Of a DNA stretch of 64,000 bases, positions 1-64,000 are shown in pieces. The position numbers and the translations under genes were made by a program. Position 1 is the first letter of the stretch; each line of letters starts with the position of its first letter. The notes under the pieces are model-generated. The model worked only from the letters and a program-made list of their open reading frames with translations, had not been told where the DNA came from and did not search any database. Source of the DNA: Chloroflexota bacterium (GTDB lineage Bacteria > Chloroflexota > Ktedonobacteria > Ktedonobacterales > Ktedonobacteraceae); the NCBI GenBank assembly GCA_902812455.1, contig CADDZH010000011.1, positions 6,381 through 70,380 of the forward strand. Direction: 5' to 3'.

Positions 1-633
1 GGGAAGCTGGATCGCACGCTATTGATAGTCTGCGCCGATCATGGCGAGCACCTGGGTGAAAAGGAGCTTATCGGCCACAGCATCGCCCTTTACAATGAGC
101 TTGTACACGTTCCCCTGTTCATTCGCGACCCCTCTGGTGACCTGCCACGCCGCACAATCGTTGATTCTACTGTCTCAACACGGCGTATTTTCCATACTGT
201 GTTGACAGCAGCCGGAATGGCGAGCGAGGCTGAAGAAAAGTTTACCTTAGCTCAACATGACGGCAACGATGCGGACCATAACACTATTTTTGCCGAGGGA
301 GTGACGCCACAAAACGCCCTCGACCTGCTAGAGCGCCGTCGCATGGACCTGGTACGCAAACATAACTTAAAGGATCCCAGGCGCGCAGTAGTGAGAGGAA
401 GGCATAAACTTATTCGAACCGGTGCAGAGCGCCTGGAGCTCTATGATATCGTCGATGATCCCAATGAGCACGTAAACTTGTGCGATACCATGCCTGAGCA
501 GGTAGCGATGATGCAAGACTACTTGCAGGCTTTTATGGAGCATGATGGTTCTGAAATACCTGCCCCTGAGTACACATCTTATGATGACGAGCTGGTATAT
601 CACCGTTTACGCGATCTGGGATATATAGAATAG
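1..633 (+). CDS. Sulfatase / alkaline phosphatase-superfamily hydrolase, C-terminal part
   Basis: The reading frame is open from the first base, so the gene starts upstream of the window and only the last 210 codons are present. The stretch TLLIVCADHGEHLGE matches the DHGE motif of type I sulfatases, where the Asp and His bind the metal ion. It is followed by a sulfatase-like C-terminus (HVPLFIRDP, then a KLIRTG...LELYDIVDDPNE region). Such enzymes hydrolyse sulfate esters or related phosphoesters. The N-terminal Cys/Ser site that becomes formylglycine is outside the window, so substrate and active status cannot be judged. lgt follows after 16 bases, suggesting co-transcription. Confidence 0.8.
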   Translation, partial: GKLDRTLLIVCADHGEHLGEKELIGHSIALYNELVHVPLFIRDPSGDLPRRTIVDSTVSTRRIFHTVLTAAGMASEAEEKFTLAQHDGNDADHNTIFAEGVTPQNALDLLERRRMDLVRKHNLKDPRRAVVRGRHKLIRTGAERLELYDIVDDPNEHVNLCDTMPEQVAMMQDYLQAFMEHDGSEIPAPEYTSYDDELVYHRLRDLGYIE

Positions 634-649
634 GAATTGAGGAGAGAGT

Positions 650-1645
650 ATGTATCCACCTGTTAGCCCGATTCTTGTCCAGATAGGACCCGTTGCTATT
701 CACTGGTATGGCCTGATCATGGCAGTGGCTATCCTTGTGGGGACCCTGGTAGCCAGCCATTACGTGGGCCGGCATGGGCAGAACCCTGCTACGATCACGG
801 AAATGCTGATGTGGGTCCTCATACCAGCACTTGTCGGCGCGCGCCTGTATTACGTCTTTATCCAATCCCCGCGTGGCCCTAATGGTCTCGACCAATACCT
901 GGCTCATCCTATTCAAATCCTGGAGGTCTGGGACGGTGGTATTCACATTTATGGCGCCTTCATTCTTGGAGGTATCGCTGTATTCGTCTTCCTGATTAAG
1001 CGCAAACTCCCGATCCCCATCTACCTGGATGCCATTGGGCTGGGATTGTTGATAGGCCAGGCAATTGGTCGCTTAGGCAACTTTATTAACCAGGAATTGT
1101 ATGGCCCTCCAACAACACTGCCCTGGGGCTTGCGCATAGATCCCCAGCACCGTGTTCCACCTTATAATGATTTGACACGTTATCCTGAAAGCACGCTTTT
1201 CCAACCCCTGTTTCTCTACGAACTAATCTGGAATGCCATCGGCTTCTTCCTGTTGCTGTGGATCTCGCGCCGCTTCCAGAAACGGTTGCGCGATGGCGAC
1301 CTTTTCCTGCTCTACTTGATCTGGTACCCCTTTGGCCGTTTCTGGCTGGAATTCATGCGCACAGACTCCTGGTTCTTCCCAGGTACTCACTTCAACCTAG
1401 TTCATATACTATCTGCCATAGCGATTATAGGCGCCTCGATCATCCTCTACCTGCGCCATCGCCGGCAGCCATCCCATCTGCAAGCCGAAGCTGCAAGTGG
1501 CCCGCAAGCCAACGAGCCCGGGGCAAGCTCTATCGCCTTCGAGCGCACTAGCCCCGGCTCGAGCCACCCTCTTCAGGGAAGCGGTAATAGCGAAGGCGCA
1601 AGGGAGGGCCAGGGGATAACACAGGATTCGAGCGTCCAGACGTAG
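650..1645 (+). CDS. lgt: Prolipoprotein diacylglyceryl transferase
   Basis: Lgt moves a diacylglyceryl group from phosphatidylglycerol to the lipobox cysteine of prolipoproteins, the first step of lipoprotein maturation at the membrane. The 331-residue product has several membrane segments, the N-terminal HWYGLIMA motif, and the Lgt signature AIGRLGNFINQELYG at about residues 138-152 with the essential Arg at 141. After the last membrane helix (about residue 265) there is an unusual polar tail of about 60 residues rich in Ala, Ser, Gly and Glu. A GAGGAGAG ribosome site ends a few bases before the ATG. A substrate in this window is the BMP lipoprotein at 13.7 kb. Identification is firm; the tail has no known role. 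Confidence 0.95.
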   Translation: MYPPVSPILVQIGPVAIHWYGLIMAVAILVGTLVASHYVGRHGQNPATITEMLMWVLIPALVGARLYYVFIQSPRGPNGLDQYLAHPIQILEVWDGGIHIYGAFILGGIAVFVFLIKRKLPIPIYLDAIGLGLLIGQAIGRLGNFINQELYGPPTTLPWGLRIDPQHRVPPYNDLTRYPESTLFQPLFLYELIWNAIGFFLLLWISRRFQKRLRDGDLFLLYLIWYPFGRFWLEFMRTDSWFFPGTHFNLVHILSAIAIIGASIILYLRHRRQPSHLQAEAASGPQANEPGASSIAFERTSPGSSHPLQGSGNSEGAREGQGITQDSSVQT

Positions 1646-1754
1646 GGCAGGGCTTTTCAAACTTCCACAAACGTGGTACTATGCGCCTGTGCTTTTTCAG
1701 ACCTCATCGTATCGTCAACGTAGGTTTTTACTAAACCTGAATGGAAGCCAGCGT

Positions 1755-2534
1755 ATGGATACCCGGCCAGCATCTCAAGCTATGCAGAAACGGGAAATTC
1801 ATTTTCCCAACGGGAACCGGGCACAGGCAATCTTTCTGCCTGCTGGTGCTCATGTCACCGGTGATCTCCTGCTCACGCTGGGTATACAACAGCCCAACGC
1901 CGTCATTATCATTACTGGTGGCGCCTCTGAGATGGATAAGCAAGCGTATCCCGATCTGGCCCGGTTATTTACGCATGGTATCGCGCAGGTTGCAGCCTCC
2001 ACAAAAGCGTTAATCATTGATGGTGGCACGCAGGTGGGCGTGATGGCCATCATGGGGCAGGCAGTAGCCGGGCAACGGCGAAGATCAACCCTATTAGGCG
2101 TCGCTCCGGCGTGGAGCGTCACATATCCCGGCAAAGCGACCGGCATGGACGATAATAAAGGTGTGCCACTCGATCCTGACCATTCCCACTTTGTCCTGGT
2201 AGAGACCGCTGAATGGGGAAGCGAGACCGAAACGATGTACGAGCTGGCGCAGGCGCTTTCCAGGGATTGTCCTTCACTAGCTGTTCTCATCAACGGCGGT
2301 TCTATCGCCAAAAACGAGGTATTGTATAATGTGCGCCAGCAGCGACCCATTATTGTTATAGAGGGCGCCGGGCGGTTAGCAGATGAGATTGCCAGGCTAT
2401 GGCGCGAGAAACCATCTTCCATTCCTGATCCCCAATTGGCCGAGGTTATCCTGCATGGGAACGTGCATGTGTTTCCGCTTACCGGCCCAGCAACAGAGCT
2501 GGTGCAACTGACTAAGCGCCTATTAGATAGATAA
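1755..2534 (+). CDS. SLOG-superfamily protein of the prokaryotic TRPM/LSDAT type
   Basis: The 259-residue product has the Rossmann-like SLOG fold pattern of the LSDAT_prok family, related to the N-terminal ligand-sensing region of TRPM channels. Visible landmarks are IITGGASEMD (residues 52-61), DGGTQVGVMAIMG (from residue 89), a GVAP...YPG loop, a HSHFVLVE strand, a WGSETE segment, INGGSIAKNE and a late GAGRLADE loop. SLOG proteins are predicted to bind or process nucleotide-derived ligands. No membrane helix is seen, so it should be cytosolic. I chose the ATG at 1755 because GGAAG lies 7 bases upstream; an in-frame GTG at 1689 would add 22 non-conserved residues. It is 39 bases from the TPR gene and then the TIR-STAND gene, all co-directional, which suggests a shared signalling function. 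Confidence 0.8.
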   Translation: MDTRPASQAMQKREIHFPNGNRAQAIFLPAGAHVTGDLLLTLGIQQPNAVIIITGGASEMDKQAYPDLARLFTHGIAQVAASTKALIIDGGTQVGVMAIMGQAVAGQRRRSTLLGVAPAWSVTYPGKATGMDDNKGVPLDPDHSHFVLVETAEWGSETETMYELAQALSRDCPSLAVLINGGSIAKNEVLYNVRQQRPIIVIEGAGRLADEIARLWREKPSSIPDPQLAEVILHGNVHVFPLTGPATELVQLTKRLLDR

Positions 2535-2573
2535 GATTCTCTTTTAATGATGCTGATGCAAAGGGAGGGTACT

Positions 2574-3764
2574 ATGCGACGGCGGAAACTCTGGTGGAGT
2601 ATCATACTGCTATTTCTCGTGGCTTCTTGTTTCCTGGCACTCATACCTGGTACACACGTGCTTGCTAATGTCGCTCACAACGCTGTCTACCTTAGCGGCC
2701 CAACTCCTACTCCTGATGCCAGTACTACCCTCCAGATGGCGCAGCAGGAGGAGACAAGCATTCAAACCATCCTGAACATTATCAACATCCTTGTCGTTGT
2801 CTATCCCATCCTGATCACCCTGGCAGCCGCGCTGCTCGGCTTTTTTGGCTTCCGAGGGTTCCGCACGCTCGAAAAACAGGGACAGGACCTCCTGGAAGAT
2901 ATAAAGAAACTTCAGGTGGAAGCGGCTGAGAAGAAAGAGACAATTGAACGCACCCAGGAAGCGCTTGTCTATCTTGCTCTAGGCGACCGCTTCTCTAATC
3001 AGAACGAAACCAGGGAAGCTATCGCAGCCTATAAAAAAGCCGGTAGCCTCCTGCCAAGCGATCCTCAAATTAACTACGTGCTGGGCCGCATTTACAGCGG
3101 CATTGGCTATTATGATGAGGCCATCAGGTCGTTTGAAGCGGCTCTTGCTACTAAACCGGAGTTTCCTGAGGCTGAAATGGAGCTGGGTCTGGCTTATCGC
3201 CGTCGCGGAGAGTACCAGAAAGGCCCTGATGCACAGGCAAAGCGCGATCAGGACTATGAGAAAGCCATCGAACATTTGCTGGGCGCGACCCAATTACGTC
3301 CTAACTATGACGATGCCTTGAGCACGCTTGGTGGGCTTTATCGACGCAAGGGAGAATACGAGAAGGCCCTGGAATATTATGAGGATGCCTATCATGCCGA
3401 TCCCAGCTCTTCTTATGCGCTTGGAAATCTCGCCAGTCTTTCCTGGTACTTAGGAAAGCTGGACAAAGCTCGCCAGTACTACATGCTCACAGAATTGATG
3501 GCAGCGGATCGTATGAAGGCGGCGCACGCTGAGGTGTTCTGGGACTATTACGATCTGGCGCTGGCCCAACTGGCACTGGGAAAGACGGAAGAGGCGAAGA
3601 AAAGCTATGCCAAAGCTATCGGCGAGACTCCTGGCGTCGTGCAATTTGATAGCGTCCTCAACATTCTTTATTTGCTACAAAAGGCGAAAGACCCCATCCA
3701 GGGTTTAGATGAGGTTATTCTGATGATAGAGCGAGAGAAAGCCTCCAGAGTCTCTCGCGGGTGA
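2574..3764 (+). CDS. Membrane-anchored TPR protein with coiled coil
   Basis: The 396-residue protein starts with a basic N-terminus and a hydrophobic segment (residues 6-27), has a second hydrophobic helix at about 65-92, then a charged coiled-coil stretch (KQGQDLLEDIKKLQVEAAEK region) and a chain of about six TPR units to residue 380. Two membrane crossings would place the TPR array back in the cytoplasm, where the SLOG and TIR-STAND products of neighbouring genes should be. TPR arrays are protein-interaction scaffolds. The ATG at 2574 is preferred over 2547 because it has a strong AAGGGAGGGT site 3-12 bases upstream. No enzyme motif is visible. Its position between a SLOG gene and a TIR gene suggests a membrane platform or effector partner, which is inference. 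Confidence 0.7.
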   Translation: MRRRKLWWSIILLFLVASCFLALIPGTHVLANVAHNAVYLSGPTPTPDASTTLQMAQQEETSIQTILNIINILVVVYPILITLAAALLGFFGFRGFRTLEKQGQDLLEDIKKLQVEAAEKKETIERTQEALVYLALGDRFSNQNETREAIAAYKKAGSLLPSDPQINYVLGRIYSGIGYYDEAIRSFEAALATKPEFPEAEMELGLAYRRRGEYQKGPDAQAKRDQDYEKAIEHLLGATQLRPNYDDALSTLGGLYRRKGEYEKALEYYEDAYHADPSSSYALGNLASLSWYLGKLDKARQYYMLTELMAADRMKAAHAEVFWDYYDLALAQLALGKTEEAKKSYAKAIGETPGVVQFDSVLNILYLLQKAKDPIQGLDEVILMIEREKASRVSRG

Positions 3765-3827
3765 TGTTCGCGCATCTGGTAAGGAGTTCGCCGCCATGAA
3801 TGGGGCAACTACAGGAGACTCAGCCCT

Positions 3828-6800
3828 ATGGAAGTTGCAGCACAAACGCGCCCACGTATCTTTGTAAGCCATAGCAGCAAAGATAATGAGTTTGGCGTCC
3901 GGCTTGTTCAAGACTTGCGTCGTACATTGGGAGACGATGATGCTGTCTGGTACGATTCGCATGGGGGATTATTTGCTGGAGATGCCTGGTTCAAAGTAAT
4001 CACGAAGGAACTGATTGCTCGCCCCGTCTTTATTGTTATTCTCTCGCCTGATGCTCTGGCTTCAAATTGGGTACAGGATGAAATAAGTATTGCCTGGAAC
4101 CAAAAAAATACAGCCGCCGGAAAACTTATTATTCCCATCCTCTACCGGGATTGTAAGGTGCCGGAACACCTTAACACGCTCCAGATGATTTCGTTTCTCT
4201 CTCCTGAATCCTATGAGCACGCTTTCCAACAATTGTGTGAGGCGCTCTTCCGCAAACCGAAGCCCTCGCTAACATGGCCAGAGCTATGTAACTGCTGCAA
4301 GCATATTACCGAGAAGATGTCCAGCTTACGCAGACACCAGGATTTAGATAAACTGTATGTACAGAGAAAAAACGTGCATGATCAGTTCATGCGCTTTCTT
4401 GCCGATCCAGAGACGCGATGTTTTGTCCTGTTAGGGAAATCGGGAGCTGGAAAAAGTAGTTTTCTTCTTTCTTTAGCTGAGGAAATGCAACCCGAAGAAG
4501 GACAATCCGCAGATGATCTAAAAAGGATTATGCTTCTCTATGATGGAGGCCTGCTAGGAGATACCCCCTTTATGAAAGCTGTCAATCAGGATTTCAGCCG
4601 TGAACTTGGGAGGAGAGTAGAGGACATATGGCAAGAAATAGCCAGGATTGACGGGATTGACAGGCATCTAGTTCTTTTATGTATAGATGCCGTGAATGAG
4701 AGTGAGCGAGCAACAGAGATTGTTAAGCAAGTCAATACACTGATCAGAAACGACTGGCCCTGGCTGAAAGTCCTCTTGATCTCGCGGCCAGAATCCTGGC
4801 GCATCATTAGGCAAGACATCCTCTCCACGTTACCTGATGCCCTTTACTACCGGGGAGAAGAAAATATCGCCGCGGAAGAACGCTTCAATTACTCGGCGCA
4901 AATGCAACCATTTTCGCTTGAAGAACTTCCACAGGCCTATGCTAAGTATCAGCAGGAATATCAGATACAAACACCATACGAGGAGCTGTCCCCTAGAATA
5001 CGAGAGATCATCAGCGATCCCTTTAATCTCTGGTTAGTAGCAAAGAATCACCGCAGCAAAAAAATTCCTTCTAATCTGAAGGTTTCAGAGCTGGTAGGGC
5101 AGTACCTGATAGCTCTCATCAAAGAGGGAAAGTTGCAAGAAGGAGACTGGCGGTTTTTAGAGGATAAACTGATACCGCTCATGACGAAAGATGATCATAC
5201 TTTCAGCAATACGATCACGGCAGCAGATCTTAAAGCGGCTGGTAGTAGCGTTTATAATACGGTTTACAATGATCAGTTGGCGAATGGGCAGCGGGCAAAC
5301 GCGCCGTTTCTCAGGCTCTGCGATGCGGATATCCTCATGTTGCAAGAGCAGGGAACCATCAAATTCACGCATGAACGGTTCTATGAGCACTTTGTTGGCG
5401 AGAGAATAGCCTTCCTCAGCAAAACCCAGCCTGATCGCTACACCTTCTTCCTGAAGTTGATTGAAGAGATAACCGGCAAGCAGGCAACAACCAGTAAGAA
5501 GAAGATACCTGGCAAGCCTTTCCTGTGGGGAGCTGTCAGAAATGCGCTTGTAAAAGAGGCAAGGCAGCCAGAATCCGAGGCGGTTCTCAAACTCTGCCAA
5601 ACGGCTGAGCTGCAAGTGAAAGAGATGATGGTGAACGTACTCATTACCCTTGGGCAAGATTTCCAGGAGCAGGCTGAGGAGCTTCTGAGGGAACTGGTGC
5701 CGGAGGAAAAGAAAGCATCCGAGTGGCAGAAAATCCGCCAGGTGGTGAAAAAAAGTGCTAAAGGATCTGATATCGCCTCGCGCAACGCGGGAAGAATTGC
5801 TATAGAGGTTGCCAGCACACTGGGGATTACCTGGGCGCTGCACCGGGCCGCGCTGCAAGAGGATCAATCTTTGCGAACCGCAGCGGTACTCTATAGCTAT
5901 TACCTCTGGCAACACGATCGCGCCGCAGGGTTTGCCGTCCTCGAGTACATCGCTGAGAAGGCGACCAGCGGCACACTCCCCAATTTTGTGGCCTTTGAGT
6001 CGGTGTTTGGCTTATCAATGCTCATCTTCTGTGACCACTTCGAGGACGAGGAAGTACTTAGTAAGTTGCAAGACATCTGGCGTGGCATGATTGCCAAATT
6101 GTTTCATATTCACGAGGGCAGCAGCCCGTTGAAAGGCATGGTGCGCGACTTCGCGCGGGAGCGCATTATCTCCTTCGTCATCACCGTTGTTTTCGGCTTA
6201 TTTCGCCAGTTGCCCCCATCCTACAGTATGTTGAGCTATCCGGCTCTTGAGGCCTTTTTTCAACTCGGGCCTGATAAAAAGCAACTCTATCGCAATCTGG
6301 TCCAGTATCTCGATGTAAAGGGCGAGGAAGAAGGAACATATTCCAGGGAACAGATGGAGCGCGACTACCTAGCAGTGCTGCATATTGACAATGTTTTCAT
6401 GAGCTTTACCACCCTCATGGGCCTTGTCGCCCATGCCTGCTCGGCCCCACAGGACTTTTTACCCTTCCTCAAACTGCTCTTTGAAGAAGCGAAAAAAGAT
6501 GTCACGACTTATCCCTACCTGACTGTGATCGCCAATGTGGCTATGAATGTCTTACATCGCGATCCGATGAACGATGAAATGTTTGACTTTTTCGTGTATG
6601 TAATCGAAATCCTCCAGGATGCATATACTCAGCATCCTGAGACCTATCATAGTCGTATGAACGAAGCTCCACAAGCTGCTGCTCTGGCACCCTATATCCT
6701 CACCCAATATCGACGAGCCCAAAATCGGCAGGCAGAGACACTTAGAACGCGCTTACTTGAGTCGCGCATCCAGGCGGCTCTCTCAGAGGAAAAATCAGAG

Positions 6801-7259
6801 AAAAAACTGAAATTCTTTGAGTTCCTGCTCACCTCGGAATTACCCCAGGTAGGGATTGAGAATCAGGAACCACGAGCCGCCCTGGCCGTATTGGAGATGT
6901 TTTTCACGAGCAATGATAAAGATATCACCCCCATGATCCAGGCCTTTCTGTCCCGCCTGCGCATCTACTATCCTGATGAAGTAGATGCCTTCCTGATGGA
7001 GCAGCAGGCTTCCGATGAATTTCGCTTGCAGGTGCGCACGCATGAGCCTGTTGAAAAGATCGGAGACCTGGTTGGAAAAAGAGCCTGGTATTTCGCCCGT
7101 GACAAAGTCCTGTTAGGCCCACCAGAGCTGCGGTCTCAATTTGTAGGCCTGTTTGAGAAAGCTGCTGAGTATAAGCACTTAAAGACCTGGATAGATTATA
7201 TGATTCGTTATCTGGTTAATCTGATTTATGGAGGAGAAGCCCTGCGCCCATCAAAGTAA
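3828..7259 (+). CDS. TIR-domain STAND-type NTPase with long helical C-terminus
   Basis: The 1143-residue protein begins with a TIR domain (about residues 8-140). It has RIFVSHSSKD in the first strand and SNWVQDE with Glu85 at the position of the catalytic glutamate of NAD-consuming TIRs. An NTPase module follows: Walker A GKSGAGKSS at 203-211 and a Walker B-like LLCIDAVNE with Asp287, then an RPESW sensor-like motif typical of STAND/NACHT ATPases. The remaining ~650 residues are predominantly helical and repeat-like, as in sensor regions that recognise a trigger. Related TIR-STAND proteins in bacteria act in anti-phage immunity by degrading NAD+ or making cyclic ADP-ribose-type signals. ATG 3828 has AGGAGA about 9 bases upstream. 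It is the third gene of the SLOG/TPR/TIR run and is followed by a repeat. Confidence 0.85.
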   Translation: MEVAAQTRPRIFVSHSSKDNEFGVRLVQDLRRTLGDDDAVWYDSHGGLFAGDAWFKVITKELIARPVFIVILSPDALASNWVQDEISIAWNQKNTAAGKLIIPILYRDCKVPEHLNTLQMISFLSPESYEHAFQQLCEALFRKPKPSLTWPELCNCCKHITEKMSSLRRHQDLDKLYVQRKNVHDQFMRFLADPETRCFVLLGKSGAGKSSFLLSLAEEMQPEEGQSADDLKRIMLLYDGGLLGDTPFMKAVNQDFSRELGRRVEDIWQEIARIDGIDRHLVLLCIDAVNESERATEIVKQVNTLIRNDWPWLKVLLISRPESWRIIRQDILSTLPDALYYRGEENIAAEERFNYSAQMQPFSLEELPQAYAKYQQEYQIQTPYEELSPRIREIISDPFNLWLVAKNHRSKKIPSNLKVSELVGQYLIALIKEGKLQEGDWRFLEDKLIPLMTKDDHTFSNTITAADLKAAGSSVYNTVYNDQLANGQRANAPFLRLCDADILMLQEQGTIKFTHERFYEHFVGERIAFLSKTQPDRYTFFLKLIEEITGKQATTSKKKIPGKPFLWGAVRNALVKEARQPESEAVLKLCQTAELQVKEMMVNVLITLGQDFQEQAEELLRELVPEEKKASEWQKIRQVVKKSAKGSDIASRNAGRIAIEVASTLGITWALHRAALQEDQSLRTAAVLYSYYLWQHDRAAGFAVLEYIAEKATSGTLPNFVAFESVFGLSMLIFCDHFEDEEVLSKLQDIWRGMIAKLFHIHEGSSPLKGMVRDFARERIISFVITVVFGLFRQLPPSYSMLSYPALEAFFQLGPDKKQLYRNLVQYLDVKGEEEGTYSREQMERDYLAVLHIDNVFMSFTTLMGLVAHACSAPQDFLPFLKLLFEEAKKDVTTYPYLTVIANVAMNVLHRDPMNDEMFDFFVYVIEILQDAYTQHPETYHSRMNEAPQAAALAPYILTQYRRAQNRQAETLRTRLLESRIQAALSEEKSEKKLKFFEFLLTSELPQVGIENQEPRAALAVLEMFFTSNDKDITPMIQAFLSRLRIYYPDEVDAFLMEQQASDEFRLQVRTHEPVEKIGDLVGKRAWYFARDKVLLGPPELRSQFVGLFEKAAEYKHLKTWIDYMIRYLVNLIYGGEALRPSK

Positions 7260-7274
7260 CAGTTATCCGAACTG

Positions 7275-7372
7275 TGTCATGTTGAGCGAGTGAGCAGAAG
7301 CCCTGAACGCGCGTGAAGAGGAAACACCCGCTGCCGATCGACAGAGATCCGCAGGCTTCGCTCAGGATGACA
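7275..7372. repeat. Dispersed repeat family A, copy 1
   Basis: Starts TGTCATGTTGAGCGAG and ends CTTCGCTCAGGATGACA, so the two ends are imperfect inverted copies of the TCATCCTGAGCG motif seen at seven other places in the window. It closes the SLOG/TPR/TIR gene run. No coding capacity. Confidence 0.75.
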
Positions 7373-7460
7373 GAGTGGAAGTGCCCAATTGCCCGTAATT
7401 CACGTATCTGTGAGCACTGGTTTCAGTCATTAAAATTCACCAATAGAAAAGAGATGCCCA

Positions 7461-8225
7461 ATGACGCGAAAACGAGACCACACGCCATTTATTAGCGCCC
7501 ACCAGGGAAACTGCGGAGTTCCTGAGCTGCCCCTGGCCGAACGCTACGGGTGCGCCATTGACCTTAAGGTCGATTATGTGGAGCTTGATGTGAGGAGGAC
7601 AAAGGATGGCATCTATGTGATCTGCCACGACGAGTACACTCCCTCAAAGAGGCGCGTGGACGAGCTATCATATGAAGAATATAGAAGCGAACTGGGCGAC
7701 CAGGCACTGATTGTGCCCGAACTCTTAACGATTGCCAAGGGAAGAGTTGGCCTGCATGTCGATCTCAAAGAGACCGGCTACGAGGATGACATCATAAGAC
7801 TGATTCTGAGTTACGTATCCGCTGATGAGTTTATTATCACTACCCTGGAAGATGTGTCGATCAAGGTAATCAAGGAAAGGTTTCCCGCGATCAAAGCTGG
7901 CCTGTCGCTGGGCCGGGACATGAGGGGAGCCAGTATCTTCAAGCAACTTAGCGTGCGGCTGAGCGAGCTATTCCCAGGGAAACGCCTGCAGAAGAGCCAT
8001 GCGGACTTTGTTGCCGCGCAATATTTCCTGGCAACTATCAATGTACTACGGTACTGTGCGAGCAAGGGCATTCCCGTCTGGGTCTGGACGGTAGACAATG
8101 AGCGTAGCATGCTGCGCTTTCTTAAAGACCCCAGAGTTACAACGCTGATCACGAATAAGCCAGAAGTTGCTCTACCGTTGCGGGCTAAAATAGCATCAAC
8201 ACCTATAGCCCCGGATTCGCGCTAG
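7461..8225 (+). CDS. Glycerophosphodiester phosphodiesterase-family protein
   Basis: The 254-residue product fits the TIM-barrel GDPD family, which cleaves glycerophosphodiesters to glycerol 3-phosphate and an alcohol. The N-terminal ISAHQGN replaces the usual HRG motif (Gln for Arg). YVELDVRRTKDG and ICHDEYT supply the metal-binding Glu-x-Asp and the second catalytic His. HVDLKE, VWVWTVD and ITNKPEVA match later barrel strands. No signal peptide is seen, so it should be cytosolic. The Arg-to-Gln change and the absence of the PENT segment leave activity and substrate uncertain. ATG 7461 has only a weak purine-rich site. The last 23 bases overlap the converging gene on the other strand. Confidence 0.75.
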   Translation: MTRKRDHTPFISAHQGNCGVPELPLAERYGCAIDLKVDYVELDVRRTKDGIYVICHDEYTPSKRRVDELSYEEYRSELGDQALIVPELLTIAKGRVGLHVDLKETGYEDDIIRLILSYVSADEFIITTLEDVSIKVIKERFPAIKAGLSLGRDMRGASIFKQLSVRLSELFPGKRLQKSHADFVAAQYFLATINVLRYCASKGIPVWVWTVDNERSMLRFLKDPRVTTLITNKPEVALPLRAKIASTPIAPDSR

Positions 8226-9231
8226 CCGTATCCCGTTCTTTTCGCGCTTTCTCCGCAATTTGCCAGGTAATGCGATCATCTCCAACAATTGTGCCCGTTG
8301 TTTTTAGCATATCCTCACCTTCAACATCCAGGTTTGCAAAGAGGCCCCGTTCATGTGCCTGCTTAAGTAGCCTTATAAAATTTTTAATGCCTAAATCATA
8401 TAATCCAGTGCCCACGTATGCTGATTTGCTCGTATCCCTCTCTCTAGCCAGTCCATGATAAACGAATGCCGATCGTTCACCCTTCTTTCTCCCAAAAATA
8501 TCTCTCAATATAGCTGCAGGGCTTTTCGGGTCGATGTGAACCGGAAAGAGAAGAATATCGTTTTCTTCTGCATCTTTTAACCCATACACTACCCCGTGCG
8601 TCCTGGACATCCGCCACCTTCTTACCCATGGTATGTGATTAAGTTCTGGGAAAACCGGTTGCCAGAGCGCCATCTCCCTCTCATAATCTGGATGCTCTGG
8701 TTGCATATCGACGAGAGGATGCCTGCCATCTTCAAGCAGCGTATTACCAATAGCTACTCTTCCAGCATTTTCTCCCCTGGGATCGGAGAAAAATGTCCAG
8801 GGATTGTACCCCATCTTTCTGATCAGTACATGAAATTGCGCTGGAGTCAGCCCTTTAAGCATCAGAATATGTTCGCAATTGACTTCCTTATACAACTCCT
8901 GTTCCATGAGGGCTTGCAACGGCTTTTTATTCTCCTCTATCTCAAAGAGCGGTTTGAACGCCGGGTCTGTTACCAATGCATCGCGCTCAAGAACGCATAC
9001 TCTCACTGTAGCTTGTTTTAACGCTTTCTCCTCACCACGGCTTTCTGTTAGGCTTACAACAATACCGGGAATTCTCGAAATGAGTTCTCCAGGTTCTGTT
9101 TTTCTCGCCAGGCGCGTTCTCCAGGTTTCAGGCTGTGACGGCCCAAAAAGCTCACCCTTTATTTCGTCGTAACGCCTGCAACAATCTTCAAAGTCTGCTA
9201 ATCGTTGCTCAGCATTCTTGCCCTTTTCCAT
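8203..9231 (-). CDS. Hypothetical protein of unknown family
   Basis: I do not recognise this 342-residue protein. It is soluble, charged and rich in Glu, Lys and Arg, with no signal peptide, membrane helix or clear nucleotide-binding motif. Hydrophobic blocks such as CEHILMLKGLTPAQFHVLIR and EENDILLFPVHIDPKSPA suggest a folded alpha/beta core, and the C-terminus contains KNFIRLLKQAHERGLFANL. ORF length and coherent codon use support a real gene. It converges on the GDPD-like gene and overlaps its 3' end by 23 bases. The start ATG at 9231 has AAAGGG-like purines overlapping it rather than a well-placed ribosome site, so the start is uncertain. Confidence 0.6.
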   Translation of the reverse strand: MEKGKNAEQRLADFEDCCRRYDEIKGELFGPSQPETWRTRLARKTEPGELISRIPGIVVSLTESRGEEKALKQATVRVCVLERDALVTDPAFKPLFEIEENKKPLQALMEQELYKEVNCEHILMLKGLTPAQFHVLIRKMGYNPWTFFSDPRGENAGRVAIGNTLLEDGRHPLVDMQPEHPDYEREMALWQPVFPELNHIPWVRRWRMSRTHGVVYGLKDAEENDILLFPVHIDPKSPAAILRDIFGRKKGERSAFVYHGLARERDTSKSAYVGTGLYDLGIKNFIRLLKQAHERGLFANLDVEGEDMLKTTGTIVGDDRITWQIAEKARKERDTASANPGL

Positions 9232-9435
9232 GCATATTCAAACGAAAAAAGCCCATCCCTGGTCTCAGGAGAACATCTCATCGGCCTGCTAGTCAATCAA
9301 GCGCTGCTGTGCTATACTTCCTTGAAAAGTAATGCAAACATGCCGAGTTCAAAGGGCTTTATAAGAAGTATCGGAATAACAAAGAATTTGAGGATATCCT
9401 CTTCCACGACATTGAGACAGTTCTCTCGAAAAACC

Positions 9436-9536
9436 GGTTCTCCGTCCTTTGGGGTGATTGACGAGAAGTAGCCGATAAATCGGCAGTGGGCGCAATGAAT
9501 TGCGCCCCTACGGTTCACCCGGAAGGATGGAGACCC
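9436..9536. repeat. Dispersed repeat family B, copy 1 (complete)
   Basis: A complete copy: left arm GGTTCTCCGTCCTTTGGGGT, core with GCCGATAAATCGGC, a second hairpin, and right arm TTCACCCGGAAGGATGGAGA. The arms are imperfect inverted repeats of each other, so the whole unit can fold. It lies in the 375-base space before the membrane-protein gene, and another copy ends that gene. Confidence 0.8.
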
Positions 9537-9606
9537 GAAAAACCTTATGTAAGGTACTACAGGATACCACCCTGATTGGCTTACTCTCAAGGCGGAGACA
9601 CGAATC

Positions 9607-10680
9607 ATGAACATACAACAGGTGTTTGCCCGCAATAAACACTCGGGTGTGCTACTCGAGCGGTTTCTCATTGCCAGTGTTGCCACTGTGCTAGTGATCC
9701 GCTTCTACCTGGCGGCCAATGGCTACCCGCAAGTGGGAGGAGGTGTATTGCACATCTCGCATCTCCTCTGGGGCGGTCTGGGCATGCTCATTGCTATAGT
9801 GCTAGCTCTCGCATTCCTGGGGAGGCGAGTGCAGTCTATCGTGGCCGTGCTAGGGGGCATTGGCTTCGGCACCTTCATTGATGAGCTTGGAAAGTTCATT
9901 ACCAGCAACAACAATTATTTTTTTCAACCAACGATTGCGCTCATCTATATCATCTATATCATCCTGCTCCTGATCTTCCAGATACTCGAAAGCCGGCCAT
10001 ATATTTCTGAGCAGGAGCGCCTGGCAAATGCCCTGCATATTCTGGAGGAAAAAGCCCTGCACGATATGCATGAACAGGACAAGAAGGAAGTCCTCTTGCT
10101 CCTGCGCCCAAAGGACTCGCAGGAGTCCAGTTTGAAACTGCTGGCCGATGCAGTCGAGCGTATACCCGCGCTACCGGATAAGCCTCCAGGGCCACTGCAA
10201 AGAATGGCCCGCGCTACTAGAAACCTTTGGCATCATCTTATTGACGCACCGTATTTTGCCAGCATCATCATCTTCTTCTTTACTGGCTATGCGCTGCTCT
10301 TCACCCTGTTGATGATGCCTGGAATCGTGAATCTGGCAGTACACGACGTGATCACAGGCATCGTTAAAATCGGCTGGTTTGGCTCCTCGTTCTTATCCTA
10401 CGTGATGATTTTGATCGGCATATTATCCTTGCGGAGATCGCGCCTTGCGGCCTATACCTGGTTCAAGCGATACATACTCGTGTCGATTTTTCTCACCCAG
10501 GTCTTCCTGCTCTACACACGGCCTATGGGAGCGCTTGAAGGGTTGCTCGTGAATCTCATTGTACTGGCCGTTCTCAATTATCTGATACGCAACCAGCGGC
10601 TGGATTTACAGCAAAAAGGGTCTCCATCCTTTAGGGTGATCGACGAGAATGTGCCGATAAATCGGCGCTGGCCGCGATAA
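9607..10680 (+). CDS. Multi-pass membrane protein of unknown function
   Basis: The 357-residue protein has about eight hydrophobic helices in two blocks: residues 20-125, including the polar-in-membrane stretch GFGTFIDELGKFITSNNNYF, and residues 215-335. A soluble cytosolic loop (about 130-205, helical, rich in Lys and Glu) separates them. No transporter or enzyme signature is recognised. The start ATG at 9607 follows AAGGCGGAGA. The last 20 residues (GSPSFRVIDENVPINRRWPR) are translated from repeat B copy 2, so the native stop codon was probably lost when the repeat arrived. With copy 1 upstream, the gene is bracketed by two direct repeats. Confidence 0.65.
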   Translation: MNIQQVFARNKHSGVLLERFLIASVATVLVIRFYLAANGYPQVGGGVLHISHLLWGGLGMLIAIVLALAFLGRRVQSIVAVLGGIGFGTFIDELGKFITSNNNYFFQPTIALIYIIYIILLLIFQILESRPYISEQERLANALHILEEKALHDMHEQDKKEVLLLLRPKDSQESSLKLLADAVERIPALPDKPPGPLQRMARATRNLWHHLIDAPYFASIIIFFFTGYALLFTLLMMPGIVNLAVHDVITGIVKIGWFGSSFLSYVMILIGILSLRRSRLAAYTWFKRYILVSIFLTQVFLLYTRPMGALEGLLVNLIVLAVLNYLIRNQRLDLQQKGSPSFRVIDENVPINRRWPR

Positions 10681-10717
10681 ATCGGGCCCTACAGTTCACC
10701 CGCAAGGATGGAGAGCC
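10618..10717. repeat. Dispersed repeat family B, copy 2, overlapping a coding end
   Basis: A complete copy in the same orientation as copy 1: GGGTCTCCATCCTTTAGGGT, the GCCGATAAATCGGC core, then TTCACCCGCAAGGATGGAGA. It begins inside the upstream membrane-protein gene, encodes that protein's last 20 residues and provides its stop codon. Confidence 0.8.
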
Positions 10718-11367
10718 AGCAAAAAAAGGAGCTAGTCCAGAGGAAGAAAGTATGATACAATAGGAATGTGTTTAGCAGAACACGTTCGCTGGCGCGATCA
10801 CATTCATTTTTATAACCATAGCCGGCTCGCTGGTAATACCTTATATAGAAGCTCGAGCCGAGGGGTTGAGATTAGAATGCAAAACCGAGTTGCTCTTTCG
10901 CCCCGAACGTGCTGCTTTAGTGGCCGTTGACCCCTTGGCTGGCCCAGATATATGGGCTTGTGCCCTCTTAACAAGAGAGAGGCGCTTCAAGAGCAACGGC
11001 ATAGTGTAGACAAAGAAAACCGGATCGGGTCACCTCTTGTGGGAGGAACATGCTGGGGATGAAGTAGGCGAAGGCATAGATAGAGGCTTGTGTCTACCTG
11101 GTCGCTATGATTGCTTTTCAAACTGAACAACGCGGATCGGCATAGTGGGGCTTTAGCTATCGTGCCCCTTATCAAGATAGAGAACGAAAGCACTTACATC
11201 GTTGATCTCGTCCCGAAGACCCGTTGTATAAACAGAAGACGACAGGTATAGGCAAGGTACAGGTACAAACAAAGGAAAAAATTTGCCTCGGCCCTCTTTC
11301 GTCGAATACGCTCCACAGCAGTTACCTGCATGTGCTCCGGTCCGGTAAGTTGAGACTGGAGAGCTTA
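10718..11367 (+). other. 650-base non-coding stretch with several small hairpins
   Basis: No credible ORF is found. Three short stem-loops are visible: GCCCA/TGGGC at 10942-10957, CTCTT/AAGAG at 10965-10977 and CCTC/GAGG at 11033-11046. A TACAAT-like box lies near 10756. It could be a long leader of the NYN-protein gene or a separate structured RNA. No known RNA family (RNase P, SRP, tmRNA, 6S) could be matched by eye. Confidence 0.3.
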
Positions 11368-13359
11368 GTGACAACACAACATACTCATCCTGAACACAGT
11401 GACGTTGATACAGGCGTCACTGGGCATTTCTTTGCTCCTGAAAGCAATGCAACGTCACAAGATCAGGCCGGAACTTCTTCTGAGCCTGAACAGCCCTCCT
11501 CTGTAGTTGAGCCGAACCAGCCTGAGACCGGCGAGGCCATTGCAGAAGAGATTTCCTCTCCTGAAGAACTTGGAGAAGCGCCAGGAAATAGTGGCGTCTA
11601 TACAGGTGAAGAGGAAGTTCGCCTTTTCACCGACTTCATCGAGGAATTTCTTCAATCGGAGGAGCGCTTTCAAACATCATTACAAACATATTATGGGGAG
11701 ACACAGCCGTCTCCTGGAGAAGGGCAGGAAGAACCTGCACCAGCGCCCAAAGAGGCGCCTACCTCACCGCTCTTGCGCCCGCCTTCGCGCTCGCGTCCAC
11801 CTCGCCATAGAGGAATGCGCCATCGTGAAGGAAAACCTGTAGAAGAAAAGCAAGCAGCGGGAACAACGGCACCAGCTCCGGTGGTTTCAGAGGAAGCCCA
11901 GGCGGCAGAGCTGACAACCAGGACTGCGGCTGAACCGGCCCCACAAACAGCAAGCGCGGAACCTGCCACCGCTCCCACAACGGGTGAAGGTGAGCAACCG
12001 GCGCGCCCGGCTCGCCGGTATCGCTTTGATCGTCCTGCTGCACCGCCCGTTCCAGCCGCAGGAAAAACACCTCCCGCTTCACCGGCGCCGGTACCGATAC
12101 CGGCAGGCCAGGAAAACGGGCAGGCAGGCGAGAAGGAAGTGGCGACTCCGGCGCAGGGAAAGTCCCAAGAGCAGAGCGCCCAGCCGCAGCCGGTTGCTCA
12201 GGCCTCAGAAGCTGCGGGAGCCGAGAGCAGCGCCGCAAAAGCAGAAGAGCGCCGCAAACAAGGGCAGGAGCAGCAGGCAGGCAAAGAGCAAGCTGCCACA
12301 CAACAGGCGCAAGAGGTAGCAGCTCCTCCAGCCCCTGCTACGCCTCAGAAGGAAGAGGTCAGTCCTGAGGAGCTACCGCCCCTGGAATATTCAGAGCTAC
12401 AAAAAGCAAGCTCGCGGCGCAGGCGCCGCCGGCGTGCCAATAATGCCGCGGCTGCTCCCACAACCAGCGCTCCTCAGGCAGGAGCGCCAGAGGCTCCTTC
12501 AACAGGGGTTCCAGGGCCTTCGGTTGCCACGCCTGTTACACCGGCTGCTACTCCGCCGGGACAATACAGCATCCTCTCCGGCTATACCGTCAACCAGATG
12601 AATCAGGGCGATGGCGGAGGTCCTTTTATGCCCCCGGAACCATCGCCTGCGCGTGGCAGTATAGCTGCTCAACGGGCTCGCTCTGTCCGTACCGATATGC
12701 AGCGCGCCCCTGTTGCTCCCATTCGTCCTACGGAGGCCAGCCCCGTTTCGGTACAACAGCTTGCCAACGTCATCTCTCATGCCTTCCAGGTGCAGACCGA
12801 TCGCATGATTGCCGAGCTACGGCACGCGACCCAATCGCCGACCAATATCTCGGTCTCGCTGCCGCCGTTTCCTTCTAACGAGCGCGTCGGCGTCTTTGTG
12901 GATGTGGCGAACCTGCTCTACTCGGCGCGCACCCTGCGCATCACCATAGATTTTGCCAAGTTGCTGGATTTCTTACGTGGCAACCGCCGCCTCGTCAGGG
13001 CCCATGCTTACTGCCCCACCAGCCCGCAGCCGGGCGATGAGCAAATGTTCTTGCAAGCTGTCAAGGGCCTGGGCTATCGCATCACTACGAAGAATTACAA
13101 GACCTTCTCCAGCGGGGCGAAAAAGGCGGATCTCGACCTTGATCTCTGCATGGATGTCGTGCGCCTCGTTGAGAGCAAGTCTGTGGATTGTATCGTGCTG
13201 GTCAGTGGCGACAGCGATTTTATGCCGATGCTCGACTACTGCTCCGATCACGGTGTACGGGTCGAGGTAGCGGCATTCGACGAAGCTATGTCAGCTTCGC
13301 TGCGCCAGAGCTGCGATCTGTTCATCAACCTGGCGATGCTCGAAGAGATCCGCGCCTGA
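11368..13359 (+). CDS. NYN (LabA/DUF88-type) nuclease-fold protein with long disordered N-terminus
   Basis: The C-terminal ~160 residues form a NYN domain of the PIN-like nuclease superfamily. It has GVFVDVANLLY with Asp512, KKADLDLDLCMDV with Asp588, and VLVSGDSDFMPML with Asp615 and Asp617. These acidic residues would bind the metal for RNA cleavage. The ~500 residues before it are low-complexity, rich in Pro, Ala, Glu and Gln, with two Arg clusters (RPPSRSRPPRHRGMRHR and SSRRRRRRR), probably disordered and able to bind nucleic acid. I chose the GTG at 11368, with GGAGAG 4 bases upstream, rather than the TTG at 11224, whose extra 48 residues do not look coding. A strong terminator follows. 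Target RNA is unknown. Confidence 0.75.
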   Translation: MTTQHTHPEHSDVDTGVTGHFFAPESNATSQDQAGTSSEPEQPSSVVEPNQPETGEAIAEEISSPEELGEAPGNSGVYTGEEEVRLFTDFIEEFLQSEERFQTSLQTYYGETQPSPGEGQEEPAPAPKEAPTSPLLRPPSRSRPPRHRGMRHREGKPVEEKQAAGTTAPAPVVSEEAQAAELTTRTAAEPAPQTASAEPATAPTTGEGEQPARPARRYRFDRPAAPPVPAAGKTPPASPAPVPIPAGQENGQAGEKEVATPAQGKSQEQSAQPQPVAQASEAAGAESSAAKAEERRKQGQEQQAGKEQAATQQAQEVAAPPAPATPQKEEVSPEELPPLEYSELQKASSRRRRRRRANNAAAAPTTSAPQAGAPEAPSTGVPGPSVATPVTPAATPPGQYSILSGYTVNQMNQGDGGGPFMPPEPSPARGSIAAQRARSVRTDMQRAPVAPIRPTEASPVSVQQLANVISHAFQVQTDRMIAELRHATQSPTNISVSLPPFPSNERVGVFVDVANLLYSARTLRITIDFAKLLDFLRGNRRLVRAHAYCPTSPQPGDEQMFLQAVKGLGYRITTKNYKTFSSGAKKADLDLDLCMDVVRLVESKSVDCIVLVSGDSDFMPMLDYCSDHGVRVEVAAFDEAMSASLRQSCDLFINLAMLEEIRA

Positions 13360-13395
13360 TCGGCCCTCGTCATCCGAACAGGTCTTGATCATTTA

Positions 13396-13423
13396 AAAGC
13401 CCATCGATTCGATGGGCTTTTTT
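13396..13423 (+). terminator. Rho-independent terminator after the NYN gene
   Basis: A perfect 11-bp stem AAAGCCCATCG/CGATGGGCTTT with loop ATT runs straight into a T tract. It lies 37 bases past the NYN stop codon. With A residues on the 5' side it may work in both directions. Confidence 0.9.
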
Positions 13424-13675
13424 GGTGAGAAATATTCCCCTGGCTACGTATCTTTGAATAGGAATGCTCTATCTGGCTGTTCCACAACATGGAACAATTC
13501 TACAAGCAGAGTTTTTCATGGTATACTGGACAGAAGGGAGGGAACTACTGCCATCCCATCGTTTATTTTTGTACAAGAGTTCATCTCTCATAATGCTGTG
13601 GACCATATGTCACTGACCTGATGCTCAGAGGGCATCTTTGCTCAGAACAGAGGAGAAAGAAAGGAAGCATCACCC

Positions 13676-14755
13676 ATGCGAAGATTCGGAGGCCTGGTAC
13701 GCATTGCTGCGGTGCTCGCCATATTTTTGCTGCTGGCCGCTTGCGGCAGCACCACCACAACGACCAGCGGTGGAAGTGGAAGCACCTCAACATGTAAATC
13801 GTCTGTAAAAGTCGCGCTGGTAACCGATATCGGTGGCTTGAACGACAACGGCTTTAACCATCTGGCCTACACGGGCTATACGAAAGCCCAAAAACAGTAT
13901 TGCTACCCAACCGAAATCATTCAGACGCAATCACAGAGCGACTATGTAAAGAACCTGACGCTGGCCGCGCAGGAAGCCAACCTGGTGATAGCGGTAGGCT
14001 TCTTGATGCAGACGCCTCTTTATCACGTCGCCCAGCAGTATCCTAACGTCAAATTTGCCATTGTCGATGGCTGTGCCGTTCCCAATCCCAATACCGGCGC
14101 CTGCCAGACGCTGCCCAATGTGGCGCCCCTCTTCTTTAAGGAGCAGGAGGCGGGTTGTCTTGTGGGAGCTATTGCGGGCCAGATGGAGGTAGACGGCAAA
14201 TCCAAGGTGCCCAACTTGCTCGGTTTCAACACCATCTCAGCGGTTGGCGGCCTGTCTATTCCGCCGGTCAATCGCTATATTGCCGGGTACAAGTACTGCG
14301 CGAAGAAAGTTGACCCGTCGGTAACCGTTGTCATCGATTACTCGCAGGATTTTGCCGATACTGCCAAGTGTAAAGACGTGGCTCAGAGCCAGATCAGCCA
14401 GCATCACGCCGACATCGTCTTCCAGGTTGCCGGTGGATGCGGTATTGGCGCACTTGATGCCGCTTTCCAGAACCACGTTTATGGTATTGGCGTGGATGCT
14501 GACCAGGGATACATCCACCCCGATGTCATCACAAGCGCGCTCAAGCGTGTCGATGTTGCCGTCTACGATACCATCAAAAATACCGAAGATGGCAACTACA
14601 CCAACAACCCGCCGAAGTTTGACCTGGCGCACGATGGCGTTGGCTATGCTCCGACGACTTCGGCAGTTCCCCAGGACGCTGTACAGAAGGCAGAACAGTT
14701 CAAGCAGGAGATCCTCTCCGGCCAGCTCGTTCCGCCTGAGAACATCCCATCGTAA
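13676..14755 (+). CDS. BMP-family ABC transporter substrate-binding lipoprotein
   Basis: The 359-residue protein is the extracytoplasmic binding component of a nucleoside-type importer. It has a lipoprotein signal peptide ending in the lipobox LLAAC (Cys at about residue 23), a short Ser/Thr/Gly linker, and the BMP core: VALVTDIGGLNDNGFNHLAY, LVIAVGFLM, KFAIVDG, and FFKEQEAGCLVGAIAG. Later segments DIVFQVAGGCGIGALDAA and YGIGVDADQGY match the ligand-binding cleft of BmpA/TmpC-like proteins. Family members bind purine nucleosides. Two permease genes and a double-ATPase gene follow on the same strand. A strong hairpin separates it from them, as expected when the binding protein is made in excess. 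ATG 13676 has AAAGGAAG upstream. Confidence 0.92.
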   Translation: MRRFGGLVRIAAVLAIFLLLAACGSTTTTTSGGSGSTSTCKSSVKVALVTDIGGLNDNGFNHLAYTGYTKAQKQYCYPTEIIQTQSQSDYVKNLTLAAQEANLVIAVGFLMQTPLYHVAQQYPNVKFAIVDGCAVPNPNTGACQTLPNVAPLFFKEQEAGCLVGAIAGQMEVDGKSKVPNLLGFNTISAVGGLSIPPVNRYIAGYKYCAKKVDPSVTVVIDYSQDFADTAKCKDVAQSQISQHHADIVFQVAGGCGIGALDAAFQNHVYGIGVDADQGYIHPDVITSALKRVDVAVYDTIKNTEDGNYTNNPPKFDLAHDGVGYAPTTSAVPQDAVQKAEQFKQEILSGQLVPPENIPS

Positions 14756-14795
14756 TCGTTTGGTTCTCTTCGCGTGAAGAGCAAAGGAGCTACCA

Positions 14796-14827
14796 GCAAC
14801 AGGGCGCGGGAACCCGCGCCCTGTTGC
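14796..14827 (+). terminator. Strong 15-bp hairpin between binding-protein and permease genes
   Basis: GCAACAGGGCGCGGG pairs perfectly with CCCGCGCCCTGTTGC around a two-base gap. It is followed by a T-rich but interrupted stretch. It may terminate part of the transcripts or protect the 3' end of the binding-protein mRNA. Confidence 0.75.
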
Positions 14828-14911
14828 TTATCCTTGTTTCTTCTCACTATCGATGCTATTATACTAACAAATTTTGGGCCGTCTCCTACCTGCACATAGG
14901 AGGTCTTGCTT

Positions 14912-16255
14912 ATGGCTGTATCAATAGCACCGGCTGCTGCATCGAACTCCATGACGCGCATACGCCGGTTTGTTCAATCCCTGGGCCGTCCCGTCTTTGC
15001 GGTGGTTCTGGCAATGATCGTCGGCAGCATCGTGATCATGGTGACCTCTCCAGGCTCGATCGTTGCCCGCTTCAATGAAGCGGCGCTGGCGTATCAAACG
15101 CTCTTTACCGGCGCTTTTGGAAACCCGGAGAGTCTCTCGTTTACGCTTACCACCGTGACCCCGCTCATCCTGGCCAGTATATCGGTGGCGCTTACCTTCC
15201 GGGCTGGATTGTTTAATATTGGCGCAGAGGGGCAAATAGCAATGGGCGCTATGACGGCAGGCATCATAGGCTTTGAAGCCTCGCACTGGCCTGGCTGGAT
15301 ACTTATTCCCCTCATGCTGATTGGAAGTATCCTGGTTGGGGCGATCTGGGGCGGCATTGCGGGCTTTCTGAAGGCCTGGCGTGGCGCGCACGAAGTCGTG
15401 ACAACGATCATGTTGAACTGGATTGCCTTCTACTTTACCGATTACCTGATAGATGGCCCGTTTAAGGCTGCCAACGCTGCCGATCAGACCAATGCGCTTC
15501 CACCTCAAGCCACGTTGCCGCATATTGCCGACCTCTATAACCAGACGCTGGGCGTATTCCTGCCAAAGATTGTCCAACCCCAGCAATATCTGGTCGATGT
15601 CGGCTTCTTTTTTGCCTTGATCTGCCTGGTCCTCTACTGGTTCATTACCACCCGCACGACCTTTGGCTATGAGATTCGTGTGCTCGGCCAGAATCAAAAA
15701 GCTGCCAGGTATGCGGGCATTGCCATTAAGCGCAATATCTTTGCGGTAATGGCTATTGGAGGCGCTTTCTCCGGCCTGGCCGGCGCCCTGCAATTGATGG
15801 GCCAGTTCCCTTACCAGTTAATTGCCACGACGTTCAGCATTCAAACCACCGGTTTCGATGCCATTGGCGTGGCCCTCCTTGGCCGCACGACAGCTATCGG
15901 CGTGCTCCTGGCCTCCTTGCTTTTTGGCGGGCTGCGACAAGGTGGCACATCTATGCAGTTGCTGGCTGCTGTCCCTGGTGATCTTGTCTATATTATTCAG
16001 GCCCTGGTGCTCTTCAGCATTGCTGCCGAGTTTTTGCCTACCATCCAGCGTGCGCTGCCCAGGTGGCTGCCCTTCACGAGCAGGCCTGCTCTCGTGCCTG
16101 CCACAACCGGCATCTCAATAACAGACCTTCCAAAGAATGAGGAACGTGCTGCACGCGATGGAGGCAGCGCTAGCAAGACGGCAGAGGAAAAAGCAGCAGA
16201 GCCTGTTTCGACCAGTGATACTGGCTCCAGCCAACCTGAGAATATAGAACCTTGA
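14912..16255 (+). CDS. BMP-type (nucleoside) ABC transporter permease, first subunit
   Basis: The 447-residue integral membrane protein has about ten helices and the branched-chain/BMP permease pattern: FRAGLFNIGAEGQIAMGAM, a GFLKAWRGAHEVVTTIMLNW loop that contacts the ATPase, and a late FDAIGVALLGRTTAIG segment. This matches the YufP/NupP type of subunit. The C-terminal ~65 residues are a hydrophilic tail rich in Ala, Glu and Ser. ATG 14912 has a perfect AGGAGG 8 bases upstream; the longer TTG start at 14906 would overlap no ribosome site. It is followed after 57 bases by the partner permease. Confidence 0.92.
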   Translation: MAVSIAPAAASNSMTRIRRFVQSLGRPVFAVVLAMIVGSIVIMVTSPGSIVARFNEAALAYQTLFTGAFGNPESLSFTLTTVTPLILASISVALTFRAGLFNIGAEGQIAMGAMTAGIIGFEASHWPGWILIPLMLIGSILVGAIWGGIAGFLKAWRGAHEVVTTIMLNWIAFYFTDYLIDGPFKAANAADQTNALPPQATLPHIADLYNQTLGVFLPKIVQPQQYLVDVGFFFALICLVLYWFITTRTTFGYEIRVLGQNQKAARYAGIAIKRNIFAVMAIGGAFSGLAGALQLMGQFPYQLIATTFSIQTTGFDAIGVALLGRTTAIGVLLASLLFGGLRQGGTSMQLLAAVPGDLVYIIQALVLFSIAAEFLPTIQRALPRWLPFTSRPALVPATTGISITDLPKNEERAARDGGSASKTAEEKAAEPVSTSDTGSSQPENIEP

Positions 16256-16312
16256 TAGCGAAGCCCTGTAGACCCCTGATTGATCGGGGGGCGAGCGAAG
16301 CGAGGAACCACC

Positions 16313-17260
16313 ATGTTTTTACAAGTATTGTTGCGTGTTTTGCCATCGGGTGATCTCTGGCAGGCCACGTTGCAATTCGCGGCCCTGCTACTGTTGCCCG
16401 CGCTTGGAGGAGTCATCTCCGAGCGCAGCGGCGTTGTCAACATTGCCATGGAAGGAATGATGCTGACCGGGGCCTATGCCGGCGTGATGACAGCGCTATC
16501 GACCCACAGCGTTTTAGGCGGTGTGCTGGGCGCGTTGATCGCCGGGGGCTTGATGGCGCTCGTTCACGCCATTGTCTCTATCCAGTTTAAGGCCGACCAG
16601 ATCGTTAGCGGTATTGCGATCAATATCGCCGCGCTCGGCCTGACGAACTATCTGCTGTTTATCCAGACAGGCGGGCAGGGCGTACCAAGCCTGAGCAATA
16701 ATCTACGGCTTCCGGTGCTCTCCTGGGGGCCGCTGGCCAGTATACCCTTCGTTGGTCGCGTTTTCTTCCAGCAAAATATCATCTTTTACGTGGCTATCCT
16801 GATCCTGATAGGGATTCAATTCTTGCTCTTTCATACCAATATTGGCTTGCGCATCAGGGCTGTTGGTGAGCACCCGCAAGCAGCCGATACCGCTGGCGTG
16901 AATGTGTACCTGATCCGCTACATGTGCGTCGTAGGGAGCGGCGTGCTTTCAGGCCTGGCCGGCGCATTCCTCGCGCTGGGCGTCGCCGGCATTTTCAATT
17001 CAGATATGACGGCAGGTCGAGGCTTTATTGCCCTCGCAGCTATGATCTTTGGCAAGTATACCCCCTGGGGCACGGCTGGCGCCTGCCTCATTTTTGGTCT
17101 CGGCGAGGCTTTGAGCATACGCTTGCAGGATACCGGCATTTCTCCCAACCTGCTCAGCATCCTGCCTTACCTGCTCACCATTATCGCGCTCGTGGGCCTG
17201 GTTGGGCGCACGACACCGCCCGCTGCCGATGGCATCCCCTACGAGCCAGGAGGTGAATAA
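16313..17260 (+). CDS. BMP-type (nucleoside) ABC transporter permease, second subunit
   Basis: The 315-residue partner permease (YufQ/NupQ type) has eight to ten helices. Characteristic segments are GGVISERSGVVNIAMEGMML near the N-terminus, a QFKADQIVSGIAIN loop and GFIALAAMIFGKYTPWGT near the end. It should pair with the preceding permease to form the nucleoside channel. ATG 16313 follows GAGGAACCACC; an upstream in-frame start at 16280 would lie in the spacer. Its stop codon lies within a few bases of the ATPase start, and the ATPase ribosome site AGGAGGTG overlaps the end of this gene, so the two are translationally linked. Confidence 0.92.
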   Translation: MFLQVLLRVLPSGDLWQATLQFAALLLLPALGGVISERSGVVNIAMEGMMLTGAYAGVMTALSTHSVLGGVLGALIAGGLMALVHAIVSIQFKADQIVSGIAINIAALGLTNYLLFIQTGGQGVPSLSNNLRLPVLSWGPLASIPFVGRVFFQQNIIFYVAILILIGIQFLLFHTNIGLRIRAVGEHPQAADTAGVNVYLIRYMCVVGSGVLSGLAGAFLALGVAGIFNSDMTAGRGFIALAAMIFGKYTPWGTAGACLIFGLGEALSIRLQDTGISPNLLSILPYLLTIIALVGLVGRTTPPAADGIPYEPGGE

Positions 17261-17263
17261 ACT

Positions 17264-18847
17264 ATGCAAGAAAGCACGATGCTCGCGCCAACGCAGGAGA
17301 CTGAGGCGCCATATGCCGTGGAAATGAGGGATATTTGTAAGACCTGGCCTGGCGTGGTTGCCAACGATCATGTCAATTTGAAAGTGCGCAAAGGGGAAAT
17401 ACATGCGCTGGTCGGCGAGAACGGGGCCGGCAAAACAACCTTAATGAATATCCTTTACGGCCTGATCCGGCCCGATAGCGGCGAGATTTTCATCAATGGG
17501 CAGCGGGTACACATTAGCGGCCCACGCGATGCCATCCGGCTGAAGATCGGTATGGTCCACCAGCACTTCATGCTCATCCCTCCCCTGACTGTGGCCGAGA
17601 ATATTGTCCTGGGACACGAACCGGGCAGCGTCAGCTCTGTCTATGATATCAGGCGGGCACGCGCAGCCATCCTTGCGCTCAGCAAGCAATATGGCTTACC
17701 GATAGACCCGGATGTGCGCGTTGAAAAACTCTCTGTGGGTTTGCAGCAGCGAGTTGAGATTTTGAAAGTCCTCTATCGCGCCGCTGACATCCTGATCATG
17801 GATGAACCAACAGGCGTGCTAACGCCGCAGGAGACAACCGAATTATTTGGCGTCCTGCGCGGGCTGGTGAAACAGGGCAAGACGATCATCTTTATTACGC
17901 ATAAACTGCGCGAGGTACTGGAACTCTCCGATACCATCACGGTGCTGCGGCGCGGCAAGAACGCCGGCGAACTTGTGACGAGCCAGACAAACCAGGCCGA
18001 GATTGCCCGCTTGATGGTGGGGCGCGAGGTCTTGCTGCGTGTCAACAAGGCGCCTGCTCACCCTGGGCCGGTTGTCCTACAAGTGGAAGACCTCCACGCG
18101 CAATCAGATCGCGGTCTCGAGGTGCTGCACGGCGTCAGCTTTGAGGTGCGGGCAGGCGAGATTCTGGGTATTGCAGGCGTCGAGGGGAATGGCCAGAGCG
18201 AGCTTGTCGAAGTGCTGACAGGGATGCGCAGGCCCACCCATGGCAAGATCACCATTACGCCTGTCGAAAATGGGCAGCCTGGCCGCGCGCTGGATATCAC
18301 AGCTATGAATGCCCGTGAAGAGCGCAGGATGGGCCTGGCGCATATTCCAGAGGATCGCCGGGGAAGCGGGCTGGTTTTGACCGATTCGATCGAAGACAAC
18401 AGCATCCTGGGCCGGCAGCGCTGGCCGCAGTTCTCATGGGCTAAACTCATTTTATTGCTTCGCAATATTGCGGCCTGGGCGCGCAAGCTGATTGCCGAAT
18501 TTGATATCCGCACTCCTTCTGAGGAGGTTGCCGCCCGCGCACTCTCCGGCGGGAACCAGCAAAAGCTGATCATTGCGCGCGAAATTTCCGCTAATCCCCT
18601 CGTCTTAATTGCTGCACAGCCGACGCGGGGCGTCGATATTGGAGCCATCGAGTTTATTCACCGCCGCATCATCGAGCAGCGCGACGCCGGCAAAGCCGTG
18701 CTGCTCATCTCCGCCGAGCTGGACGAGATTCGCTCCCTTTCTGACCGCATCGCGGTCATGTACGAAGGCAATATCGTCGATATCGTCTCACCCGACGCGA
18801 CAGAGGAGCAGCTCGGTATCCTGATGACCGGCGGCTCAATAAGGTGA
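17264..18847 (+). CDS. BMP-type (nucleoside) ABC transporter ATPase with two nucleotide-binding domains
   Basis: The 527-residue ATPase powers the importer. Domain 1 has Walker [10 protein letters not shown], the signature [13 protein letters not shown] and Walker [13 protein letters not shown]. Domain 2 has a degenerate Walker A (GVEGNGQSE), signature [15 protein letters not shown] and [14 protein letters not shown] in place of a canonical Walker B, so it probably binds but does not hydrolyse ATP efficiently. This asymmetry is usual in the RbsA/YufO/NupO group. The AGGAGGTG ribosome site lies 8 bases before the ATG. It is the last gene of the transporter unit and a family A repeat follows. 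Confidence 0.93.
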
Positions 18848-18891
18848 TTTATGAAATGTAATGACCAGAATCGGTAATCATCGTCAAGAAC

Positions 18892-18954
18892 ATGTCATCC
18901 TGAGCGAAGGATCTCTTGGCCGGCATCGGATGCTTCGCTACGCTCAGCATGACA
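18892..18954. repeat. Dispersed repeat family A, copy 2
   Basis: ATGTCATCCTGAGCGAAGGA at the left and TTCGCTACGCTCAGCATGAC at the right form an inverted pair around a short centre. It lies between the converging transporter and glycine-cleavage operons, where it could act as a bidirectional stem-loop. Confidence 0.75.
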
Positions 18955-18984
18955 AAGGTTGCCGATCTTGATTGGTAAAGCTCA

Positions 18985-20496
18985 TTAATGTGTCATTTCC
19001 TGGTCGGGTGTCCAGCGCAGGTTTGGCTTGCGAGCGGCCAGCGCCTGGTCCAGTCTCCCTACGGGCGTAGTGTGCGGAGCCGTCTTGACGATCTCAGGGT
19101 TCGTGCGCGCTTCCCCGGCGATCTGCCGCATCACGCCTACGAAGTAGTCCAGCGTCTCGCGCGTCTCCGTTTCGGTTGGCTCGATCATGAGCGCCTCATG
19201 CACAATCAGCGGGAAGTAGATGGTCGGCGCGTGCATGCCAAAGTCGAGGATGCGCTTGGCAACATCGAGCGCCGTAACGCCGCTCTCTTCCTTCTGGCGT
19301 TCAGCCGTGGCGATAAACTCGTGCTGGCACATCTGTGGATAGGCGATCTCGTAATCCGAGGCCAGTTCGTGCTTGAGGTAGTTGGCATTGAGGATGGCGC
19401 TCTGCGCAACATGCAGCAGGCCATCCGGCCCGTAAGTGCGAATGTAGGTATAGGCGCGCACCAGCACACCGAAATTGCCATAGTTGGCACGCACTTTACC
19501 AATAGACTGTGGCCCTGCATCCTTCCAGTAGTAGTAGGGGCGCGGGCTTGCCCCGCCCGCCTGCTCACCCTTCGCCGGCATAGGCCCTGGCAGGAAGGGA
19601 ACCAGGTGCTCTTTGACGCCAATCGGGCCGGAACCAGGGCCGCCGCCACCATGTGGCGTGCTGCACGTCTTGTGCAGGTTGAAATGCACCACGTCGAAGC
19701 CCATATCACCAGGACGAGTGATACCGAGCACGGCATTGGCATTCGCGCCGTCATAATAGAGCTGCCCACCGGCTTCGTGAACCATGCTGGCGATCTCCAC
19801 AATGTTGCTATCGAAGAGGCCCAGCGTGTTGGGATTGGTCATCATGATCGCTGCAATATTCGCTGCATTCGCATCCAGCACCACCCGCAGGTGCTCCATA
19901 TCAATGCCGCCTGTGTGGGGATCGGTCTTGACTTCGACGACTTTGTAGTCGGCCAGCGTGGCGCTGGCAGGATTCGTTCCATGAGCATTGTCGGGGATCA
20001 ACACGAGATTACGGTGTCCCTGGCCCTGGCTTTCATGATAAGCCTTGATCAGCATGAGTCCGGTCAATTCGCCGTGAGCGCCCGCCGATGGCTGCACCGT
20101 CACGCGAGCCATACCGGCAATTTCTGCCAGGTACTGCTCCAACTCGTATATGAGCTGGATCGCGCCCTGCACTGTGTGATCGGGCTGCAAGGGATGGATG
20201 CGAGCGAAACCTGGCAGGCTGGCCATATCTTCGTTCAGCTTTGGATTATACTTCATGGTACAGGAGCCAAGTGGGTAGAAGCCGGTATCCACACCAAAGT
20301 TGCGCTGCGAGAGGTGGGTATAGTGGCGCACAAGCTCGATCTCGCTGACTTCAGGCAATGGCGCAGGCTCTTTGCGCAGCATATTGGCCGGAACCATACT
20401 TTCCAATGGCTCGGTGGGCACATCCATCGCTGTCATTGTAGCTGCCCGGCGTCCAGGCGCGCCCTTCTCAAAAATCAATTTCTCGGCGCTGGTCAT
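18985..20496 (-). CDS. gcvPB: Glycine dehydrogenase (decarboxylating) subunit 2
   Basis: The 503-residue protein carries the pyridoxal-phosphate site of the P-protein. It decarboxylates glycine and passes the aminomethyl group to the lipoyl arm of GcvH. The PLP lysine is Lys276 in [19 protein letters not shown], and [13 protein letters not shown] near residue 75 is also conserved. The ATG at 20496 overlaps the gcvPA stop codon (ATGA) and has a perfect AAGGAGGT site inside gcvPA, which fixes the start and shows translational coupling. A long opposite-strand frame here is a shadow. It is the last gene of gcvT-gcvH-gcvPA-gcvPB. Confidence 0.96.
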
Positions 20497-21845
20497 GCCC
20501 GCACCTCCTTCAACGTATTCACCAGGTGATCGATATCCTCTTTTGTGCGCGTCTCCGTCACGCAGAAGAGCAGGCAATGCTCCATGCCAGGATAGTCCCG
20601 GCTCAAGTCGTAACCGCCGATGATGTTAGCCTGCTCGAGGTGGTGTTCCAGTTGCTGCGGCGGCACGAGCGACTTGACCACAAATTCATCAAAGAATGGA
20701 GCGCTGAAAACGGCCTCGAAGCCCGGCACCGAGGTAACCTGGCGGAAGGCGTAATGGGCTTTCTGGAGACAGAGTTCGCCAAGCTCACGGAATCCTTGTT
20801 TGCCTAGAGCTGCCAGGTAGATGGTGGCGCCGACTGCCAGCAAGGACTGGTTCGTGCAGATATTGGATGTGGCTCGCTCACGGCGGATATGCTGCTCGCG
20901 TGTCTGGAGCGTCAGCACATAGCCGGTATGCTTCTCTCCGCTCTCCTCGACCGTCTGTCCAACGAGGCGGCCCGGCAGGAGGCGCATGTATTTCTGCTTT
21001 GAAGCGAGAAAGCCCAGGGCAGGCCCTCCATAGCTCATCGGATTGCCGAAGCTCATCAGCTCCCCGACAGCGATATCTGCGTTATAATCGCCCGGCGAGG
21101 CCAGGATGCCGAGCGAAGCTGGCTCGGTGATATTGGCGATGAACACTGCCTTACCCTTGTGCGCTATCGGTTCGATGGCGGTCATATCCTCAATGCAGCC
21201 AAAGAAGTTGGGCTGCTGGATAATGACAGCCGAGGTAGTTGCCGTTACTGCTTCGTTCAACTCTTCGAGCGAGGTCACGCCATCGCGAACCGGCGCTTCG
21301 GTGACCTGGAAGCCTCGTCCATGAGCATAGGTGTGCAGCACGCGGCGATATTGCGGGTCAACGCCTTGCGAGATGACGACTTCACCGCGCCCGCCTGGCC
21401 CGACAGCGAGCAAGGCCGCTTCAGCGAGGGCAGTTGCGCCATCGTAGAGCGAGGCGTTGGCGATATCCAGGCCGGTAATCTGGCAGACCATCGTCTGGAA
21501 TTCGTAGATGGCCTGCAACATGCCCTGGCTGACTTCCGGCTGGTAGGGCGTATATGAAGTGACAAACTCCGAGCGGCGCTGCAGATGTGGTACGACGCTC
21601 GGTATAGCGTGATCATAGGTGCCGGCGCCCAGGAAGGAGATGGTGGTATCCAGATTTTTATTTTTCGCTGCCATGTTGCTGAGCAGGCGCTTAAGATCCG
21701 GCTCGGGAAGCGCTGGTGGCAGGTTAAGGGGACGGCGCAGGCGCACGTTTTCTGGGACGGGTGCGAGCAGCGCCTCCAGCGAGGGAAGCCCCAGGCGCGC
21801 CAGCATCGCTTCCTGGTTCTCCCGGGTATTTGGTATATAGCTCAT
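20493..21845 (-). CDS. gcvPA: Glycine dehydrogenase (decarboxylating) subunit 1
   Basis: The 450-residue protein is the N-terminal half of the split P-protein and forms a heterotetramer with GcvPB. It begins [15 protein letters not shown], as typical of the family, and contains [52 protein letters not shown] and [31 protein letters not shown] is the conserved loop that faces the active site. ATG 21845 has GGGAGAG on the minus strand just upstream. A hairpin-containing spacer separates it from gcvH, which may reduce its expression relative to gcvT and gcvH. Confidence 0.96.
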
Positions 21846-21901
21846 CTAATAACTCTCCCTTAAGCTTGACTTGATAAGAAAAGAAAAAGAGCAATGATTA
21901 C

Positions 21902-21927
21902 ACAGGGTATCCTCGCGGATACCCTGT
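21902..21927 (-). terminator. Perfect 11-bp hairpin between gcvH and gcvPA
   Basis: ACAGGGTATCC pairs with GGATACCCTGT around TCGC. In the direction of the operon it is followed after about 12 bases by a T-rich stretch, so it may be a weak terminator or a processing site that sets the ratio of GcvH to GcvP. Confidence 0.6.
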
Positions 21928-21997
21928 CTCGTGCTTAACATTGTTCTGCTCTATTGTATCACGCCCCGGCGCCACATATCCATTGCCCTGGTTTGTC

Positions 21998-22393
21998 CTA
22001 CCGTCCCTGCAAGTACTGCTGGTATTGATCGGCGGTCATGAGGCTGTCAGCTTCTGCCGGATTGCTCATCTTCACGACCAGCATCCATCCTTCGTCATAG
22101 GGGCTATCGTTGATAAGCTCAGGGTGGTCTTTCAGGGCATCATTGGTCTTTACGATTTCGCCACTGACAGGAGAAATAAGTTCAGAGGTGGCCTTGACCG
22201 ATTCGATATCGCCAAATTTGCTCTCGTGCGAGACGCTCTGGGTGCTATCCCAGGGCAATTCGACGTAAACGATATCGCCGAGTTGATCCTGGGCGTAGTC
22301 GGTAATGCCGATGACCGCCTGGTCTCCTTCGACTCGTACCCACTCGTCGGTTTTGCTGTACCTGAGGTTGGCAGGATAATTGAGGCTAGCCAT
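21998..22393 (-). CDS. gcvH: Glycine cleavage system H protein
   Basis: The 131-residue lipoyl carrier shuttles the aminomethyl group between the P, T and L proteins. The lipoylated lysine is Lys67 in GDIESVKATSE, and the N-terminal LRYSKTDEWVRVEGDQAVIG and the PYDEGWMLVVKM segment near the C-terminus match the family closely. ATG 22393 has AAGGAGA upstream on the minus strand. It follows gcvT after a 117-base spacer that contains a truncated family B repeat. Confidence 0.96.
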   Translation of the reverse strand: MASLNYPANLRYSKTDEWVRVEGDQAVIGITDYAQDQLGDIVYVELPWDSTQSVSHESKFGDIESVKATSELISPVSGEIVKTNDALKDHPELINDSPYDEGWMLVVKMSNPAEADSLMTADQYQQYLQGR

Positions 22394-22467
22394 AATGGTG
22401 GTCTCCTTTCTCGAACACGATCATGCTGTTTTACAAAATAAACTGGTACCGGTGATGGTGTGTGCAG

Positions 22468-22510
22468 GGCCGATAAATCGGCGCTGGGCGCGATAAATCG
22501 GCCCCTACAG
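22468..22510. repeat. Dispersed repeat family B, copy 3 (core only)
   Basis: GGGCCGATAAATCGGCGCTG followed by GCGCGATAAATCGGCCCCTA. The outer arms present in copies 1 and 2 are missing. The repeat ends exactly at the gcvT stop codon, inside the glycine-cleavage operon. Confidence 0.75.
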
Positions 22511-23638
22511 TTATTTCTGGCGTTTGTAAAATGGCAATGCGACGATTTGCGCCGCCGTTTTCTTTCCGCGAATATCGATCTGCACGGCTTGCCCAGGATT
22601 AGCGTATGCCACATCAACATAACCCATGCCGATATTCTTGTGCACGCCTGGTCCCGGCCCTCCGCTGGTCAGCACGCCTGCAGGCTGGTCATCGACATAG
22701 ACGGTGTAGCCGCCGCGAGGTACGCCGCGCTCAAGCATCTCGATGCCAACCAGCTTGCGCTTCAACCCCTGCTCTTTGGCCTTGAGCAGTGCGTCGCGCC
22801 CGATGAAGTCACCCTTTTTAAGTTTCACCGACCAGCCCAGGCCGGCCTCCAGCGGGTTGGTCTCCTCGGTCAGTTCGTGCCCATACAGGCAGTACCCGGC
22901 TTCCATGCGCAAGGTATCGCGCGCTCCCAGACCTGCCGGCAACAGCCCGTATGGCTTGCCCGCTGCAAGCAGATCATTCCAGAGTTTGGGGGCATCAACC
23001 GGCGCACAATAGAGTTCAAAGCCGTCTTCCCCGGTGTAGCCCGTGCGCGAGATGATGCAGTTGATACCATCTACCACGCCCGGCTCGAAGTGATAGTAGC
23101 GAATGCTTGCGAGATCAACTTCCGTTAGCGGCTGCAAGATTTCCTGGGCCTTCGGCCCCTGCAGGGCTAACAGAGCGGTGGTATCGGATTGATTAATGAC
23201 ATTGACATCTTTGAAGTTTTTCGCCTGTTCCTGCACCCAGGCGAAGTCTTTGTCGATATTGCCCGCGTTAACGACCATCATGTACTCGTTATCTGCAAGG
23301 TGATAAATGAGCAGGTCGTCAATCGTATTGCCATTGGGGCGGCAGAGCTGCGTATAGAGCGCCTGGTGGACGGCAAGCCGTGAAACATCGTTGGGCACAA
23401 GATATTGCAGGAAAGCCTCTGCTCCCGGCCCTTCGATCTTGAATTCTCCCATGTGGCTCACATCAAAGAGGCCAACCCGCGTGCGCACTGCCTCGTGCTC
23501 CTCCAGAATACTGCTATATTGTACGGGCATCTCCCACCCATTAAACTCGACCAGCTTCGCGCCCAGAGCCTTATGCTGTTCATAGAGCGGGGTGCGTTTC
23601 AATTGCGTCGTTGTGGTGCCGGTATCCTGTGCTGTCAT
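22511..23638 (-). CDS. gcvT: Aminomethyltransferase (glycine cleavage T protein)
   Basis: The 375-residue T protein transfers the methylene group from aminomethyl-GcvH to tetrahydrofolate and releases ammonia. It has the usual opening TPLYEQHKALGAKLVEFNGW, the folate-site segment GLFDVSHMGEF, RTGYTGEDGFELY and the GLGARDTLRMEAGYCLYGHE stretch that includes the catalytic Asp. It is of normal family length. ATG 23638 has TGGAG upstream on the minus strand. It is the first gene of the operon. A sigma-70 type promoter is seen just upstream; no glycine riboswitch was recognised there. Confidence 0.96.
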   Translation of the reverse strand: MTAQDTGTTTTQLKRTPLYEQHKALGAKLVEFNGWEMPVQYSSILEEHEAVRTRVGLFDVSHMGEFKIEGPGAEAFLQYLVPNDVSRLAVHQALYTQLCRPNGNTIDDLLIYHLADNEYMMVVNAGNIDKDFAWVQEQAKNFKDVNVINQSDTTALLALQGPKAQEILQPLTEVDLASIRYYHFEPGVVDGINCIISRTGYTGEDGFELYCAPVDAPKLWNDLLAAGKPYGLLPAGLGARDTLRMEAGYCLYGHELTEETNPLEAGLGWSVKLKKGDFIGRDALLKAKEQGLKRKLVGIEMLERGVPRGGYTVYVDDQPAGVLTSGGPGPGVHKNIGMGYVDVAYANPGQAVQIDIRGKKTAAQIVALPFYKRQK

Positions 23639-23699
23639 ATGTCATCACTCCAATGTGATCAAAATAAATAAGCAGGAACAAACGGTTTTTGCCTGTTTC

Positions 23700-23728
23700 A
23701 CTATATCAGATTTTGGCGGAGAGGACAA
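23700..23728 (-). promoter_or_regulatory. Putative sigma-70 promoter of the gcv operon
   Basis: On the minus strand TTGTCC (23728-23723) and TATAGT (23705-23700) are separated by exactly 17 bases, 62 bases before the gcvT start codon. Four and five of the six consensus positions match. Confidence 0.5.
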
Positions 23729-23784
23729 ACTATTCCCTTGTTTCTTCTTCCAGGACTTTTCAATAGCCCTGTCCTGATCCATCG

Positions 23785-24669
23785 CTAATAAACACTGCTC
23801 AGGGTGCGTGTCCGGTGCATTTTCTGTAGCCTTGCCTGCTGCTTTCTAAGGTGTCGTTCACTTCCCGCAATGAGCTGTCTCGTTTGCACATTGCTGGCGC
23901 TTTTGAAGTAGTTAAACATCTGTAACCACTGATCGAAGGTGAGTAATGTTGGCGTCGCAGCGGGATCAAAACCTATGTGCTTGCTCAGCCGCCTGAACTG
24001 CTTGCTGCTGAAGATGCCCTTGAAGGTGTCGCGAAGGGTTGGTTGCCTGGTTGTGAAGGCATAGACCACAAAGTCACGGAATAGCTGGGCATCAGCCCGC
24101 TCGATGAGTGGCGGGCCTCTTTTGCGCATGCGCATCATCACAACATCGACATTCGGCATGGGTGAGAAATCTGTGCGTCTAAAGCGGTACACTACGGAAG
24201 GCTCAAACCAGGGCTTCAACATGACGGCATACAGTGATTCCTTAGGCTCTCCGAAGAACTTTTCGGCCGCTTCTTGCTGCATCGCCAGGTACGTATCGAT
24301 TGGCGGGACGGCTGCCGTGGTCAATTTAGTCACTATAGCCGTGGTAATGTTGAAAGGGATATTCGAGAATACCTTATAGGGAGTACGTGGCAGGCAAAAC
24401 TGCAGAAAGTCAGCCTGGTAGACAGTGATGTTAGGGACATGAGCGAATTTTCGCTGTAGGAGCGATGCCAGGTATAGGTCCTTCTCGATAGCTACAACCC
24501 TGCTACAATGCCGCGCCAGTTGTTCTGTGATGATGCCCTTGCCCGGCCCAATTTCATAGACGATATCGCTCTCTTCGATACTGGAGCTTGCAATGAGCTG
24601 CTCAATTACACGCGCATTCGCCAGAAAGTTTTGAGCATATGCAATACTTTTGCGAGAAACGAGGGATAT
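23785..24669 (-). CDS. Erm-like 23S rRNA adenine N6-methyltransferase
   Basis: The frame encodes a class I methyltransferase of the KsgA/Erm family. It contains SIAYAQNFLANARVIEQL, the SAM motif IVYEIGPGKGIITEQL, acidic motif II (VVAIEKDLY) and the catalytic-loop motif SNIPFNIT. The C-terminal part (SKQFRRLSKHIG...LTFDQWLQMFNYFKS) resembles Erm enzymes, which methylate A2058 of 23S rRNA and give macrolide-lincosamide resistance, more than KsgA. No ATG, GTG or TTG occurs in frame between the upstream stop (24682-24684) and the QNFL motif. The first conventional start (GTG 24333) would delete the SAM motif. The boundary given assumes ATA at 24669, 6-7 bases after AAAGGA. A frameshift or rare start codon is possible. 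A leader ORF with inverted repeat precedes it. Confidence 0.65.
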   Translation of the reverse strand: MSLVSRKSIAYAQNFLANARVIEQLIASSSIEESDIVYEIGPGKGIITEQLARHCSRVVAIEKDLYLASLLQRKFAHVPNITVYQADFLQFCLPRTPYKVFSNIPFNITTAIVTKLTTAAVPPIDTYLAMQQEAAEKFFGEPKESLYAVMLKPWFEPSVVYRFRRTDFSPMPNVDVVMMRMRKRGPPLIERADAQLFRDFVVYAFTTRQPTLRDTFKGIFSSKQFRRLSKHIGFDPAATPTLLTFDQWLQMFNYFKSASNVQTRQLIAGSERHLRKQQARLQKMHRTRTLSSVY

Positions 24670-24737
24670 AAAACAATCCTTTCAAAATCAGGTGAAACGC
24701 ACAAAAAGACAGCAGGCTTTCCGGCCTCTGCCGTGAA

Positions 24738-24855
24738 AAGCGGAACCTGATCGTGAAAGGATGATTAGTCAGGTGAGCAGTGGTGAAGGCTTCACGTCCT
24801 GGCGTGGAGCATAGCACGACATACCCAAGCAGTTGACCTTTGATAGGTTCCGCTT
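24738..24855 (-). promoter_or_regulatory. Possible attenuator leader of the Erm-like gene
   Basis: A perfect 11-bp inverted repeat (AAGCGGAACCT at 24738-24748, AGGTTCCGCTT at 24845-24855) encloses a 17-codon minus-strand ORF (24822-24769, MSCYAPRQDVKPSPLLT). The ORF itself contains a small GTGAA/TTCAC hairpin. Short leader peptides within alternative hairpins are the classical control of inducible erm genes. The leader lacks a strong ribosome site. Confidence 0.35.
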
Positions 24856-24927
24856 AGATGTGCCGTATGCGAGTACACATAGTGAAGCAACCTCCCATAG
24901 AATAAGCCTCTCTTTGACTACGAGTTA

Positions 24928-25003
24928 TGGCGCACCCAGAGGGATTCGAACCCCCGACACCTGATTCCGAGGACCAGTGCTCTATCCGCTGAGCTATGGG
25001 TGC
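24928..25003 (-). tRNA. tRNA-Arg, anticodon TCG by alignment
   Basis: Read on the minus strand, the acceptor stem GCACCCA/TGGGTGC is perfect, the D arm is GCTC...GAGC, the anticodon arm is CTGGT-CCTCGGA-ATCAG, and the T arm GGGGG-TTCGAAT-CCCTC is normal. G73 and an encoded CCA follow (24928-24930). With a standard 5+7+5 anticodon arm the anticodon is TCG (Arg, codon CGA). Position 33 is then C instead of the near-universal T. Confidence 0.9.
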
Positions 25004-25010
25004 AAGCAAC

Positions 25011-25036
25011 TGCTCTATCCATTGAGCTACAGGAGC
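25011..25036 (-). pseudogene. Truncated tRNA, 5' half only
   Basis: On the minus strand GCTCCTGTAGCTCAATGGAT plus AGAGCA is the 5' acceptor strand and complete D arm of a second tRNA. It stops before the anticodon stem, 7 bases upstream of the intact tRNA-Arg. There is no matching 3' half nearby. It resembles the 5' end of tRNA-Arg genes. Confidence 0.7.
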
Positions 25037-25084
25037 TCTTCGCCATTGTAGCACTACTCTAGTAATAGATCAAGTTGAGTGAAG

Positions 25085-26125
25085 CTAGATCAGTTCGGGA
25101 AGCGGGCCCATGTGCCTGCTCCATATCTGGCGGGCAAGCTTGTGCGCATCTCGTTTCACACCATAGTATGCGAAGTACTGGCACGTGCGCTCGATATCAC
25201 GCACGAACAGTGAGAATACATCCGAGTTGTGGTAGGGATCGACTGCCTGGGCGAAGTCAATCAGCGTGACACTTCCCTGCCAGTAGAGGACGTTATAGGC
25301 TGAAAGGTCGCCATGGATGCGCCCGTGGATGAGAGCCAGCTCGATATTGCGTAGGATGCACTCGAAAAGTGGCTTTGCTTCCTCCTGTTCAAGCACAACG
25401 TCGCTGAGCCGGGGGGCAGGATCGCCAACAGCGCCGATGTACTCCATCAAGACAGCATTGCCAAGCTGGGCAAAAGGCCGTGGCACATTTGCTCCATGAG
25501 CGTAGAGCAGGCGTTGCGTCTGGTATTCGTAGTCGATCCACGATGCCACCTGGGCGGCCCGTCCTCTTTCGGTCTTGCGCGTGGCAGCACTACCCCGGCG
25601 GCTGTTGCCATGCTCAGCCTGCCCCTGTTCATCTCGCTGGACCCGGCTGAAGCGATAAATGGCATCGTTGCGCAGGCTGCGGAACATGCGCGGGCGATAC
25701 ACCTTTGCGGCCAGGTACTCTACACCGGTCGATGGGTGAGCCTTACAGCAGTAGACGTTTGCCTCCTTTCCGCTGTGAGCTTCATGCAACACATCAGTAA
25801 TCAAATGCTGGTCATAAAACGGGGCCAGCGATGAGAGAATCCAGGGCGCATCCCGCCTGGACGCCAGCAATGCCGGATTGAAGGCAGGGCGATTCTGGAT
25901 GCTCTGCTGTTCTTCGTATGCCTGTTCGTGCAGCCAGCGCTGGACATCAGCACTGCTTTCATAACTGGTTTTCTTTGTGGGCTTAGTCCGGGCGTGCGGG
26001 CGAGTTCTGGCTCGCTCGCGCAGGCCAGGCTTCATCTTCACGAACGTTACAGGTTCTTCGTCGGGATCATCATCAAAAAAACGCTTCAAAGCAGATGCTC
26101 CTTTGTTTGTAGGAATTAACGGCAT
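25085..26125 (-). CDS. RIO-type serine/threonine protein kinase
   Basis: The 346-residue protein is an atypical protein kinase of the RIO1 group. Visible motifs are the nucleotide loop HSGKEANVYCC, the ATP-contacting lysine in AAKVYRPRMF, the flexible-loop region around RNDAIYRF, the catalytic loop HGDLSAYNVLYW and the metal-binding LIDFAQAVDP in place of DFG. The first ~110 residues are basic and probably disordered. Bacterial RIO kinases are poorly characterised, while archaeal and eukaryotic ones act in ribosome maturation. I chose ATG 26125 because GAAGGA lies 5 bases upstream; a GTG at 26167 is an alternative. It lies just upstream of the tRNA. Confidence 0.88.
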   Translation of the reverse strand: MPLIPTNKGASALKRFFDDDPDEEPVTFVKMKPGLRERARTRPHARTKPTKKTSYESSADVQRWLHEQAYEEQQSIQNRPAFNPALLASRRDAPWILSSLAPFYDQHLITDVLHEAHSGKEANVYCCKAHPSTGVEYLAAKVYRPRMFRSLRNDAIYRFSRVQRDEQGQAEHGNSRRGSAATRKTERGRAAQVASWIDYEYQTQRLLYAHGANVPRPFAQLGNAVLMEYIGAVGDPAPRLSDVVLEQEEAKPLFECILRNIELALIHGRIHGDLSAYNVLYWQGSVTLIDFAQAVDPYHNSDVFSLFVRDIERTCQYFAYYGVKRDAHKLARQIWSRHMGPLPELI

Positions 26126-26497
26126 CGAATCCTTCACGGCGATAGGACGATCAGGGCGTGGGATCACGCGGTAAGGATTTTAGAAGTGGGAATGTGTCTC
26201 CAGGGGTGGTATCACAGCAGCCTCTATGGCCGGAGCATGCCACAGGCTGCACATCAAGGAGGAACCACGAGCAACTTACGATCGCTCGCAGTCAAAGAAG
26301 AGAAACATGAGCCGGCGCGCTATCTCCAGCACGACGAACTCAACGGCTCTAGAACAATGTCGCAGGCCAGGGTATACTCAACCAGGGTTACCACATAGCG
26401 TGGAGACAAAAGGAATGACTGTTACTTGCATATTGTTGCACCTCCACAAATCTGTATTTTAGTTCAGGTTCAAGCTTACCATACTATGGAGCAGAAA
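26126..26497. other. Intergenic space, no feature recognised
   Basis: About 370 bases between two minus-strand genes. It contains an isolated TATACT box and an AAGGAGG without a start codon at usable distance. I see no gene, repeat-family member or clear terminator. Confidence 0.4.
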
Positions 26498-27970
26498 TCA
26501 AGCAAGTTTTACCAGGCTTGCTCGAATGACGCCTCGTTTACTTTTTTGCCCTTGAACGCTGATTTGCGCGCCCTCTTGCAGCTCTAAAAGGCTTACCGGG
26601 GTAGACTGCCGGCCTTCGTCATTGTAGACAAGCGTTTTAGGGCTAACACGGACAGCTACAATCTGCGTTTCACCTGTCTGCTGCTTGCGGTGCCTGCCTG
26701 CAATGATCGCGATGTGTTTTTTCCCTGGGTACGGCGCAACCCCAACTACTGCTACCTGGTATTCAGGTTCGTGCTGTATTGCGTTGCGTTGCTGCTTATT
26801 CCCGGGAACTTGCTGTTGAGCAGTAACCCTGGCTCCGCTCGCCTGTTGTTGCCAGGAACGCTGCCCATTTCCACGAGCTGGCTTTTCAAACAGCGGCCCA
26901 TCATAGCCGCGCGGGACGGCGATATCTACGGCTGCTGGCTCAGCATCGAAGCGATAAGTAACCATAACCTGCTCGGCATTATCCGCCTGTTGCAAAGCGG
27001 CGCACTCGGATTTGCGCAACAAGTCCTCCAGGTGTACAACACTTCCGTCCACTTGCAGGCCAATCGAGGCCGGAACGCGAATGGAGAAATGGGCACCCCG
27101 CAAGGATGTGGTGGTTCCCTCGTCGAACTTGTGCTGCAGTAGGATCGAGGCCGCTTGCTCTAATGTCCGTACCGCATTTGTCGCGGTAAGCAGGTAAACG
27201 GTGAGCAGCCCATCATCCATGCGAACATCCTGATCTATGTTTCCCATTCCTCCAACATAGGGAGCTTTGCTTACCAGCACTTCCCAGACCTCGCCCTGCC
27301 AGTGCGTCTCGACAAACCCGCCATTATTTATGGCCGCGACTTCCACAGTAAAAGGATGCTGATCAGGTAGCGACCTCAGCGCCGCAAGGTCAAAGGCTCC
27401 AGGCCCAATGTGATATTTGAGCGGCTTAGAAATCCGTGCCATTACTGCTGCGTCAAATCCCATCCCAACATGCAGTAAGAAATGCTGCCTGGCCTGGGAA
27501 GATTGCTTTGGTTGCTTTTGTTTATTCCCGGTCGTTATTAGCTGTTGCTGGTTCCCCGCATTCTCAGGAAGCGCCAGGCCCTCCACCTCAACGTGCCCAA
27601 GATCGATGCGATGCGCCTCGCTATTCACTATGGCAAGCGCGGCCTTTACTGGATCGTGAGGAATACCGATAGCACCCGCCCACACATTGTAGGTCCCGCC
27701 TGGAACATCGGCTGCCACGCTCTTTCCTCCCGCGTCCATGATTCCGTTCAGCACATCGTTCAGCGTTCCATCACCCCCGTAGCCGATCACCAGGTCGTAT
27801 CCCTCTTTGGCAGCCTTTCGCGCCAGTTTCAGCGTCTCGCCCCCGTATTCTTTCAGCGCGATATCAGTTTTCCAGCCTGCCGCCGAGAAGACAGCGATCA
27901 GGTCGGGGATGTGTGCTACGTGCTCTCCAGTCCTCAGGTCAACCACGATACAGGCTTTCTTGATACGCAT
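26498..27970 (-). CDS. Diacylglycerol/lipid kinase family protein with extra C-terminal domain
   Basis: The 490-residue product belongs to the DAGK catalytic family (YegS/DgkB/BmrU type), which phosphorylates diacylglycerol or related lipids at the membrane. It shows VIGYGGDGTLNDVLNGIM (GGDGT nucleotide motif), PGGTYNVWAGAIGIP, HVGMGFDAAVMARI and a late DGLLTVYLL segment. After about residue 330 comes a low-complexity Gln/Ala-rich linker and a ~85-residue C-terminal beta domain (VVGVAPYPGKKHIAII...LQEGAQISVQGQ) that resembles DUF5666-like folds and is not usual in the family. ATG 27970 has GAGGAG upstream. The frame stays open 114 codons upstream, overlapping the MocR gene, but that part is not conserved-looking. 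Confidence 0.85.
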   Translation of the reverse strand: MRIKKACIVVDLRTGEHVAHIPDLIAVFSAAGWKTDIALKEYGGETLKLARKAAKEGYDLVIGYGGDGTLNDVLNGIMDAGGKSVAADVPGGTYNVWAGAIGIPHDPVKAALAIVNSEAHRIDLGHVEVEGLALPENAGNQQQLITTGNKQKQPKQSSQARQHFLLHVGMGFDAAVMARISKPLKYHIGPGAFDLAALRSLPDQHPFTVEVAAINNGGFVETHWQGEVWEVLVSKAPYVGGMGNIDQDVRMDDGLLTVYLLTATNAVRTLEQAASILLQHKFDEGTTTSLRGAHFSIRVPASIGLQVDGSVVHLEDLLRKSECAALQQADNAEQVMVTYRFDAEPAAVDIAVPRGYDGPLFEKPARGNGQRSWQQQASGARVTAQQQVPGNKQQRNAIQHEPEYQVAVVGVAPYPGKKHIAIIAGRHRKQQTGETQIVAVRVSPKTLVYNDEGRQSTPVSLLELQEGAQISVQGQKSKRGVIRASLVKLA

Positions 27971-28047
27971 ACATACTCCTCTCGCCGGAATTGAGAATGT
28001 CTTCTGTGGCAAACACGAGACGAGATGATGCAGGGTTTCAGTTGGTT

Positions 28048-29643
28048 TTAGACCATCGGAATATGCTCCACCTGTGCAGGGTGGTGTTCTTCCCGGAGCG
28101 AGCGACGTGTCATGATGCGCCTCATCGCGTTCCCGATGCGTCGAATGCCTTCCTCGATCTGCTCTTCTTCGGGCGCGGCAAAGCTGAGGCGAAACTGCTG
28201 CTGCCCGCCGCCGTCGGCGTGAAATGGCTCTCCAATCACGAATGTCACCCGCTCGCTGGCAGCCTCGCGCAGCAGCACCCGCGAGCGTATATCGCCTGGC
28301 AGCCGGCACCACAGGTGGAACCCTCCATTGGGGTGATTGACTCGCACGCCCTCAAGCCAGTAAGTACTGATTGCTCGCAGCATCACGTCCCGCTTATGAT
28401 GATAGTGCTGGCGGAGCATGGACAGGTGATCGTCCAGCATATTGCGCCGCAAAATCTCTGAGACTGTCCATTGTCCGAGCGAATTGGTACACAAGTCGAA
28501 GATCTGCTTATGTAATGAAAGTCGCTCGATGATCGGCTCAGGGGCGGCAAGCCAGGCTACGCGTAGCCCTGGCGCAAGGATTTTTGAGTATGTGCTCAGG
28601 TACATCACCTGCCCAGCCGTATCAATAGCTTTCAGCGGTTGCGGGGCTGGCCCGTCAAAATAGATCTCGCCGTAGGGATCATCTTCCAGGATAGGTGTCT
28701 GGTAGCGCCGTGCCAGCATCAATAAGCGGCGGCGGCGCTCAGGTGACATGACAATACCCGTCGGATTCTGGAATGTTGGCTGCGTGTAGATCAGGCGAGG
28801 CCGGTGACGGGCCAGGATCGTTTCCAGGAGATCGACGCGAATACCATCGCTATCGGTGGGGACGCCCAGCACACGAATGCCAAGCGCGCGAAATGTTTGA
28901 ATTGCTCCCAGGTAGGTGGGTACTTCAACAACGACCTCGTCCCCAGGCGAGAGAAGCAGGCGCCCAACAAGCCCAATACCCTGCGTTGAGCCTGAAAGGA
29001 TCAGGATGTGCTGGGCATCAACGGCTATCCCGCGTTTGCGCATGCGTTCGGCAATGCTCCTGCGCAGGCTGAGTAACCCCTCGATCGGGCAATAGCCAAG
29101 CGCGTTTTGCCCGGCCTGGGTGAAGCCCTCAGCAAACAACCTGCTGATCATCTTCGATGGAAGCAGACTGAATGAAGGCGTACCGGCCGCCAGGGAGATG
29201 ATATCTTTACGCTCACCTGTAGAAGCCAGCTCGGATAGCAGGTAGGCATCAGCGCCTAGTATCTCCCGCTCTCCACCAGGCAACCCAAAGAGCCAGGAAG
29301 GATTCCCGCTATCAAGCTCATCAGCCGTATAGCTGAGAGGATTGCGACGGACAACCGTTCCGCGCCCGACGTGCCCCTCTATCAAGCCCTCACTTGCCAG
29401 CTCGTTATATGCGTTCATGATAGTGGTGCGATTTACTCCCAGCTCGCTGGCAAGGGCTCGTTCCGTTGGTAGGCGAGTACCTTCTGCAAGCTGGCCCGAA
29501 AGAATAGCCTCGCGCAGCTTCTGGCAAATCTGCTGGTAGAGCGGCATACCACTTTCGCGGTCAAGCTGAATAAGTGAGTGTATTGGAGCTGTAAAGAGCG
29601 GTAATGGCTGGTAATGGTGTTCATTTGATAGGTGTTGACGCAT
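28048..29643 (-). CDS. MocR-type regulator: GntR winged helix fused to aminotransferase domain
   Basis: The 531-residue protein has an N-terminal GntR helix-turn-helix (residues ~25-95: GMPLYQQICQKLREAILSGQ, LPTERALASELGVNRTTIMN). A fold-type I aminotransferase domain follows, with the PLP lysine in YLSTYSKILAPGLRVAWL and the partner motif LEDDPYGEIYFDG. MocR/PdxR proteins use PLP or an amino compound as effector and often control vitamin B6, GABA or amino-acid genes. A perfect AGGAGG lies 5 bases before ATG 29643. It is divergent from the eIF2B-like gene at 29819, a likely shared regulatory region of 175 bases. Confidence 0.92.
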   Translation of the reverse strand: MRQHLSNEHHYQPLPLFTAPIHSLIQLDRESGMPLYQQICQKLREAILSGQLAEGTRLPTERALASELGVNRTTIMNAYNELASEGLIEGHVGRGTVVRRNPLSYTADELDSGNPSWLFGLPGGEREILGADAYLLSELASTGERKDIISLAAGTPSFSLLPSKMISRLFAEGFTQAGQNALGYCPIEGLLSLRRSIAERMRKRGIAVDAQHILILSGSTQGIGLVGRLLLSPGDEVVVEVPTYLGAIQTFRALGIRVLGVPTDSDGIRVDLLETILARHRPRLIYTQPTFQNPTGIVMSPERRRRLLMLARRYQTPILEDDPYGEIYFDGPAPQPLKAIDTAGQVMYLSTYSKILAPGLRVAWLAAPEPIIERLSLHKQIFDLCTNSLGQWTVSEILRRNMLDDHLSMLRQHYHHKRDVMLRAISTYWLEGVRVNHPNGGFHLWCRLPGDIRSRVLLREAASERVTFVIGEPFHADGGGQQQFRLSFAAPEEEQIEEGIRRIGNAMRRIMTRRSLREEHHPAQVEHIPMV

Positions 29644-29818
29644 ATTTTCCTCCTGATTGGATCGTACCAATAGGAAGTGTACCCGATCAATGGAGGAAGC
29701 ACAAGCGCCAATTGACCATCATGTTGGGGAGCCAATTTTATGTTGCTTTCTGGATATGGTACATTGAAACAAGGAAATGCAACAAATTGCTGAATGTTTG
29801 CGGGAGGGATAACAGGCT

Positions 29819-30697
29819 ATGCAAAGCACAGAACAACGTATTGAGATGATACGAAATGATCGTGAGCATGGTTCGCGCTGGCTGGTTGGTGAAGCGATCT
29901 CGCTGCTCCACGATCTTGCGAGCGATAGAACTACGCCGCCGGATGAAGTAATGAAGCGTGTCCATGCGGCTGCTCAAGAATTAGCGCAAGCCCGCCCGGC
30001 TATGGCGGCCATTGCTGGCGCTGTGGCGCGCATCGTTAGTGTGCAGGGAGGGCCAACTGCTATAGCGCAAGAGGCCAGACGCTTGCGCGAGGACTATGAT
30101 CAGGCTACACAACGTATCGCAGATTTTGCGCGCCCGGTCCTTACTGGAATGCTCATGACGCTCAGTATTTCCGGCACCATACTCGATGTCTTGACCGCCT
30201 GTGCCTCGCAGATCGAGCGGGTGATCGTGCTGGAAGGACGGCCTCGATTTGAGGGGCGTGAGACGGCATCAACGCTAGCAGGAAAAGGCATGAACGTTAC
30301 CTTGATTACTGATGCCCAGGCCGATATTTTCCTGCCGCAATGCCGCGCTGTTGTCACGGGAGCTGATACCGTCCTCGCGAATGGTGATGTGCTCAATAAA
30401 GCGGGCACTGCTTTGCTTGGCTGGGCTGCTCAAGGACACAGCATTCCTTTCTACGTTTTATGCGAGACGCTCAAGATTTCTCCTCATTCCTGGACGGGCG
30501 ATCTGCGCCAGTTGGAGGAAAAGGAACCGGAAGAAGTTCTGGAGAAGCCCATCAAAGGGGTCACGGTGCGCAATTTTTACTTTGACCATACGCCTACCAG
30601 ATTAGTGACAAGGATCATCACCGAGCAAGGCATGATGGACGCCCACGATATACAGCAGATCGCAACGCAAGTGGGGGAGATGATGGAGCAGATATAG
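29819..30697 (+). CDS. eIF-2B alpha/beta/delta-like (ribose-1,5-bisphosphate isomerase-type) protein
   Basis: The 292-residue protein falls in the IF-2B superfamily. It has a helical N-terminus and a Rossmann-like C-terminal half with VIVLEGRPRFEGRETAS, VTGADTVLANGDVLNKAGT, and IPFYVLCETLKISPHS. Bacterial and archaeal members include ribose-1,5-bisphosphate isomerase and methylthioribose-1-phosphate isomerase. This one lacks features that would assign it to MtnA, so a sugar-phosphate isomerase-like role is only possible. GGGAGGG lies about 10 bases before the ATG. It is divergent from the MocR gene, which may control it. Confidence 0.8.
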   Translation: MQSTEQRIEMIRNDREHGSRWLVGEAISLLHDLASDRTTPPDEVMKRVHAAAQELAQARPAMAAIAGAVARIVSVQGGPTAIAQEARRLREDYDQATQRIADFARPVLTGMLMTLSISGTILDVLTACASQIERVIVLEGRPRFEGRETASTLAGKGMNVTLITDAQADIFLPQCRAVVTGADTVLANGDVLNKAGTALLGWAAQGHSIPFYVLCETLKISPHSWTGDLRQLEEKEPEEVLEKPIKGVTVRNFYFDHTPTRLVTRIITEQGMMDAHDIQQIATQVGEMMEQI

Positions 30698-30812
30698 TAC
30701 CATTTGTCCTATGGCGTTTGGTGAAATGCAGGGTTTTCGGTATCCTGGTAGGTGAGGCAGTGTAAGTTGTAGAGGTGAAGAACATATGAGGTAGTTGGAA
30801 GGGGGTAAACCG

Positions 30813-32207
30813 GTGAATAACCAGCCAGCGCGTCGCCAGCCAGAGAAAGAGCCGGACAAAAGATTGGAGCATGAGCCGGGGAATGGAGAGGAGCTCGTTG
30901 CCCCCGGCATCCCTATTGTGCGAGGCAATACGCCGCGACCTCGCCCATTTGAACAGTTAATTTCCAGTACCGAGCCGTTTCAGGGAGAGCCATCAATGGA
31001 AACTGTGACGAGCTTCCCATTTGAGGCTCCTGCCGCTCCGCCTGTGCCAGAAGAGTATGGAGAGAGCGATGGTGGTAGATTAGAGAGCGTTGATAGAACG
31101 CCTCTTCCCAGTCCAACAGAAGCGGCTGAGCAGGCATCGCAAGAGTTTCTCTGGCTTTTTGAATACGGGTTAGAGATGGATAGCGCCTTCCTGAATAGCC
31201 GCGAGCGACTCGATGGCCTGGCTCTGCTCTATGGGCCTGCTGTATTGAAGGGCTATGAAATCACGTTCGATGCATTGAACGCTGCGGATGGGCGGGTTGT
31301 AGCAACAATTGTGCCCAGCCGCGAGCGCGGCGCAGAGGTATGGGGTGTATTATATCGCGTACACTCAAGAGTGCTGGCCTCTTCCGGTAATGAGCCTTCC
31401 CTTCTGGATAGAGTACATTCGGCGGGCTCCCCCGGTGGCCTCTTTGAGCGCTTGCAGGTCACCGTCCAGGAAGCATATCGCAACCGCGAAATTTCGTGTA
31501 TCACATATATTGCTTCTGCTACTGCTCGCAATCATTATCATCTTTTGCCGCGCGATCGGCAGGCCGTTGACAACGCATATATGCAGCGCCTGCTTGAGAT
31601 TGCTAAAAAGCAGAAATTACCAGGTAACTACCTTCAGGCGCTGGCAGCGTTTTCTCCCCCTGTGAGGACTGCTGAGGATAAGCCGCCTCTAAGCGTGCCT
31701 GAACCCAGGGTTGAACAGAACACCGAGCCTCTCCCTGTGATCCTGGACAAAGAGCATCTCTCCCCATCAACGCCTGCCGGGCAGGGCTCTTTGCCTGCTC
31801 CCTCGAGCAAAGGCTTGATCGTCTTTGCCCTCTATATCGTCTTTTCATTGCTGGCCATTCTGGCTTTCGCGCCCCTGCAAAGACTTATCCCCGGAAGCTC
31901 TCTCTTTTCTGCCAGCTTTCTCCCACCGGATATCCCCTGGTTTATCCTGGTTTACGGCTTTATGGGCGGCTGCCTGGGCTGCATCATCAGTCTGGCACGC
32001 CAGCGTGCAGCTCCTCCCCCCAATTTCATTCTCATTACCTGGTTTGCTCGCCCTTTTGTAGGCGCAGTCCTCTCAGCCCTGGCTTATCTGCTTTTGAGCA
32101 GCGGGCTGTTTGTGCTGAGCGGCAGCGTTCAGCAGCATAGCACACTGTTTGCTTTCTTTGCGCTGCTGGCAGGCGCCTGTGAGGGATGGCTTTTTTACAG
32201 GAAATAG
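30813..32207 (+). CDS. Gamma-glutamylcyclotransferase-like domain fused to four membrane helices
   Basis: The 464-residue protein starts with ~105 disordered residues. A GGCT/AIG2-like domain follows: FLWLFEYGLEMDSAFLNSR (the F-YG-x-x substrate loop), LLYGPAVLKGYEITF, VWGVLYRVHSRVL, LLDRVHSAGSPGGLFERLQV and ITYIASATARNHYHLLPRDR. In active cyclotransferases the LD.xE region carries the catalytic Glu; here LDRVHS seems to lack it. The last ~140 residues form four membrane helices. It may therefore be a membrane-bound, possibly non-catalytic relative. The GTG at 30813 is chosen because GAAGGGGGT lies 7 bases upstream. A family B repeat starts just after the stop codon. Confidence 0.6.
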   Translation: MNNQPARRQPEKEPDKRLEHEPGNGEELVAPGIPIVRGNTPRPRPFEQLISSTEPFQGEPSMETVTSFPFEAPAAPPVPEEYGESDGGRLESVDRTPLPSPTEAAEQASQEFLWLFEYGLEMDSAFLNSRERLDGLALLYGPAVLKGYEITFDALNAADGRVVATIVPSRERGAEVWGVLYRVHSRVLASSGNEPSLLDRVHSAGSPGGLFERLQVTVQEAYRNREISCITYIASATARNHYHLLPRDRQAVDNAYMQRLLEIAKKQKLPGNYLQALAAFSPPVRTAEDKPPLSVPEPRVEQNTEPLPVILDKEHLSPSTPAGQGSLPAPSSKGLIVFALYIVFSLLAILAFAPLQRLIPGSSLFSASFLPPDIPWFILVYGFMGGCLGCIISLARQRAAPPPNFILITWFARPFVGAVLSALAYLLLSSGLFVLSGSVQQHSTLFAFFALLAGACEGWLFYRK

Positions 32208-32209
32208 AA

Positions 32210-32321
32210 GGGCCGATCAATCGGCGCTGGGCACGATAAATCGGCCCCTACAGGTATCCCGGCATGATTTTATGAAGGTTCATAATCGGCACCTATGCTT
32301 TACCCGGAAGGATAGAGAGCC
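32210..32321. repeat. Dispersed repeat family B, copy 4
   Basis: Core GGGCCGATCAATCGGCGCTG, then GGCCCCTACAG, a spacer, and a right arm TACCCGGAAGGATAGAGAGC. It begins three bases after the stop codon of the GGCT-like gene and runs into the leader of the GYD gene. Confidence 0.75.
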
Positions 32322-32466
32322 GATTCCTTGTTGTGACTTGTACCTTGTGATTCAAGAGTGTACAATGGATTTAGATAACTTCTATCGTCATTTGAGCTAT
32401 TTACTGGTTGCCAGTAGAGGGGTAGCCAGCAGGTTACCCGCCACTGGCAAAGTGGGAGGAAGATCC

Positions 32467-32760
32467 ATGCCGACCTATATTAGCCTGGTCAATCTCACTG
32501 AACAAGGGATCAGGGAAGTAAAAAATGCTCCCGAACGCCTGCAGGCCTTCGATAAAGCCGCAAGAGATGTAGGAGGCAGGCTGGTTGGTTTTTACCTGGT
32601 TATGGGGCAGTACGACTACGTCGTCATTACTGAGGCGCCTGACGATCAGACCGCCGCCCGTTTAATTCTTGGTACTATTGCCGAAGGCAGTGTGCGCACC
32701 CAGACCATGAGAGCTTTCCCTCGCGAAGAATTTGAGCAAATTGCGCGCAGTTTCCGGTAA
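32467..32760 (+). CDS. GYD-domain protein
   Basis: A 97-residue protein that is almost entirely one GYD domain (ferredoxin-like fold): MPTYISLVNLTEQGIREVKN, GGRLVGFYLVMGQYDYVVI and a closing TQTMRAFPREEFEQIARS. GYD proteins are small, widespread and of unknown biochemical role. The ATG at 32467 has GGGAGGAAG upstream. The frame is open further upstream but there it runs through family B repeat sequence. Repeats lie on both sides of this small gene. Confidence 0.85.
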   Translation: MPTYISLVNLTEQGIREVKNAPERLQAFDKAARDVGGRLVGFYLVMGQYDYVVITEAPDDQTAARLILGTIAEGSVRTQTMRAFPREEFEQIARSFR

Positions 32761-32765
32761 CCGGA

Positions 32766-32950
32766 CAAGGGCTCTTTATCCTTCCGGGTACAACGTAGGG
32801 GCGCAACGATGGACTGTACCACATTATTCCGCCAAGGTGTGGCCAGGAGAGGCCGGTAAATCGGCGCTGGGCACGATACATCGGGATTCCATGATAAATC
32901 GGGGTTCCGCGATCAATCGGGGTTCCACGATCAATCGGGAACCTACAGGA
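32766..32950. repeat. Dispersed repeat family B, copy 5: reversed fragment plus forward core with tandem units
   Basis: An inverted right arm (GGGCTCTTTATCCTTCCGGG, then TAGGGGCGC) is followed after about 40 bases by a forward core starting GGCCGGTAAATCGGCGCTGG. In it the CGAT(A/C)AATCGGG motif is repeated four times with an exact 18-base period (32872-32943). The last unit ends in the yvcK stop codon. Confidence 0.7.
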
Positions 32951-33995
32951 GATCGCCGGAGGGGAAAATGGCCCGTACCAGCCGCTCCGGGTCGTGACGC
33001 GCCAGCCTGTCGTTCTCCAGATTGAGATGCTCAATGGTCACATTGGGAACCAGGCGGATCAACTGGGGCCGGTCAGGAATGACGGGTTCGCTCTTTTCTT
33101 GCGCGTACATCTGCAAAATATCTGCTGGGAAGAGGCCATCATTGACGATGACGCGATCAACGCGCCCTCCCAGGTAGCGATGGATGGCGTTGACAAAATC
33201 TGATGCCTTGTAGCCATCCGTTTCACCATGCTTGGTCATCAGGTTGCAGACATAGACTTTCTCGGCATCGGACTCGCGGACAGCTCTGGCGATATCGCGC
33301 ACAAGCAGATTGGGGATCAGGCTAGTATAGAGGTCGCCCGGCCCAATAATAATTGTATCTGCTCGCCGGATGGCCCGGATAGCCTGGGCGCAGCCAGGGG
33401 CGTCTGGTGGCAGCAGGCGGAGTTGCTTGATCGGTGAAAGCTCCCCCAGGTCCTTCTTTCCTCGCGTGTCGATCTCTGTCTCGCCACAAATAGTGGTGCC
33501 GTCTTCAAGATCGGCACAGATGGATGTCTGTGCCAGTGTCACTGGCAGGACACGCCCCGCCGTATTGAGTAATTCCTGGGCATCCTCGATGGCGAGCAGC
33601 AAGTCACCATTGTTAATATCCTGCAAGCCCTTCAAGATAAGGTTGCCCAGGCTATGCCCGCCAACTCCTCCAATATGCCTTGAGCCATCCTGAGCGCTTT
33701 CACCGGTATTATCCTCTTCCTGTTCAAAGCGATGCATAAAAATTTCGCGCCACAAGGCCCCATTGCGAGCTAAGGCCACCAGCGACTGGCGGAGATCGCC
33801 CAGCGGGAGTTGACGGCGAAACTCATCCATGAGTCTGCGTGAGCTGCCCCCACTATCCGACATGGTGACAATGGCAGTAATACTGAGGGGATGCTTTTTC
33901 AAATGCGAGAGGAGAGAAAAGGTTCCGGTCCCCCCACCGATGGTTACAACACGTCGTCCCGCGAACCGGTCGCCCGTAGTCTGCCATCCCTGCAT
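32943..33995 (-). CDS. yvcK: Gluconeogenesis factor YvcK/CofD-like protein
   Basis: The 350-residue protein belongs to the YvcK/YbhK branch of the CofD superfamily. It shows VVTIGGGTGTFSLLSHLKK, TMSDSGGSSRRLMDEF, LPLGDLRQSLVALA, GGHSLGNLIL, RADTIIIGPGDLYTSLIPNL and VYVCNLMTKHGETDGY. YvcK binds UDP-sugars and links carbon metabolism to cell-wall synthesis and shape. In many bacteria it is next to rapZ and whiA; neither is seen here. ATG 33995 follows TAGGAGAAGTACC on the minus strand, which is preferred to an upstream start at 34082. Its 3' end overlaps a family B repeat. Confidence 0.92.
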   Translation of the reverse strand: MQGWQTTGDRFAGRRVVTIGGGTGTFSLLSHLKKHPLSITAIVTMSDSGGSSRRLMDEFRRQLPLGDLRQSLVALARNGALWREIFMHRFEQEEDNTGESAQDGSRHIGGVGGHSLGNLILKGLQDINNGDLLLAIEDAQELLNTAGRVLPVTLAQTSICADLEDGTTICGETEIDTRGKKDLGELSPIKQLRLLPPDAPGCAQAIRAIRRADTIIIGPGDLYTSLIPNLLVRDIARAVRESDAEKVYVCNLMTKHGETDGYKASDFVNAIHRYLGGRVDRVIVNDGLFPADILQMYAQEKSEPVIPDRPQLIRLVPNVTIEHLNLENDRLARHDPERLVRAIFPSGDLL

Positions 33996-34242
33996 GGTAC
34001 TTCTCCTACGGCCGGGTTCAAGTTCATCGCTCACAGATGCTCCCTCATAGACCTGGCCCCACACAGGAGACCAACGTGCCAATGCATTGGCACTCTACTG
34101 CATGTTCAATGTTCCGATGGGCTGTGACCTGGCCCCCACAAGGGAGGCCACTACACTGAGTAATCCAGCGAAAGGCTTGTTGTGTTTCGTTGTCACACAG
34201 TCTATCACTTTAGCTTTTCATGCGCAAGCATGATTGCCAAAC

Positions 34243-34291
34243 GGGTCTCCATCCTTTGGGTGATGGTCGAGGCAAGCCGGTGCGGAGTTCA
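34243..34291. repeat. Dispersed repeat family B, copy 6 (partial arm)
   Basis: GGGTCTCCATCCTTTGGGTG followed by GTTCACTT, so only the left arm and a trace of the right arm are present. It ends at the stop codon of the TPR gene. Confidence 0.6.
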
Positions 34292-35434
34292 CTTAACACA
34301 CACACTCGTACCTCTGGCCGAGGATAATACTTCATAAGCAGCGCGCCAGTGGGTAAAAGCCTCTTGCGCATGGCCCTGCTCTTCCAGGACTTCTGCCCAT
34401 TTGCCATAGGCTTCTGCAAGGTCTGTATAGGCCTGGGTCTCGCGCAGTCTCTCGCTGGCTCGTGAGAACCAGAGGGCGGCCTCGTCAAGGAATGCCTGTT
34501 TTTGCTGGCCTTCAGCCTGCTGAGCCTCGGCCTGCGCTACTTTCCCGGCGACAAGGTAGGTCAGGCCACAGAAGTAATTATTGTTGACGCGCTCACTCAT
34601 TTCCAGCGCGCGCTGGTTATAGCGTTTAGCCTCCTCCAGGCGATCCTGGGCTAAGCGCAGGTCTGCCAGAGCGGAGCAATTGACCATGATCAGCCTGGGA
34701 TTATTATCGCTGCTTGCAATTGAGAGGGATTCTGTGTAGTGATCGGAAGCAGCATTGTAATCGCTCAGCCTGAAGAGGATTCGCCCCAGCCTGTTATGCA
34801 TGACGGCTTCATGTTTACGGTCACCGAGACGCTCGTATGCTTCCAGGGCCTGAGTACCGGCCAGGTGCGCGCTCATGAGATCACCGGAGCGGCGATATGC
34901 TTCGGACAGCCCGTGATAAATATGAGCAATCTCTCGATCGTCATCAACATGCAAGGCCAGGCGAATGGCTTGCTCATAGTGCTGGATGGCGGCAAGATTC
35001 AGGCCCCGCATGCAGTAGGTCGTCCCCAGCGAGTATCTCGCCCGCACACGAGCGAGGGGCAGATGCACTTTGCGTTCGCGAAGCACTTTGATGGCTTTCA
35101 TCAGGTGATCGGCAGCTTCTTCGTAAAGCGAGAAGTTGATCGCCATCTTACCTAAAGCCAGCAGAGAGAGCGCTAAGCGCTCCCGCTCGTTCAAACTTTG
35201 TTCATCCCGTCCCGGTTCTGGAAATATGCTGAAAGGGGACAGGATACGGAAAGCCTCATCCGGGCGTTTCTCCTCGATATAGCCCCAGGCCAGTAAGTAA
35301 TCGCGTTCCTTTTGTTGCTGTTCATCCTCGACCTGTATCGATTCCAGGACTGGCAGAGTCTTATTACTCTCCCCTTGCTCGATCCAGAGCCAGGCGCTTT
35401 TGAGCAATTGCTGAGTATCTTTATCCTGAGCCAT
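34289..35434 (-). CDS. Cytosolic TPR protein
   Basis: The 381-residue protein consists of about eight TPR-type helix pairs (for example EIAHIYHGLSEAYRRSGDLM and VMHNRLGRILFRLSDYNAAS) with no membrane helix or enzyme domain. The pattern resembles TPR sensor modules of Rap/AfsR-like proteins, but no peptide pheromone gene or DNA-binding domain is attached. ATG 35434 has GGGGGAG about 9 bases upstream on the minus strand. The C-terminus (SVCVK) ends at a family B fragment and may have been changed by it. Function unknown. Confidence 0.75.
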   Translation of the reverse strand: MAQDKDTQQLLKSAWLWIEQGESNKTLPVLESIQVEDEQQQKERDYLLAWGYIEEKRPDEAFRILSPFSIFPEPGRDEQSLNERERLALSLLALGKMAINFSLYEEAADHLMKAIKVLRERKVHLPLARVRARYSLGTTYCMRGLNLAAIQHYEQAIRLALHVDDDREIAHIYHGLSEAYRRSGDLMSAHLAGTQALEAYERLGDRKHEAVMHNRLGRILFRLSDYNAASDHYTESLSIASSDNNPRLIMVNCSALADLRLAQDRLEEAKRYNQRALEMSERVNNNYFCGLTYLVAGKVAQAEAQQAEGQQKQAFLDEAALWFSRASERLRETQAYTDLAEAYGKWAEVLEEQGHAQEAFTHWRAAYEVLSSARGTSVCVK

Positions 35435-35695
35435 AAGTAATGCTCCCCCTTTATGAGAAATATGCAAAAGTATAGCATATTTTATCATAAAGAGATAGCC
35501 AGGTGTTTTTGGAATTTAAGTTGAATAGGGCAACAGGGGAGAGCAGAAAGAGCCAGGAAGTACCTACCCCCTTCGATCAAAGAACGGGATATCTTGCTTC
35601 CCTGCCACCGCGCCCACGGAGTAGCAGAGGAGACTCCCGTTGTATAACGTATAATCTAAGAGATGCTCGTACACAAGAAAAGCGAAAAATGTACC

Positions 35696-36376
35696 TTATG
35701 CTTCCTCAACAGATGGTCCCGCTGGCTGGTCAGGAGAAGAGGTAGGGGAAGTTTGCCCCTGCTGCTGGCCGGCAGCGTAGATCAAGTCGGCGAGGTCTTT
35801 ACGAGTGCGCTCAAGAATAGCATGTAACCTGCTGATTTGCTGTGGATTCTGGAAAACTATCCTGGCAGCAATAGCGAACAGGCGCATAACCTCCATCGCT
35901 TCAGCTCGCAGGGCCTGCATTTCAGGAGAGAATCGCCTGCCAAACCCATGCCTGCGATGCATCCAGGGGGGCCCGGCAAATTCCTCCTCATCTCTGAGAC
36001 GGTCTGCCAGCAACTTGCGTCCTGTATCGGTGATGCTATAGACCTTTTTCCCCTCAACATCTTTAGATGTCACAAACCCGCGGTCTTCCAGCATTTGCAG
36101 CGTAGGATAGATGGAGCCAGGGCTTGGCGAATAGAAACCACCGGATTGCTGTTCAAGGGCCTTCATCATTTCATACCCATGCATTGGCCGTTCCTGTAAC
36201 AGCTCGAGCAAAGCAAACTTCAGGTCTCCCCGTCCAAAGAAACGAGGGCCTTCGCCATGCCCAAATGGGCCACGCCCAAAAAGCATCGAAAAGAAGCGGG
36301 AGCCTTCCCGCAACCAGGGAGGTGTCCAGTCCTCCTCAGGACCCTCAAAATCATCACCAAAATGTCTACCAAACAC
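35696..36376 (-). CDS. PadR-family transcriptional regulator
   Basis: The 226-residue protein has a PadR winged-helix domain at about residues 45-125: DLKFALLELLQERPMHGYEM, GGFYSPSPGSIYPTLQMLED, and the wing KKVYSITDTGRKLL. The N-terminus is rich in Gly, Phe and Arg. A C-terminal helical dimerisation region ends in a Gln/Ser/Pro-rich tail. PadR proteins usually repress efflux or detoxification genes and themselves. I choose GTG 36376, 7 bases after AAAGGAG; GTG 36403 is an alternative. Two TATAAT boxes and a palindrome lie just upstream. The membrane-protein gene at 36466 lies immediately upstream on the same strand and is a possible partner. Confidence 0.88.
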   Translation of the reverse strand: MFGRHFGDDFEGPEEDWTPPWLREGSRFFSMLFGRGPFGHGEGPRFFGRGDLKFALLELLQERPMHGYEMMKALEQQSGGFYSPSPGSIYPTLQMLEDRGFVTSKDVEGKKVYSITDTGRKLLADRLRDEEEFAGPPWMHRRHGFGRRFSPEMQALRAEAMEVMRLFAIAARIVFQNPQQISRLHAILERTRKDLADLIYAAGQQQGQTSPTSSPDQPAGPSVEEA

Positions 36377-36411
36377 CGGCACACTCCTTTCTCTTTCTAT
36401 CACTACTGTTA

Positions 36412-36442
36412 CGATATATCGCTATTATACTACAAATTATAC
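36412..36442 (-). promoter_or_regulatory. Promoter region of the padR gene with palindrome
   Basis: Minus-strand TATAAT boxes at 36429-36424 and 36442-36437, and a perfect palindrome CGATATATCG at 36412-36421 just downstream of them. The palindrome is well placed to be an autoregulatory operator. Confidence 0.45.
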
Positions 36443-36465
36443 CAGCCAGTAAGATAGCTGTCTCT

Positions 36466-37305
36466 CTATGCTTCTGGCTTTAAGCGCACGAGCATCACTC
36501 CCAGCCAGAGAACCCAGAGGCCGAAGAGGAGGATAGCCAGTGTTGCCAGCGTGCCCTGACCACCAGTAGGTGCGCTGGCGACGGCGATAGCGCTCGCGCT
36601 CAAGAGGATTCCGGCAACAAGAGCTATATAGCCAAAGGCTACCCATATTCCAGGCCAGAGATTGAGTCCGCGGCGCGCAATTGCTATGCCAAAAAAGAGG
36701 CATGCCAGCGCGAGCAATCCTATGCCAATCGTATTGGGGATGAATGCCAGAATGCTGGAAATAGTTGAAAAGCCGCCGGGCAGCGCACTACGCGCGCTGA
36801 AGGCGCTGCTTGTAAGTGCGAGGTACAGGGTACTTGCGAGTGTGCCGAGGATATACAGGAGAATGCCAGGCACTCCTGACCATGCTCCCAGCACGACGAA
36901 GCCTTTTCCGCGCCAGGCCTCAGCAGGGAGATTCTCTGCTTCTTGCGTTTCTTGAATTTCCTCCGCCTGCGTTTCTTGATGCTCTTGCACTTCCTCTTCT
37001 TTGCCCGTATCGGCCAGCAGCTCCTGCGCAACAATAATGCGGAAGAGGGTAAATGGCAAGCTGAGCATAGCGGCGAAGGCAAGCATCAGCAAGATGCGAT
37101 AGCCTACGAATTGAGCAATATGTCCCCCTATCCACACGATATAAGGGACAAGCGAGCCATTGCCTGCCGCGCTCAGTGCACCAGCATATCCTTGCGGGAG
37201 CAACACCAGGAATTGATACAAGGGTATGCCAATAAGTAAGAGCAGCGCTCCGGCGATGTAGCAGGCCCCATTCCTCTGTAATCGTGCTAAAAGTGGTGGT
37301 TTCAT
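36466..37305 (-). CDS. Multi-pass membrane protein of unknown function
   Basis: The 279-residue protein has about seven hydrophobic helices. A charged cytosolic loop (residues ~100-130, KEEEVQEHQETQAEEIQE, with an imperfect Gln-Glu repeat) separates two N-terminal helices from the rest. No transporter motif is recognised. It is on the same strand as, and upstream of, the PadR gene. The pairing of a PadR regulator with a membrane protein often reflects regulation of membrane stress or export, but that is inference. ATG 37305 has only a weak ribosome site. Confidence 0.6.
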   Translation of the reverse strand: MKPPLLARLQRNGACYIAGALLLLIGIPLYQFLVLLPQGYAGALSAAGNGSLVPYIVWIGGHIAQFVGYRILLMLAFAAMLSLPFTLFRIIVAQELLADTGKEEEVQEHQETQAEEIQETQEAENLPAEAWRGKGFVVLGAWSGVPGILLYILGTLASTLYLALTSSAFSARSALPGGFSTISSILAFIPNTIGIGLLALACLFFGIAIARRGLNLWPGIWVAFGYIALVAGILLSASAIAVASAPTGGQGTLATLAILLFGLWVLWLGVMLVRLKPEA

Positions 37306-37331
37306 TGTGCTGGCTCGCTTGCTATTTCAGG

Positions 37332-37898
37332 TTACAGATCGCGCTCTTGAAATTCAAATTCTTCTCGCAGCAAGCTCACAAATATGGGAACATGCCGGTT
37401 TAAAGTATCTAACACATCGCGAATCGTCATAGGTGGATTTCGCAAGCCCTCAGCTTGTCTTATCAATATTTCTATCATCTTTGCTGGCTCTAAACGAAAT
37501 AGAGCCACTAGAAATTTGTCAGGAGATTGAGCCTCAACCTCAAAAGGAGCCAGGAGATTTTCAGGGAAATCTTTGAGATTTTGGGTGACAATGATTTGAG
37601 CTTTGCAAGCTACTGCTGCAGCCAATACATGCCGATCTTTCTCATTGTTTGGCATTGAAGCAATCAATGGTTTGTGATGTGTAACAAATGCCTCATTGAA
37701 ATGCTCACTTATATTTGTTATGAGACGCTGAGCTTTTTCTTCGGGCATACCTCTTTCAACCAGATTACGGCGGACTTCTTCGAGGATTTCATCAGTTAAT
37801 TTCAGTCTGTACAAATCTGCGCTAGCAGCACGCAAGAGAGTATCTCGAAGGGAAGCAGGGAAAAGGACGCATGCATCAAGTACAGCTATAAGTGGCAT
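37332..37898 (-). CDS. PIN-domain toxin-like ribonuclease
   Basis: The 188-residue protein has a PIN domain: AVLDACVLFPASLRDTLL with the first metal-binding Asp at residue 8, LTDEILEEVRRNL, NNEKDRHVLAAAVACKAQII with the second acidic pair, and VTQNLKDFPENLL. PIN toxins of the VapC kind cleave tRNA or rRNA. The sequence is AT-richer than its surroundings. The adjacent upstream gene encodes an excisionase-like DNA-binding protein, so the two form a probable toxin-antitoxin pair with the antitoxin first. ATG 37898 is preceded by GGAAAG at a slightly long distance. Confidence 0.8.
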   Translation of the reverse strand: MPLIAVLDACVLFPASLRDTLLRAASADLYRLKLTDEILEEVRRNLVERGMPEEKAQRLITNISEHFNEAFVTHHKPLIASMPNNEKDRHVLAAAVACKAQIIVTQNLKDFPENLLAPFEVEAQSPDKFLVALFRLEPAKMIEILIRQAEGLRNPPMTIRDVLDTLNRHVPIFVSLLREEFEFQERDL

Positions 37899-37936
37899 AT
37901 ATCCAAATATCTTTCCGCACTACAAAACAACAGAAT

Positions 37937-37981
37937 ATTAAGGGTTCATATTCTTAATGATATGTCTGCATACATATGTAT
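37937..37981. promoter_or_regulatory. Inverted repeats between antitoxin and toxin genes
   Basis: ATTAAG/CTTAAT (37937-37958, 10-base loop) and the perfect palindrome TACATATGTA (37971-37980). They lie in the 93-base gap between the two genes and could be an RNA hairpin limiting toxin synthesis or a binding site for the antitoxin. Confidence 0.35.
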
Positions 37982-37991
37982 TGTAGGCATA

Positions 37992-38429
37992 TCAGTCGTA
38001 CATTCCCGATTCCTGGCTGATTTGTGCAATTTCGTCCAGAGCTTGCTCTCTCTCCTTATCACGCTGCTCTTTATAACGCATGAGGTCACTGAAGCGAATG
38101 CGACGATGCGTTCCAACTGTGATAAAGGGTATCTTACCTTCCTCCAGCAGTTTGATTAAGTATGGCCTTGAGACATTTAGAATATCTGCTGCTTCCTGGG
38201 TAGTTAGCTCTTTATGTTCAGGCACGATAAAGATGGCTCTGCCGCGCATCATATGATAGACTACTTGACGAAGTACGTAGAACACTGACTTCGGTAATTC
38301 GATTGCTTCCCCACTAGGCCCAATAAGTTTAGGTACCGAGTTGCTATTCTGTAATACCCCCTGGATCTTATTTAAGGCAGGGCGCTCACTTTCCTGAGCT
38401 GTGATCGGCTCATGTTCTAATACTGCCAT
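37992..38429 (-). CDS. Excisionase-type DNA-binding antitoxin
   Basis: The 145-residue protein has a MerR/excisionase-type helix-turn-helix at about residues 72-120: ELTTQEAADILNVSRPYLIK, then LLEEGKIPFITVGTHRRIRF. This arrangement is typical of DNA-binding partners of PIN toxins. The N-terminal ~65 residues include GPSGEAIELPKSVFYVLRQV, a region often seen in the same family. It precedes the PIN gene by 93 bases and should repress the pair. ATG 38429 has AAAGGATCG upstream on the minus strand. Confidence 0.82.
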   Translation of the reverse strand: MAVLEHEPITAQESERPALNKIQGVLQNSNSVPKLIGPSGEAIELPKSVFYVLRQVVYHMMRGRAIFIVPEHKELTTQEAADILNVSRPYLIKLLEEGKIPFITVGTHRRIRFSDLMRYKEQRDKEREQALDEIAQISQESGMYD

Positions 38430-38533
38430 TTTCTATCGATCCTTTTTTAGCTCTCAGACAATTCTTTTCCTCACACTAAGATAGTACCATGTATCCGCAA
38501 TAAACGCAATAGGCAGCATGTAATTCTAATTTC

Positions 38534-38562
38534 TTGATTTTTCCCCAAACATTTGCTACGCT
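38534..38562 (+). promoter_or_regulatory. Putative promoter of the acyl-CoA synthetase gene
   Basis: TTGATT (38534-38539) and TACGCT (38557-38562) with a 17-base spacer, 48 bases before the start codon. Confidence 0.4.
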
Positions 38563-38610
38563 TAGCTCATAGAGGGTAGTAATAGTGTACATTGCAGAGG
38601 AGAGTTTGCC

Positions 38611-40359
38611 ATGATTGAGACGAGAGAAGCAGCGTCTGATGCGCACGTTGAGCAAGCGGAACGTTATTGGAGTTATGCCAGTGGCACCAGCGATACCCCT
38701 CTGTTGGGCCTGACCATCGGCGATCTATTTGATCAAACTGTAGCGAAGTATCCTGATAACATGGCCCTTATTTCGCGGCAACAGCAGGTACGCCTGACCT
38801 ATCGCGAATTACAGGCCGAGGTGAACCAGTGCGCGAAGGGCCTCATGCGGCTCGGATTCCAGAAGGGACAGCGGGTTGGCATCTGGGCTCCCAATCGCTC
38901 CGAGTGGTGTATCACCCAGTTCGCGACCGCCAAAATCGGCGTCATCCTGGTGAATATCAATCCTGCCTACCGCCTTCATGAACTTGAGTACGCACTGAAG
39001 CAGTCGGGATGCAGCGGTGTCGTCATCGCGCCCCAATTCAAATCCTCGAACTACACCGAGATGCTCTATACGCTGGCTCCTGAACTCAAAGATTGCGAGC
39101 CGGGTAAGCTGCAGGCCGCGAAGCTGCCTGATCTGACCACTGTAATCCGCCTCAGTTCAGAAAAGGTGCCCGGTATGTTTAGCTGGGACGAGGTGATGGA
39201 GATGGGGGCAGCCGTGAGCGACGAAGAACTTGGCCAGCGGCAGCGCGATCTGGAATTCGATGATGCGATTAACATCCAGTACACCAGTGGCACGACCGGA
39301 TTCCCCAAGGGGGCGACCCTCAGCCACCACAATATCCTGAACAATGGCTACTTCGTCGCCCGCCTGCAGAATTTCACCCACAAAGACAAGCTGTGTATCC
39401 CCGTGCCGCTGTATCACTGCTTTGGTATGGTTCTGGGCAACCTGGCCTGCGTCACGCACGGAGCCACCATGGTCTATCCCTCGGATGGCTTTGATCCGCT
39501 TGCTGTGCTGCAAGCGGTGCAGGAAGAGAAATGCACTGCTCTCTATGGCGTGCCCACCATGTTTATTGCCGAGCTTGAGCATCCCGATTTCTCCAGGTTC
39601 GATCTCTCCAGCCTGCGCACAGGAGTCATGGCGGGATCACCCTGCCCGGTTGAGGTCATGAAAAAGGTGATCTCGCTCATGAACATGCGCGAAGTGGAGA
39701 TATGCTATGGGATGACCGAAACCAGCCCGGTTTCAACGCAAACCCGTATTGATGCGCCTCTTGAGAAGCGAGTCAGTACGGTTGGCCAGGTTCACCCGCA
39801 TATCGAGATCAAGATCGTTGATCCGGCCACCGGCAAGGTGGTGCCGGTTGGCACACCTGGTGAATTTTGCACGCGCGGCTACTGCATTATGCTGGGCTAC
39901 TGGAATAATCCAGAGGCAACGGCTGAGGCCATCGACAGTGCTCGCTGGATGCATACCGGTGACCTGGCGACCATGGATAAAGAGGGCTACGTCAATATCG
40001 TGGGCCGCATCAAGGACATGATCATTCGTGGCGGCGAGAACGTCTACCCGCGCGAGATCGAAGAGTTCCTCTATACCCATCCCAAGATCAGCGATGTCCA
40101 GGTCATCGGCGTACCCGATCCCAAATATGGCGAGGAGATCATGGCCTGGGTCAAGGTCAAGCCGGGCGAGCAGGTCACCGAGGAGGAACTTATAGCCTAC
40201 TGCAAGGGGCAGATCGCCCACTACAAGGTGCCGCGCTACTTCAAGTTCGTCAACGAGTTCCCCATGACGGTAACCGGCAAGATTCAGAAATTCGTCATGC
40301 GCCAGCAATCCATCGAGGAGCTTGGCCTGCAAAGCGCTGCCTCGATCAAGACGGCATAA
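38611..40359 (+). CDS. Fatty-acyl-CoA synthetase (AMP-forming)
   Basis: The 582-residue enzyme activates a carboxylic acid, most likely a fatty acid, with ATP and joins it to CoA. It has the P-loop [16 protein letters not shown], the [10 protein letters not shown] motif, [16 protein letters not shown]...WMHTGDLA with the AMP-binding Asp, the hinge [20 protein letters not shown] and the catalytic lysine in [12 protein letters not shown]. It resembles the FadD/ACSF2 medium-chain group. No membrane segment is seen. GAGGAGAG precedes ATG 38611 by about 9 bases. It stands alone with its own promoter-like sequence. Confidence 0.93.
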
Positions 40360-40397
40360 GGGCGGGCGAATAAGGGGACGGTCAAAGAGGGCTCTTT

Positions 40398-41036
40398 TTA
40401 CGCCATCACACCCATCACAAGTATATTACCGGTTACGCCATCGAATACCAGTTGCCCATGATGGAAAACTGGTTGCGGGGTAGGTGTGACTTTCGTTGGT
40501 ATGGGAGGTCCTCCTTCAACGCGAAAATCGCCATAGACTTCGACATAACAGACGATCAGGCCAGGGTCGCTGACTCCCGTGTCAGCGTTTAAACCTTTGG
40601 GGTCATTGGCAACCTGGTTTGTAATGAAGAGAATGCGGGTAATAATGTAGTTGGGAGAGGTCTGGCGAATCCGCAAACCATTAAAGCTGCCAACTGTACT
40701 CATATACTGGCGCACATCCTGTTCGGTGAAGGTGGGAATGCTGCACAAATGAGGCTTGATGGCAGGCGCACCTTCACCATGGGCAGGATCTGATGCGATG
40801 CTGGGGATATGTTTGGGGTCGCAATGAGCTGTGGAGGTTGAGACTTTGACCGTGGGGATGACAAGCGTTCCAGTCAGATAGAGAGAGGTCTGGCCGGTTG
40901 GGCTGGTGTAAGCTGTACCGTTCCTTGATGAGGTCTGAGCAGAAATGCGGGCCCGTAGGCTCAGCACGCCCCAGGTTCCCGCAATGACAATAAGGACTGC
41001 AACGAGTCCCAAGACAAGGCTGCCCTTTTTCTTCAT
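40398..41036 (-). CDS. Membrane-anchored extracytoplasmic protein of unknown function
   Basis: The 212-residue protein has an uncleaved-looking signal anchor (residues 5-26, LVLGLVAVLIVIAGTWGVL) followed by a soluble exported domain. That domain has three cysteines, among them STAHCDPKHIPS and PHLCSIPTFTEQDVRQYM, and ends LVFDGVTGNILVMGV. No family is recognised. A perfect AGGAGG precedes ATG 41036 on the minus strand. It converges on the acyl-CoA synthetase gene; a small AAAGA/TCTTT hairpin with T tract lies at the junction (40384-40400). Confidence 0.6.
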   Translation of the reverse strand: MKKKGSLVLGLVAVLIVIAGTWGVLSLRARISAQTSSRNGTAYTSPTGQTSLYLTGTLVIPTVKVSTSTAHCDPKHIPSIASDPAHGEGAPAIKPHLCSIPTFTEQDVRQYMSTVGSFNGLRIRQTSPNYIITRILFITNQVANDPKGLNADTGVSDPGLIVCYVEVYGDFRVEGGPPIPTKVTPTPQPVFHHGQLVFDGVTGNILVMGVMA

Positions 41037-41150
41037 AGCTGTCCTCCTGATGTGCGAGCGAAGATGTGAGCAGAGCGAGAAAAATACTACCTCTATGGAG
41101 AGACGTATAAACTGAGAAAATGTTCCTCCTGCCTTCGCCAGTTAAAACTG

Positions 41151-41180
41151 TTAACTTGCAGCGGGCGCATGTGCTATAAT
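41151..41180 (+). promoter_or_regulatory. Putative extended -10 promoter of mrp
   Basis: TGCTATAAT (TATAAT at 41175-41180) is a perfect extended -10 box. TTAACT lies 18 bases upstream. The transcript would have a leader of about 200 bases that contains a family B repeat. Confidence 0.5.
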
Positions 41181-41254
41181 ATCTGAGTACAGAGGTCGGA
41201 ATTAATTTCTTGACACGTGCTTATCTCTTAACCAAAACATACAGGCATTTATAC

Positions 41255-41348
41255 GGGTCTCCATTCTTTGGGTGATTTATGAGCTGCCGATAAATCGGCG
41301 ATGGCCACGATAAATCGGGCCCTACATTTCACCTGGGAGATTGAGAGG
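41255..41348. repeat. Dispersed repeat family B, copy 7, in the mrp leader
   Basis: GGGTCTCCATTCTTTGGGTG, core GCCGATAAATCGGC, CGATAAATCGGGCCCTACA and right arm TTTCACCTGGGAGATTGAGA. It lies between the putative promoter and the mrp start codon. Confidence 0.75.
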
Positions 41349-41385
41349 CATTTATGCAGATATATTGCTGAGAGGAAAAGGGGAC

Positions 41386-42420
41386 ATGGCGGAAACTATT
41401 ACTGCCGATATGGTTATTCATGATGTAGTGACGAAATACCCGGCGACGGTTAAGGTCTTTCACGGGCATGGGTTGCCCTGCACGGCGTGCGCTGTCGGCT
41501 CGCGCGAGAGCATTGCGGGCGGCGCTCGCACCCATCGCTTCAGTCCAGACAAGCTGGAGGTCTTGCTGCAGGACCTGAACGCGGTTATAAATGGGCAGCC
41601 TACCTCGGTTGCGCCGAAGAAAGCGCCGGTTGGGCGCGGTGTTCCGCTGCAAATGGCTACAGCCAGCCCAGATCGCAAGATCAAGCAGGTGATCGCGGTC
41701 ATGAGCGGCAAGGGTGGCGTTGGCAAGTCGCTGGTGACAGGCCTGTTGACCGTTTCATTGAGGCGCCAGGGGCTGCGTGTAGGCATTCTTGATGGCGATA
41801 TTACCGGCCCCAGCATTGCCCGCATGTTTGGTACCAAAGGTGTGCCGGCCAAGTCGGCCAGCGGCGGGATCGAGCCATTGACAAGCCGGGGCGGAATCAA
41901 GATCATGTCTATGAACATGTTCCTTGAGAGCGAAATCGACCCGATCATCTGGCGCGGCCCGATGGTTTCTATGGCGATCAAGCAGTTCTATAGCGATGTT
42001 GATTGGGGTGAGCTTGATTACCTGCTGGTTGATCTTCCTCCCGGCACATCAGATGCGCCGATGACGGTGTTGCAATCCCTGCCGGTTGATGGTGTGATCA
42101 TCGTCTCTTCGCCGCAGTTGCTGGCCACGATGGTGGTGATGAAATGTATCAATATGGTACGCCAGCTCAAGGGGGTTATTGTAGGCGTGGTGGAGAATAT
42201 GGCCTACTTTGAGACGCCTGATGGTGAGCGTTACGAGATCTTCGGCCCGAGCAATGGCCCCGAGCTGGTCAACATGACCGGCGCGCCTCTACTGGCTCAG
42301 TTGCCCATCGACCCACAGCTTACATCGTTATGTGATGCCGGTCGCATCGAGGAGTATCACGCGCAGGCCTACGATGAGCTTGCATCTAATTTTGTCAATA
42401 CATTGAAGATTAGACGCTAG
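41386..42420 (+). CDS. Mrp/NBP35-family ATPase with N-terminal DUF1858 domain
   Basis: The 344-residue protein combines a DUF1858 domain (residues 1-75, with HGHGLPCTACAVGSRESI and Cys32/Cys35) with a ParA/MinD-type ATPase that has the deviant Walker A SGKGGVGKS at 107-115. It further contains GDITGPSIARMFG, DLPPGTSDAPMTVLQ and VVENMAYFETPDGE. Mrp proteins hold and deliver iron-sulfur clusters; the usual C-terminal CxxC is not obvious (only one Cys in the last third), so the cluster site may differ. ATG 41386 follows AGAGGA at 9 bases; the in-frame start at 41341 lies in repeat sequence. A terminator follows. Confidence 0.88.
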   Translation: MAETITADMVIHDVVTKYPATVKVFHGHGLPCTACAVGSRESIAGGARTHRFSPDKLEVLLQDLNAVINGQPTSVAPKKAPVGRGVPLQMATASPDRKIKQVIAVMSGKGGVGKSLVTGLLTVSLRRQGLRVGILDGDITGPSIARMFGTKGVPAKSASGGIEPLTSRGGIKIMSMNMFLESEIDPIIWRGPMVSMAIKQFYSDVDWGELDYLLVDLPPGTSDAPMTVLQSLPVDGVIIVSSPQLLATMVVMKCINMVRQLKGVIVGVVENMAYFETPDGERYEIFGPSNGPELVNMTGAPLLAQLPIDPQLTSLCDAGRIEEYHAQAYDELASNFVNTLKIRR

Positions 42421-42427
42421 CGCAGCC

Positions 42428-42613
42428 ATGTCATCCTAAGCGAAGCGAAGGATCTCGCTCGATCGGCAGCGGATGTCTCCCCTTCGTGCCTCAGGGCTTC
42501 GGCTCACTCGCTCAACATGACATGGGTGAGGCAGTGGATGTTTCCCCTTCACTATTACCTCTTCCCCGAAGAGGGTGGTTCAGGGCTTCGGCTCACTCGC
42601 TCAACATGACATG
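42428..42613. repeat. Dispersed repeat family A, copy 3 (double)
   Basis: ATGTCATCCTAAGCGAAGCG at the left, and two partly duplicated right ends (CAGGGCTTCGGCTCACTCGC followed by TCAACATGACATG, at about 42492-42523 and 42581-42613). It fills the space between mrp and hflX. Confidence 0.7.
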
Positions 42614-42614
42614 A

Positions 42615-42651
42615 TAAGCTGGCCCAGCATAGGTGGGCCAGCTTATTTTTT
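42615..42651 (+). terminator. Bidirectional terminator between mrp and hflX
   Basis: AAGCTGGCCCA (42616-42626) pairs with TGGGCCAGCTT (42634-42644), followed by ATTTTTT. It overlaps the hflX stop codon on the other strand, so it serves mrp and possibly the converging hflX transcript. Confidence 0.85.
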
Positions 42652-43992
42652 GAATATCATCCCCGCGCGTTTCTTAGGTGCAGGCGCGACCTGGAACTGC
42701 ATAAACGGGCCGCTATGATTGGATGGCATGTGGCCACGTAAGTGCGTGCCGCATTCCTCGTAGTCCTCGCACTCGATTGTGCCATACTGGTGAAATTGGG
42801 CTACAAGGTCGCCCCGGTCGTATGGAATGAGTACATCGAGCGCGACGAACTGCGAGACGAGGTTCTCACTGATGCAGTGCATCAGGTCTTCGATGCCTGT
42901 CCCTCGCAATGCTGATACCCTTACTGCAGGCAGTGTCGCGGCCATGCCTGCCAGCTCCAGATGAGTATCAGGATGCAAGAGATCGAGCTTGTTGAGCGCG
43001 ATGATGGTTGGGCGGCCTGCTGCTCCGATCTCTTCCAGCACCTGCTCAACGGCTTCAACCTGCCGGTTGACCGCCGGGTATGCTGCATTGACCACGTGGA
43101 CGAGCAAGTCGGCCTCGGCTACCTCTTCAAGGGTGGCGCGGAAAGCTGCAACCAGCGTCGTGGGCAGGCGCTGCACAAAGCCCACGGTATCGGTGAGGAG
43201 AAACTCCTGCCCGCCTGCGAGGCGAACACGGCGCGTCATCGGATCCAGCGTGGCGAAAAGCCGATCCTCAGCCAGGCTGCTGGCATCGGCGAGCCGGTTG
43301 AGCAGCGTTGATTTGCCTGCATTGGTATAACCAACCAAGGCTACAACGGGCGCCCCAGTATTTTTGCGGCGCTCCCGGTGTAGGTGCCGGTGCGTGCGTA
43401 CATGCTCCAACTCCTCCAGCAACTGCTCCTTCTGGCGGCGCAGCAAGCGGCGGTCTACCTCGATCTGCTTCTCACCTTCACCGCGCTGCTGCACGCTGCC
43501 CTTCTGCCGCGACAGGTGCGACCACTGGCGGGCAAGGCGGGGCAGATCGTACTCGATCTGCGCCAGTTCAACCTGCAAGCGCCCCTCTTTGGTGCGAGCG
43601 CGCTGGCCAAAGATGATCAGGATGAGCGCCGTTCTATCCAGTACCTGTACTTCAAGCTCACGTTCCAGCGTGCGGTGCTGCCCAGGCGCTAGCTCGAGGT
43701 CGAAGATTACGCCATCGCAGTTATAGTAGCGGGCAAGTTCGGCTATTTCCTGTACCTTCCCTGAGCCTAGCAGTGTGCCGGGGTTAGGACGAGCGATGCG
43801 CTGGGTGACACGGTCTACACAGGTCACTCCCGCCGTTGCTGCCAACTGCGCGAGCTCGTCAAGGGACTCCTCCACTGGCCAGTCACTGCCCGGCATGTCT
43901 ACTCCAACCAGGACGGCGCGCTCAGGGGCGCGAGAAAGTAACCTGCTCGATGCTGTATCTGTTTCTGCTCCCTGTATGTTTTGCTCTGCCAT
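42643..43992 (-). CDS. hflX: Ribosome-associated GTPase HflX
   Basis: The 449-residue GTPase splits stalled or stressed ribosomes. The N-terminal HflX domain contains DRVTQRIARPNPGTLLGSGK and ARYYNCDGVIFDLELAPGQ, then RLQVELAQIEYDLPRL and a long coiled coil. The G domain has GYTNAGKSTLLNRL (G1), DPMTRRV (G2), LTDTVGFVQRLP (G3) and ALNKLDLL (G4). The frame is open 96 codons further upstream but that part overlaps the Uma2 gene in another frame. ATG 43992, 7 bases after the Uma2 stop codon, begins the recognisable protein. A ~40-residue C-terminal tail is not typical. Confidence 0.93.
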   Translation of the reverse strand: MAEQNIQGAETDTASSRLLSRAPERAVLVGVDMPGSDWPVEESLDELAQLAATAGVTCVDRVTQRIARPNPGTLLGSGKVQEIAELARYYNCDGVIFDLELAPGQHRTLERELEVQVLDRTALILIIFGQRARTKEGRLQVELAQIEYDLPRLARQWSHLSRQKGSVQQRGEGEKQIEVDRRLLRRQKEQLLEELEHVRTHRHLHRERRKNTGAPVVALVGYTNAGKSTLLNRLADASSLAEDRLFATLDPMTRRVRLAGGQEFLLTDTVGFVQRLPTTLVAAFRATLEEVAEADLLVHVVNAAYPAVNRQVEAVEQVLEEIGAAGRPTIIALNKLDLLHPDTHLELAGMAATLPAVRVSALRGTGIEDLMHCISENLVSQFVALDVLIPYDRGDLVAQFHQYGTIECEDYEECGTHLRGHMPSNHSGPFMQFQVAPAPKKRAGMIFKK

Positions 43993-43999
43993 ATATTTA

Positions 44000-44665
44000 C
44001 TATACCTGGTCGGGATCGATTCCGAGTGCGCGCAGCCTCTCAGCAAGAACTTCAGCTCGTTGAGCTTCTGCTTCTGCCTGGGTGAGCCGCAACTGCCCAT
44101 GCTGGTTGTAGAGGCGAAGGTAGGGGCCATCCGGCACCAGCCAGCTCTCCAGTTGGGCGCTCCACAGGCGCCCACGCGCCTCTGCCCGCAGCGGCTGGAA
44201 CCTCCCCTGCTCTCTGTCGAAGTGCCAGCCCAGCAAGCGTCGAGAGGCAGGACGCCAGATCGGCGGGATATTGGGGTCATACGCGAAGTATTCTTCCACC
44301 CTCATCCTGGCATACTTCGATGGCTTCTCCTTGAGATCCTTTCTCCAGGTCTCATCCGATGCAATCTCAAACACCACCTGCGGCGGGCCGTTCTTTTCCA
44401 CACGCCAGCTTCTCACGTGGCGAAAGCTCACTCCTTTGATCACCGCAATATCAGGAGCCAGTGGGTACTCGGTGGGGTTGGATGTGGTGTAGAAATTCAG
44501 ATTCTCGTAGATGGCGCACCGTTGCCCGTGAAAGAGCCACTGGAGCACTTCCACCAGGTAGTGCACCAGCGCGGCATGGAAGGATGTTTCCCCCATCAGA
44601 TCCTCCTCGGTGGGGTGGGAGTCGTAGTAGTAGACCACCTCGTCGTCTATATGTTGTGCCATCAT
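44000..44665 (-). CDS. Uma2-family (DUF820) endonuclease-like protein
   Basis: The 221-residue protein has the Uma2 PD-(D/E)xK fold. YPLAPDIAVIKG carries the catalytic Asp, VVFEIASDETWRKDLKEK carries the Glu and the Lys, and KYARMRVEEYFAYDP is the conserved following segment. A heptad-like C-terminal helix (QAEAEAQRAEVLAERLRALG) follows, common in cyanobacterial and Chloroflexota members. The biological target is unknown; these genes are highly amplified in such genomes. AAAGGAG lies 3 bases before ATG 44665 and 6 before ATG 44662, so the second may be used. It precedes hflX. Confidence 0.88.
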   Translation of the reverse strand: MMAQHIDDEVVYYYDSHPTEEDLMGETSFHAALVHYLVEVLQWLFHGQRCAIYENLNFYTTSNPTEYPLAPDIAVIKGVSFRHVRSWRVEKNGPPQVVFEIASDETWRKDLKEKPSKYARMRVEEYFAYDPNIPPIWRPASRRLLGWHFDREQGRFQPLRAEARGRLWSAQLESWLVPDGPYLRLYNQHGQLRLTQAEAEAQRAEVLAERLRALGIDPDQV

Positions 44666-44748
44666 GTGCTCCTTTCGTTCACGCTCTGCGGTCGCTTACC
44701 CCAATGTCCTCTCCCCCAGTGATTTTCTCTCACCGCTTGCCCCTGTGA

Positions 44749-44819
44749 TGTCACCCTGAACGAAGTGAAGGGTCTCTATGTTCATCGTGGGAGATCCTTC
44801 GCTCCGCTCAGGATGACAT
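44749..44819. repeat. Dispersed repeat family A, copy 4
   Basis: TGTCACCCTGAACGAAGTGA at the left and TCGCTCCGCTCAGGATGACA at the right, inverted ends around a short centre. It lies between the converging-side ABC-F gene end and the Uma2 gene start. Confidence 0.75.
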
Positions 44820-44918
44820 GGAAGGCGCCTTGCCCTCTTTATAAGAGAGCAAGCAGTGCTGCACTGATGATACCATATATGCAAGGAGCCAACAAGAGAT
44901 GGCTCCCTTTCTCACGTT

Positions 44919-46529
44919 CTACGCCCGTTTCAGCAATTCGTCATGCTCGGTTGCATAGGGCATAATGCGGCCCTCCGGCATGAGCAGCAGTGTATCGGCT
45001 TGCAGGTAGCGCACGAATTCGACATCGTGCGTTACAGCAATGATCGTGCCGTTGTAGTTGCTCAAGGCCTCGCCGATCACGCCACGCGAGAGCACATCGA
45101 GGTGCGTTGTTGGCTCGTCCAGGATCAGCAGGTTTGGGCCATCCAGCACCATTTTCGCCAGCGCGAGGCGCGTTTTCTCGCCGCCGCTCAGCGTTCCCAC
45201 CTGCTGGAAGACCCTGCCGCCGCCGAATAAAAAGCGGCCCAGTACTGCTCGTACTCGTTTGGGGTCCTCTGGCAGTATCTCAGTAGCCTCGCCCAGCACC
45301 GTATTCTCGTAGTCGAGCCCCTCGTTCTCCTGGGCATAGTAGCCTATGCGCACGCGATCGCCCATGGTCACGCTTCCCCCATTGAGAGGCGTCATGCCGA
45401 GCAGGGTGCGCAGGAGCGTTGTTTTGCCTGCGCCGTTCACCCCGACGATTACCATGCGCTGCCCGCGCTCAAGCTGGAAGCTGATGTTGCGGAACACCTC
45501 TTTGCTACCATAACGCTTGGTAAGATGCTTTGCTTGCAGCACGATGCGCCCGCTCTGCTGGCGCACAGGAAAGTCGATCTTGATGCGCCGGCTGGCCTGT
45601 GGGAGCACTGGTTTACTTGCCTCGAGCTGGGCAATGCGCCTGTCTATAGCGATGCGCTGGCTGACGCGAGTGGCGCCAAATCCGCGTAGCTTGTCGGATG
45701 TCTTGCGCAGGCGAGCAATCTCGCGCTCCTGCTGTGCCCGCGTGCGCTCTATCTGCGCCAGGGCATCGCCGGAGAGGGTGATGTAGTTCGAGTAGTTGCC
45801 CTTGTACTCTTCCAGCTTGTGCGTGAACTCGTTCAGGCGCAGTATTTTAGTAATGCTGTGGTCGAGCAGGTCGATGTCGTGTGAGACGATCAACAGCGCT
45901 CCACTATAGTGATCGAGAAACTCCATCAGCCAGCCGGTAGCATCCACATCCAGGAAGTTGGTCGGCTCGTCGAGCAGCAAGAGATCGGGGGCCTGGAAGA
46001 GCAAACGGGCCAGGGCAAGTTTCGTCTTCTGCCCGCCGCTCAACGTGGATACCTTTCGTTCTAAGGTGACCCCGCTAAGGTTCAGACCGGCAATCAGTTG
46101 TCCGGCACGTGCATCGGCATCGTAGTAACCCATGCCATCGAGCATGTCCTGTACCTGCTCGAGCCGCTTTAACAATAGAGGTAGGCTGCCTTCGTTCGCT
46201 GCTTCCGCTATTTCGTTTGTCAGAACTTCATAGGCTGCGATGGCCGTATCAAGACCGGTGCTGCTGAAGATATAATTGCGCACGGTGATGCCTTCTTCCA
46301 CGGATGCTTCATGCGCCACATCCTGTGACAGGTAGCCGAAGCTGCGTGGGCGTATAACGGAGCCTGTATCAGCATCTTGCTCTCCCGCTATGATTTTAAG
46401 TAGCGAGCTTTTGCCGGCGCCATTCACGCCGATCAGTCCTACCTTTTCGCCAGGGGCTACTGTGAACGATACATCATCCAGCACGAGGCGCGGGCCATAT
46501 GAGAGAGAGACATGATTTACCTGTAACAT
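44919..46529 (-). CDS. ABC-F family ATP-binding protein
   Basis: The 536-residue soluble protein has two ABC ATPase domains without membrane segments: Walker A GVNGAGKSS and GVNGAGKTT, signatures LSGGQKTKLALA and LSGGEKTRLALA, and Walker B LLLLDEPTNFLD and LLILDEPTTHLD. A linker between them (residues ~235-310, DALAQIERTRAQQEREIARL) is the P-site tRNA interaction motif region. ABC-F proteins act on ribosomes, either as translation factors (EttA/Uup/YdiF) or as antibiotic protection proteins. The linker is not long enough to claim resistance. ATG 46529 is preferred (AAAGGA, 6 bases) over 46544. Confidence 0.92.
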   Translation of the reverse strand: MLQVNHVSLSYGPRLVLDDVSFTVAPGEKVGLIGVNGAGKSSLLKIIAGEQDADTGSVIRPRSFGYLSQDVAHEASVEEGITVRNYIFSSTGLDTAIAAYEVLTNEIAEAANEGSLPLLLKRLEQVQDMLDGMGYYDADARAGQLIAGLNLSGVTLERKVSTLSGGQKTKLALARLLFQAPDLLLLDEPTNFLDVDATGWLMEFLDHYSGALLIVSHDIDLLDHSITKILRLNEFTHKLEEYKGNYSNYITLSGDALAQIERTRAQQEREIARLRKTSDKLRGFGATRVSQRIAIDRRIAQLEASKPVLPQASRRIKIDFPVRQQSGRIVLQAKHLTKRYGSKEVFRNISFQLERGQRMVIVGVNGAGKTTLLRTLLGMTPLNGGSVTMGDRVRIGYYAQENEGLDYENTVLGEATEILPEDPKRVRAVLGRFLFGGGRVFQQVGTLSGGEKTRLALAKMVLDGPNLLILDEPTTHLDVLSRGVIGEALSNYNGTIIAVTHDVEFVRYLQADTLLLMPEGRIMPYATEHDELLKRA

Positions 46530-46564
46530 TGCCGATCCTTTCATTCCTTAAAAATTCCGAACCG

Positions 46565-46658
46565 CTCACGTTGAGCGAGTGAGCCGAAGCCCTGAGGAAC
46601 GAAGGGGAAACATCCGTTGCCCATCAACAGAGATCCTTCGCTACGCTCAGGATGACAT
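46565..46658. repeat. Dispersed repeat family A, copy 5
   Basis: CTCACGTTGAGCGAGTGAGC at the left and CGCTACGCTCAGGATGACAT at the right, in the leader of the ABC-F gene. Confidence 0.75.
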
Positions 46659-46846
46659 GATGCGCCTTGCCTGGACTGAATATGACGGCATGTTCCAGCA
46701 GGGCGCAGAGATTGGCAGGCACGCCCTCGCGTATGGATGAAGTGTAATGGGGGAACATGGCGTACTGTGCCGCAGGACGATCATCCGCGAGAGCCGATAC
46801 CTGGCGACACACGCCAAAGAGAAGATTGAGGAAGGAATGTAACGTG

Positions 46847-46939
46847 ATGGATGCAGGAGACTACAAAGAGAAACGCTCGCTGCGCTCTAATATGCTGAGC
46901 GAGCGGTTGCATCGATTCGTGCCACTTCCTGCCGCATAA
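46847..46939 (+). CDS. Possible 30-residue small ORF or leader peptide
   Basis: ATG 46847 is preceded by AGGAAGGA about 10 bases upstream and encodes a basic peptide starting MDAGDYKEKRSLRSNMLSER and ending FVPLPAA. The stop codon lies within an 11-bp hairpin (46931-46964), an arrangement seen in attenuators and leader peptides. No homologue is recognised. It is divergent from the ABC-F gene and about 500 bases upstream of the phosphotransferase gene. Low certainty. Confidence 0.3.
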   Translation: MDAGDYKEKRSLRSNMLSERLHRFVPLPAA

Positions 46940-46964
46940 GCCCTGGCGTGGTCGCTTATGCGGC
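46931..46964 (+). promoter_or_regulatory. 11-bp hairpin over the end of the small ORF
   Basis: GCCGCATAAGC (46931-46941) and GCTTATGCGGC (46954-46964) pair perfectly with a 12-base loop. No T tract follows, so it is not a classical terminator. Confidence 0.6.
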
Positions 46965-47151
46965 GGCTGGAACCGCTTGTATTATGACCTCGGTCATCGC
47001 TAAAAGTTTCATAAGTTCCCGTCCTGAATAATCTGATGAGCTATTTCTTGCTAATGAGATAGTATCATAGAATGAAGGTGCTGTCAAATTTTCATTTCAG
47101 AGAGGCAGGCATTTGGAGATAAGGCTTGCCCTGTGAGCAGTGTCCTGACAT

Positions 47152-47234
47152 GCCATGTTGAGCCCATTCCCCTTCGCTTCGCTCAGGGCTTCGGCTCAGG
47201 TCAGGGGCAAGCCCTGACCCTACGGGATGACATG
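47152..47234. repeat. Dispersed repeat family A, copy 6 (variant)
   Basis: GCCATGTTGAGCCC at the left, a CTTCGCTTCGCTCAGGGCTT centre and a right end GGGATGACATGAG preceded by GGGGCAAGCCCTGACCCTAC, which resembles the CCCCTAC ends of families B and C. Confidence 0.6.
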
Positions 47235-47323
47235 AGTGGGTTCATTTGTTAATCTTCATATTCGGTCATGGGGCGCGATCATGAATGTTAACAAATTCAT
47301 CGGGGGTATGATGGATTGCCTTT

Positions 47324-47413
47324 GGGCCGATCAATCGGCACTGGGCACGATCAATCGGCCCCTACATCTATCCGGGCATGATTTTGTTCATCCTCATAAT
47401 CGGGCCCCTACGG
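47324..47413. repeat. Dispersed repeat family B, copy 8
   Basis: Core GGGCCGATCAATCGGCACTG, CGATCAATCGGCCCCTACA, a spacer like that of copy 4, and CATAATCGGGCCCCTACGG. It lies directly upstream of the phosphotransferase gene. Confidence 0.75.
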
Positions 47414-47451
47414 ATGTTCGGATCGATTATCATAAAATAGAGGCCCTGTGT

Positions 47452-48435
47452 ATGAGCAATAGAAAGACACAATTGACACAAACTGAAGTGCTAGCATTCC
47501 TGAACCAGAAATTTGCTGGCAGGGTAGTAAACGTCCAACAGCTCCTTGAGGGTGAAGAATCTCAGGCCTTTTCATTTGAGTGTGAAGGTTCTCTTGCAGG
47601 GAAGAAAAGCACCGATCATTCTGGTGAAGAATCGCAGGCCTTCTCCTTCGAGTGTGAAGGGGCAAGTTATGTCTTTCGCACCAATAGATCGGCCAGGGGT
47701 TTTCAAAAAGATTCCTATGCATACAGCCATTTTTGCTCAGTGAAAGTCCCTATTCCAAGGGTGATCGAGATCGGTCAAATTGACGAGCAGCATGCCTATT
47801 GTATTAGCGAGAAAATGCCAGGCTTTACACTTCAGGACGCGGATAGCAAGACTCTGAAGGGCCTGCTCCAGCCTGTTAGCGAGACCTGGCTTGCCATAAG
47901 CGATACGGATATTTCATCTACCAGCGGTTTTGGAGATATTGATGTAACCGGGCAGGGCAGATACAGCTCCTGGCGGGAATACCTCCTATCAATCCTGGAT
48001 TCCAGCTATTATGATTGGGATAGCGTCTTCCGGCACGTTGATAAAGGGCTTGTCAACGATCTCATGGCAGCCTTTATTGCTCTTATCCAGCATTGCCCTG
48101 AAGAGCGGCGCCTCGTGCATGGAGATTTTGGCTCAAATAATGTGCTGACCTACGGCTATAATATTACTGCTGTGCTTGATTGGGATAACGCAAAGTACGG
48201 CGACCCGCTATTTGATGTGGCGAATGCATATTTCTGGAGAACATGGCTTGAGTGCATGGACTTGCAGGCGGATTATTATGAAGTCCATCTATCGACACTG
48301 CCTCATTACCATGAGCGTATATTGTGCTACCAGCTTCGTATTGGACTCGACGAGATATATGATAATGCCATCCACCAGGATAGCAGGACAACAGCCTGGG
48401 TTGCCAGGCGATGTACGGAGATCTTGAAGGATTGA
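47452..48435 (+). CDS. Aminoglycoside phosphotransferase-family kinase with internal duplication
   Basis: The 327-residue protein has the APH/choline-kinase fold: catalytic loop LVHGDFGSNNVLTYG (HGD...N) and LDWDNAKYGDPLFDVA (metal-binding Asp). Substrates in the family range from aminoglycosides to macrolides, sugars and homoserine, so the target cannot be named. The N-lobe carries two copies of GEESQAFSFECEG (residues 34-46 and 58-70) separated by 11 residues; one copy would be normal for the beta-hairpin before SYVFRTN. The nucleotide copies differ at five positions, all third codon positions. ATG 47452 has GAGG 8 bases upstream. The longer frame to 47236 runs through repeat sequence. Confidence 0.8.
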   Translation: MSNRKTQLTQTEVLAFLNQKFAGRVVNVQQLLEGEESQAFSFECEGSLAGKKSTDHSGEESQAFSFECEGASYVFRTNRSARGFQKDSYAYSHFCSVKVPIPRVIEIGQIDEQHAYCISEKMPGFTLQDADSKTLKGLLQPVSETWLAISDTDISSTSGFGDIDVTGQGRYSSWREYLLSILDSSYYDWDSVFRHVDKGLVNDLMAAFIALIQHCPEERRLVHGDFGSNNVLTYGYNITAVLDWDNAKYGDPLFDVANAYFWRTWLECMDLQADYYEVHLSTLPHYHERILCYQLRIGLDEIYDNAIHQDSRTTAWVARRCTEILKD

Positions 48436-48544
48436 GAAAAAGTAACCTTTTTGCCATTATTGACCACTACATTGTAGACTTTCTACAAAGAGAGACAAGG
48501 TTGACTGAACGTGACAATGCCTCAATCACCAGAGCCGTCCAGAC

Positions 48545-48616
48545 ATGTCATGTTGAGCGAAGCGAAACATCCGCTGCCCATCGACGGAGATCCTTCGCTT
48601 CGCTCAGGATGACATG
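48545..48616. repeat. Dispersed repeat family A, copy 7
   Basis: ATGTCATGTTGAGCGAAGCG at the left and TTCGCTTCGCTCAGGATGAC at the right. It lies in the 250-base space between the phosphotransferase and sigma-factor genes. Confidence 0.75.
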
Positions 48617-48683
48617 ATGCGATTGTTCACATTGTCAAGGCCTTTCGTCATTTTTGAACCTTGCCAAAGAGATAAGCATAACC

Positions 48684-49880
48684 ATGAAGGAGAAAAGTGA
48701 CGCGGAACTGGTAGCTCTAGCGCGCGAGGGTAATAAAGAGGCGTTTGGCTATCTGGTTGAGCGCTACCAGGCGATGGTTGAGCGTATCGCGCAGGGTATG
48801 GTAGGCAGTGTCTTTATTGCCCAGGAACTGGCGCAAGAAGCCATACTGCAAGGGTATCTCTCGCTCGATCACCTGCGAGACGATGCTCGTTTCGCGAGCT
48901 GGCTCTACGGTATCGCGCTGAACGTGTGCAGGAGCTATTTGCGCGCTCAGAAGGCAGATCTTTTCTCCCTGGAAGCCCTCATAGGCGGTATGAGCGTTGA
49001 TGCAGCATCTTTTTATGATGCGCTGCTCGATCCCTCGATCATTGTAGAGGAACGAGAGCTGTACCGCGCCATCTTGCAGGCGGTACAGGCCTTGCCTCCT
49101 GGCGAGCGGCAAGCAACGCTACTGTTCTACTACGCGCAATTGCGCATCAATGAGATTGCAGCCATGCTGGGCATCTCGGTGGTGGCCGTCAAAGGGCGCT
49201 TGCACAAAGCGCGCAAGCAACTCAGGGAGCAGTTGCTGGCATCTTATCAATGGACAGGTGAAGAACAGATTTCTCAAAGGAGCAGAACAATGGTCAAAGT
49301 TTCTGTGATCGATGTTGTTACGGTGATGAAAAAAGAGGATATGCGACCCATGCACTCGGTGCTGGTGTTGCTGGACGAGGCCAGTCGCCGGGCAATGGGC
49401 ATCTGGATTGGAGAGCCTGAGGCGTTCGCGATAGATCGAGGATTGCGCAAGGCCGTCCTGCCCAGGCCGATAACGGTGAATTTCATAGCAAGTATCTTGC
49501 AGGCGGTGGGAGCCACGCTCGAAGAGGTGCGCATAGAGATGCTCAAGGACGATATCTTCTACGCTGTTGCCAGGATACGCAGCGGCGAGATAATGCACGA
49601 AATCGATGCTCGCCCCAGCGATGCAATTGCCCTGGCAGTAGTGACCGGGGCACCTGTGTTTGTTGCTGATGATATTTTAGAGAATTGCGCTATCGTTTTG
49701 CCCGAGGGGAAGACACTGCGCCGGATAAGCGAGGAGGCTCCGGTAGGGCAGGTAGTGAGTTTGCCACCAGGCCAGCAGCCAGTGGGAACCAGGCTCGTTT
49801 CGGAGGAGGCATGGGAGGAATGGCCAAAAGGTGAATACAAGAAGAATTTCCAGAAAGTACTCGATATACTTATGAAATAG
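48684..49880 (+). CDS. ECF-like sigma factor fused to a bifunctional nuclease (DUF151) domain
   Basis: The 398-residue protein joins two modules. Residues ~5-185 are an ECF-type sigma factor: region 2 (DAELVALAREGNKEAFGYLV, ASWLYGIALNVCRSYLRAQK) and region 4 (LPPGERQATLLFYYAQLRIN, EIAAMLGISVVAVKGRLHKA). Residues ~200-330 are a BFN/DUF151 domain: VVTVMKKEDMRPMHSVLVLL, RRAMGIWIGEPEAFAI, LKDDIFYAVARIR and the conserved IDARPSDAIALAVVTGAPVF. BFN domains are linked to DNase/RNase activity in plants. The frame is continuous with no stop or ribosome site between the modules. I prefer ATG 48684 to TTG 48654. Confidence 0.85.
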   Translation: MKEKSDAELVALAREGNKEAFGYLVERYQAMVERIAQGMVGSVFIAQELAQEAILQGYLSLDHLRDDARFASWLYGIALNVCRSYLRAQKADLFSLEALIGGMSVDAASFYDALLDPSIIVEERELYRAILQAVQALPPGERQATLLFYYAQLRINEIAAMLGISVVAVKGRLHKARKQLREQLLASYQWTGEEQISQRSRTMVKVSVIDVVTVMKKEDMRPMHSVLVLLDEASRRAMGIWIGEPEAFAIDRGLRKAVLPRPITVNFIASILQAVGATLEEVRIEMLKDDIFYAVARIRSGEIMHEIDARPSDAIALAVVTGAPVFVADDILENCAIVLPEGKTLRRISEEAPVGQVVSLPPGQQPVGTRLVSEEAWEEWPKGEYKKNFQKVLDILMK

Positions 49881-49937
49881 TTCTGTACTGGATGATGTTT
49901 GCCGATGATGAAGATTAACGACCAGAATCGGCATTGT

Positions 49938-50035
49938 TTGTCATGCCGAGCGCGTGAGCCGAAGCCCTGAACGCAGTGAAGGGGAAGCATCCGCTGCCCG
50001 CCGAAGAGAGATCCTTCGCTTCGCTCAGGATGACA
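49938..50035. repeat. Dispersed repeat family A, copy 8
   Basis: TTGTCATGCCGAGCGCGTGA at the left and CGCTTCGCTCAGGATGACA at the right. The final ATGACA may act as a -35 box for the GH76 gene. Confidence 0.75.
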
Positions 50036-50057
50036 ATTTCTGGCTCTGTGGTATAGT
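50030..50057 (+). promoter_or_regulatory. Putative promoter of the GH76 gene using the end of a repeat
   Basis: ATGACA (50030-50035, the end of repeat A copy 8) and TATAGT (50052-50057) are 16 bases apart, 68 bases before the start codon. Confidence 0.4.
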
Positions 50058-50124
50058 ATTGTTATTCGACGCTAACCGATGATGTAAGAGCGCGTTCAAA
50101 TTCCAGAATCGCGGGAATAACGAT

Positions 50125-51162
50125 ATGAATGATTACAGAGCCTTTGCCACCGCCTGCATTGAGGTGTTGCAGGGCTGGTACAACTGGGACACGGGCTTGT
50201 GGAATACCACAGGCTGGTGGAACTCCGCCAATGCGCTGGAAGCAGTCATAGATTATGCATCCCTCAACCAGACCGATCAGTACAATGCCGTTATTGCAAA
50301 TACATTTGATAAGAACAGGGGCAGTAATTTCCAGCGGGTCTACAACGATGATGAGGGCTGGTGGGGGCTTACATGGCTAAAGGCCTATGATCTTACCGGC
50401 GAGAAACTCTATCTGGCAATGGCGATATCCCTCTTCAATGATATGCAGAAGTCATGGGATGAGAGAACCTGCGGTGGTGGAGTGTGGTGGAAGAAAACCA
50501 GGGAATACAAGAATGCGATCACCAATGAGCTGTTTCTGGCGCTGGCTGCGCGTCTCTATCTACGCCTGGGGCAGCAGGCTTACCTGGACTGGGTCAATAA
50601 AGAGGCGCAATGGCTCCTGGGTAGCGGCATGATCAACAGCCGCTATTTAGTCAACGATGGCCTGAACAATGCTTGCCAGAATAACAACGGCACCACCTGG
50701 ACGTACAACCAGGGCGCGATTTTGGGAGCGCTGGTAGATACAGCCAGGTGCGCAGGAAATGGTAGCCTTGCTGGCAGGCCTGCCCAGAGCTATCTTGAGC
50801 TGGCGCAGAACATTGCCAACGCGGCTATCTCAACGCTTGTTGACAACAATGGCATTCTCACCGAACCCTGTGAAGTACGCGGCAACTGTAATCAGGACCA
50901 GACGCAATTCAAGGGCATCTTTATGCGCAATCTCGCCTATCTCTACCAGGCCCTTGCAGGCGGTGCCCTGCCATCTGCCTCCTACGAGGATTACCGGCAG
51001 TTTATTATCGCCAATGCCGATTCTATCTGGGCAAAGGATCGCACCGGTGATAACGAGTTCGGACTGCACTGGGCCGGGCCTGTCGATGCTACCGATGCGT
51101 CAAGGCAAAGCTCGGCGCTGGATGCCTTTAATGCTGCTACACCATTTAGTGTTGCAGGGTAA
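50125..51162 (+). CDS. Glycoside hydrolase family 76 protein (alpha-1,6-mannanase-like)
   Basis: The 345-residue protein has the (alpha/alpha)6-barrel features of GH76. The catalytic pair Asp75-Asp76 is in RVYNDDEGWWGLTWLKAYDL, preceded by TTGWWNSANALEAVIDYA and followed by CGGGVWWKKTREYKNAITNE and GTTWTYNQGAILGALVD. GH76 enzymes cleave alpha-1,6-mannan backbones. No signal peptide is present, so either the enzyme acts inside the cell or export is non-classical. ATG 50125 has only a weak ribosome site. It ends 5 bases from the converging gene. Confidence 0.9.
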   Translation: MNDYRAFATACIEVLQGWYNWDTGLWNTTGWWNSANALEAVIDYASLNQTDQYNAVIANTFDKNRGSNFQRVYNDDEGWWGLTWLKAYDLTGEKLYLAMAISLFNDMQKSWDERTCGGGVWWKKTREYKNAITNELFLALAARLYLRLGQQAYLDWVNKEAQWLLGSGMINSRYLVNDGLNNACQNNNGTTWTYNQGAILGALVDTARCAGNGSLAGRPAQSYLELAQNIANAAISTLVDNNGILTEPCEVRGNCNQDQTQFKGIFMRNLAYLYQALAGGALPSASYEDYRQFIIANADSIWAKDRTGDNEFGLHWAGPVDATDASRQSSALDAFNAATPFSVAG

Positions 51163-51167
51163 TTCTT

Positions 51168-51950
51168 TTAATGAACCAGTAGCACAGAATCTTCGCTCAC
51201 TGTAATCTGTTCTATTACTGGCTCTGCCTGGGGAGCCAAATGGTGGTCTACCGGCCGCATTCTTTGCGCTGGCCGGTAAAGCTCCACCTGGATACCATCC
51301 AGGAAGCGCCCATTGATGAAGGCCTCTACTGTATGGATGCTCTCAATGGCGGCAGCGGTTCGCGCTCGCAGGAGCAGCAGGGCATCAACTTCTTCTCCGG
51401 CGTCGAGCCAGACTGCTTCGCCAGGGCGCACTACGCCTCCCTTGACGATCAGGCGTGCCGCAACCCCTTCAGCCTGATTGCCTCCGATCTCAAGCGCAAC
51501 CGGCATACGCTCTCGTTCGGGGTTGCCCAGCCGGAATGGCATTTGCCACATGCTTCTCTCAGCCTCAGACTCAATGACATGCAGGTTGCAGCCGGCCATC
51601 AGTGGTTGGGGCAGCGTCTCGAGATAGATGTTTGCCCGCAAACAGCGATGTCCGCCCTTCTGCGGCGTCCATTGCATGGTCACTTCCTCAACATGATTGG
51701 GATCGGCTGGCAGGGAGAATGGGCCAACCACGGGAAGCTCCTCCCAGGCAACGCCCATGCCGAATTGCGCCACCTTTGTTTCGATACGGGTCACAGTAAC
51801 TGGTGAGGATTCAGAATTCCTCAAATAGAGGGTGATCGTTGTAGGAACGCCGACCTGCGGCGGATTAGGAGTAACACTGATACCACGACACGCATACCGG
51901 TGCATACGTGCGCGATCGTTGATCAAATGGTTGAGTTGAATAGCCTCCAT
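51168..51950 (-). CDS. Hypothetical protein with Ig-like/CARDB-type beta domain
   Basis: The 260-residue protein begins with a short cytosolic-looking leader (MEAIQLNHLINDRARMHRYA). A beta-sandwich-like domain follows (GISVTPNPPQVGVPTTITLY, LRNSESSPVTVTRIETKVAQ) that resembles CARDB or other Ig-like modules. The second half (EVDALLLLRARTAAAIESIH) appears alpha/beta or beta-rich. No signal peptide is seen with this start. A perfect AGGAGG 8 bases upstream fixes ATG 51950. It converges with the GH76 gene and is divergent from the methyltransferase gene. Function unknown. Confidence 0.65.
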   Translation of the reverse strand: MEAIQLNHLINDRARMHRYACRGISVTPNPPQVGVPTTITLYLRNSESSPVTVTRIETKVAQFGMGVAWEELPVVGPFSLPADPNHVEEVTMQWTPQKGGHRCLRANIYLETLPQPLMAGCNLHVIESEAERSMWQMPFRLGNPERERMPVALEIGGNQAEGVAARLIVKGGVVRPGEAVWLDAGEEVDALLLLRARTAAAIESIHTVEAFINGRFLDGIQVELYRPAQRMRPVDHHLAPQAEPVIEQITVSEDSVLLVH

Positions 51951-52067
51951 TTCGGTTTCCTCCTGCTTATGCTGGTAAGTAATGACTACAATATAATGGA
52001 CACAGGCAAATTTCCCTCTACAAGCATACACAAGAAAGGCTCTAGAAGCAAGGGAAAAAATGATAGT

Positions 52068-52607
52068 ATGAACCATAATGACCATGTGTACCTCTTGCAA
52101 AAAGGCATACTCGCGCCGGGCGGCGTATGGGCTGATTTTGGCTCAGGCACCGGAGCGTTCACGCTGGCCCTTGCCGATTTGATCGGGCCAACGGGAATTA
52201 TCTATTCTATAGACAAAGATCGTGGCTCGCTGCGGGAGCAAGAGAGGGCGATGAAAGCGCGCTTTCCGGGCGTCACCGTACACTATATCGTCGCCGATTT
52301 CACCAACCGGCTCGATCTCCCACCGCTCGATGGCATTGTCATGGCTAACGCTCTCCATTTCCTGCGCAAGAAAGATACCATGCTGCAATTGATACGCGGC
52401 TACCTGAGGCCCGGCGGGCGGCTGATCATCGTGGAGTACAACACCGATCGCGGCAATATGTGGGTGCCCTATCCATTTTCATACAGCACGTGGGAGGACA
52501 TGGCCCGGCAGAATGGCTTCTCCGGCACGCAACTACTGGCAACGGTGCCGAGTCGCTTTCTGGGAGGGATGTACTCGGCGGTGAGCAAGGTGGACGGGCG
52601 GCCATAA
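52068..52607 (+). CDS. Class I SAM-dependent methyltransferase
   Basis: The 179-residue protein has the Rossmann methyltransferase pattern: GGVWADFGSGTGAFTLALAD (motif I), IIYSIDKDRGSL (acidic end of strand 2), VTVHYIVADFTNRLDLP, GIVMANALHFLRKKD and the late LRPGGRLIIVEYN. The short family often methylates small molecules, and the substrate cannot be read from sequence. I choose ATG 52068, whose product starts MNHNDHVYLLQKGIL, close to the SAM motif. An AGGGA lies 13 bases upstream; the frame continues to 51900 but overlaps the divergent gene. Confidence 0.85.
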   Translation: MNHNDHVYLLQKGILAPGGVWADFGSGTGAFTLALADLIGPTGIIYSIDKDRGSLREQERAMKARFPGVTVHYIVADFTNRLDLPPLDGIVMANALHFLRKKDTMLQLIRGYLRPGGRLIIVEYNTDRGNMWVPYPFSYSTWEDMARQNGFSGTQLLATVPSRFLGGMYSAVSKVDGRP

Positions 52608-52652
52608 AGGATGCTGCTGGCGAATGCGATGGGGAGGCGAATCGGCGCCCGA

Positions 52653-52725
52653 AGCACCCAGGGCGGGGACAAGACAAGACAAGGGGACAAGCACCCAGGG
52701 CGGGGACAAGCCGCCGCCCCTACTA
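52653..52725. repeat. Dispersed repeat family C, copy 1 (variant)
   Basis: GCACCCAGGGCGGGGACAAG occurs twice (52654 and 52691), the second followed by CCGCCGCCCCTAC. The unit resembles the later family C copies, which end in CCCCTAC. Confidence 0.55.
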
Positions 52726-52936
52726 TGGTACGGCTGCGCAGGGTGAGGCGTGTATAGCCCTGCCAGGGCATTCCATTCCCGATGTCATTCGCCAACAAAG
52801 TCCTTTATGGTCGCCCGCCTGGCATAGGTGGATTGCCGTCCTGGTTGTTACAAATCATAATCGGCACTTTAGTGATATCAAGTAGGGGAAGTGTGATAGG
52901 TTGCTATTGATAGTATAGAGGATGGGTCTAAATGTG

Positions 52937-53126
52937 AGAGGCCGTACGAAAAGCCTTCTGAAGCTGACTGGCATGGATGAGTTACTGTGACCTGACAAGC
53001 CCTTCCAGAAAGAAATGATTGCTGCGTTCGTCCATATGAGCCTTGGCATCCAGTGCAGATGGCTCCAGAAGTCGATGAAATCTCAACAAAGTGAAACGCC
53101 TTCTCTGGCCTTTTCGTACAGCCTCT
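52937..53126. mobile_element. MITE-like element with about 20-bp terminal inverted repeats
   Basis: The left end AGAGGCCGTACGAAAAGCC and the right end, read inward on the other strand, AGAGGCTGTACGAAAAGGCC match at 17 of the first 18-19 positions. They enclose 190 bases without a complete gene. One internal frame read from the right end (RRRFTLLRFHRLLEPSALDA) looks like a transposase remnant. No clear target duplication is seen. Confidence 0.6.
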
Positions 53127-53283
53127 GAGGAGAGGGTGCTTTCTCTAAGAGCTGTGTTGCCCTGGTTAGAATAGGAAGCGCTTGAGTTTCGGTACGTTTT
53201 TGATCATATGAACGAGGGCTTATCCGAATTAAATTAGCTTGGTTGCCTATCAAACTTTCACACTTCTACTCAATAAGTGTCGA

Positions 53284-54165
53284 TCACTCTTTTTCATTAT
53301 CATTGATTTTGGGGACTACATTGTTCCATGCATCTTCGATCATTTGAAGTGTTACATATTGGAACCTCGAAAAATCTTGCTCTTTCAGATTACTCATACT
53401 AGCAAGCATTAAAGCGTCGAAGATTTCTTTCTTTTGTCCCAAGTTTAATATACGGCCCGTAGTAAGCTTCAAATAAGCATTGACTATTTTTTCCCATACT
53501 GCCACTTCTCTATCTGGATGCATATCCCTGCGAAAATCATTAATTGTTTCGCTTAGCGGATAAGGAAAAACTTCATTAATGATATTATGTATGATCTCAA
53601 TTCTTACTAACAGATCATCAGGAAGGGTAGCATGCCGAATAGGAACGTCCGTAATGATCTTGTTGGCTGGAATTTTTTTGATTGGGCTCCTTTCTATCAT
53701 TTCCCGATATGCAACTACTCTCATAAAATTTTCAAAAATATCGGGACGTACAACCTCAATTATTGCTATGGCAATTTCTACCATCTTGAGTTGCGATGTA
53801 TCTGCTGCTATTACGTCTGCTAAGGGAGGGCTATAAGACATAACTTCTTTGCGACTAATATCATGCCATATTGGAATAATTCTCTTTCTTTTCCCTGCCA
53901 TCGCCTTTGTAACTAAGCCTCGTAGCTCATATTCAGGCCACCTTTTTTTAACAAATGCCTTGCTAATTACTACAACTCCATATTTAGAATTAGCTAAGCC
54001 TTTATCAATAGAGCGCGATAGACTGTCTCCTAATTTTAGAGTAAATTCGTCATACCATACCCTAACTCCAAGGTCATTTAATAATTGCGCTAAAGGTTTC
54101 ACGAACTTCTCTTTGTCTTCTGACGCATGGGAAATAAAAACGTCCCATTTGGTTCTACGGGCCAT
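53284..54165 (-). CDS. TIR-domain protein, probable defence effector
   Basis: The 293-residue protein opens with a TIR domain (residues 5-140). It has WDVFISHASEDKEKFVKPLA, VRVWYDEFTLKLGDSLSRSI and SKAFVKKRWPEYELRGL with Glu80 four residues after Trp76, the position of the NADase catalytic glutamate. The C-terminal half is helical with no recognised family. TIR effectors deplete or convert NAD+ after infection. The gene is clearly AT-richer than most neighbours, suggesting horizontal transfer. ATG 54165 has AAGGAG about 10 bases upstream. It follows an Mrr-type nuclease gene after 62 bases on the same strand. Confidence 0.85.
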   Translation of the reverse strand: MARRTKWDVFISHASEDKEKFVKPLAQLLNDLGVRVWYDEFTLKLGDSLSRSIDKGLANSKYGVVVISKAFVKKRWPEYELRGLVTKAMAGKRKRIIPIWHDISRKEVMSYSPPLADVIAADTSQLKMVEIAIAIIEVVRPDIFENFMRVVAYREMIERSPIKKIPANKIITDVPIRHATLPDDLLVRIEIIHNIINEVFPYPLSETINDFRRDMHPDREVAVWEKIVNAYLKLTTGRILNLGQKKEIFDALMLASMSNLKEQDFSRFQYVTLQMIEDAWNNVVPKINDNEKE

Positions 54166-54227
54166 AATCTAATCTCTCCTTGTGAAATAGGACTCATATA
54201 TTCATGTCCAGTTCGACTTGTAGAACT

Positions 54228-55490
54228 TCACTTTATTGCTGTATCCTCAATGCCTGTTTGATAGCGAGTGAGGTAATAGCTGATCTGCTCGTCCGCGCTT
54301 TTGAGAACGTCTAATACTTCGTAGTAATGTAGCTCTTGCCATAACTGGGGAGCAATCTGCAGGATTCCCTCTTCAGGGAAATACTGCATGAAATGTTTGA
54401 TGAGGAAACGATCAAGAGGATAAGTAACGATAAGCCTTTTAAGAGCATTATCATTGGGCTTCATTGGATCTACGAGGGGAGAAGAAACTCGCTCTAATGG
54501 CTGGCCAGCGTCCATTTGTTGTATATAGTAATCCCTAAATTCTTTGACCAAATCATCTATCTTCACTTTGCCTTCGCGATCAACAAGCTTGAAAAAGGCT
54601 TTGATCATCACTGGCTTATATGATTTTGTCAGATTACGGCTCCTGGCAAAGTCAAGAAACTCTTGCTTCCATTCAGCACTCGATGCCGGAATGCTTTCCA
54701 GGCCAAGGCTTTCCCTGATCCGTCCAATGCGGTCGCGTCTAAAGTAATAAATTGTGCGTTCACCCAATGATTGAGAAACATCAGGCCGCAGCTTCTCATG
54801 CTCAATCCACCGGCGAATAGTTGTTGGATCAACGCGCAGAGCATAACTTAATGCGTTCAGGGAAACTAGGTCTTCTTCGGGCTTGAGGTCTATTGTTTGT
54901 TCTCCCGTTCCTCTATTAGAAGCTGCTGAGGAAGAGCTTACTTCATAATTCTGGCGTGCTTCGCTAACTCTATGAGCGAGAATCCCTTTTATAGCCTCGA
55001 ATGCCATGAAATAATCTGGATCAATATCAATCCTTTCAGAGTTTTTTGGGGAGGCTCGTAATCCCAGGTTATGCTCCACCATGACCGATACGATCTGATC
55101 GCCATCCAATGTGAGCACACGAGGGATAGAAGTCGAGGCTTTTTCCAAAGCGCCACGAGCATAATTTGCGGTTGTCATGAACAGGCCCTGTGAGAAGCGT
55201 CCTGACAAGGCCCCTATGAATTTCTCGATATCTGGACGCCGTACATTATTTCGATATCGCTTGACCTGTATTCCTGTTGGGATACGAAACCTGCCAGCTA
55301 TCAGGTCTCCCTGAGCATCAATACCACCATCACCGATGTAACGTGTGACAGCTATTGCCTCAAGTCCAACGTAGACTAGAAAGTCGCCAGCGAAGAACTC
55401 GAAGCTGCGTGCTGACATGGCAAGGAGCTGCTTTTTTAGTTCCCGTTTGATATCTGGATTGGTAGGCGGAGAGGAAGTATAAAGGGACAT
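54228..55490 (-). CDS. Mrr-like restriction endonuclease with helix-turn-helix and long C-terminus
   Basis: The 420-residue protein has an N-terminal PD-(D/E)xK nuclease of the Mrr type: SFEFFAGDFLVYVGLEAIAV, GDGGIDAQGD with Asp58, and GIQVKRYRNNVRRPDIEKFI with Gln75-x-Lys77, followed by QGLFMTTANYARGALEKA. A helix-turn-helix near residues 210-245 (SLNALSYALRVDPTTIRRWI) and a ~170-residue helical C-terminus follow. Mrr enzymes cut foreign or modified DNA. Its close linkage to a TIR gene and an orphan gene suggests a defence cassette. ATG 55490 has a modest AGAAAGAT site. Confidence 0.82.
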   Translation of the reverse strand: MSLYTSSPPTNPDIKRELKKQLLAMSARSFEFFAGDFLVYVGLEAIAVTRYIGDGGIDAQGDLIAGRFRIPTGIQVKRYRNNVRRPDIEKFIGALSGRFSQGLFMTTANYARGALEKASTSIPRVLTLDGDQIVSVMVEHNLGLRASPKNSERIDIDPDYFMAFEAIKGILAHRVSEARQNYEVSSSSAASNRGTGEQTIDLKPEEDLVSLNALSYALRVDPTTIRRWIEHEKLRPDVSQSLGERTIYYFRRDRIGRIRESLGLESIPASSAEWKQEFLDFARSRNLTKSYKPVMIKAFFKLVDREGKVKIDDLVKEFRDYYIQQMDAGQPLERVSSPLVDPMKPNDNALKRLIVTYPLDRFLIKHFMQYFPEEGILQIAPQLWQELHYYEVLDVLKSADEQISYYLTRYQTGIEDTAIK

Positions 55491-55523
55491 ATCTTTCTTT
55501 TCTCTTTTATTACTTGGTGGTAG

Positions 55524-55928
55524 TTATTTGCCAGCCGGGCGATTTAACTTTGACTTATCCTTATGCTCTAGATAGAAGGCAGAAATATCTACTCCTTCCC
55601 TTTTAAATCGTCTCCATTCTGCCGTAACCTGCCTGGCCAGTTTTTTATTCACTGCCATATCAGGGTGCTGAAACACCACTGGCCCATGGGCGTTATAAAC
55701 TACATTTGCTGCTGCGCCCAGCCCAAAGAGAAGTCTGCTTATCAGGTTGATCTCTATATGAAATCTGTTCTGTTCTCGTGGATCTTCTAACCCAACAGGC
55801 TGAATGGTAAGCCCTTCACAGAGGCAACCGGAATATTTAGTACTGTAATGGTATGCACGATGTAGAGGCCGTGTTTTCTTTTGCTTGTGTGCATTGTTAC
55901 TAGTACTGTCGTTAGGTGCCATACTCAT
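55524..55928 (-). CDS. Hypothetical protein at the head of the TIR/Mrr cassette
   Basis: The 134-residue basic protein is not recognised. It contains TKYSGCLCEGLTIQPVGLED and a segment NRFHIEINLISRLLFGLGAA that is amphipathic or weakly hydrophobic, ending in a Lys-rich tail. The 33-base gap to the Mrr gene on the same strand suggests co-transcription. The start may be ATG 55928 or 55922; neither has a strong ribosome site. It might be a regulator or small accessory protein, but nothing in the sequence decides this. Confidence 0.5.
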   Translation of the reverse strand: MSMAPNDSTSNNAHKQKKTRPLHRAYHYSTKYSGCLCEGLTIQPVGLEDPREQNRFHIEINLISRLLFGLGAAANVVYNAHGPVVFQHPDMAVNKKLARQVTAEWRRFKREGVDISAFYLEHKDKSKLNRPAGK

Positions 55929-56060
55929 AAATAGGCTCGTATCTTATCACCACACATATTTGGATCGGCTGTACTTCCTGAGAATTTGTACACTCATGAT
56001 ATCTGTGTTGATGAGTAGTGTCAAGGCATTGGGGTACTAAAAATAAGGGAAATTGGGCAG

Positions 56061-56166
56061 AGAGGGCGGCGCAAGTGCCCCGATCGCCTTTCACAACCGC
56101 TCCCGCCCCTACAGGCGACGATCCAGTTCCTCATTCCCTCTTTATGATCGGAAAAAGTTCAACAGG
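56061..56166. repeat. Dispersed repeat family C, copy 2
   Basis: AGAGGGCGGCGCAAGTGCCC, then CTCCCGCCCCTACAGGCGAC and a tail GATCGGAAAAAGTTCAACAGG shared in part with copy 5. It ends at the stop codon of the DUF4097 gene. Confidence 0.65.
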
Positions 56167-57408
56167 CTACGAAGGCAGGCGATAGATGCGGATGGTGCCG
56201 CCGCCGGTTTTGAGTTTGAGCGGGGGGCGCGGCGCGCTGCCTGCTTCGTTGGTGCCGAATTCGTTGTGGATAGAGCCGCCACCGGTCTTTGCATCCAGGC
56301 TAAATGCGGTGCCAGCAGGTAAGCCGATGGTAATCGAGCCGCCGCCGGTCTGGAAGGTGTAGCTGCCGAAGGCGTCGAGCGAGCCATCAAATGTTATCGA
56401 GCCGCCGCTCGTTCTTACAGACGAATCTCCGCTTAAGGCGGCATGGCTGATTTCGATGCGGCCGCCGCCGGTCTTTGCAGTAAGCTGGCCGTGCAGGTTT
56501 CCCAGGATAATGCTCGACCCGCCGGTACTCAGATCAAGCTGACCCTGGAGGTTGTTGGCTTCGATGCGCCCACCGCCTGTTTTCATGGCGATCCTGCCCT
56601 GGAGGTTGCCGGCCTCGATGCGGCCGCCGCCAGTCTGCATCATGATCTGGCCTTGCAGATCGTGCGCCTGCACACTACCACCGCCGGTACGCACGCGAAT
56701 CGCGCCGCTAGTGCCCTCAACCGCGACTCGTCCCCCTCCATTCTGGAGTTGGATATCGCAACTGGATGGCACGGTGATCTCAAAATCGACCGTGCGCAGG
56801 CCAAACTGGAGGATGCTCCAGTCCATGTGGCTTGAGATATCAAGCGTGTCACCGTACTGGTTGTAGTAGATCTACATGCGCTCGGCATCGATGCCAAAGC
56901 CGCTGGCGCGTTTGATCGCGGTCACGCTCACTATGCCCTCTTCTCCCCGGCGAATAGCGACGGTTCCGGCTCCATTGTTGATCACCAATCGCGCGTGTTC
57001 CATGATCTGGAAGGTGCGCGTGGGCATGGGGATAGTTACGACCCGCCAGTTGGTAGCCAGTGCCGCCAGCCCGGCTATGATCAGCACAATCACCACCACC
57101 CAGGTGAGCCAGCTTAGAATCACGCCGAAGAAGCTTCCAGCGATAAAAGCCGCGCATAGCAGCATGATCACTGCCAGAAGGCCGCCCATACTTTTCTGGT
57201 TTTTTGGTTCTGGTCGCAGCTTCTCGCCCTCGGCTGACCAGAAATCGCGTTCGTTCAGACCGGTATAGCCTTCTTCATAGGTGCGGGGTATATATTCTGG
57301 CGATGGTGGTTGTTCGCGTGGGTCGACATTGATCTGGCGCTCATAGGACGGCGCAGGCGGCGCCTGCGGTGTGTAGGAGGTATGGTCAAATTCTTGCTGG
57401 TTTTGCAT
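56167..57408 (-). pseudogene. DUF4097-type membrane-linked beta-helix protein interrupted by an in-frame TAG
   Basis: One reading frame of 413 codons plus stop is interrupted only by TAG at 56874-56872 (codon 179). The first part has a Pro/Glu-rich cytosolic N-terminus, two membrane helices (LLAVIMLLCAAFIAGSFFGV, WLTWVVVIVLIIAGLAAL) and the start of the DUF4097 domain. The part after the stop continues it (IYYNQYGDTLDISSHMDWSI) and then forms a beta-helix of TGGG(R/S)I-type repeats every ~20 residues. The halves are in the same frame, so a single base change explains the break. Whether the gene is dead, expresses the truncated membrane protein (56872-57408), or is read through is unknown. AGGAAG precedes ATG 57408. 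Confidence 0.8.
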
Positions 57409-57530
57409 GTTCACTTCCTCGGTGTGTGATAATAATGCCATCGATGGGAAAATGCCACCATATATACGGAGAAAGTATAGCAGAAGTTGTTCTGGGCATT
57501 TTTAGGGGCGAGGGGAATATGTTCATATAC

Positions 57531-57820
57531 GAGGAGCGCGAGGGCAAGCACAAGGCCCCCACACCACGCCGCTCCACACGTTTGATATGCAGGACGACAA
57601 CGACGCTGCCGCGTCTACTGTTCTCCGAACAGTCAGTCGTCCTGCAAGGTAGCCTTGCCCCTAATGAATTTTGCCACCCGAAACAGGGAATGAGTGGACC
57701 CGCGAGCAGGACAGGCACAAGGCACTGTCCCTACAGGAATTACCCCGCTCGGTTGTCAAAGTTCATCAGGGACGATCCGGTTCTGTGATGACCGGTTCTG
57801 GCTGTTAAAATTCATCATGT
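57531..57820. repeat. Dispersed repeat family C, copy 3, with nested inverted repeat
   Basis: GCGCGAGGGCAAGCACAAGG CCCCCAC at the left and several downstream family pieces (GGCACTGTCCCTACAGGAA, TCAGGGACGATCCGGTTC). Inside is an 11-bp perfect inverted repeat TGCAGGACGAC/GTCGTCCTGCA (57588-57598, 57636-57646) with a smaller CTGTTC/GAACAG hairpin in its loop. This accounts for most of the 526-base gap. Confidence 0.6.
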
Positions 57821-57934
57821 GTAAGCTCTATGCGGCGATGTGGTAAGCTACAAGGGTACGATATGTTTTTTGCGGGCTGATGTCAATGTGAGTGCGGCAA
57901 AGGATCTGCAGAGCCGTTAGAAGGAGGCTGAATC

Positions 57935-58822
57935 ATGGGCGAAAAGATTGGTTTCATTGGCCTAGGAAACATGGGCCAACCTATGGCTCGCAATCTCTTG
58001 AAGGCTGGCTTTGAGCTTCGTGTCTATAACAGGAACCCGAGGAGGGCGGAACCTCTGGTTGCAGAGGGAGCGCAGCAGGTTTTCCATCCAGGTGAAGTTG
58101 TGGAGCCGGGTGGGATCGTGGTGACAATGGTTGCCAATGATGGCGCCTTAGAGCAGGTTACCCTGGGACAGGACGGGTTTTTAGCACGATTGGGTTCAAA
58201 TGGCATTCACCTGTCAATGAGTACAGTGGCACCTGCTACAGCGCGAAAACTGGCTGACCTGCATGCAAAGCATGGGAGTATGTATGTAGCAGCGCCGGTC
58301 TTTGGCAGGCCAGAAGCAGCGGCAGCCCAGCAATTATGGATCTGTGTCTCCGGGGCGCAAGCGGCTAAGGAACGTGTCCATCCTGTGTTGCAGGCGTTAG
58401 GGCAAGGTATTTTTGACTTTGGTGAAGAGCCAGGAGCAGCCAACGTGGTGAAGCTGACCGGCAATTTTCTGATTGCAGCCGCGATGGAAGCGATGGCCGA
58501 AGCGTTGACGCTTGCTGAAAAGAATGGTCTTGACCGTTCTCGGGTGATAGAGATGTTTGGGCAGACGAATTTCGCGTGTCCCATTTATCAAAATTATGGG
58601 AGAGCCATCGCGCACAAACAGTATACTCCGGCAGGTTTCTACCTGTCGCTGGGTTTAAAGGATGTGGGTCTCGTGTTACAAACAGCAAACGAGGTGCAGA
58701 TGCCGATGCCAGTTGCAAGTCTTTTGCATGATCGTTTCCTGACCTCTGTAGCGAAGGGGCGTGGAGATCTGGATTGGTCAGGGCTGGCGCTAGATGTTTC
58801 AGAGGATGCAGGAATACAATAG
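57935..58822 (+). CDS. NAD(P)-dependent beta-hydroxyacid dehydrogenase family protein
   Basis: The 295-residue protein belongs to the 6-phosphogluconate/3-hydroxyisobutyrate dehydrogenase family. It has the N-terminal nucleotide motif GFIGLGNMGQPMARNL, a following NRNPRRAEPL segment, HLSMSTVAPATARKL, YVAAPVFGRPEAAAA (substrate loop) and KLTGNFLIAAAMEAMAEA with the catalytic lysine. Close relatives reduce or oxidise short hydroxyacids, succinic semialdehyde or glyoxylate. AAGGAGG precedes ATG 57935. The LLM oxidoreductase gene follows after 21 bases in the same direction. Confidence 0.9.
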   Translation: MGEKIGFIGLGNMGQPMARNLLKAGFELRVYNRNPRRAEPLVAEGAQQVFHPGEVVEPGGIVVTMVANDGALEQVTLGQDGFLARLGSNGIHLSMSTVAPATARKLADLHAKHGSMYVAAPVFGRPEAAAAQQLWICVSGAQAAKERVHPVLQALGQGIFDFGEEPGAANVVKLTGNFLIAAAMEAMAEALTLAEKNGLDRSRVIEMFGQTNFACPIYQNYGRAIAHKQYTPAGFYLSLGLKDVGLVLQTANEVQMPMPVASLLHDRFLTSVAKGRGDLDWSGLALDVSEDAGIQ

Positions 58823-58843
58823 GAAAGAGGGTCAGAAAGGGTT

Positions 58844-59836
58844 ATGTCTGAGGAGAATACTGTTCGCTCTATGTTCACATCTGAGGATGTTTCCCGATTG
58901 CCGTTACGGGAGCGTGTTGGCCTGAATATCCAGGGGACGGATGTTGCGACTGTGATCGGGAGGATACGCGAGGCAGAGCAGGCGGGTATCCGGCAGGTGT
59001 GGATGACGCAGTCGGCGGGTATGGTGGATACGCTGACGCTTTTTGCTGCTGCGGCTGTGCAAACGACGCATATCCGGTTAGGAACGTCGATAGTGCCGGT
59101 GTATCCGCGTCATCCGCTGGTGATGGCGCAGCAGGCAGCGGCCATCGATGGTGTAGCGCCGGGGCGCTTGCGGCTGGGCGTGGGCACGAGTCACCGGCAT
59201 GTGATAGAGAACATGTACGGCCTGGCGATGCCATCTCCACTGGCGTATTTGCGTGAATATGTCGAGGTGATGCGCCATGTGTTGTGGGAGGGGCGTGTGG
59301 ATCACCGAGGAACATTTTTTAGGGCAGCGGCCTCTCTTCCGCGCCCGGCTCGGATTCCCCTGCTCATCGCGGCGCTGGGCGAGAGGGCATTTCACATGGC
59401 CGGTGAAATTGCTGATGGGGCGATTTCGTGGGTGTGCCCGGTTCCCTATCTACTCGATAAAGCTTTGCCTGCTCTACGGGCGGGCGGGCAGGCGCAACAT
59501 CGCCCTGTTCCGCCGCTTGTCGCCCATATCCCGGTGGCGATGAGTACTGATGAGGCGGCTGTCGAGGCAGCGGGAACCAGGCGTATCGCGTCCTATACGA
59601 GGTCGCCATTTTATGCTCACATGTTTGCGGCGGCAGGTTTTCCTATTAGCGCGGATGGAAGTGGCGTGCCGGAGCTCGTCAAAGCGCTGGTGGTGGCCGG
59701 AGACCAGGCGCAGGTGGAAAGGCGCCTGCGTGAGTTGCTGGCGAGCGGTCTGGACGAATTGCTGCTGATGCTGGTGCCGGTGGCGGATGAGGCACGCGAA
59801 CGAGAGGAATTGTTGCAGGTGGTTGGGGGGCTGTAG
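58844..59836 (+). CDS. LLM-class flavin/F420-dependent oxidoreductase
   Basis: The 330-residue protein has the bacterial luciferase-like TIM barrel: GLNIQGTDVATVIGRIREAE, QVWMTQSAGMVDTLTLFAAA, TTHIRLGTSIVPVYPRHPLV, GRLRLGVGTSHRHVIENMYG and FHMAGEIADGAISWVCPVPY. It is closest in pattern to the F420-dependent subgroup common in Actinobacteria and Chloroflexota. Substrate unknown. It is co-directional with the dehydrogenase gene, 21 bases downstream, and AAAGGG lies just before ATG 58844. Confidence 0.9.
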   Translation: MSEENTVRSMFTSEDVSRLPLRERVGLNIQGTDVATVIGRIREAEQAGIRQVWMTQSAGMVDTLTLFAAAAVQTTHIRLGTSIVPVYPRHPLVMAQQAAAIDGVAPGRLRLGVGTSHRHVIENMYGLAMPSPLAYLREYVEVMRHVLWEGRVDHRGTFFRAAASLPRPARIPLLIAALGERAFHMAGEIADGAISWVCPVPYLLDKALPALRAGGQAQHRPVPPLVAHIPVAMSTDEAAVEAAGTRRIASYTRSPFYAHMFAAAGFPISADGSGVPELVKALVVAGDQAQVERRLRELLASGLDELLLMLVPVADEAREREELLQVVGGL

Positions 59837-59851
59837 TGACGAGAAATGGAT

Positions 59852-60056
59852 GGGCGACCACAAGGGCCCACCCTGCATCCGCTCGACCCCGCTCGCCCCT
59901 ACGATATACGCCGTATGGTTGCTGGTGTGCATGGTGGTGGCATGCGGTGTGCGAGACAAGAAGGGAGGGCAAGCACAAGGCCCCCACGCCGCATCCGCAC
60001 CACCCCTTGCCCCTACAGATACGATCCGATTCCTAACGGATTCGGGCAGGTGATGG
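59852..60056. repeat. Dispersed repeat family C, copy 4
   Basis: Two partial units: ACAAGGGCCCACCCTGCATC with GCTCGCCCCTACG, and GAGGGCAAGCACAAGGCCCC with CTTGCCCCTACAG, then ACGATCCGATTCCTAACGGA and TTCGGGCAGG. It fills the space before the CcbP-like gene. Confidence 0.65.
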
Positions 60057-60096
60057 CAAGATTAGTGCTGAGAAGAACATGAAGGAGGTCATGAAG

Positions 60097-60546
60097 ATGG
60101 ATAACCACTTCGAGGATGAGGAATTTGAGGATGAAGAAGAGCTTGAGGATGAGGAAGAAGAGTTTGAGGATGAGGAGTTTGGGGATGAGGATGAAGATGA
60201 GGAGCGTGAGGAGCGCATCCGGAATGAGATCATTGTAGATTCTTATGGGCCCGAGGAGCAGGCGCTGGGCTGGCATGCCTACCTTTCCTGGAAGCTGCAA
60301 TTTCCATTCAAGGCCCGCTGTGTTGTGCGGCGAGAAATCTCGCCGTTGGAACCAGGCGAGGAGGTCGAGGTCGTGGGCATTGCTTCTGAGGAGGAAAGTA
60401 TGCACGAGATGTTTGTGCTGATCCCCTGGAAAAGCCGCCGGCTTGCCGTTCCGTTGATGCAACTGGAAGGAGTGCAGGTGGATGAGGAGACCCGGCAGGC
60501 TATTGAAGACTGGCACTACTGGGTGAATCAAGGATACGAGTTGTAG
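60097..60546 (+). CDS. CcbP-like calcium-binding protein with acidic N-terminus
   Basis: The 149-residue protein starts with a run of ~45 mainly Glu/Asp residues (EDEEFEDEEELEDEEEE). The conserved domain follows: ALGWHAYLSWKLQFPFKARC, GEEVEVVGIASEEES, EMFVLIPWKSRRLAVPLMQL and TRQAIEDWHYWVNQGYEL. This pattern matches the calcium-binding CcbP family known from cyanobacteria, where it buffers calcium. The acidic tail would add low-affinity metal binding. Several in-frame ATGs exist; 60097 is best spaced (9 bases) from AAGGAGG. Confidence 0.75.
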   Translation: MDNHFEDEEFEDEEELEDEEEEFEDEEFGDEDEDEEREERIRNEIIVDSYGPEEQALGWHAYLSWKLQFPFKARCVVRREISPLEPGEEVEVVGIASEEESMHEMFVLIPWKSRRLAVPLMQLEGVQVDEETRQAIEDWHYWVNQGYEL

Positions 60547-60600
60547 GCTGATACCGCTTTACAGGGGTAGGTTGTTTGGGGTGAGCGAGGAGTGAGGAAG

Positions 60601-60740
60601 CGCGAGGGCAAGCACAAGGCCCCCACGCCACCTCTCTGCTACTCCTTGCCCCTACAGGGACGATCCAGATCCTGATTCCCCCATGTGATCGGAAAAGCTC
60701 ATCAGGTACGATCCGATTCCCTGACGGATTCAGGCAGGAA
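60601..60740. repeat. Dispersed repeat family C, copy 5 (most complete)
   Basis: GCGAGGGCAAGCACAAGGCC CCCACGCC, CCTTGCCCCTACAGGGACGA, then GATCGGAAAAGCTCATCAGG and ACGATCCGATTCCCTGACGG ATTCAGGCAGG. It shares both halves with copies 2 and 4. Confidence 0.7.
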
Positions 60741-60839
60741 AGGCACGGGCTGGTTTGCCGCTTAAGGACGGGCTGAAAAGAATAGATGAGTGAAGAACAT
60801 AGAGGCCCGTGGAACAAGTTTTGTAGAAGGAAGGACGCT

Positions 60840-61640
60840 ATGCAAACAGCAGTGCCCGTTTTGCGTGAAGATGCAGCGCGTGATGTAACTCTTGCCGCTC
60901 ATACGCAGGCGGTTGAACACGCGATCCAGGTCATGCATACCCATCTTGATGAAGCGCTGACGCTCGAAGATCTGGCCGGGGTGGCCTGTCTCAGCCCTTT
61001 TCATTTTGCTCGCGTCTTTCGTCATCTGACGGGCACTCCACCCGGCGAATTTCTTTCTGCCCTGCGCTTTCAGGCGGCCCGGCATTTGCTTTTGACGACT
61101 TCGCTCAGTGTGACCGATATTTGCTTCGAGGTGGGCTATAGCAGCCCTGGCTCTTTCACCAGCCGTTTCACGCAACTCGTTGGCCTGTCTCCACGCCTGT
61201 TGCGCCAACGCGCTCAAGCATTCGAGCCGCCTCCGATAGACTATGCCGAGCCATACTTTATGCTGCCCTCTTGCATTGCGAAGAAACACACTCTGCTGGG
61301 GCGGATCAGTGCTCCCGAGACCTTCTGGGGCACGATCTATGTGGGCCTGTTCACGAGTCCCATTCCCCAGGGAAGGCCGGTACACTGCACCAAACTTAGC
61401 TCGCCAGGTTGGTATCTGCTCAATGGTGTTGCTGATGGCATATACTACCTGCGGGCTGCCGCGTTTCCCGTCGCCGCAGACCTGCAATCGTCTCTGCTGC
61501 CTGACAAGAAGCTGCTGGTTGGCAATAATGCTAATCCACTTGTCGTACACAATGGTCATGTTTCGGGCGATCCCGATCTCGTCCTGCACTCGCCGCGCCT
61601 GACCGACCCACCTCTGGTGATGGGATTGCCCTTGCTGTAA
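60840..61640 (+). CDS. AraC-family transcriptional regulator with C-terminal sensor-like domain
   Basis: The 266-residue protein has the two AraC helix-turn-helices at the N-terminal side (residues ~25-125): LDEALTLEDLAGVACLSPFH, FARVFRHLTGTPPGEFL, LSVTDICFEVGYSSPGSFTS and RFTQLVGLSPRLLRQ. A ~140-residue C-terminal domain (FWGTIYVGLFTSPIPQGRP, PGWYLLNGVADGIYYLRAAA) is unrecognised and may bind a ligand. This order (DNA-binding part first) is the reverse of classical AraC. ATG 60840 has AAGGAAGGA 6 bases upstream and is preferred to ATG 60786. Confidence 0.88.
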   Translation: MQTAVPVLREDAARDVTLAAHTQAVEHAIQVMHTHLDEALTLEDLAGVACLSPFHFARVFRHLTGTPPGEFLSALRFQAARHLLLTTSLSVTDICFEVGYSSPGSFTSRFTQLVGLSPRLLRQRAQAFEPPPIDYAEPYFMLPSCIAKKHTLLGRISAPETFWGTIYVGLFTSPIPQGRPVHCTKLSSPGWYLLNGVADGIYYLRAAAFPVAADLQSSLLPDKKLLVGNNANPLVVHNGHVSGDPDLVLHSPRLTDPPLVMGLPLL

Positions 61641-61756
61641 AAAAGAGCAAGATAGAAGAAGATTTTTGGGTCGCATTCAGGTATACTGACAGCAATGCAC
61701 CTGAAGAATTTTTCCGAGCGAATCGGGTTCTGGAATGGAGAGGTGCGAGGGAGGAG

Positions 61757-61838
61757 CGCGAGGACAAGCGAGGGCGGCGCAAGCGCCCCCACCGCCCTGC
61801 ACAACCGCTCCCGCCCCTACGGGTAAAAATCATCAGGG
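61757..61838. repeat. Dispersed repeat family C, copy 6
   Basis: GCGCGAGGACAAGCGAGGGC GGCGCAAGCGCCCCC and CCGCTCCCGCCCCTACGGG, then AAAAATCATCAGGGT. It closely resembles copy 2 and lies in the leader of the VOC gene. Confidence 0.65.
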
Positions 61839-61881
61839 TTGCAGAAGTTCTTTGAAGTTGTTTCAGGAAGGAGATTTGCTT

Positions 61882-62292
61882 ATGTCATCTCATTTGGGGC
61901 TTTTGATGCTGCTGGTCAAGGATGTACCAAGCTGTAGAGCGTTCTACACGGAATACCTGGGTTTTGAAGTGGTATCCGAGTTTTCCTCGAATGAATTTGT
62001 GATGCTGCGCTCTCGCAGCGGCGGGACAAATCTTGCCTTGCAATACGCCACGACTGAGGCCTATGGCGTGCCCCTGGCGCATGGGGGCATCATTCCGGGT
62101 TTTGAAGTCGACGATGCCGACGCGCTCTACCAACAGTGGAAAGCGAAGTCCGTTGAGCTTGTTGGCGATGTCATCGATATAGGGGCCGGGCATAGCTTCA
62201 CTGCCAGAGACCCCGAGGGTCACTACATCCAGGTCTATCACCTGTACCCGCAGGTTCGCGAGATGCAGAAGCAGATGGGGATGAGGGGTTAG
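61882..62292 (+). CDS. VOC (glyoxalase/bleomycin-resistance) superfamily protein
   Basis: The 136-residue protein has two beta-alpha-beta-beta-beta units of the VOC fold: LGLLMLLVKDVPSCRAFYTE, YLGFEVVSEFSSNEFVMLR, PGFEVDDADALYQQWKAKSV and FTARDPEGHYIQVYHL with the C-terminal metal-ligand region. Members include glyoxalases, dioxygenases and antibiotic-binding proteins; the sequence does not decide. AAGGAG precedes ATG 61882 by 8 bases. A perfect hairpin and the serine hydrolase gene follow. Confidence 0.88.
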   Translation: MSSHLGLLMLLVKDVPSCRAFYTEYLGFEVVSEFSSNEFVMLRSRSGGTNLALQYATTEAYGVPLAHGGIIPGFEVDDADALYQQWKAKSVELVGDVIDIGAGHSFTARDPEGHYIQVYHLYPQVREMQKQMGMRG

Positions 62293-62314
62293 CTAGAAGA
62301 AGCATAAGAGGTGG

Positions 62315-62336
62315 CCGGTGGGAGTGTTCCCACCGG
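62315..62336 (+). promoter_or_regulatory. Perfect 9-bp hairpin before the serine hydrolase gene
   Basis: CCGGTGGGA and TCCCACCGG pair around GTGT, 16 bases before the start codon and right next to the GGGG ribosome site. No T tract follows. It may modulate translation or mRNA processing. Confidence 0.5.
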
Positions 62337-62352
62337 GCAGGGGGTACAAGCG

Positions 62353-63564
62353 ATGAATAATGCGGGATTGTCCAGGGCACGGCTCGCTCGCATGCATGAT
62401 GTCATGGCTGGTTATGTCGAGCGCGGCGAGGTGCCGGGTCTCGTTATGCTGGTTAGCAGGCACGGCGAGGTGCATGTCGATGCACTCGGGACGCAGGCGA
62501 TTGGCGACAGCACCCCAATGCGGCGCGACACCATCTTCCGCATCTCCTCAATGACTAAGCCGATCACGGCCGTGGCGACGATGATGCTGGTAGAAGAATG
62601 CAAGCTGCGGCTAGATGATCCGGTGGATCACTGGCTTCCCGAACTGGCTGGGCGCAAGGTATTGAGGCGACTTGATGGGCCGCTTGACGCCACAGTGCCT
62701 GCGAACCGGCCGATCACAGTGCGTGATCTGCTGACCTTCCGCATGGGCTTCGGGCAGATGCTGGCGCCGCCGGAGGCTTACCCGATCCTGAAGGAAGCGC
62801 AGGCGCAGCAGATTGGCATGGGGCCGCCAAGCCCGTCGACAATGCCTGCGCCCAATGAGTGGCTGCGCCGCCTGGGGCGGCTTCCGCTCATGCACCAGCC
62901 GGGTGAGAAGTGGATGTACAATACGGGAGCCGACGTGCTGGGCGTGCTGATTGCACGCGCTTCGAATCAAGAGTTTCCGGCGTTCTTGCGCGAACGCATC
63001 TTCGAGCCGCTCGGGATGAAGGATAGCGGGTTCAGCGTGCCGGCGGCATCGCTCGATCGGCTGGCGACCAGCTACTGGACTAATCCCGCAAACGGGGAAC
63101 TTGCCGTCTATGACGAGGCCAAGGGCGGCCAATGGAGCCGAGAGCCTGCTTTTCCATCGGGAGCCGCGGGACTGGTTTCGATCATTGACGACTACCTGGC
63201 TTTCGGTCAGATGATGCTTTCCCAGGGCAAACACGGCGGCGAACGCCTCCTGTCGAGGCTTTCAGTCGAGACGATGACAACCGACCAGTTGACGGCCGAG
63301 CAGAAGGCAGTATCCGGCCTGGTTCCTGGATTTTTTGACAACCACGGCTGGGGATTCGGCATGTCTATAGTCACCAGGCGCGACGGCATCGCGGCAGTGC
63401 CCGGCCGGTACGGCTGGGATGGCGGCCTAGGCACCTCCTGGTATTCAGATCCCAGAGAGGATATGATCACCATCCTGATGACCCAGCGGGCATGGGCTTC
63501 TCCTAATCCCCCGGACATCTGCCGCGATTTCTGGACTCTGGCCTACCAGGCGATAGATGATTAA
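62353..63564 (+). CDS. Serine hydrolase of the beta-lactamase (class C/EstB) family
   Basis: The 403-residue protein has the serine active-site tetrad RISSMTKPITAVATMM (S-x-x-K), the second motif WMYNTGADVLGVLIAR (Y-x-N) and a late GGLGTSWYSDP region corresponding to the KTG box. Family members include esterases, D-aminopeptidases and class C beta-lactamases. No signal peptide is present, arguing for an intracellular esterase rather than a periplasmic lactamase. ATG 62353 is preferred; it follows GGGGG by 8 bases. The stop codon is 11 bases from the next ATG. Confidence 0.9.
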   Translation: MNNAGLSRARLARMHDVMAGYVERGEVPGLVMLVSRHGEVHVDALGTQAIGDSTPMRRDTIFRISSMTKPITAVATMMLVEECKLRLDDPVDHWLPELAGRKVLRRLDGPLDATVPANRPITVRDLLTFRMGFGQMLAPPEAYPILKEAQAQQIGMGPPSPSTMPAPNEWLRRLGRLPLMHQPGEKWMYNTGADVLGVLIARASNQEFPAFLRERIFEPLGMKDSGFSVPAASLDRLATSYWTNPANGELAVYDEAKGGQWSREPAFPSGAAGLVSIIDDYLAFGQMMLSQGKHGGERLLSRLSVETMTTDQLTAEQKAVSGLVPGFFDNHGWGFGMSIVTRRDGIAAVPGRYGWDGGLGTSWYSDPREDMITILMTQRAWASPNPPDICRDFWTLAYQAIDD

Positions 63565-63574
63565 GGAGGTTTTT

Positions 63575-64000
63575 ATGGGAAAAGTGATTGTAGGCACGAC
63601 CATGTCGCTGGATGGGTTTATTAATGACCGGAATGGCAGCGTGAACCGGCTGTATCCCGATCTTGAAGCATTACGAGAAACAGAGTGGCTTCAAGAAGAA
63701 ATACGAACGACAGGCGCAGTGGTGATGGGCAGGCGAGCCTACGATATGGCAGAGGGGGACTTCACAGGCTACGAATTTCAGGTGCCGATCTTTGTGCTGG
63801 CGCATGCTGTTCCAGAACAAGTGGCCAGGGGAGAAAATGAAAATTTGACCTTTACCTTCGTGACGGACGGGATTGAACATGCCATTGCACAAGCAAAAGC
63901 GGCGGCAGGTGACAAAAATGTGATGGTGATAGGCGGCGCGCAAACTGCCCAGCAATGCATACGAGCCGGGCTTGCAGACGAACTTTCGATTGGCATCGTA
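63575..64000 (+). CDS. Dihydrofolate reductase/RibD C-terminal family protein, 5' part
   Basis: The frame starts at ATG 63575 with AAGGAGG about 6 bases upstream and is open to the window end (142 codons). MGKVIVGTTMSLDGFINDRN, TTGAVVMGRRAYDMAEGDF, VPIFVLAHAVPE and KNVMVIGGAQTAQQCIRAGL match the dihydrofolate reductase-like RibD_C family (YwjB/YyaP group). The function of these stand-alone members is mostly unknown. It is probably co-transcribed with the serine hydrolase. Confidence 0.88.
   Translation, partial: MGKVIVGTTMSLDGFINDRNGSVNRLYPDLEALRETEWLQEEIRTTGAVVMGRRAYDMAEGDFTGYEFQVPIFVLAHAVPEQVARGENENLTFTFVTDGIEHAIAQAKAAAGDKNVMVIGGAQTAQQCIRAGLADELSIGIV

Follow-up and report, generated by a model that had tools for sequence, protein, structure and literature searches.

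Gene content of the locus

The window analysed here is a stretch of 64,000 nucleotides from a Chloroflexota bacterium of the Ktedonobacteraceae. Near its start lie three co-directional genes encoding a SLOG protein, a membrane-anchored TPR protein, and a TIR-STAND protein (Table 1). A preliminary description had placed these open reading frames, assigned them LSDAT/SLOG, TPR, and TIR plus P-loop domains, and reported an intact Walker A motif and Glu85 in the 1143-residue TIR-STAND. The positions and motifs are present in the sequence, and the domain calls were borne out by Pfam. The TPR reading frame reaches up to 2547 (405 aa); relatives of the protein (P0145, family alignment A3) start at the codon equivalent to 2574, which gives 396 aa and a gap of 39 bases to the SLOG gene. 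The gap between the TPR and TIR-STAND genes is 63 bases.

The three genes are flanked by lgt upstream of the SLOG gene and by GDPD downstream (Pfam). Twenty further open reading frames of the window were scanned; since they are mostly metabolic, transport or translation-related, with a single Mrr-type endonuclease, the locus does not resemble a defence island. Two reading frames, 8203-9231 (-) and 9607-10680 (+), have no Pfam match at E ≤ 0.01. Eight terminator-like sites were found in 1500-7700 against 5.8 expected (sd 2.3), which is within chance, so that an operon boundary derived from them was rejected and a single transcript for the three genes is possible.

Table 1. Features of the locus and of its wider surroundings in the window
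Feature	Position	Strand	Basis
TRPM-type SLOG (LSDAT), free-standing MHR1/2-like module, 259 aa	1755..2534	+	start ATG 1755
Trp154 codon, aligned with TRPM2 Tyr295 (adenine clamp)	2214..2216	+	alignment with 8e6t row
Codon of Arg207 of the GxGR motif, counterpart of TRPM2 Arg358 (phosphate contact)	2373..2375	+	alignment with 8e6t row
Membrane-anchored TPR protein, 396 aa	2574..3764	+	Pfam TPR families, family alignment A3
TIR-NACHT/STAND protein, 1143 aa, C-terminal helical repeat region	3828..7259	+	Pfam
Glu85 codon, putative TIR NADase catalytic glutamate	4080..4082	+	position by sequence, in W81-V-Q-D-E85
Walker A GKSGAGKS, residues 203-210	4434..4457	+	sequence
Mrr-type restriction endonuclease domain (PF04471), well away from the three genes	54228-55490	-	Pfam

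The SLOG protein and its membrane-TPR neighbor

The SLOG protein belongs to LSDAT_prok (PF18171, E 1.3e-53, 181.7 bits against a curated cut-off of 25.4), also matches PF18139 above its cut-off (E 7.9e-21), and carries no second domain in Pfam. Its predicted MHR1/2 fold is complete and spans the whole chain. Its putative pocket was compared with that of human TRPM2, whose residue numbers were counted by hand along the 8e6t row. Tyr295 of TRPM2 is named as a residue of the ADP-ribose site (PMC6759353); the corresponding position, Trp154, carries an aromatic residue (W or F) in 47/49 SLOGs, and the phosphate-contacting arginine at Arg207 is kept in 44 of 49, so both TRPM2-type features are retained. 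Glu157 is invariant (49/49). The ribose arginine, TRPM2 Arg302, is replaced by Met161 in the window and by Met, Ile or Leu in 47/49 SLOGs, and the position of Arg304 is occupied by Glu163. As neither position is an arginine in the window protein, the ligand may be something other than ADP-ribose itself. As judged from the alignment, the TRPM2 ADP-ribose pocket is only partly (half) kept.

The TPR protein shows, with its topology assigned by eye, a signal-peptide-like segment, a short outer stretch, one transmembrane helix, a helical linker, and cytosolic TPRs. Of the two-helix membrane TPR protein described before, the membrane and TPR assignments stand; the first helix may instead be a signal peptide because AxA-like sites follow it throughout the family (A3, judged by eye and not by a signal-peptide predictor), which would leave one transmembrane helix and a cytosolic TPR part. 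SLATT is absent from the 24 families listed for this protein (Pfam, E ≤ 0.01), and a SLATT domain was consequently rejected; Pfam likewise revealed no channel domain.

SLOG loci and their membrane partners

Outside the window, 48 SLOG loci were collected at E ≤ 1e-20, excluding four weak matches (E 2.5e-8 to 5.3e-4). The first 19 derive from one Beggiatoa and otherwise from Chloroflexota records or the phylum of genome G003; the other 29 come from the class to which the Caldilineaceae MAG G004 belongs, where 39/396 genomes are SLOG-positive. The protein exceeds the cut-off in 15/400 genomes of the phylum of G003 and in 1/398 of the phylum of G001, namely the seed itself. A membrane partner was recognised by local profiles and Pfam at 22/48 loci: a fused SLATT at eight, an adjacent SLATT/DUF4231 protein at four, an adjacent 8xMP at three, and an adjacent relative of the window's membrane-TPR protein, 0-114 bp away, at seven; none of these types is found at 26/48. 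The SLATT and 8xMP profiles were each built from two sequences. The literature search yielded no biological use of 8xMP.

At six of the seven SLOG-TPR loci (L075, L078, L081, L084, L085, and L086) both genes lie on the same strand with 0-114 bp between them; at L031 they are convergent and 41 bp apart. The TPR proteins of these loci share the window's order of leader, transmembrane helix, linker, and TPR (A3, which does not include L085). At L075, two membrane-TPR-like genes follow the SLOG gene in tandem (7813-10496 (+)), the second assigned from gene length and a pair of hydrophobic segments alone. On the other side of the SLOG gene, the six same-strand loci carry a MutY-type HhH-GPD/NUDIX protein, which also adjoins three SLOG-only loci; nine of ten neighbours tested as MutY were positive, that of L002 being negative (E 1e-10). 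No TIR domain was detected in the fetched stretch of any of the seven loci, that of L078 comprising just 5 kb.

Viral contigs contained relatives of neither the SLOG nor the STAND protein, and the searched plasmids none of the latter, so that these collections provide no indication of carriage by phages. Four SLOG relatives were found on plasmids, all below 60% identity. Plasmid SLOG proteins annotated as DUF4231 occur in Candidatus Chlorohelix allophototropha (L091, 7995-9872; judged from contig size and position, the same locus as G292:C5/L045), where a RelE/ParE gene and an integrase lie near the SLOG gene, and in Hymenobacter tibetensis (L092, 7022-9031).

Linkage and parallel divergence of the SLOG and TPR genes

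In metagenomic data, equal contig size in bp was taken as a sign of co-location, an indirect measure that says nothing on gene order. Among the best 120 of 379 SLOG and the best 120 of 510 TPR matches, 114 and 117, respectively, had a contig size and could be compared. Sizes coincide at 16 values, 15 of them above 3 kb, including the window's own contig; when sizes were shifted by 1-30 bases either way (60 shifts), a mean of 0.18 and a maximum of one coincidence above 3 kb resulted. The distances within both families are correlated, with r 0.947 over 22 pairs (0/5000 permutations, permutation maximum 0.586) and r 0.75 over the 15 metagenomic pairs including that of the window (0/5000, maximum 0.646). 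A high correlation of this kind can arise simply because the lineages are related, and shared ancestry contributes to it. One metagenomic pair is discordant (P0036 with 67%, P0220 with 47%).

The class of G356 was represented by 47 genomes (250 requested), with a TPR threshold of E ≤ 1e-35 applied to no more than 39 candidates from each genome. The SLOG protein was above the cut-off in G356 alone, the membrane-TPR protein was found in eight genomes including G356, and the STAND core was strong in one (G362) and weak in another. Seven of the eight TPR-bearing genomes thus have no SLOG, so the membrane-TPR family also exists without it. In G356, the SLOG gene has the TPR gene on one side and a multi-pass membrane protein gene on the other; in G276, a membrane-protein gene similar by eye directly follows the TPR gene, with no SLOG gene between them.

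The TIR-STAND protein and its relatives

The third protein combines TIR_2 (PF13676, E 8.2e-19) with a NACHT match (PF24883, scoring 28.5 bits where the cut-off is 24.8), and its NACHT fold, Walker A motif, and helical repeat tail are those of a TIR-NLR or bacterial NACHT protein. The TIR part of its structure model has pLDDT mostly below 50 and was left unused. Among 19 homologues the N-terminus differs: P0122-P0139 and the window protein display one tail type with several kinds of N-terminus, and the TIR and NTPase parts of the window protein and P0122 are more diverged from most other STANDs than the tail. In P0123, P0124, P0128, and P0139, residues 1-300 before the NACHT domain have no Pfam match (E ≤ 0.1) and may form an effector domain. 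The N-terminus of P0134, for which Pfam gave just TIR_2 below the cut-off, presumably resembles DUF4062.

The closest relative, P0122 (70-72% identical), lies on a 21.7-kb contig, a size absent from the best 120 SLOG and best 120 TPR matches. Seventeen STAND contig sizes were compared, with P0140-P0144 (five of 24 STAND matches) left out here and in alignment A2; they coincide with SLOG or TPR sizes at two values, 70,380 (the window's own) and 68,909. The 68,909 contig carries all three families (P0006, P0156, and P0124), with a non-TIR N-terminus on the STAND protein; identity to the window is 77% for SLOG, 82% for TPR, 43-44% for the STAND NTPase, and 67-68% for its tail. G362 possesses the STAND protein but has no match to the SLOG or to the TPR protein; there, a TIR gene (L030, 10385-11179 (-)) lies 73 bp upstream of the STAND gene, which has a non-TIR N-terminus.

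TIR genes near TRPM-type SLOGs

PF13676 (E ≤ 1e-13) occurs within 6 kb of 8/48 SLOGs, against 1.35 expected from the TIR density of the individual genomes (P about 4e-5), in G002 (twice), G003, G004, G196, G215, G292:C5, and G915; the 6-kb limit was chosen after the distances were seen. Without five seed loci, the figures are 4/43 and 1.25 (P 0.04). The expectation is raised because TIR counts at E ≤ 1e-3 were used for some genomes of the first sample, and nearness is uneven, with 7/19 among the first loci and 1/29 among the next. As the TIR tables extended down to about E 2e-13 and 7e-19, nearness was rechecked with a home-made profile on the fetched stretches; a weak match at L089 (E 1.9e-07) was not counted since its genome, G1060, has no match at 1e-13. 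Both TIR genes of G002 (E ≤ 1e-3) lie near its two SLOG genes, beside 8xMP, and the sole TIR genes of G196 and G215 likewise lie near a SLOG gene. Overall, a link of TIR to TRPM-type SLOGs is suggestive, with none at SLOG-TPR loci outside the window.

At L002 (2753-6743), L034 (10223-14083), and L044 (7215-11046), SLOG and 8xMP genes are followed 1.4-1.6 kb further by a TIR protein, which at L034 lies within an AAA-like protein and at L044 looks alike by eye. These loci contain all TIR genes found in G002 (two) and G196 (one) and represent a candidate sensor-membrane-TIR cassette. TIR, TRPM-type SLOG, and a membrane partner thus come in three arrangements, with TPR in the window, 8xMP in G002/G196, and SLATT in G292:C5.

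Relation to known systems

Some SLOG domains are proposed sensors of cADPR-like ligands, and SLATT is described as a membrane effector regulated by ADPr derivatives (PMC9503650, PMC7159879); the prediction of SLOG-SLATT conflict systems is credited to Burroughs et al. 2015 (PMC7159879). The pair in the window resembles SLOG-SLATT (DUF4231) in that a SLOG sensor is combined with a small membrane protein, and the same TRPM-type SLOG accompanies SLATT/DUF4231 at 12/48 loci, but the partner here is a TPR protein. SLOG-like TRPM domains bind ADPR derivatives and are mentioned together with the ThsA SLOG, which binds a TIR product (PMC11025887). Like Thoeris (ThsB TIR and ThsA SIR2-SLOG), the window has TIR and SLOG proteins as neighbours; unlike it, the TIR is fused to a STAND. 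Membership in Thoeris was rejected, as SIR2 is lacking and the SLOG is of another (TRPM) type; PADLOC gave no ThsA match at E ≤ 0.1, and the window SLOG has no SIR2 or macro/TM effector domain attached to it. From bacterial NLR-like STANDs (TIR-NLR, Avs, bNACHT), to which PADLOC gave weak matches (best E 7.4e-10, to the TIR part; TIR-NLR 4.7e-05), the window STAND differs in its SLOG and TPR neighbours. Compared with TRPM channels (MHR1/2, TRPM2 ADP-ribose site), the window parts are separate polypeptides, with no channel domain among the Pfam matches of the partner and with Arg302 not kept. The titles and abstract openings found name no SLOG plus membrane-TPR pair; Burroughs et al. 2015, outside this search, may mention it. 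The pair is a fresh variation on the known theme of SLOG sensors teamed with a membrane protein.

A proposed two-gene module and its alternatives

The reading favoured here, with a probability of roughly 0.55, is that two genes make up the conserved unit, a module of a free-standing TRPM MHR1/2-type SLOG sensor and a membrane-anchored cytosolic TPR transducer, the TIR-STAND being a separate, modular NLR-like receptor. For the pair, the computations show that the genes stay adjacent and diverge in parallel, that the MHR1/2 fold is complete as predicted from the sequence, and that part of the TRPM2 ADP-ribose pocket is kept. The SLOG protein would bind a nucleotide, either ADP-ribose-like or another phosphorylated adenine ligand, dock on the TPR solenoid, and relay its ligand state to the membrane through the TPR protein. 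The TIR-STAND would have ended up downstream of the pair in this lineage without being an obligate part, and its TIR may supply the SLOG ligand. In TRPM channels, the parts follow the order sensor, helical repeats, membrane; the proposed relay is similar in this order and resembles SLOG with SLATT in its logic.

The preliminary description had combined all three genes into one candidate defence system. In it, the STAND would respond to a trigger (infection) and produce an NAD-derived signal by means of its TIR; this signal would be read or edited by the SLOG, with the TPR protein acting at the membrane. This is now rather improbable, even though the excess of TIR near SLOGs, the TIR genes of G002, G196, and G215, and the STAND tail on the 68,909 contig speak for it. 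Opposed to this are the lack of TIR at the seven SLOG-TPR loci, the TIR-less STAND of the 68,909 contig with its far more divergent NTPase, and the unmatched contig of P0122. The three genes were expected to occur together in other genomes, and SLOG and TPR genes without TIR in a housekeeping setting were to count against the system; all three families occur in 0/47 genomes of the class of G356 (two of them just in G356, SLOG and TPR) and on one further contig, and SLOG and TPR without TIR lie beside mutY in six genomes, within the fetched stretches. What had been named as refuting the system was thus largely found: it is weakened and not conserved, SLOG and membrane TPR remain a real conserved pair, and TIR-STAND is not a constant member. 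A tempting three-gene system is thereby corrected to a two-gene pair.

It is also unlikely that SLOG-TPR is a housekeeping pair outside defence, e.g., one that relays membrane stress or deals with nucleotides that are damaged or in surplus, and that the TIR-STAND is an unrelated neighbour. The MutY-type neighbour, lgt ahead of the window SLOG, and Mrp-like and valyl-tRNA synthetase-like genes beside SLOGs elsewhere (named by eye) fit this, but the constant MutY position may reflect vertical descent alone, and SLATT/8xMP partners, DUF4231 plasmid copies, and TIR neighbours suggest that the SLOG family at large serves in signalling or conflict.

Quite doubtful is a split bacterial TRPM2-like device, in which a free MHR1/2 sensor would read a TIR-made NAD derivative and switch the TPR transducer, with lineages plugging different membrane outputs (TPR, SLATT, 8xMP) and different TIR-ATPase inputs into this one sensor. 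Chance adjacency of three unrelated genes, in line with the sporadic STAND (one strong match in 47 class genomes), is very improbable and, given the adjacency and parallel divergence of SLOG and TPR, largely refuted for these two.

Under the two-gene reading, a small, apparently soluble bacterial protein of 259 residues, for which a membrane partner is conserved, is predicted to represent the whole TRPM-type ligand-sensing module. If the split device were true, a sensor module of bacterial immunity would be the ancestor of TRPM channels or would have been assembled again in them. With so small a SLOG protein and its conserved partner, the origin and the ligand of the TRPM sensor become testable outside the channel.
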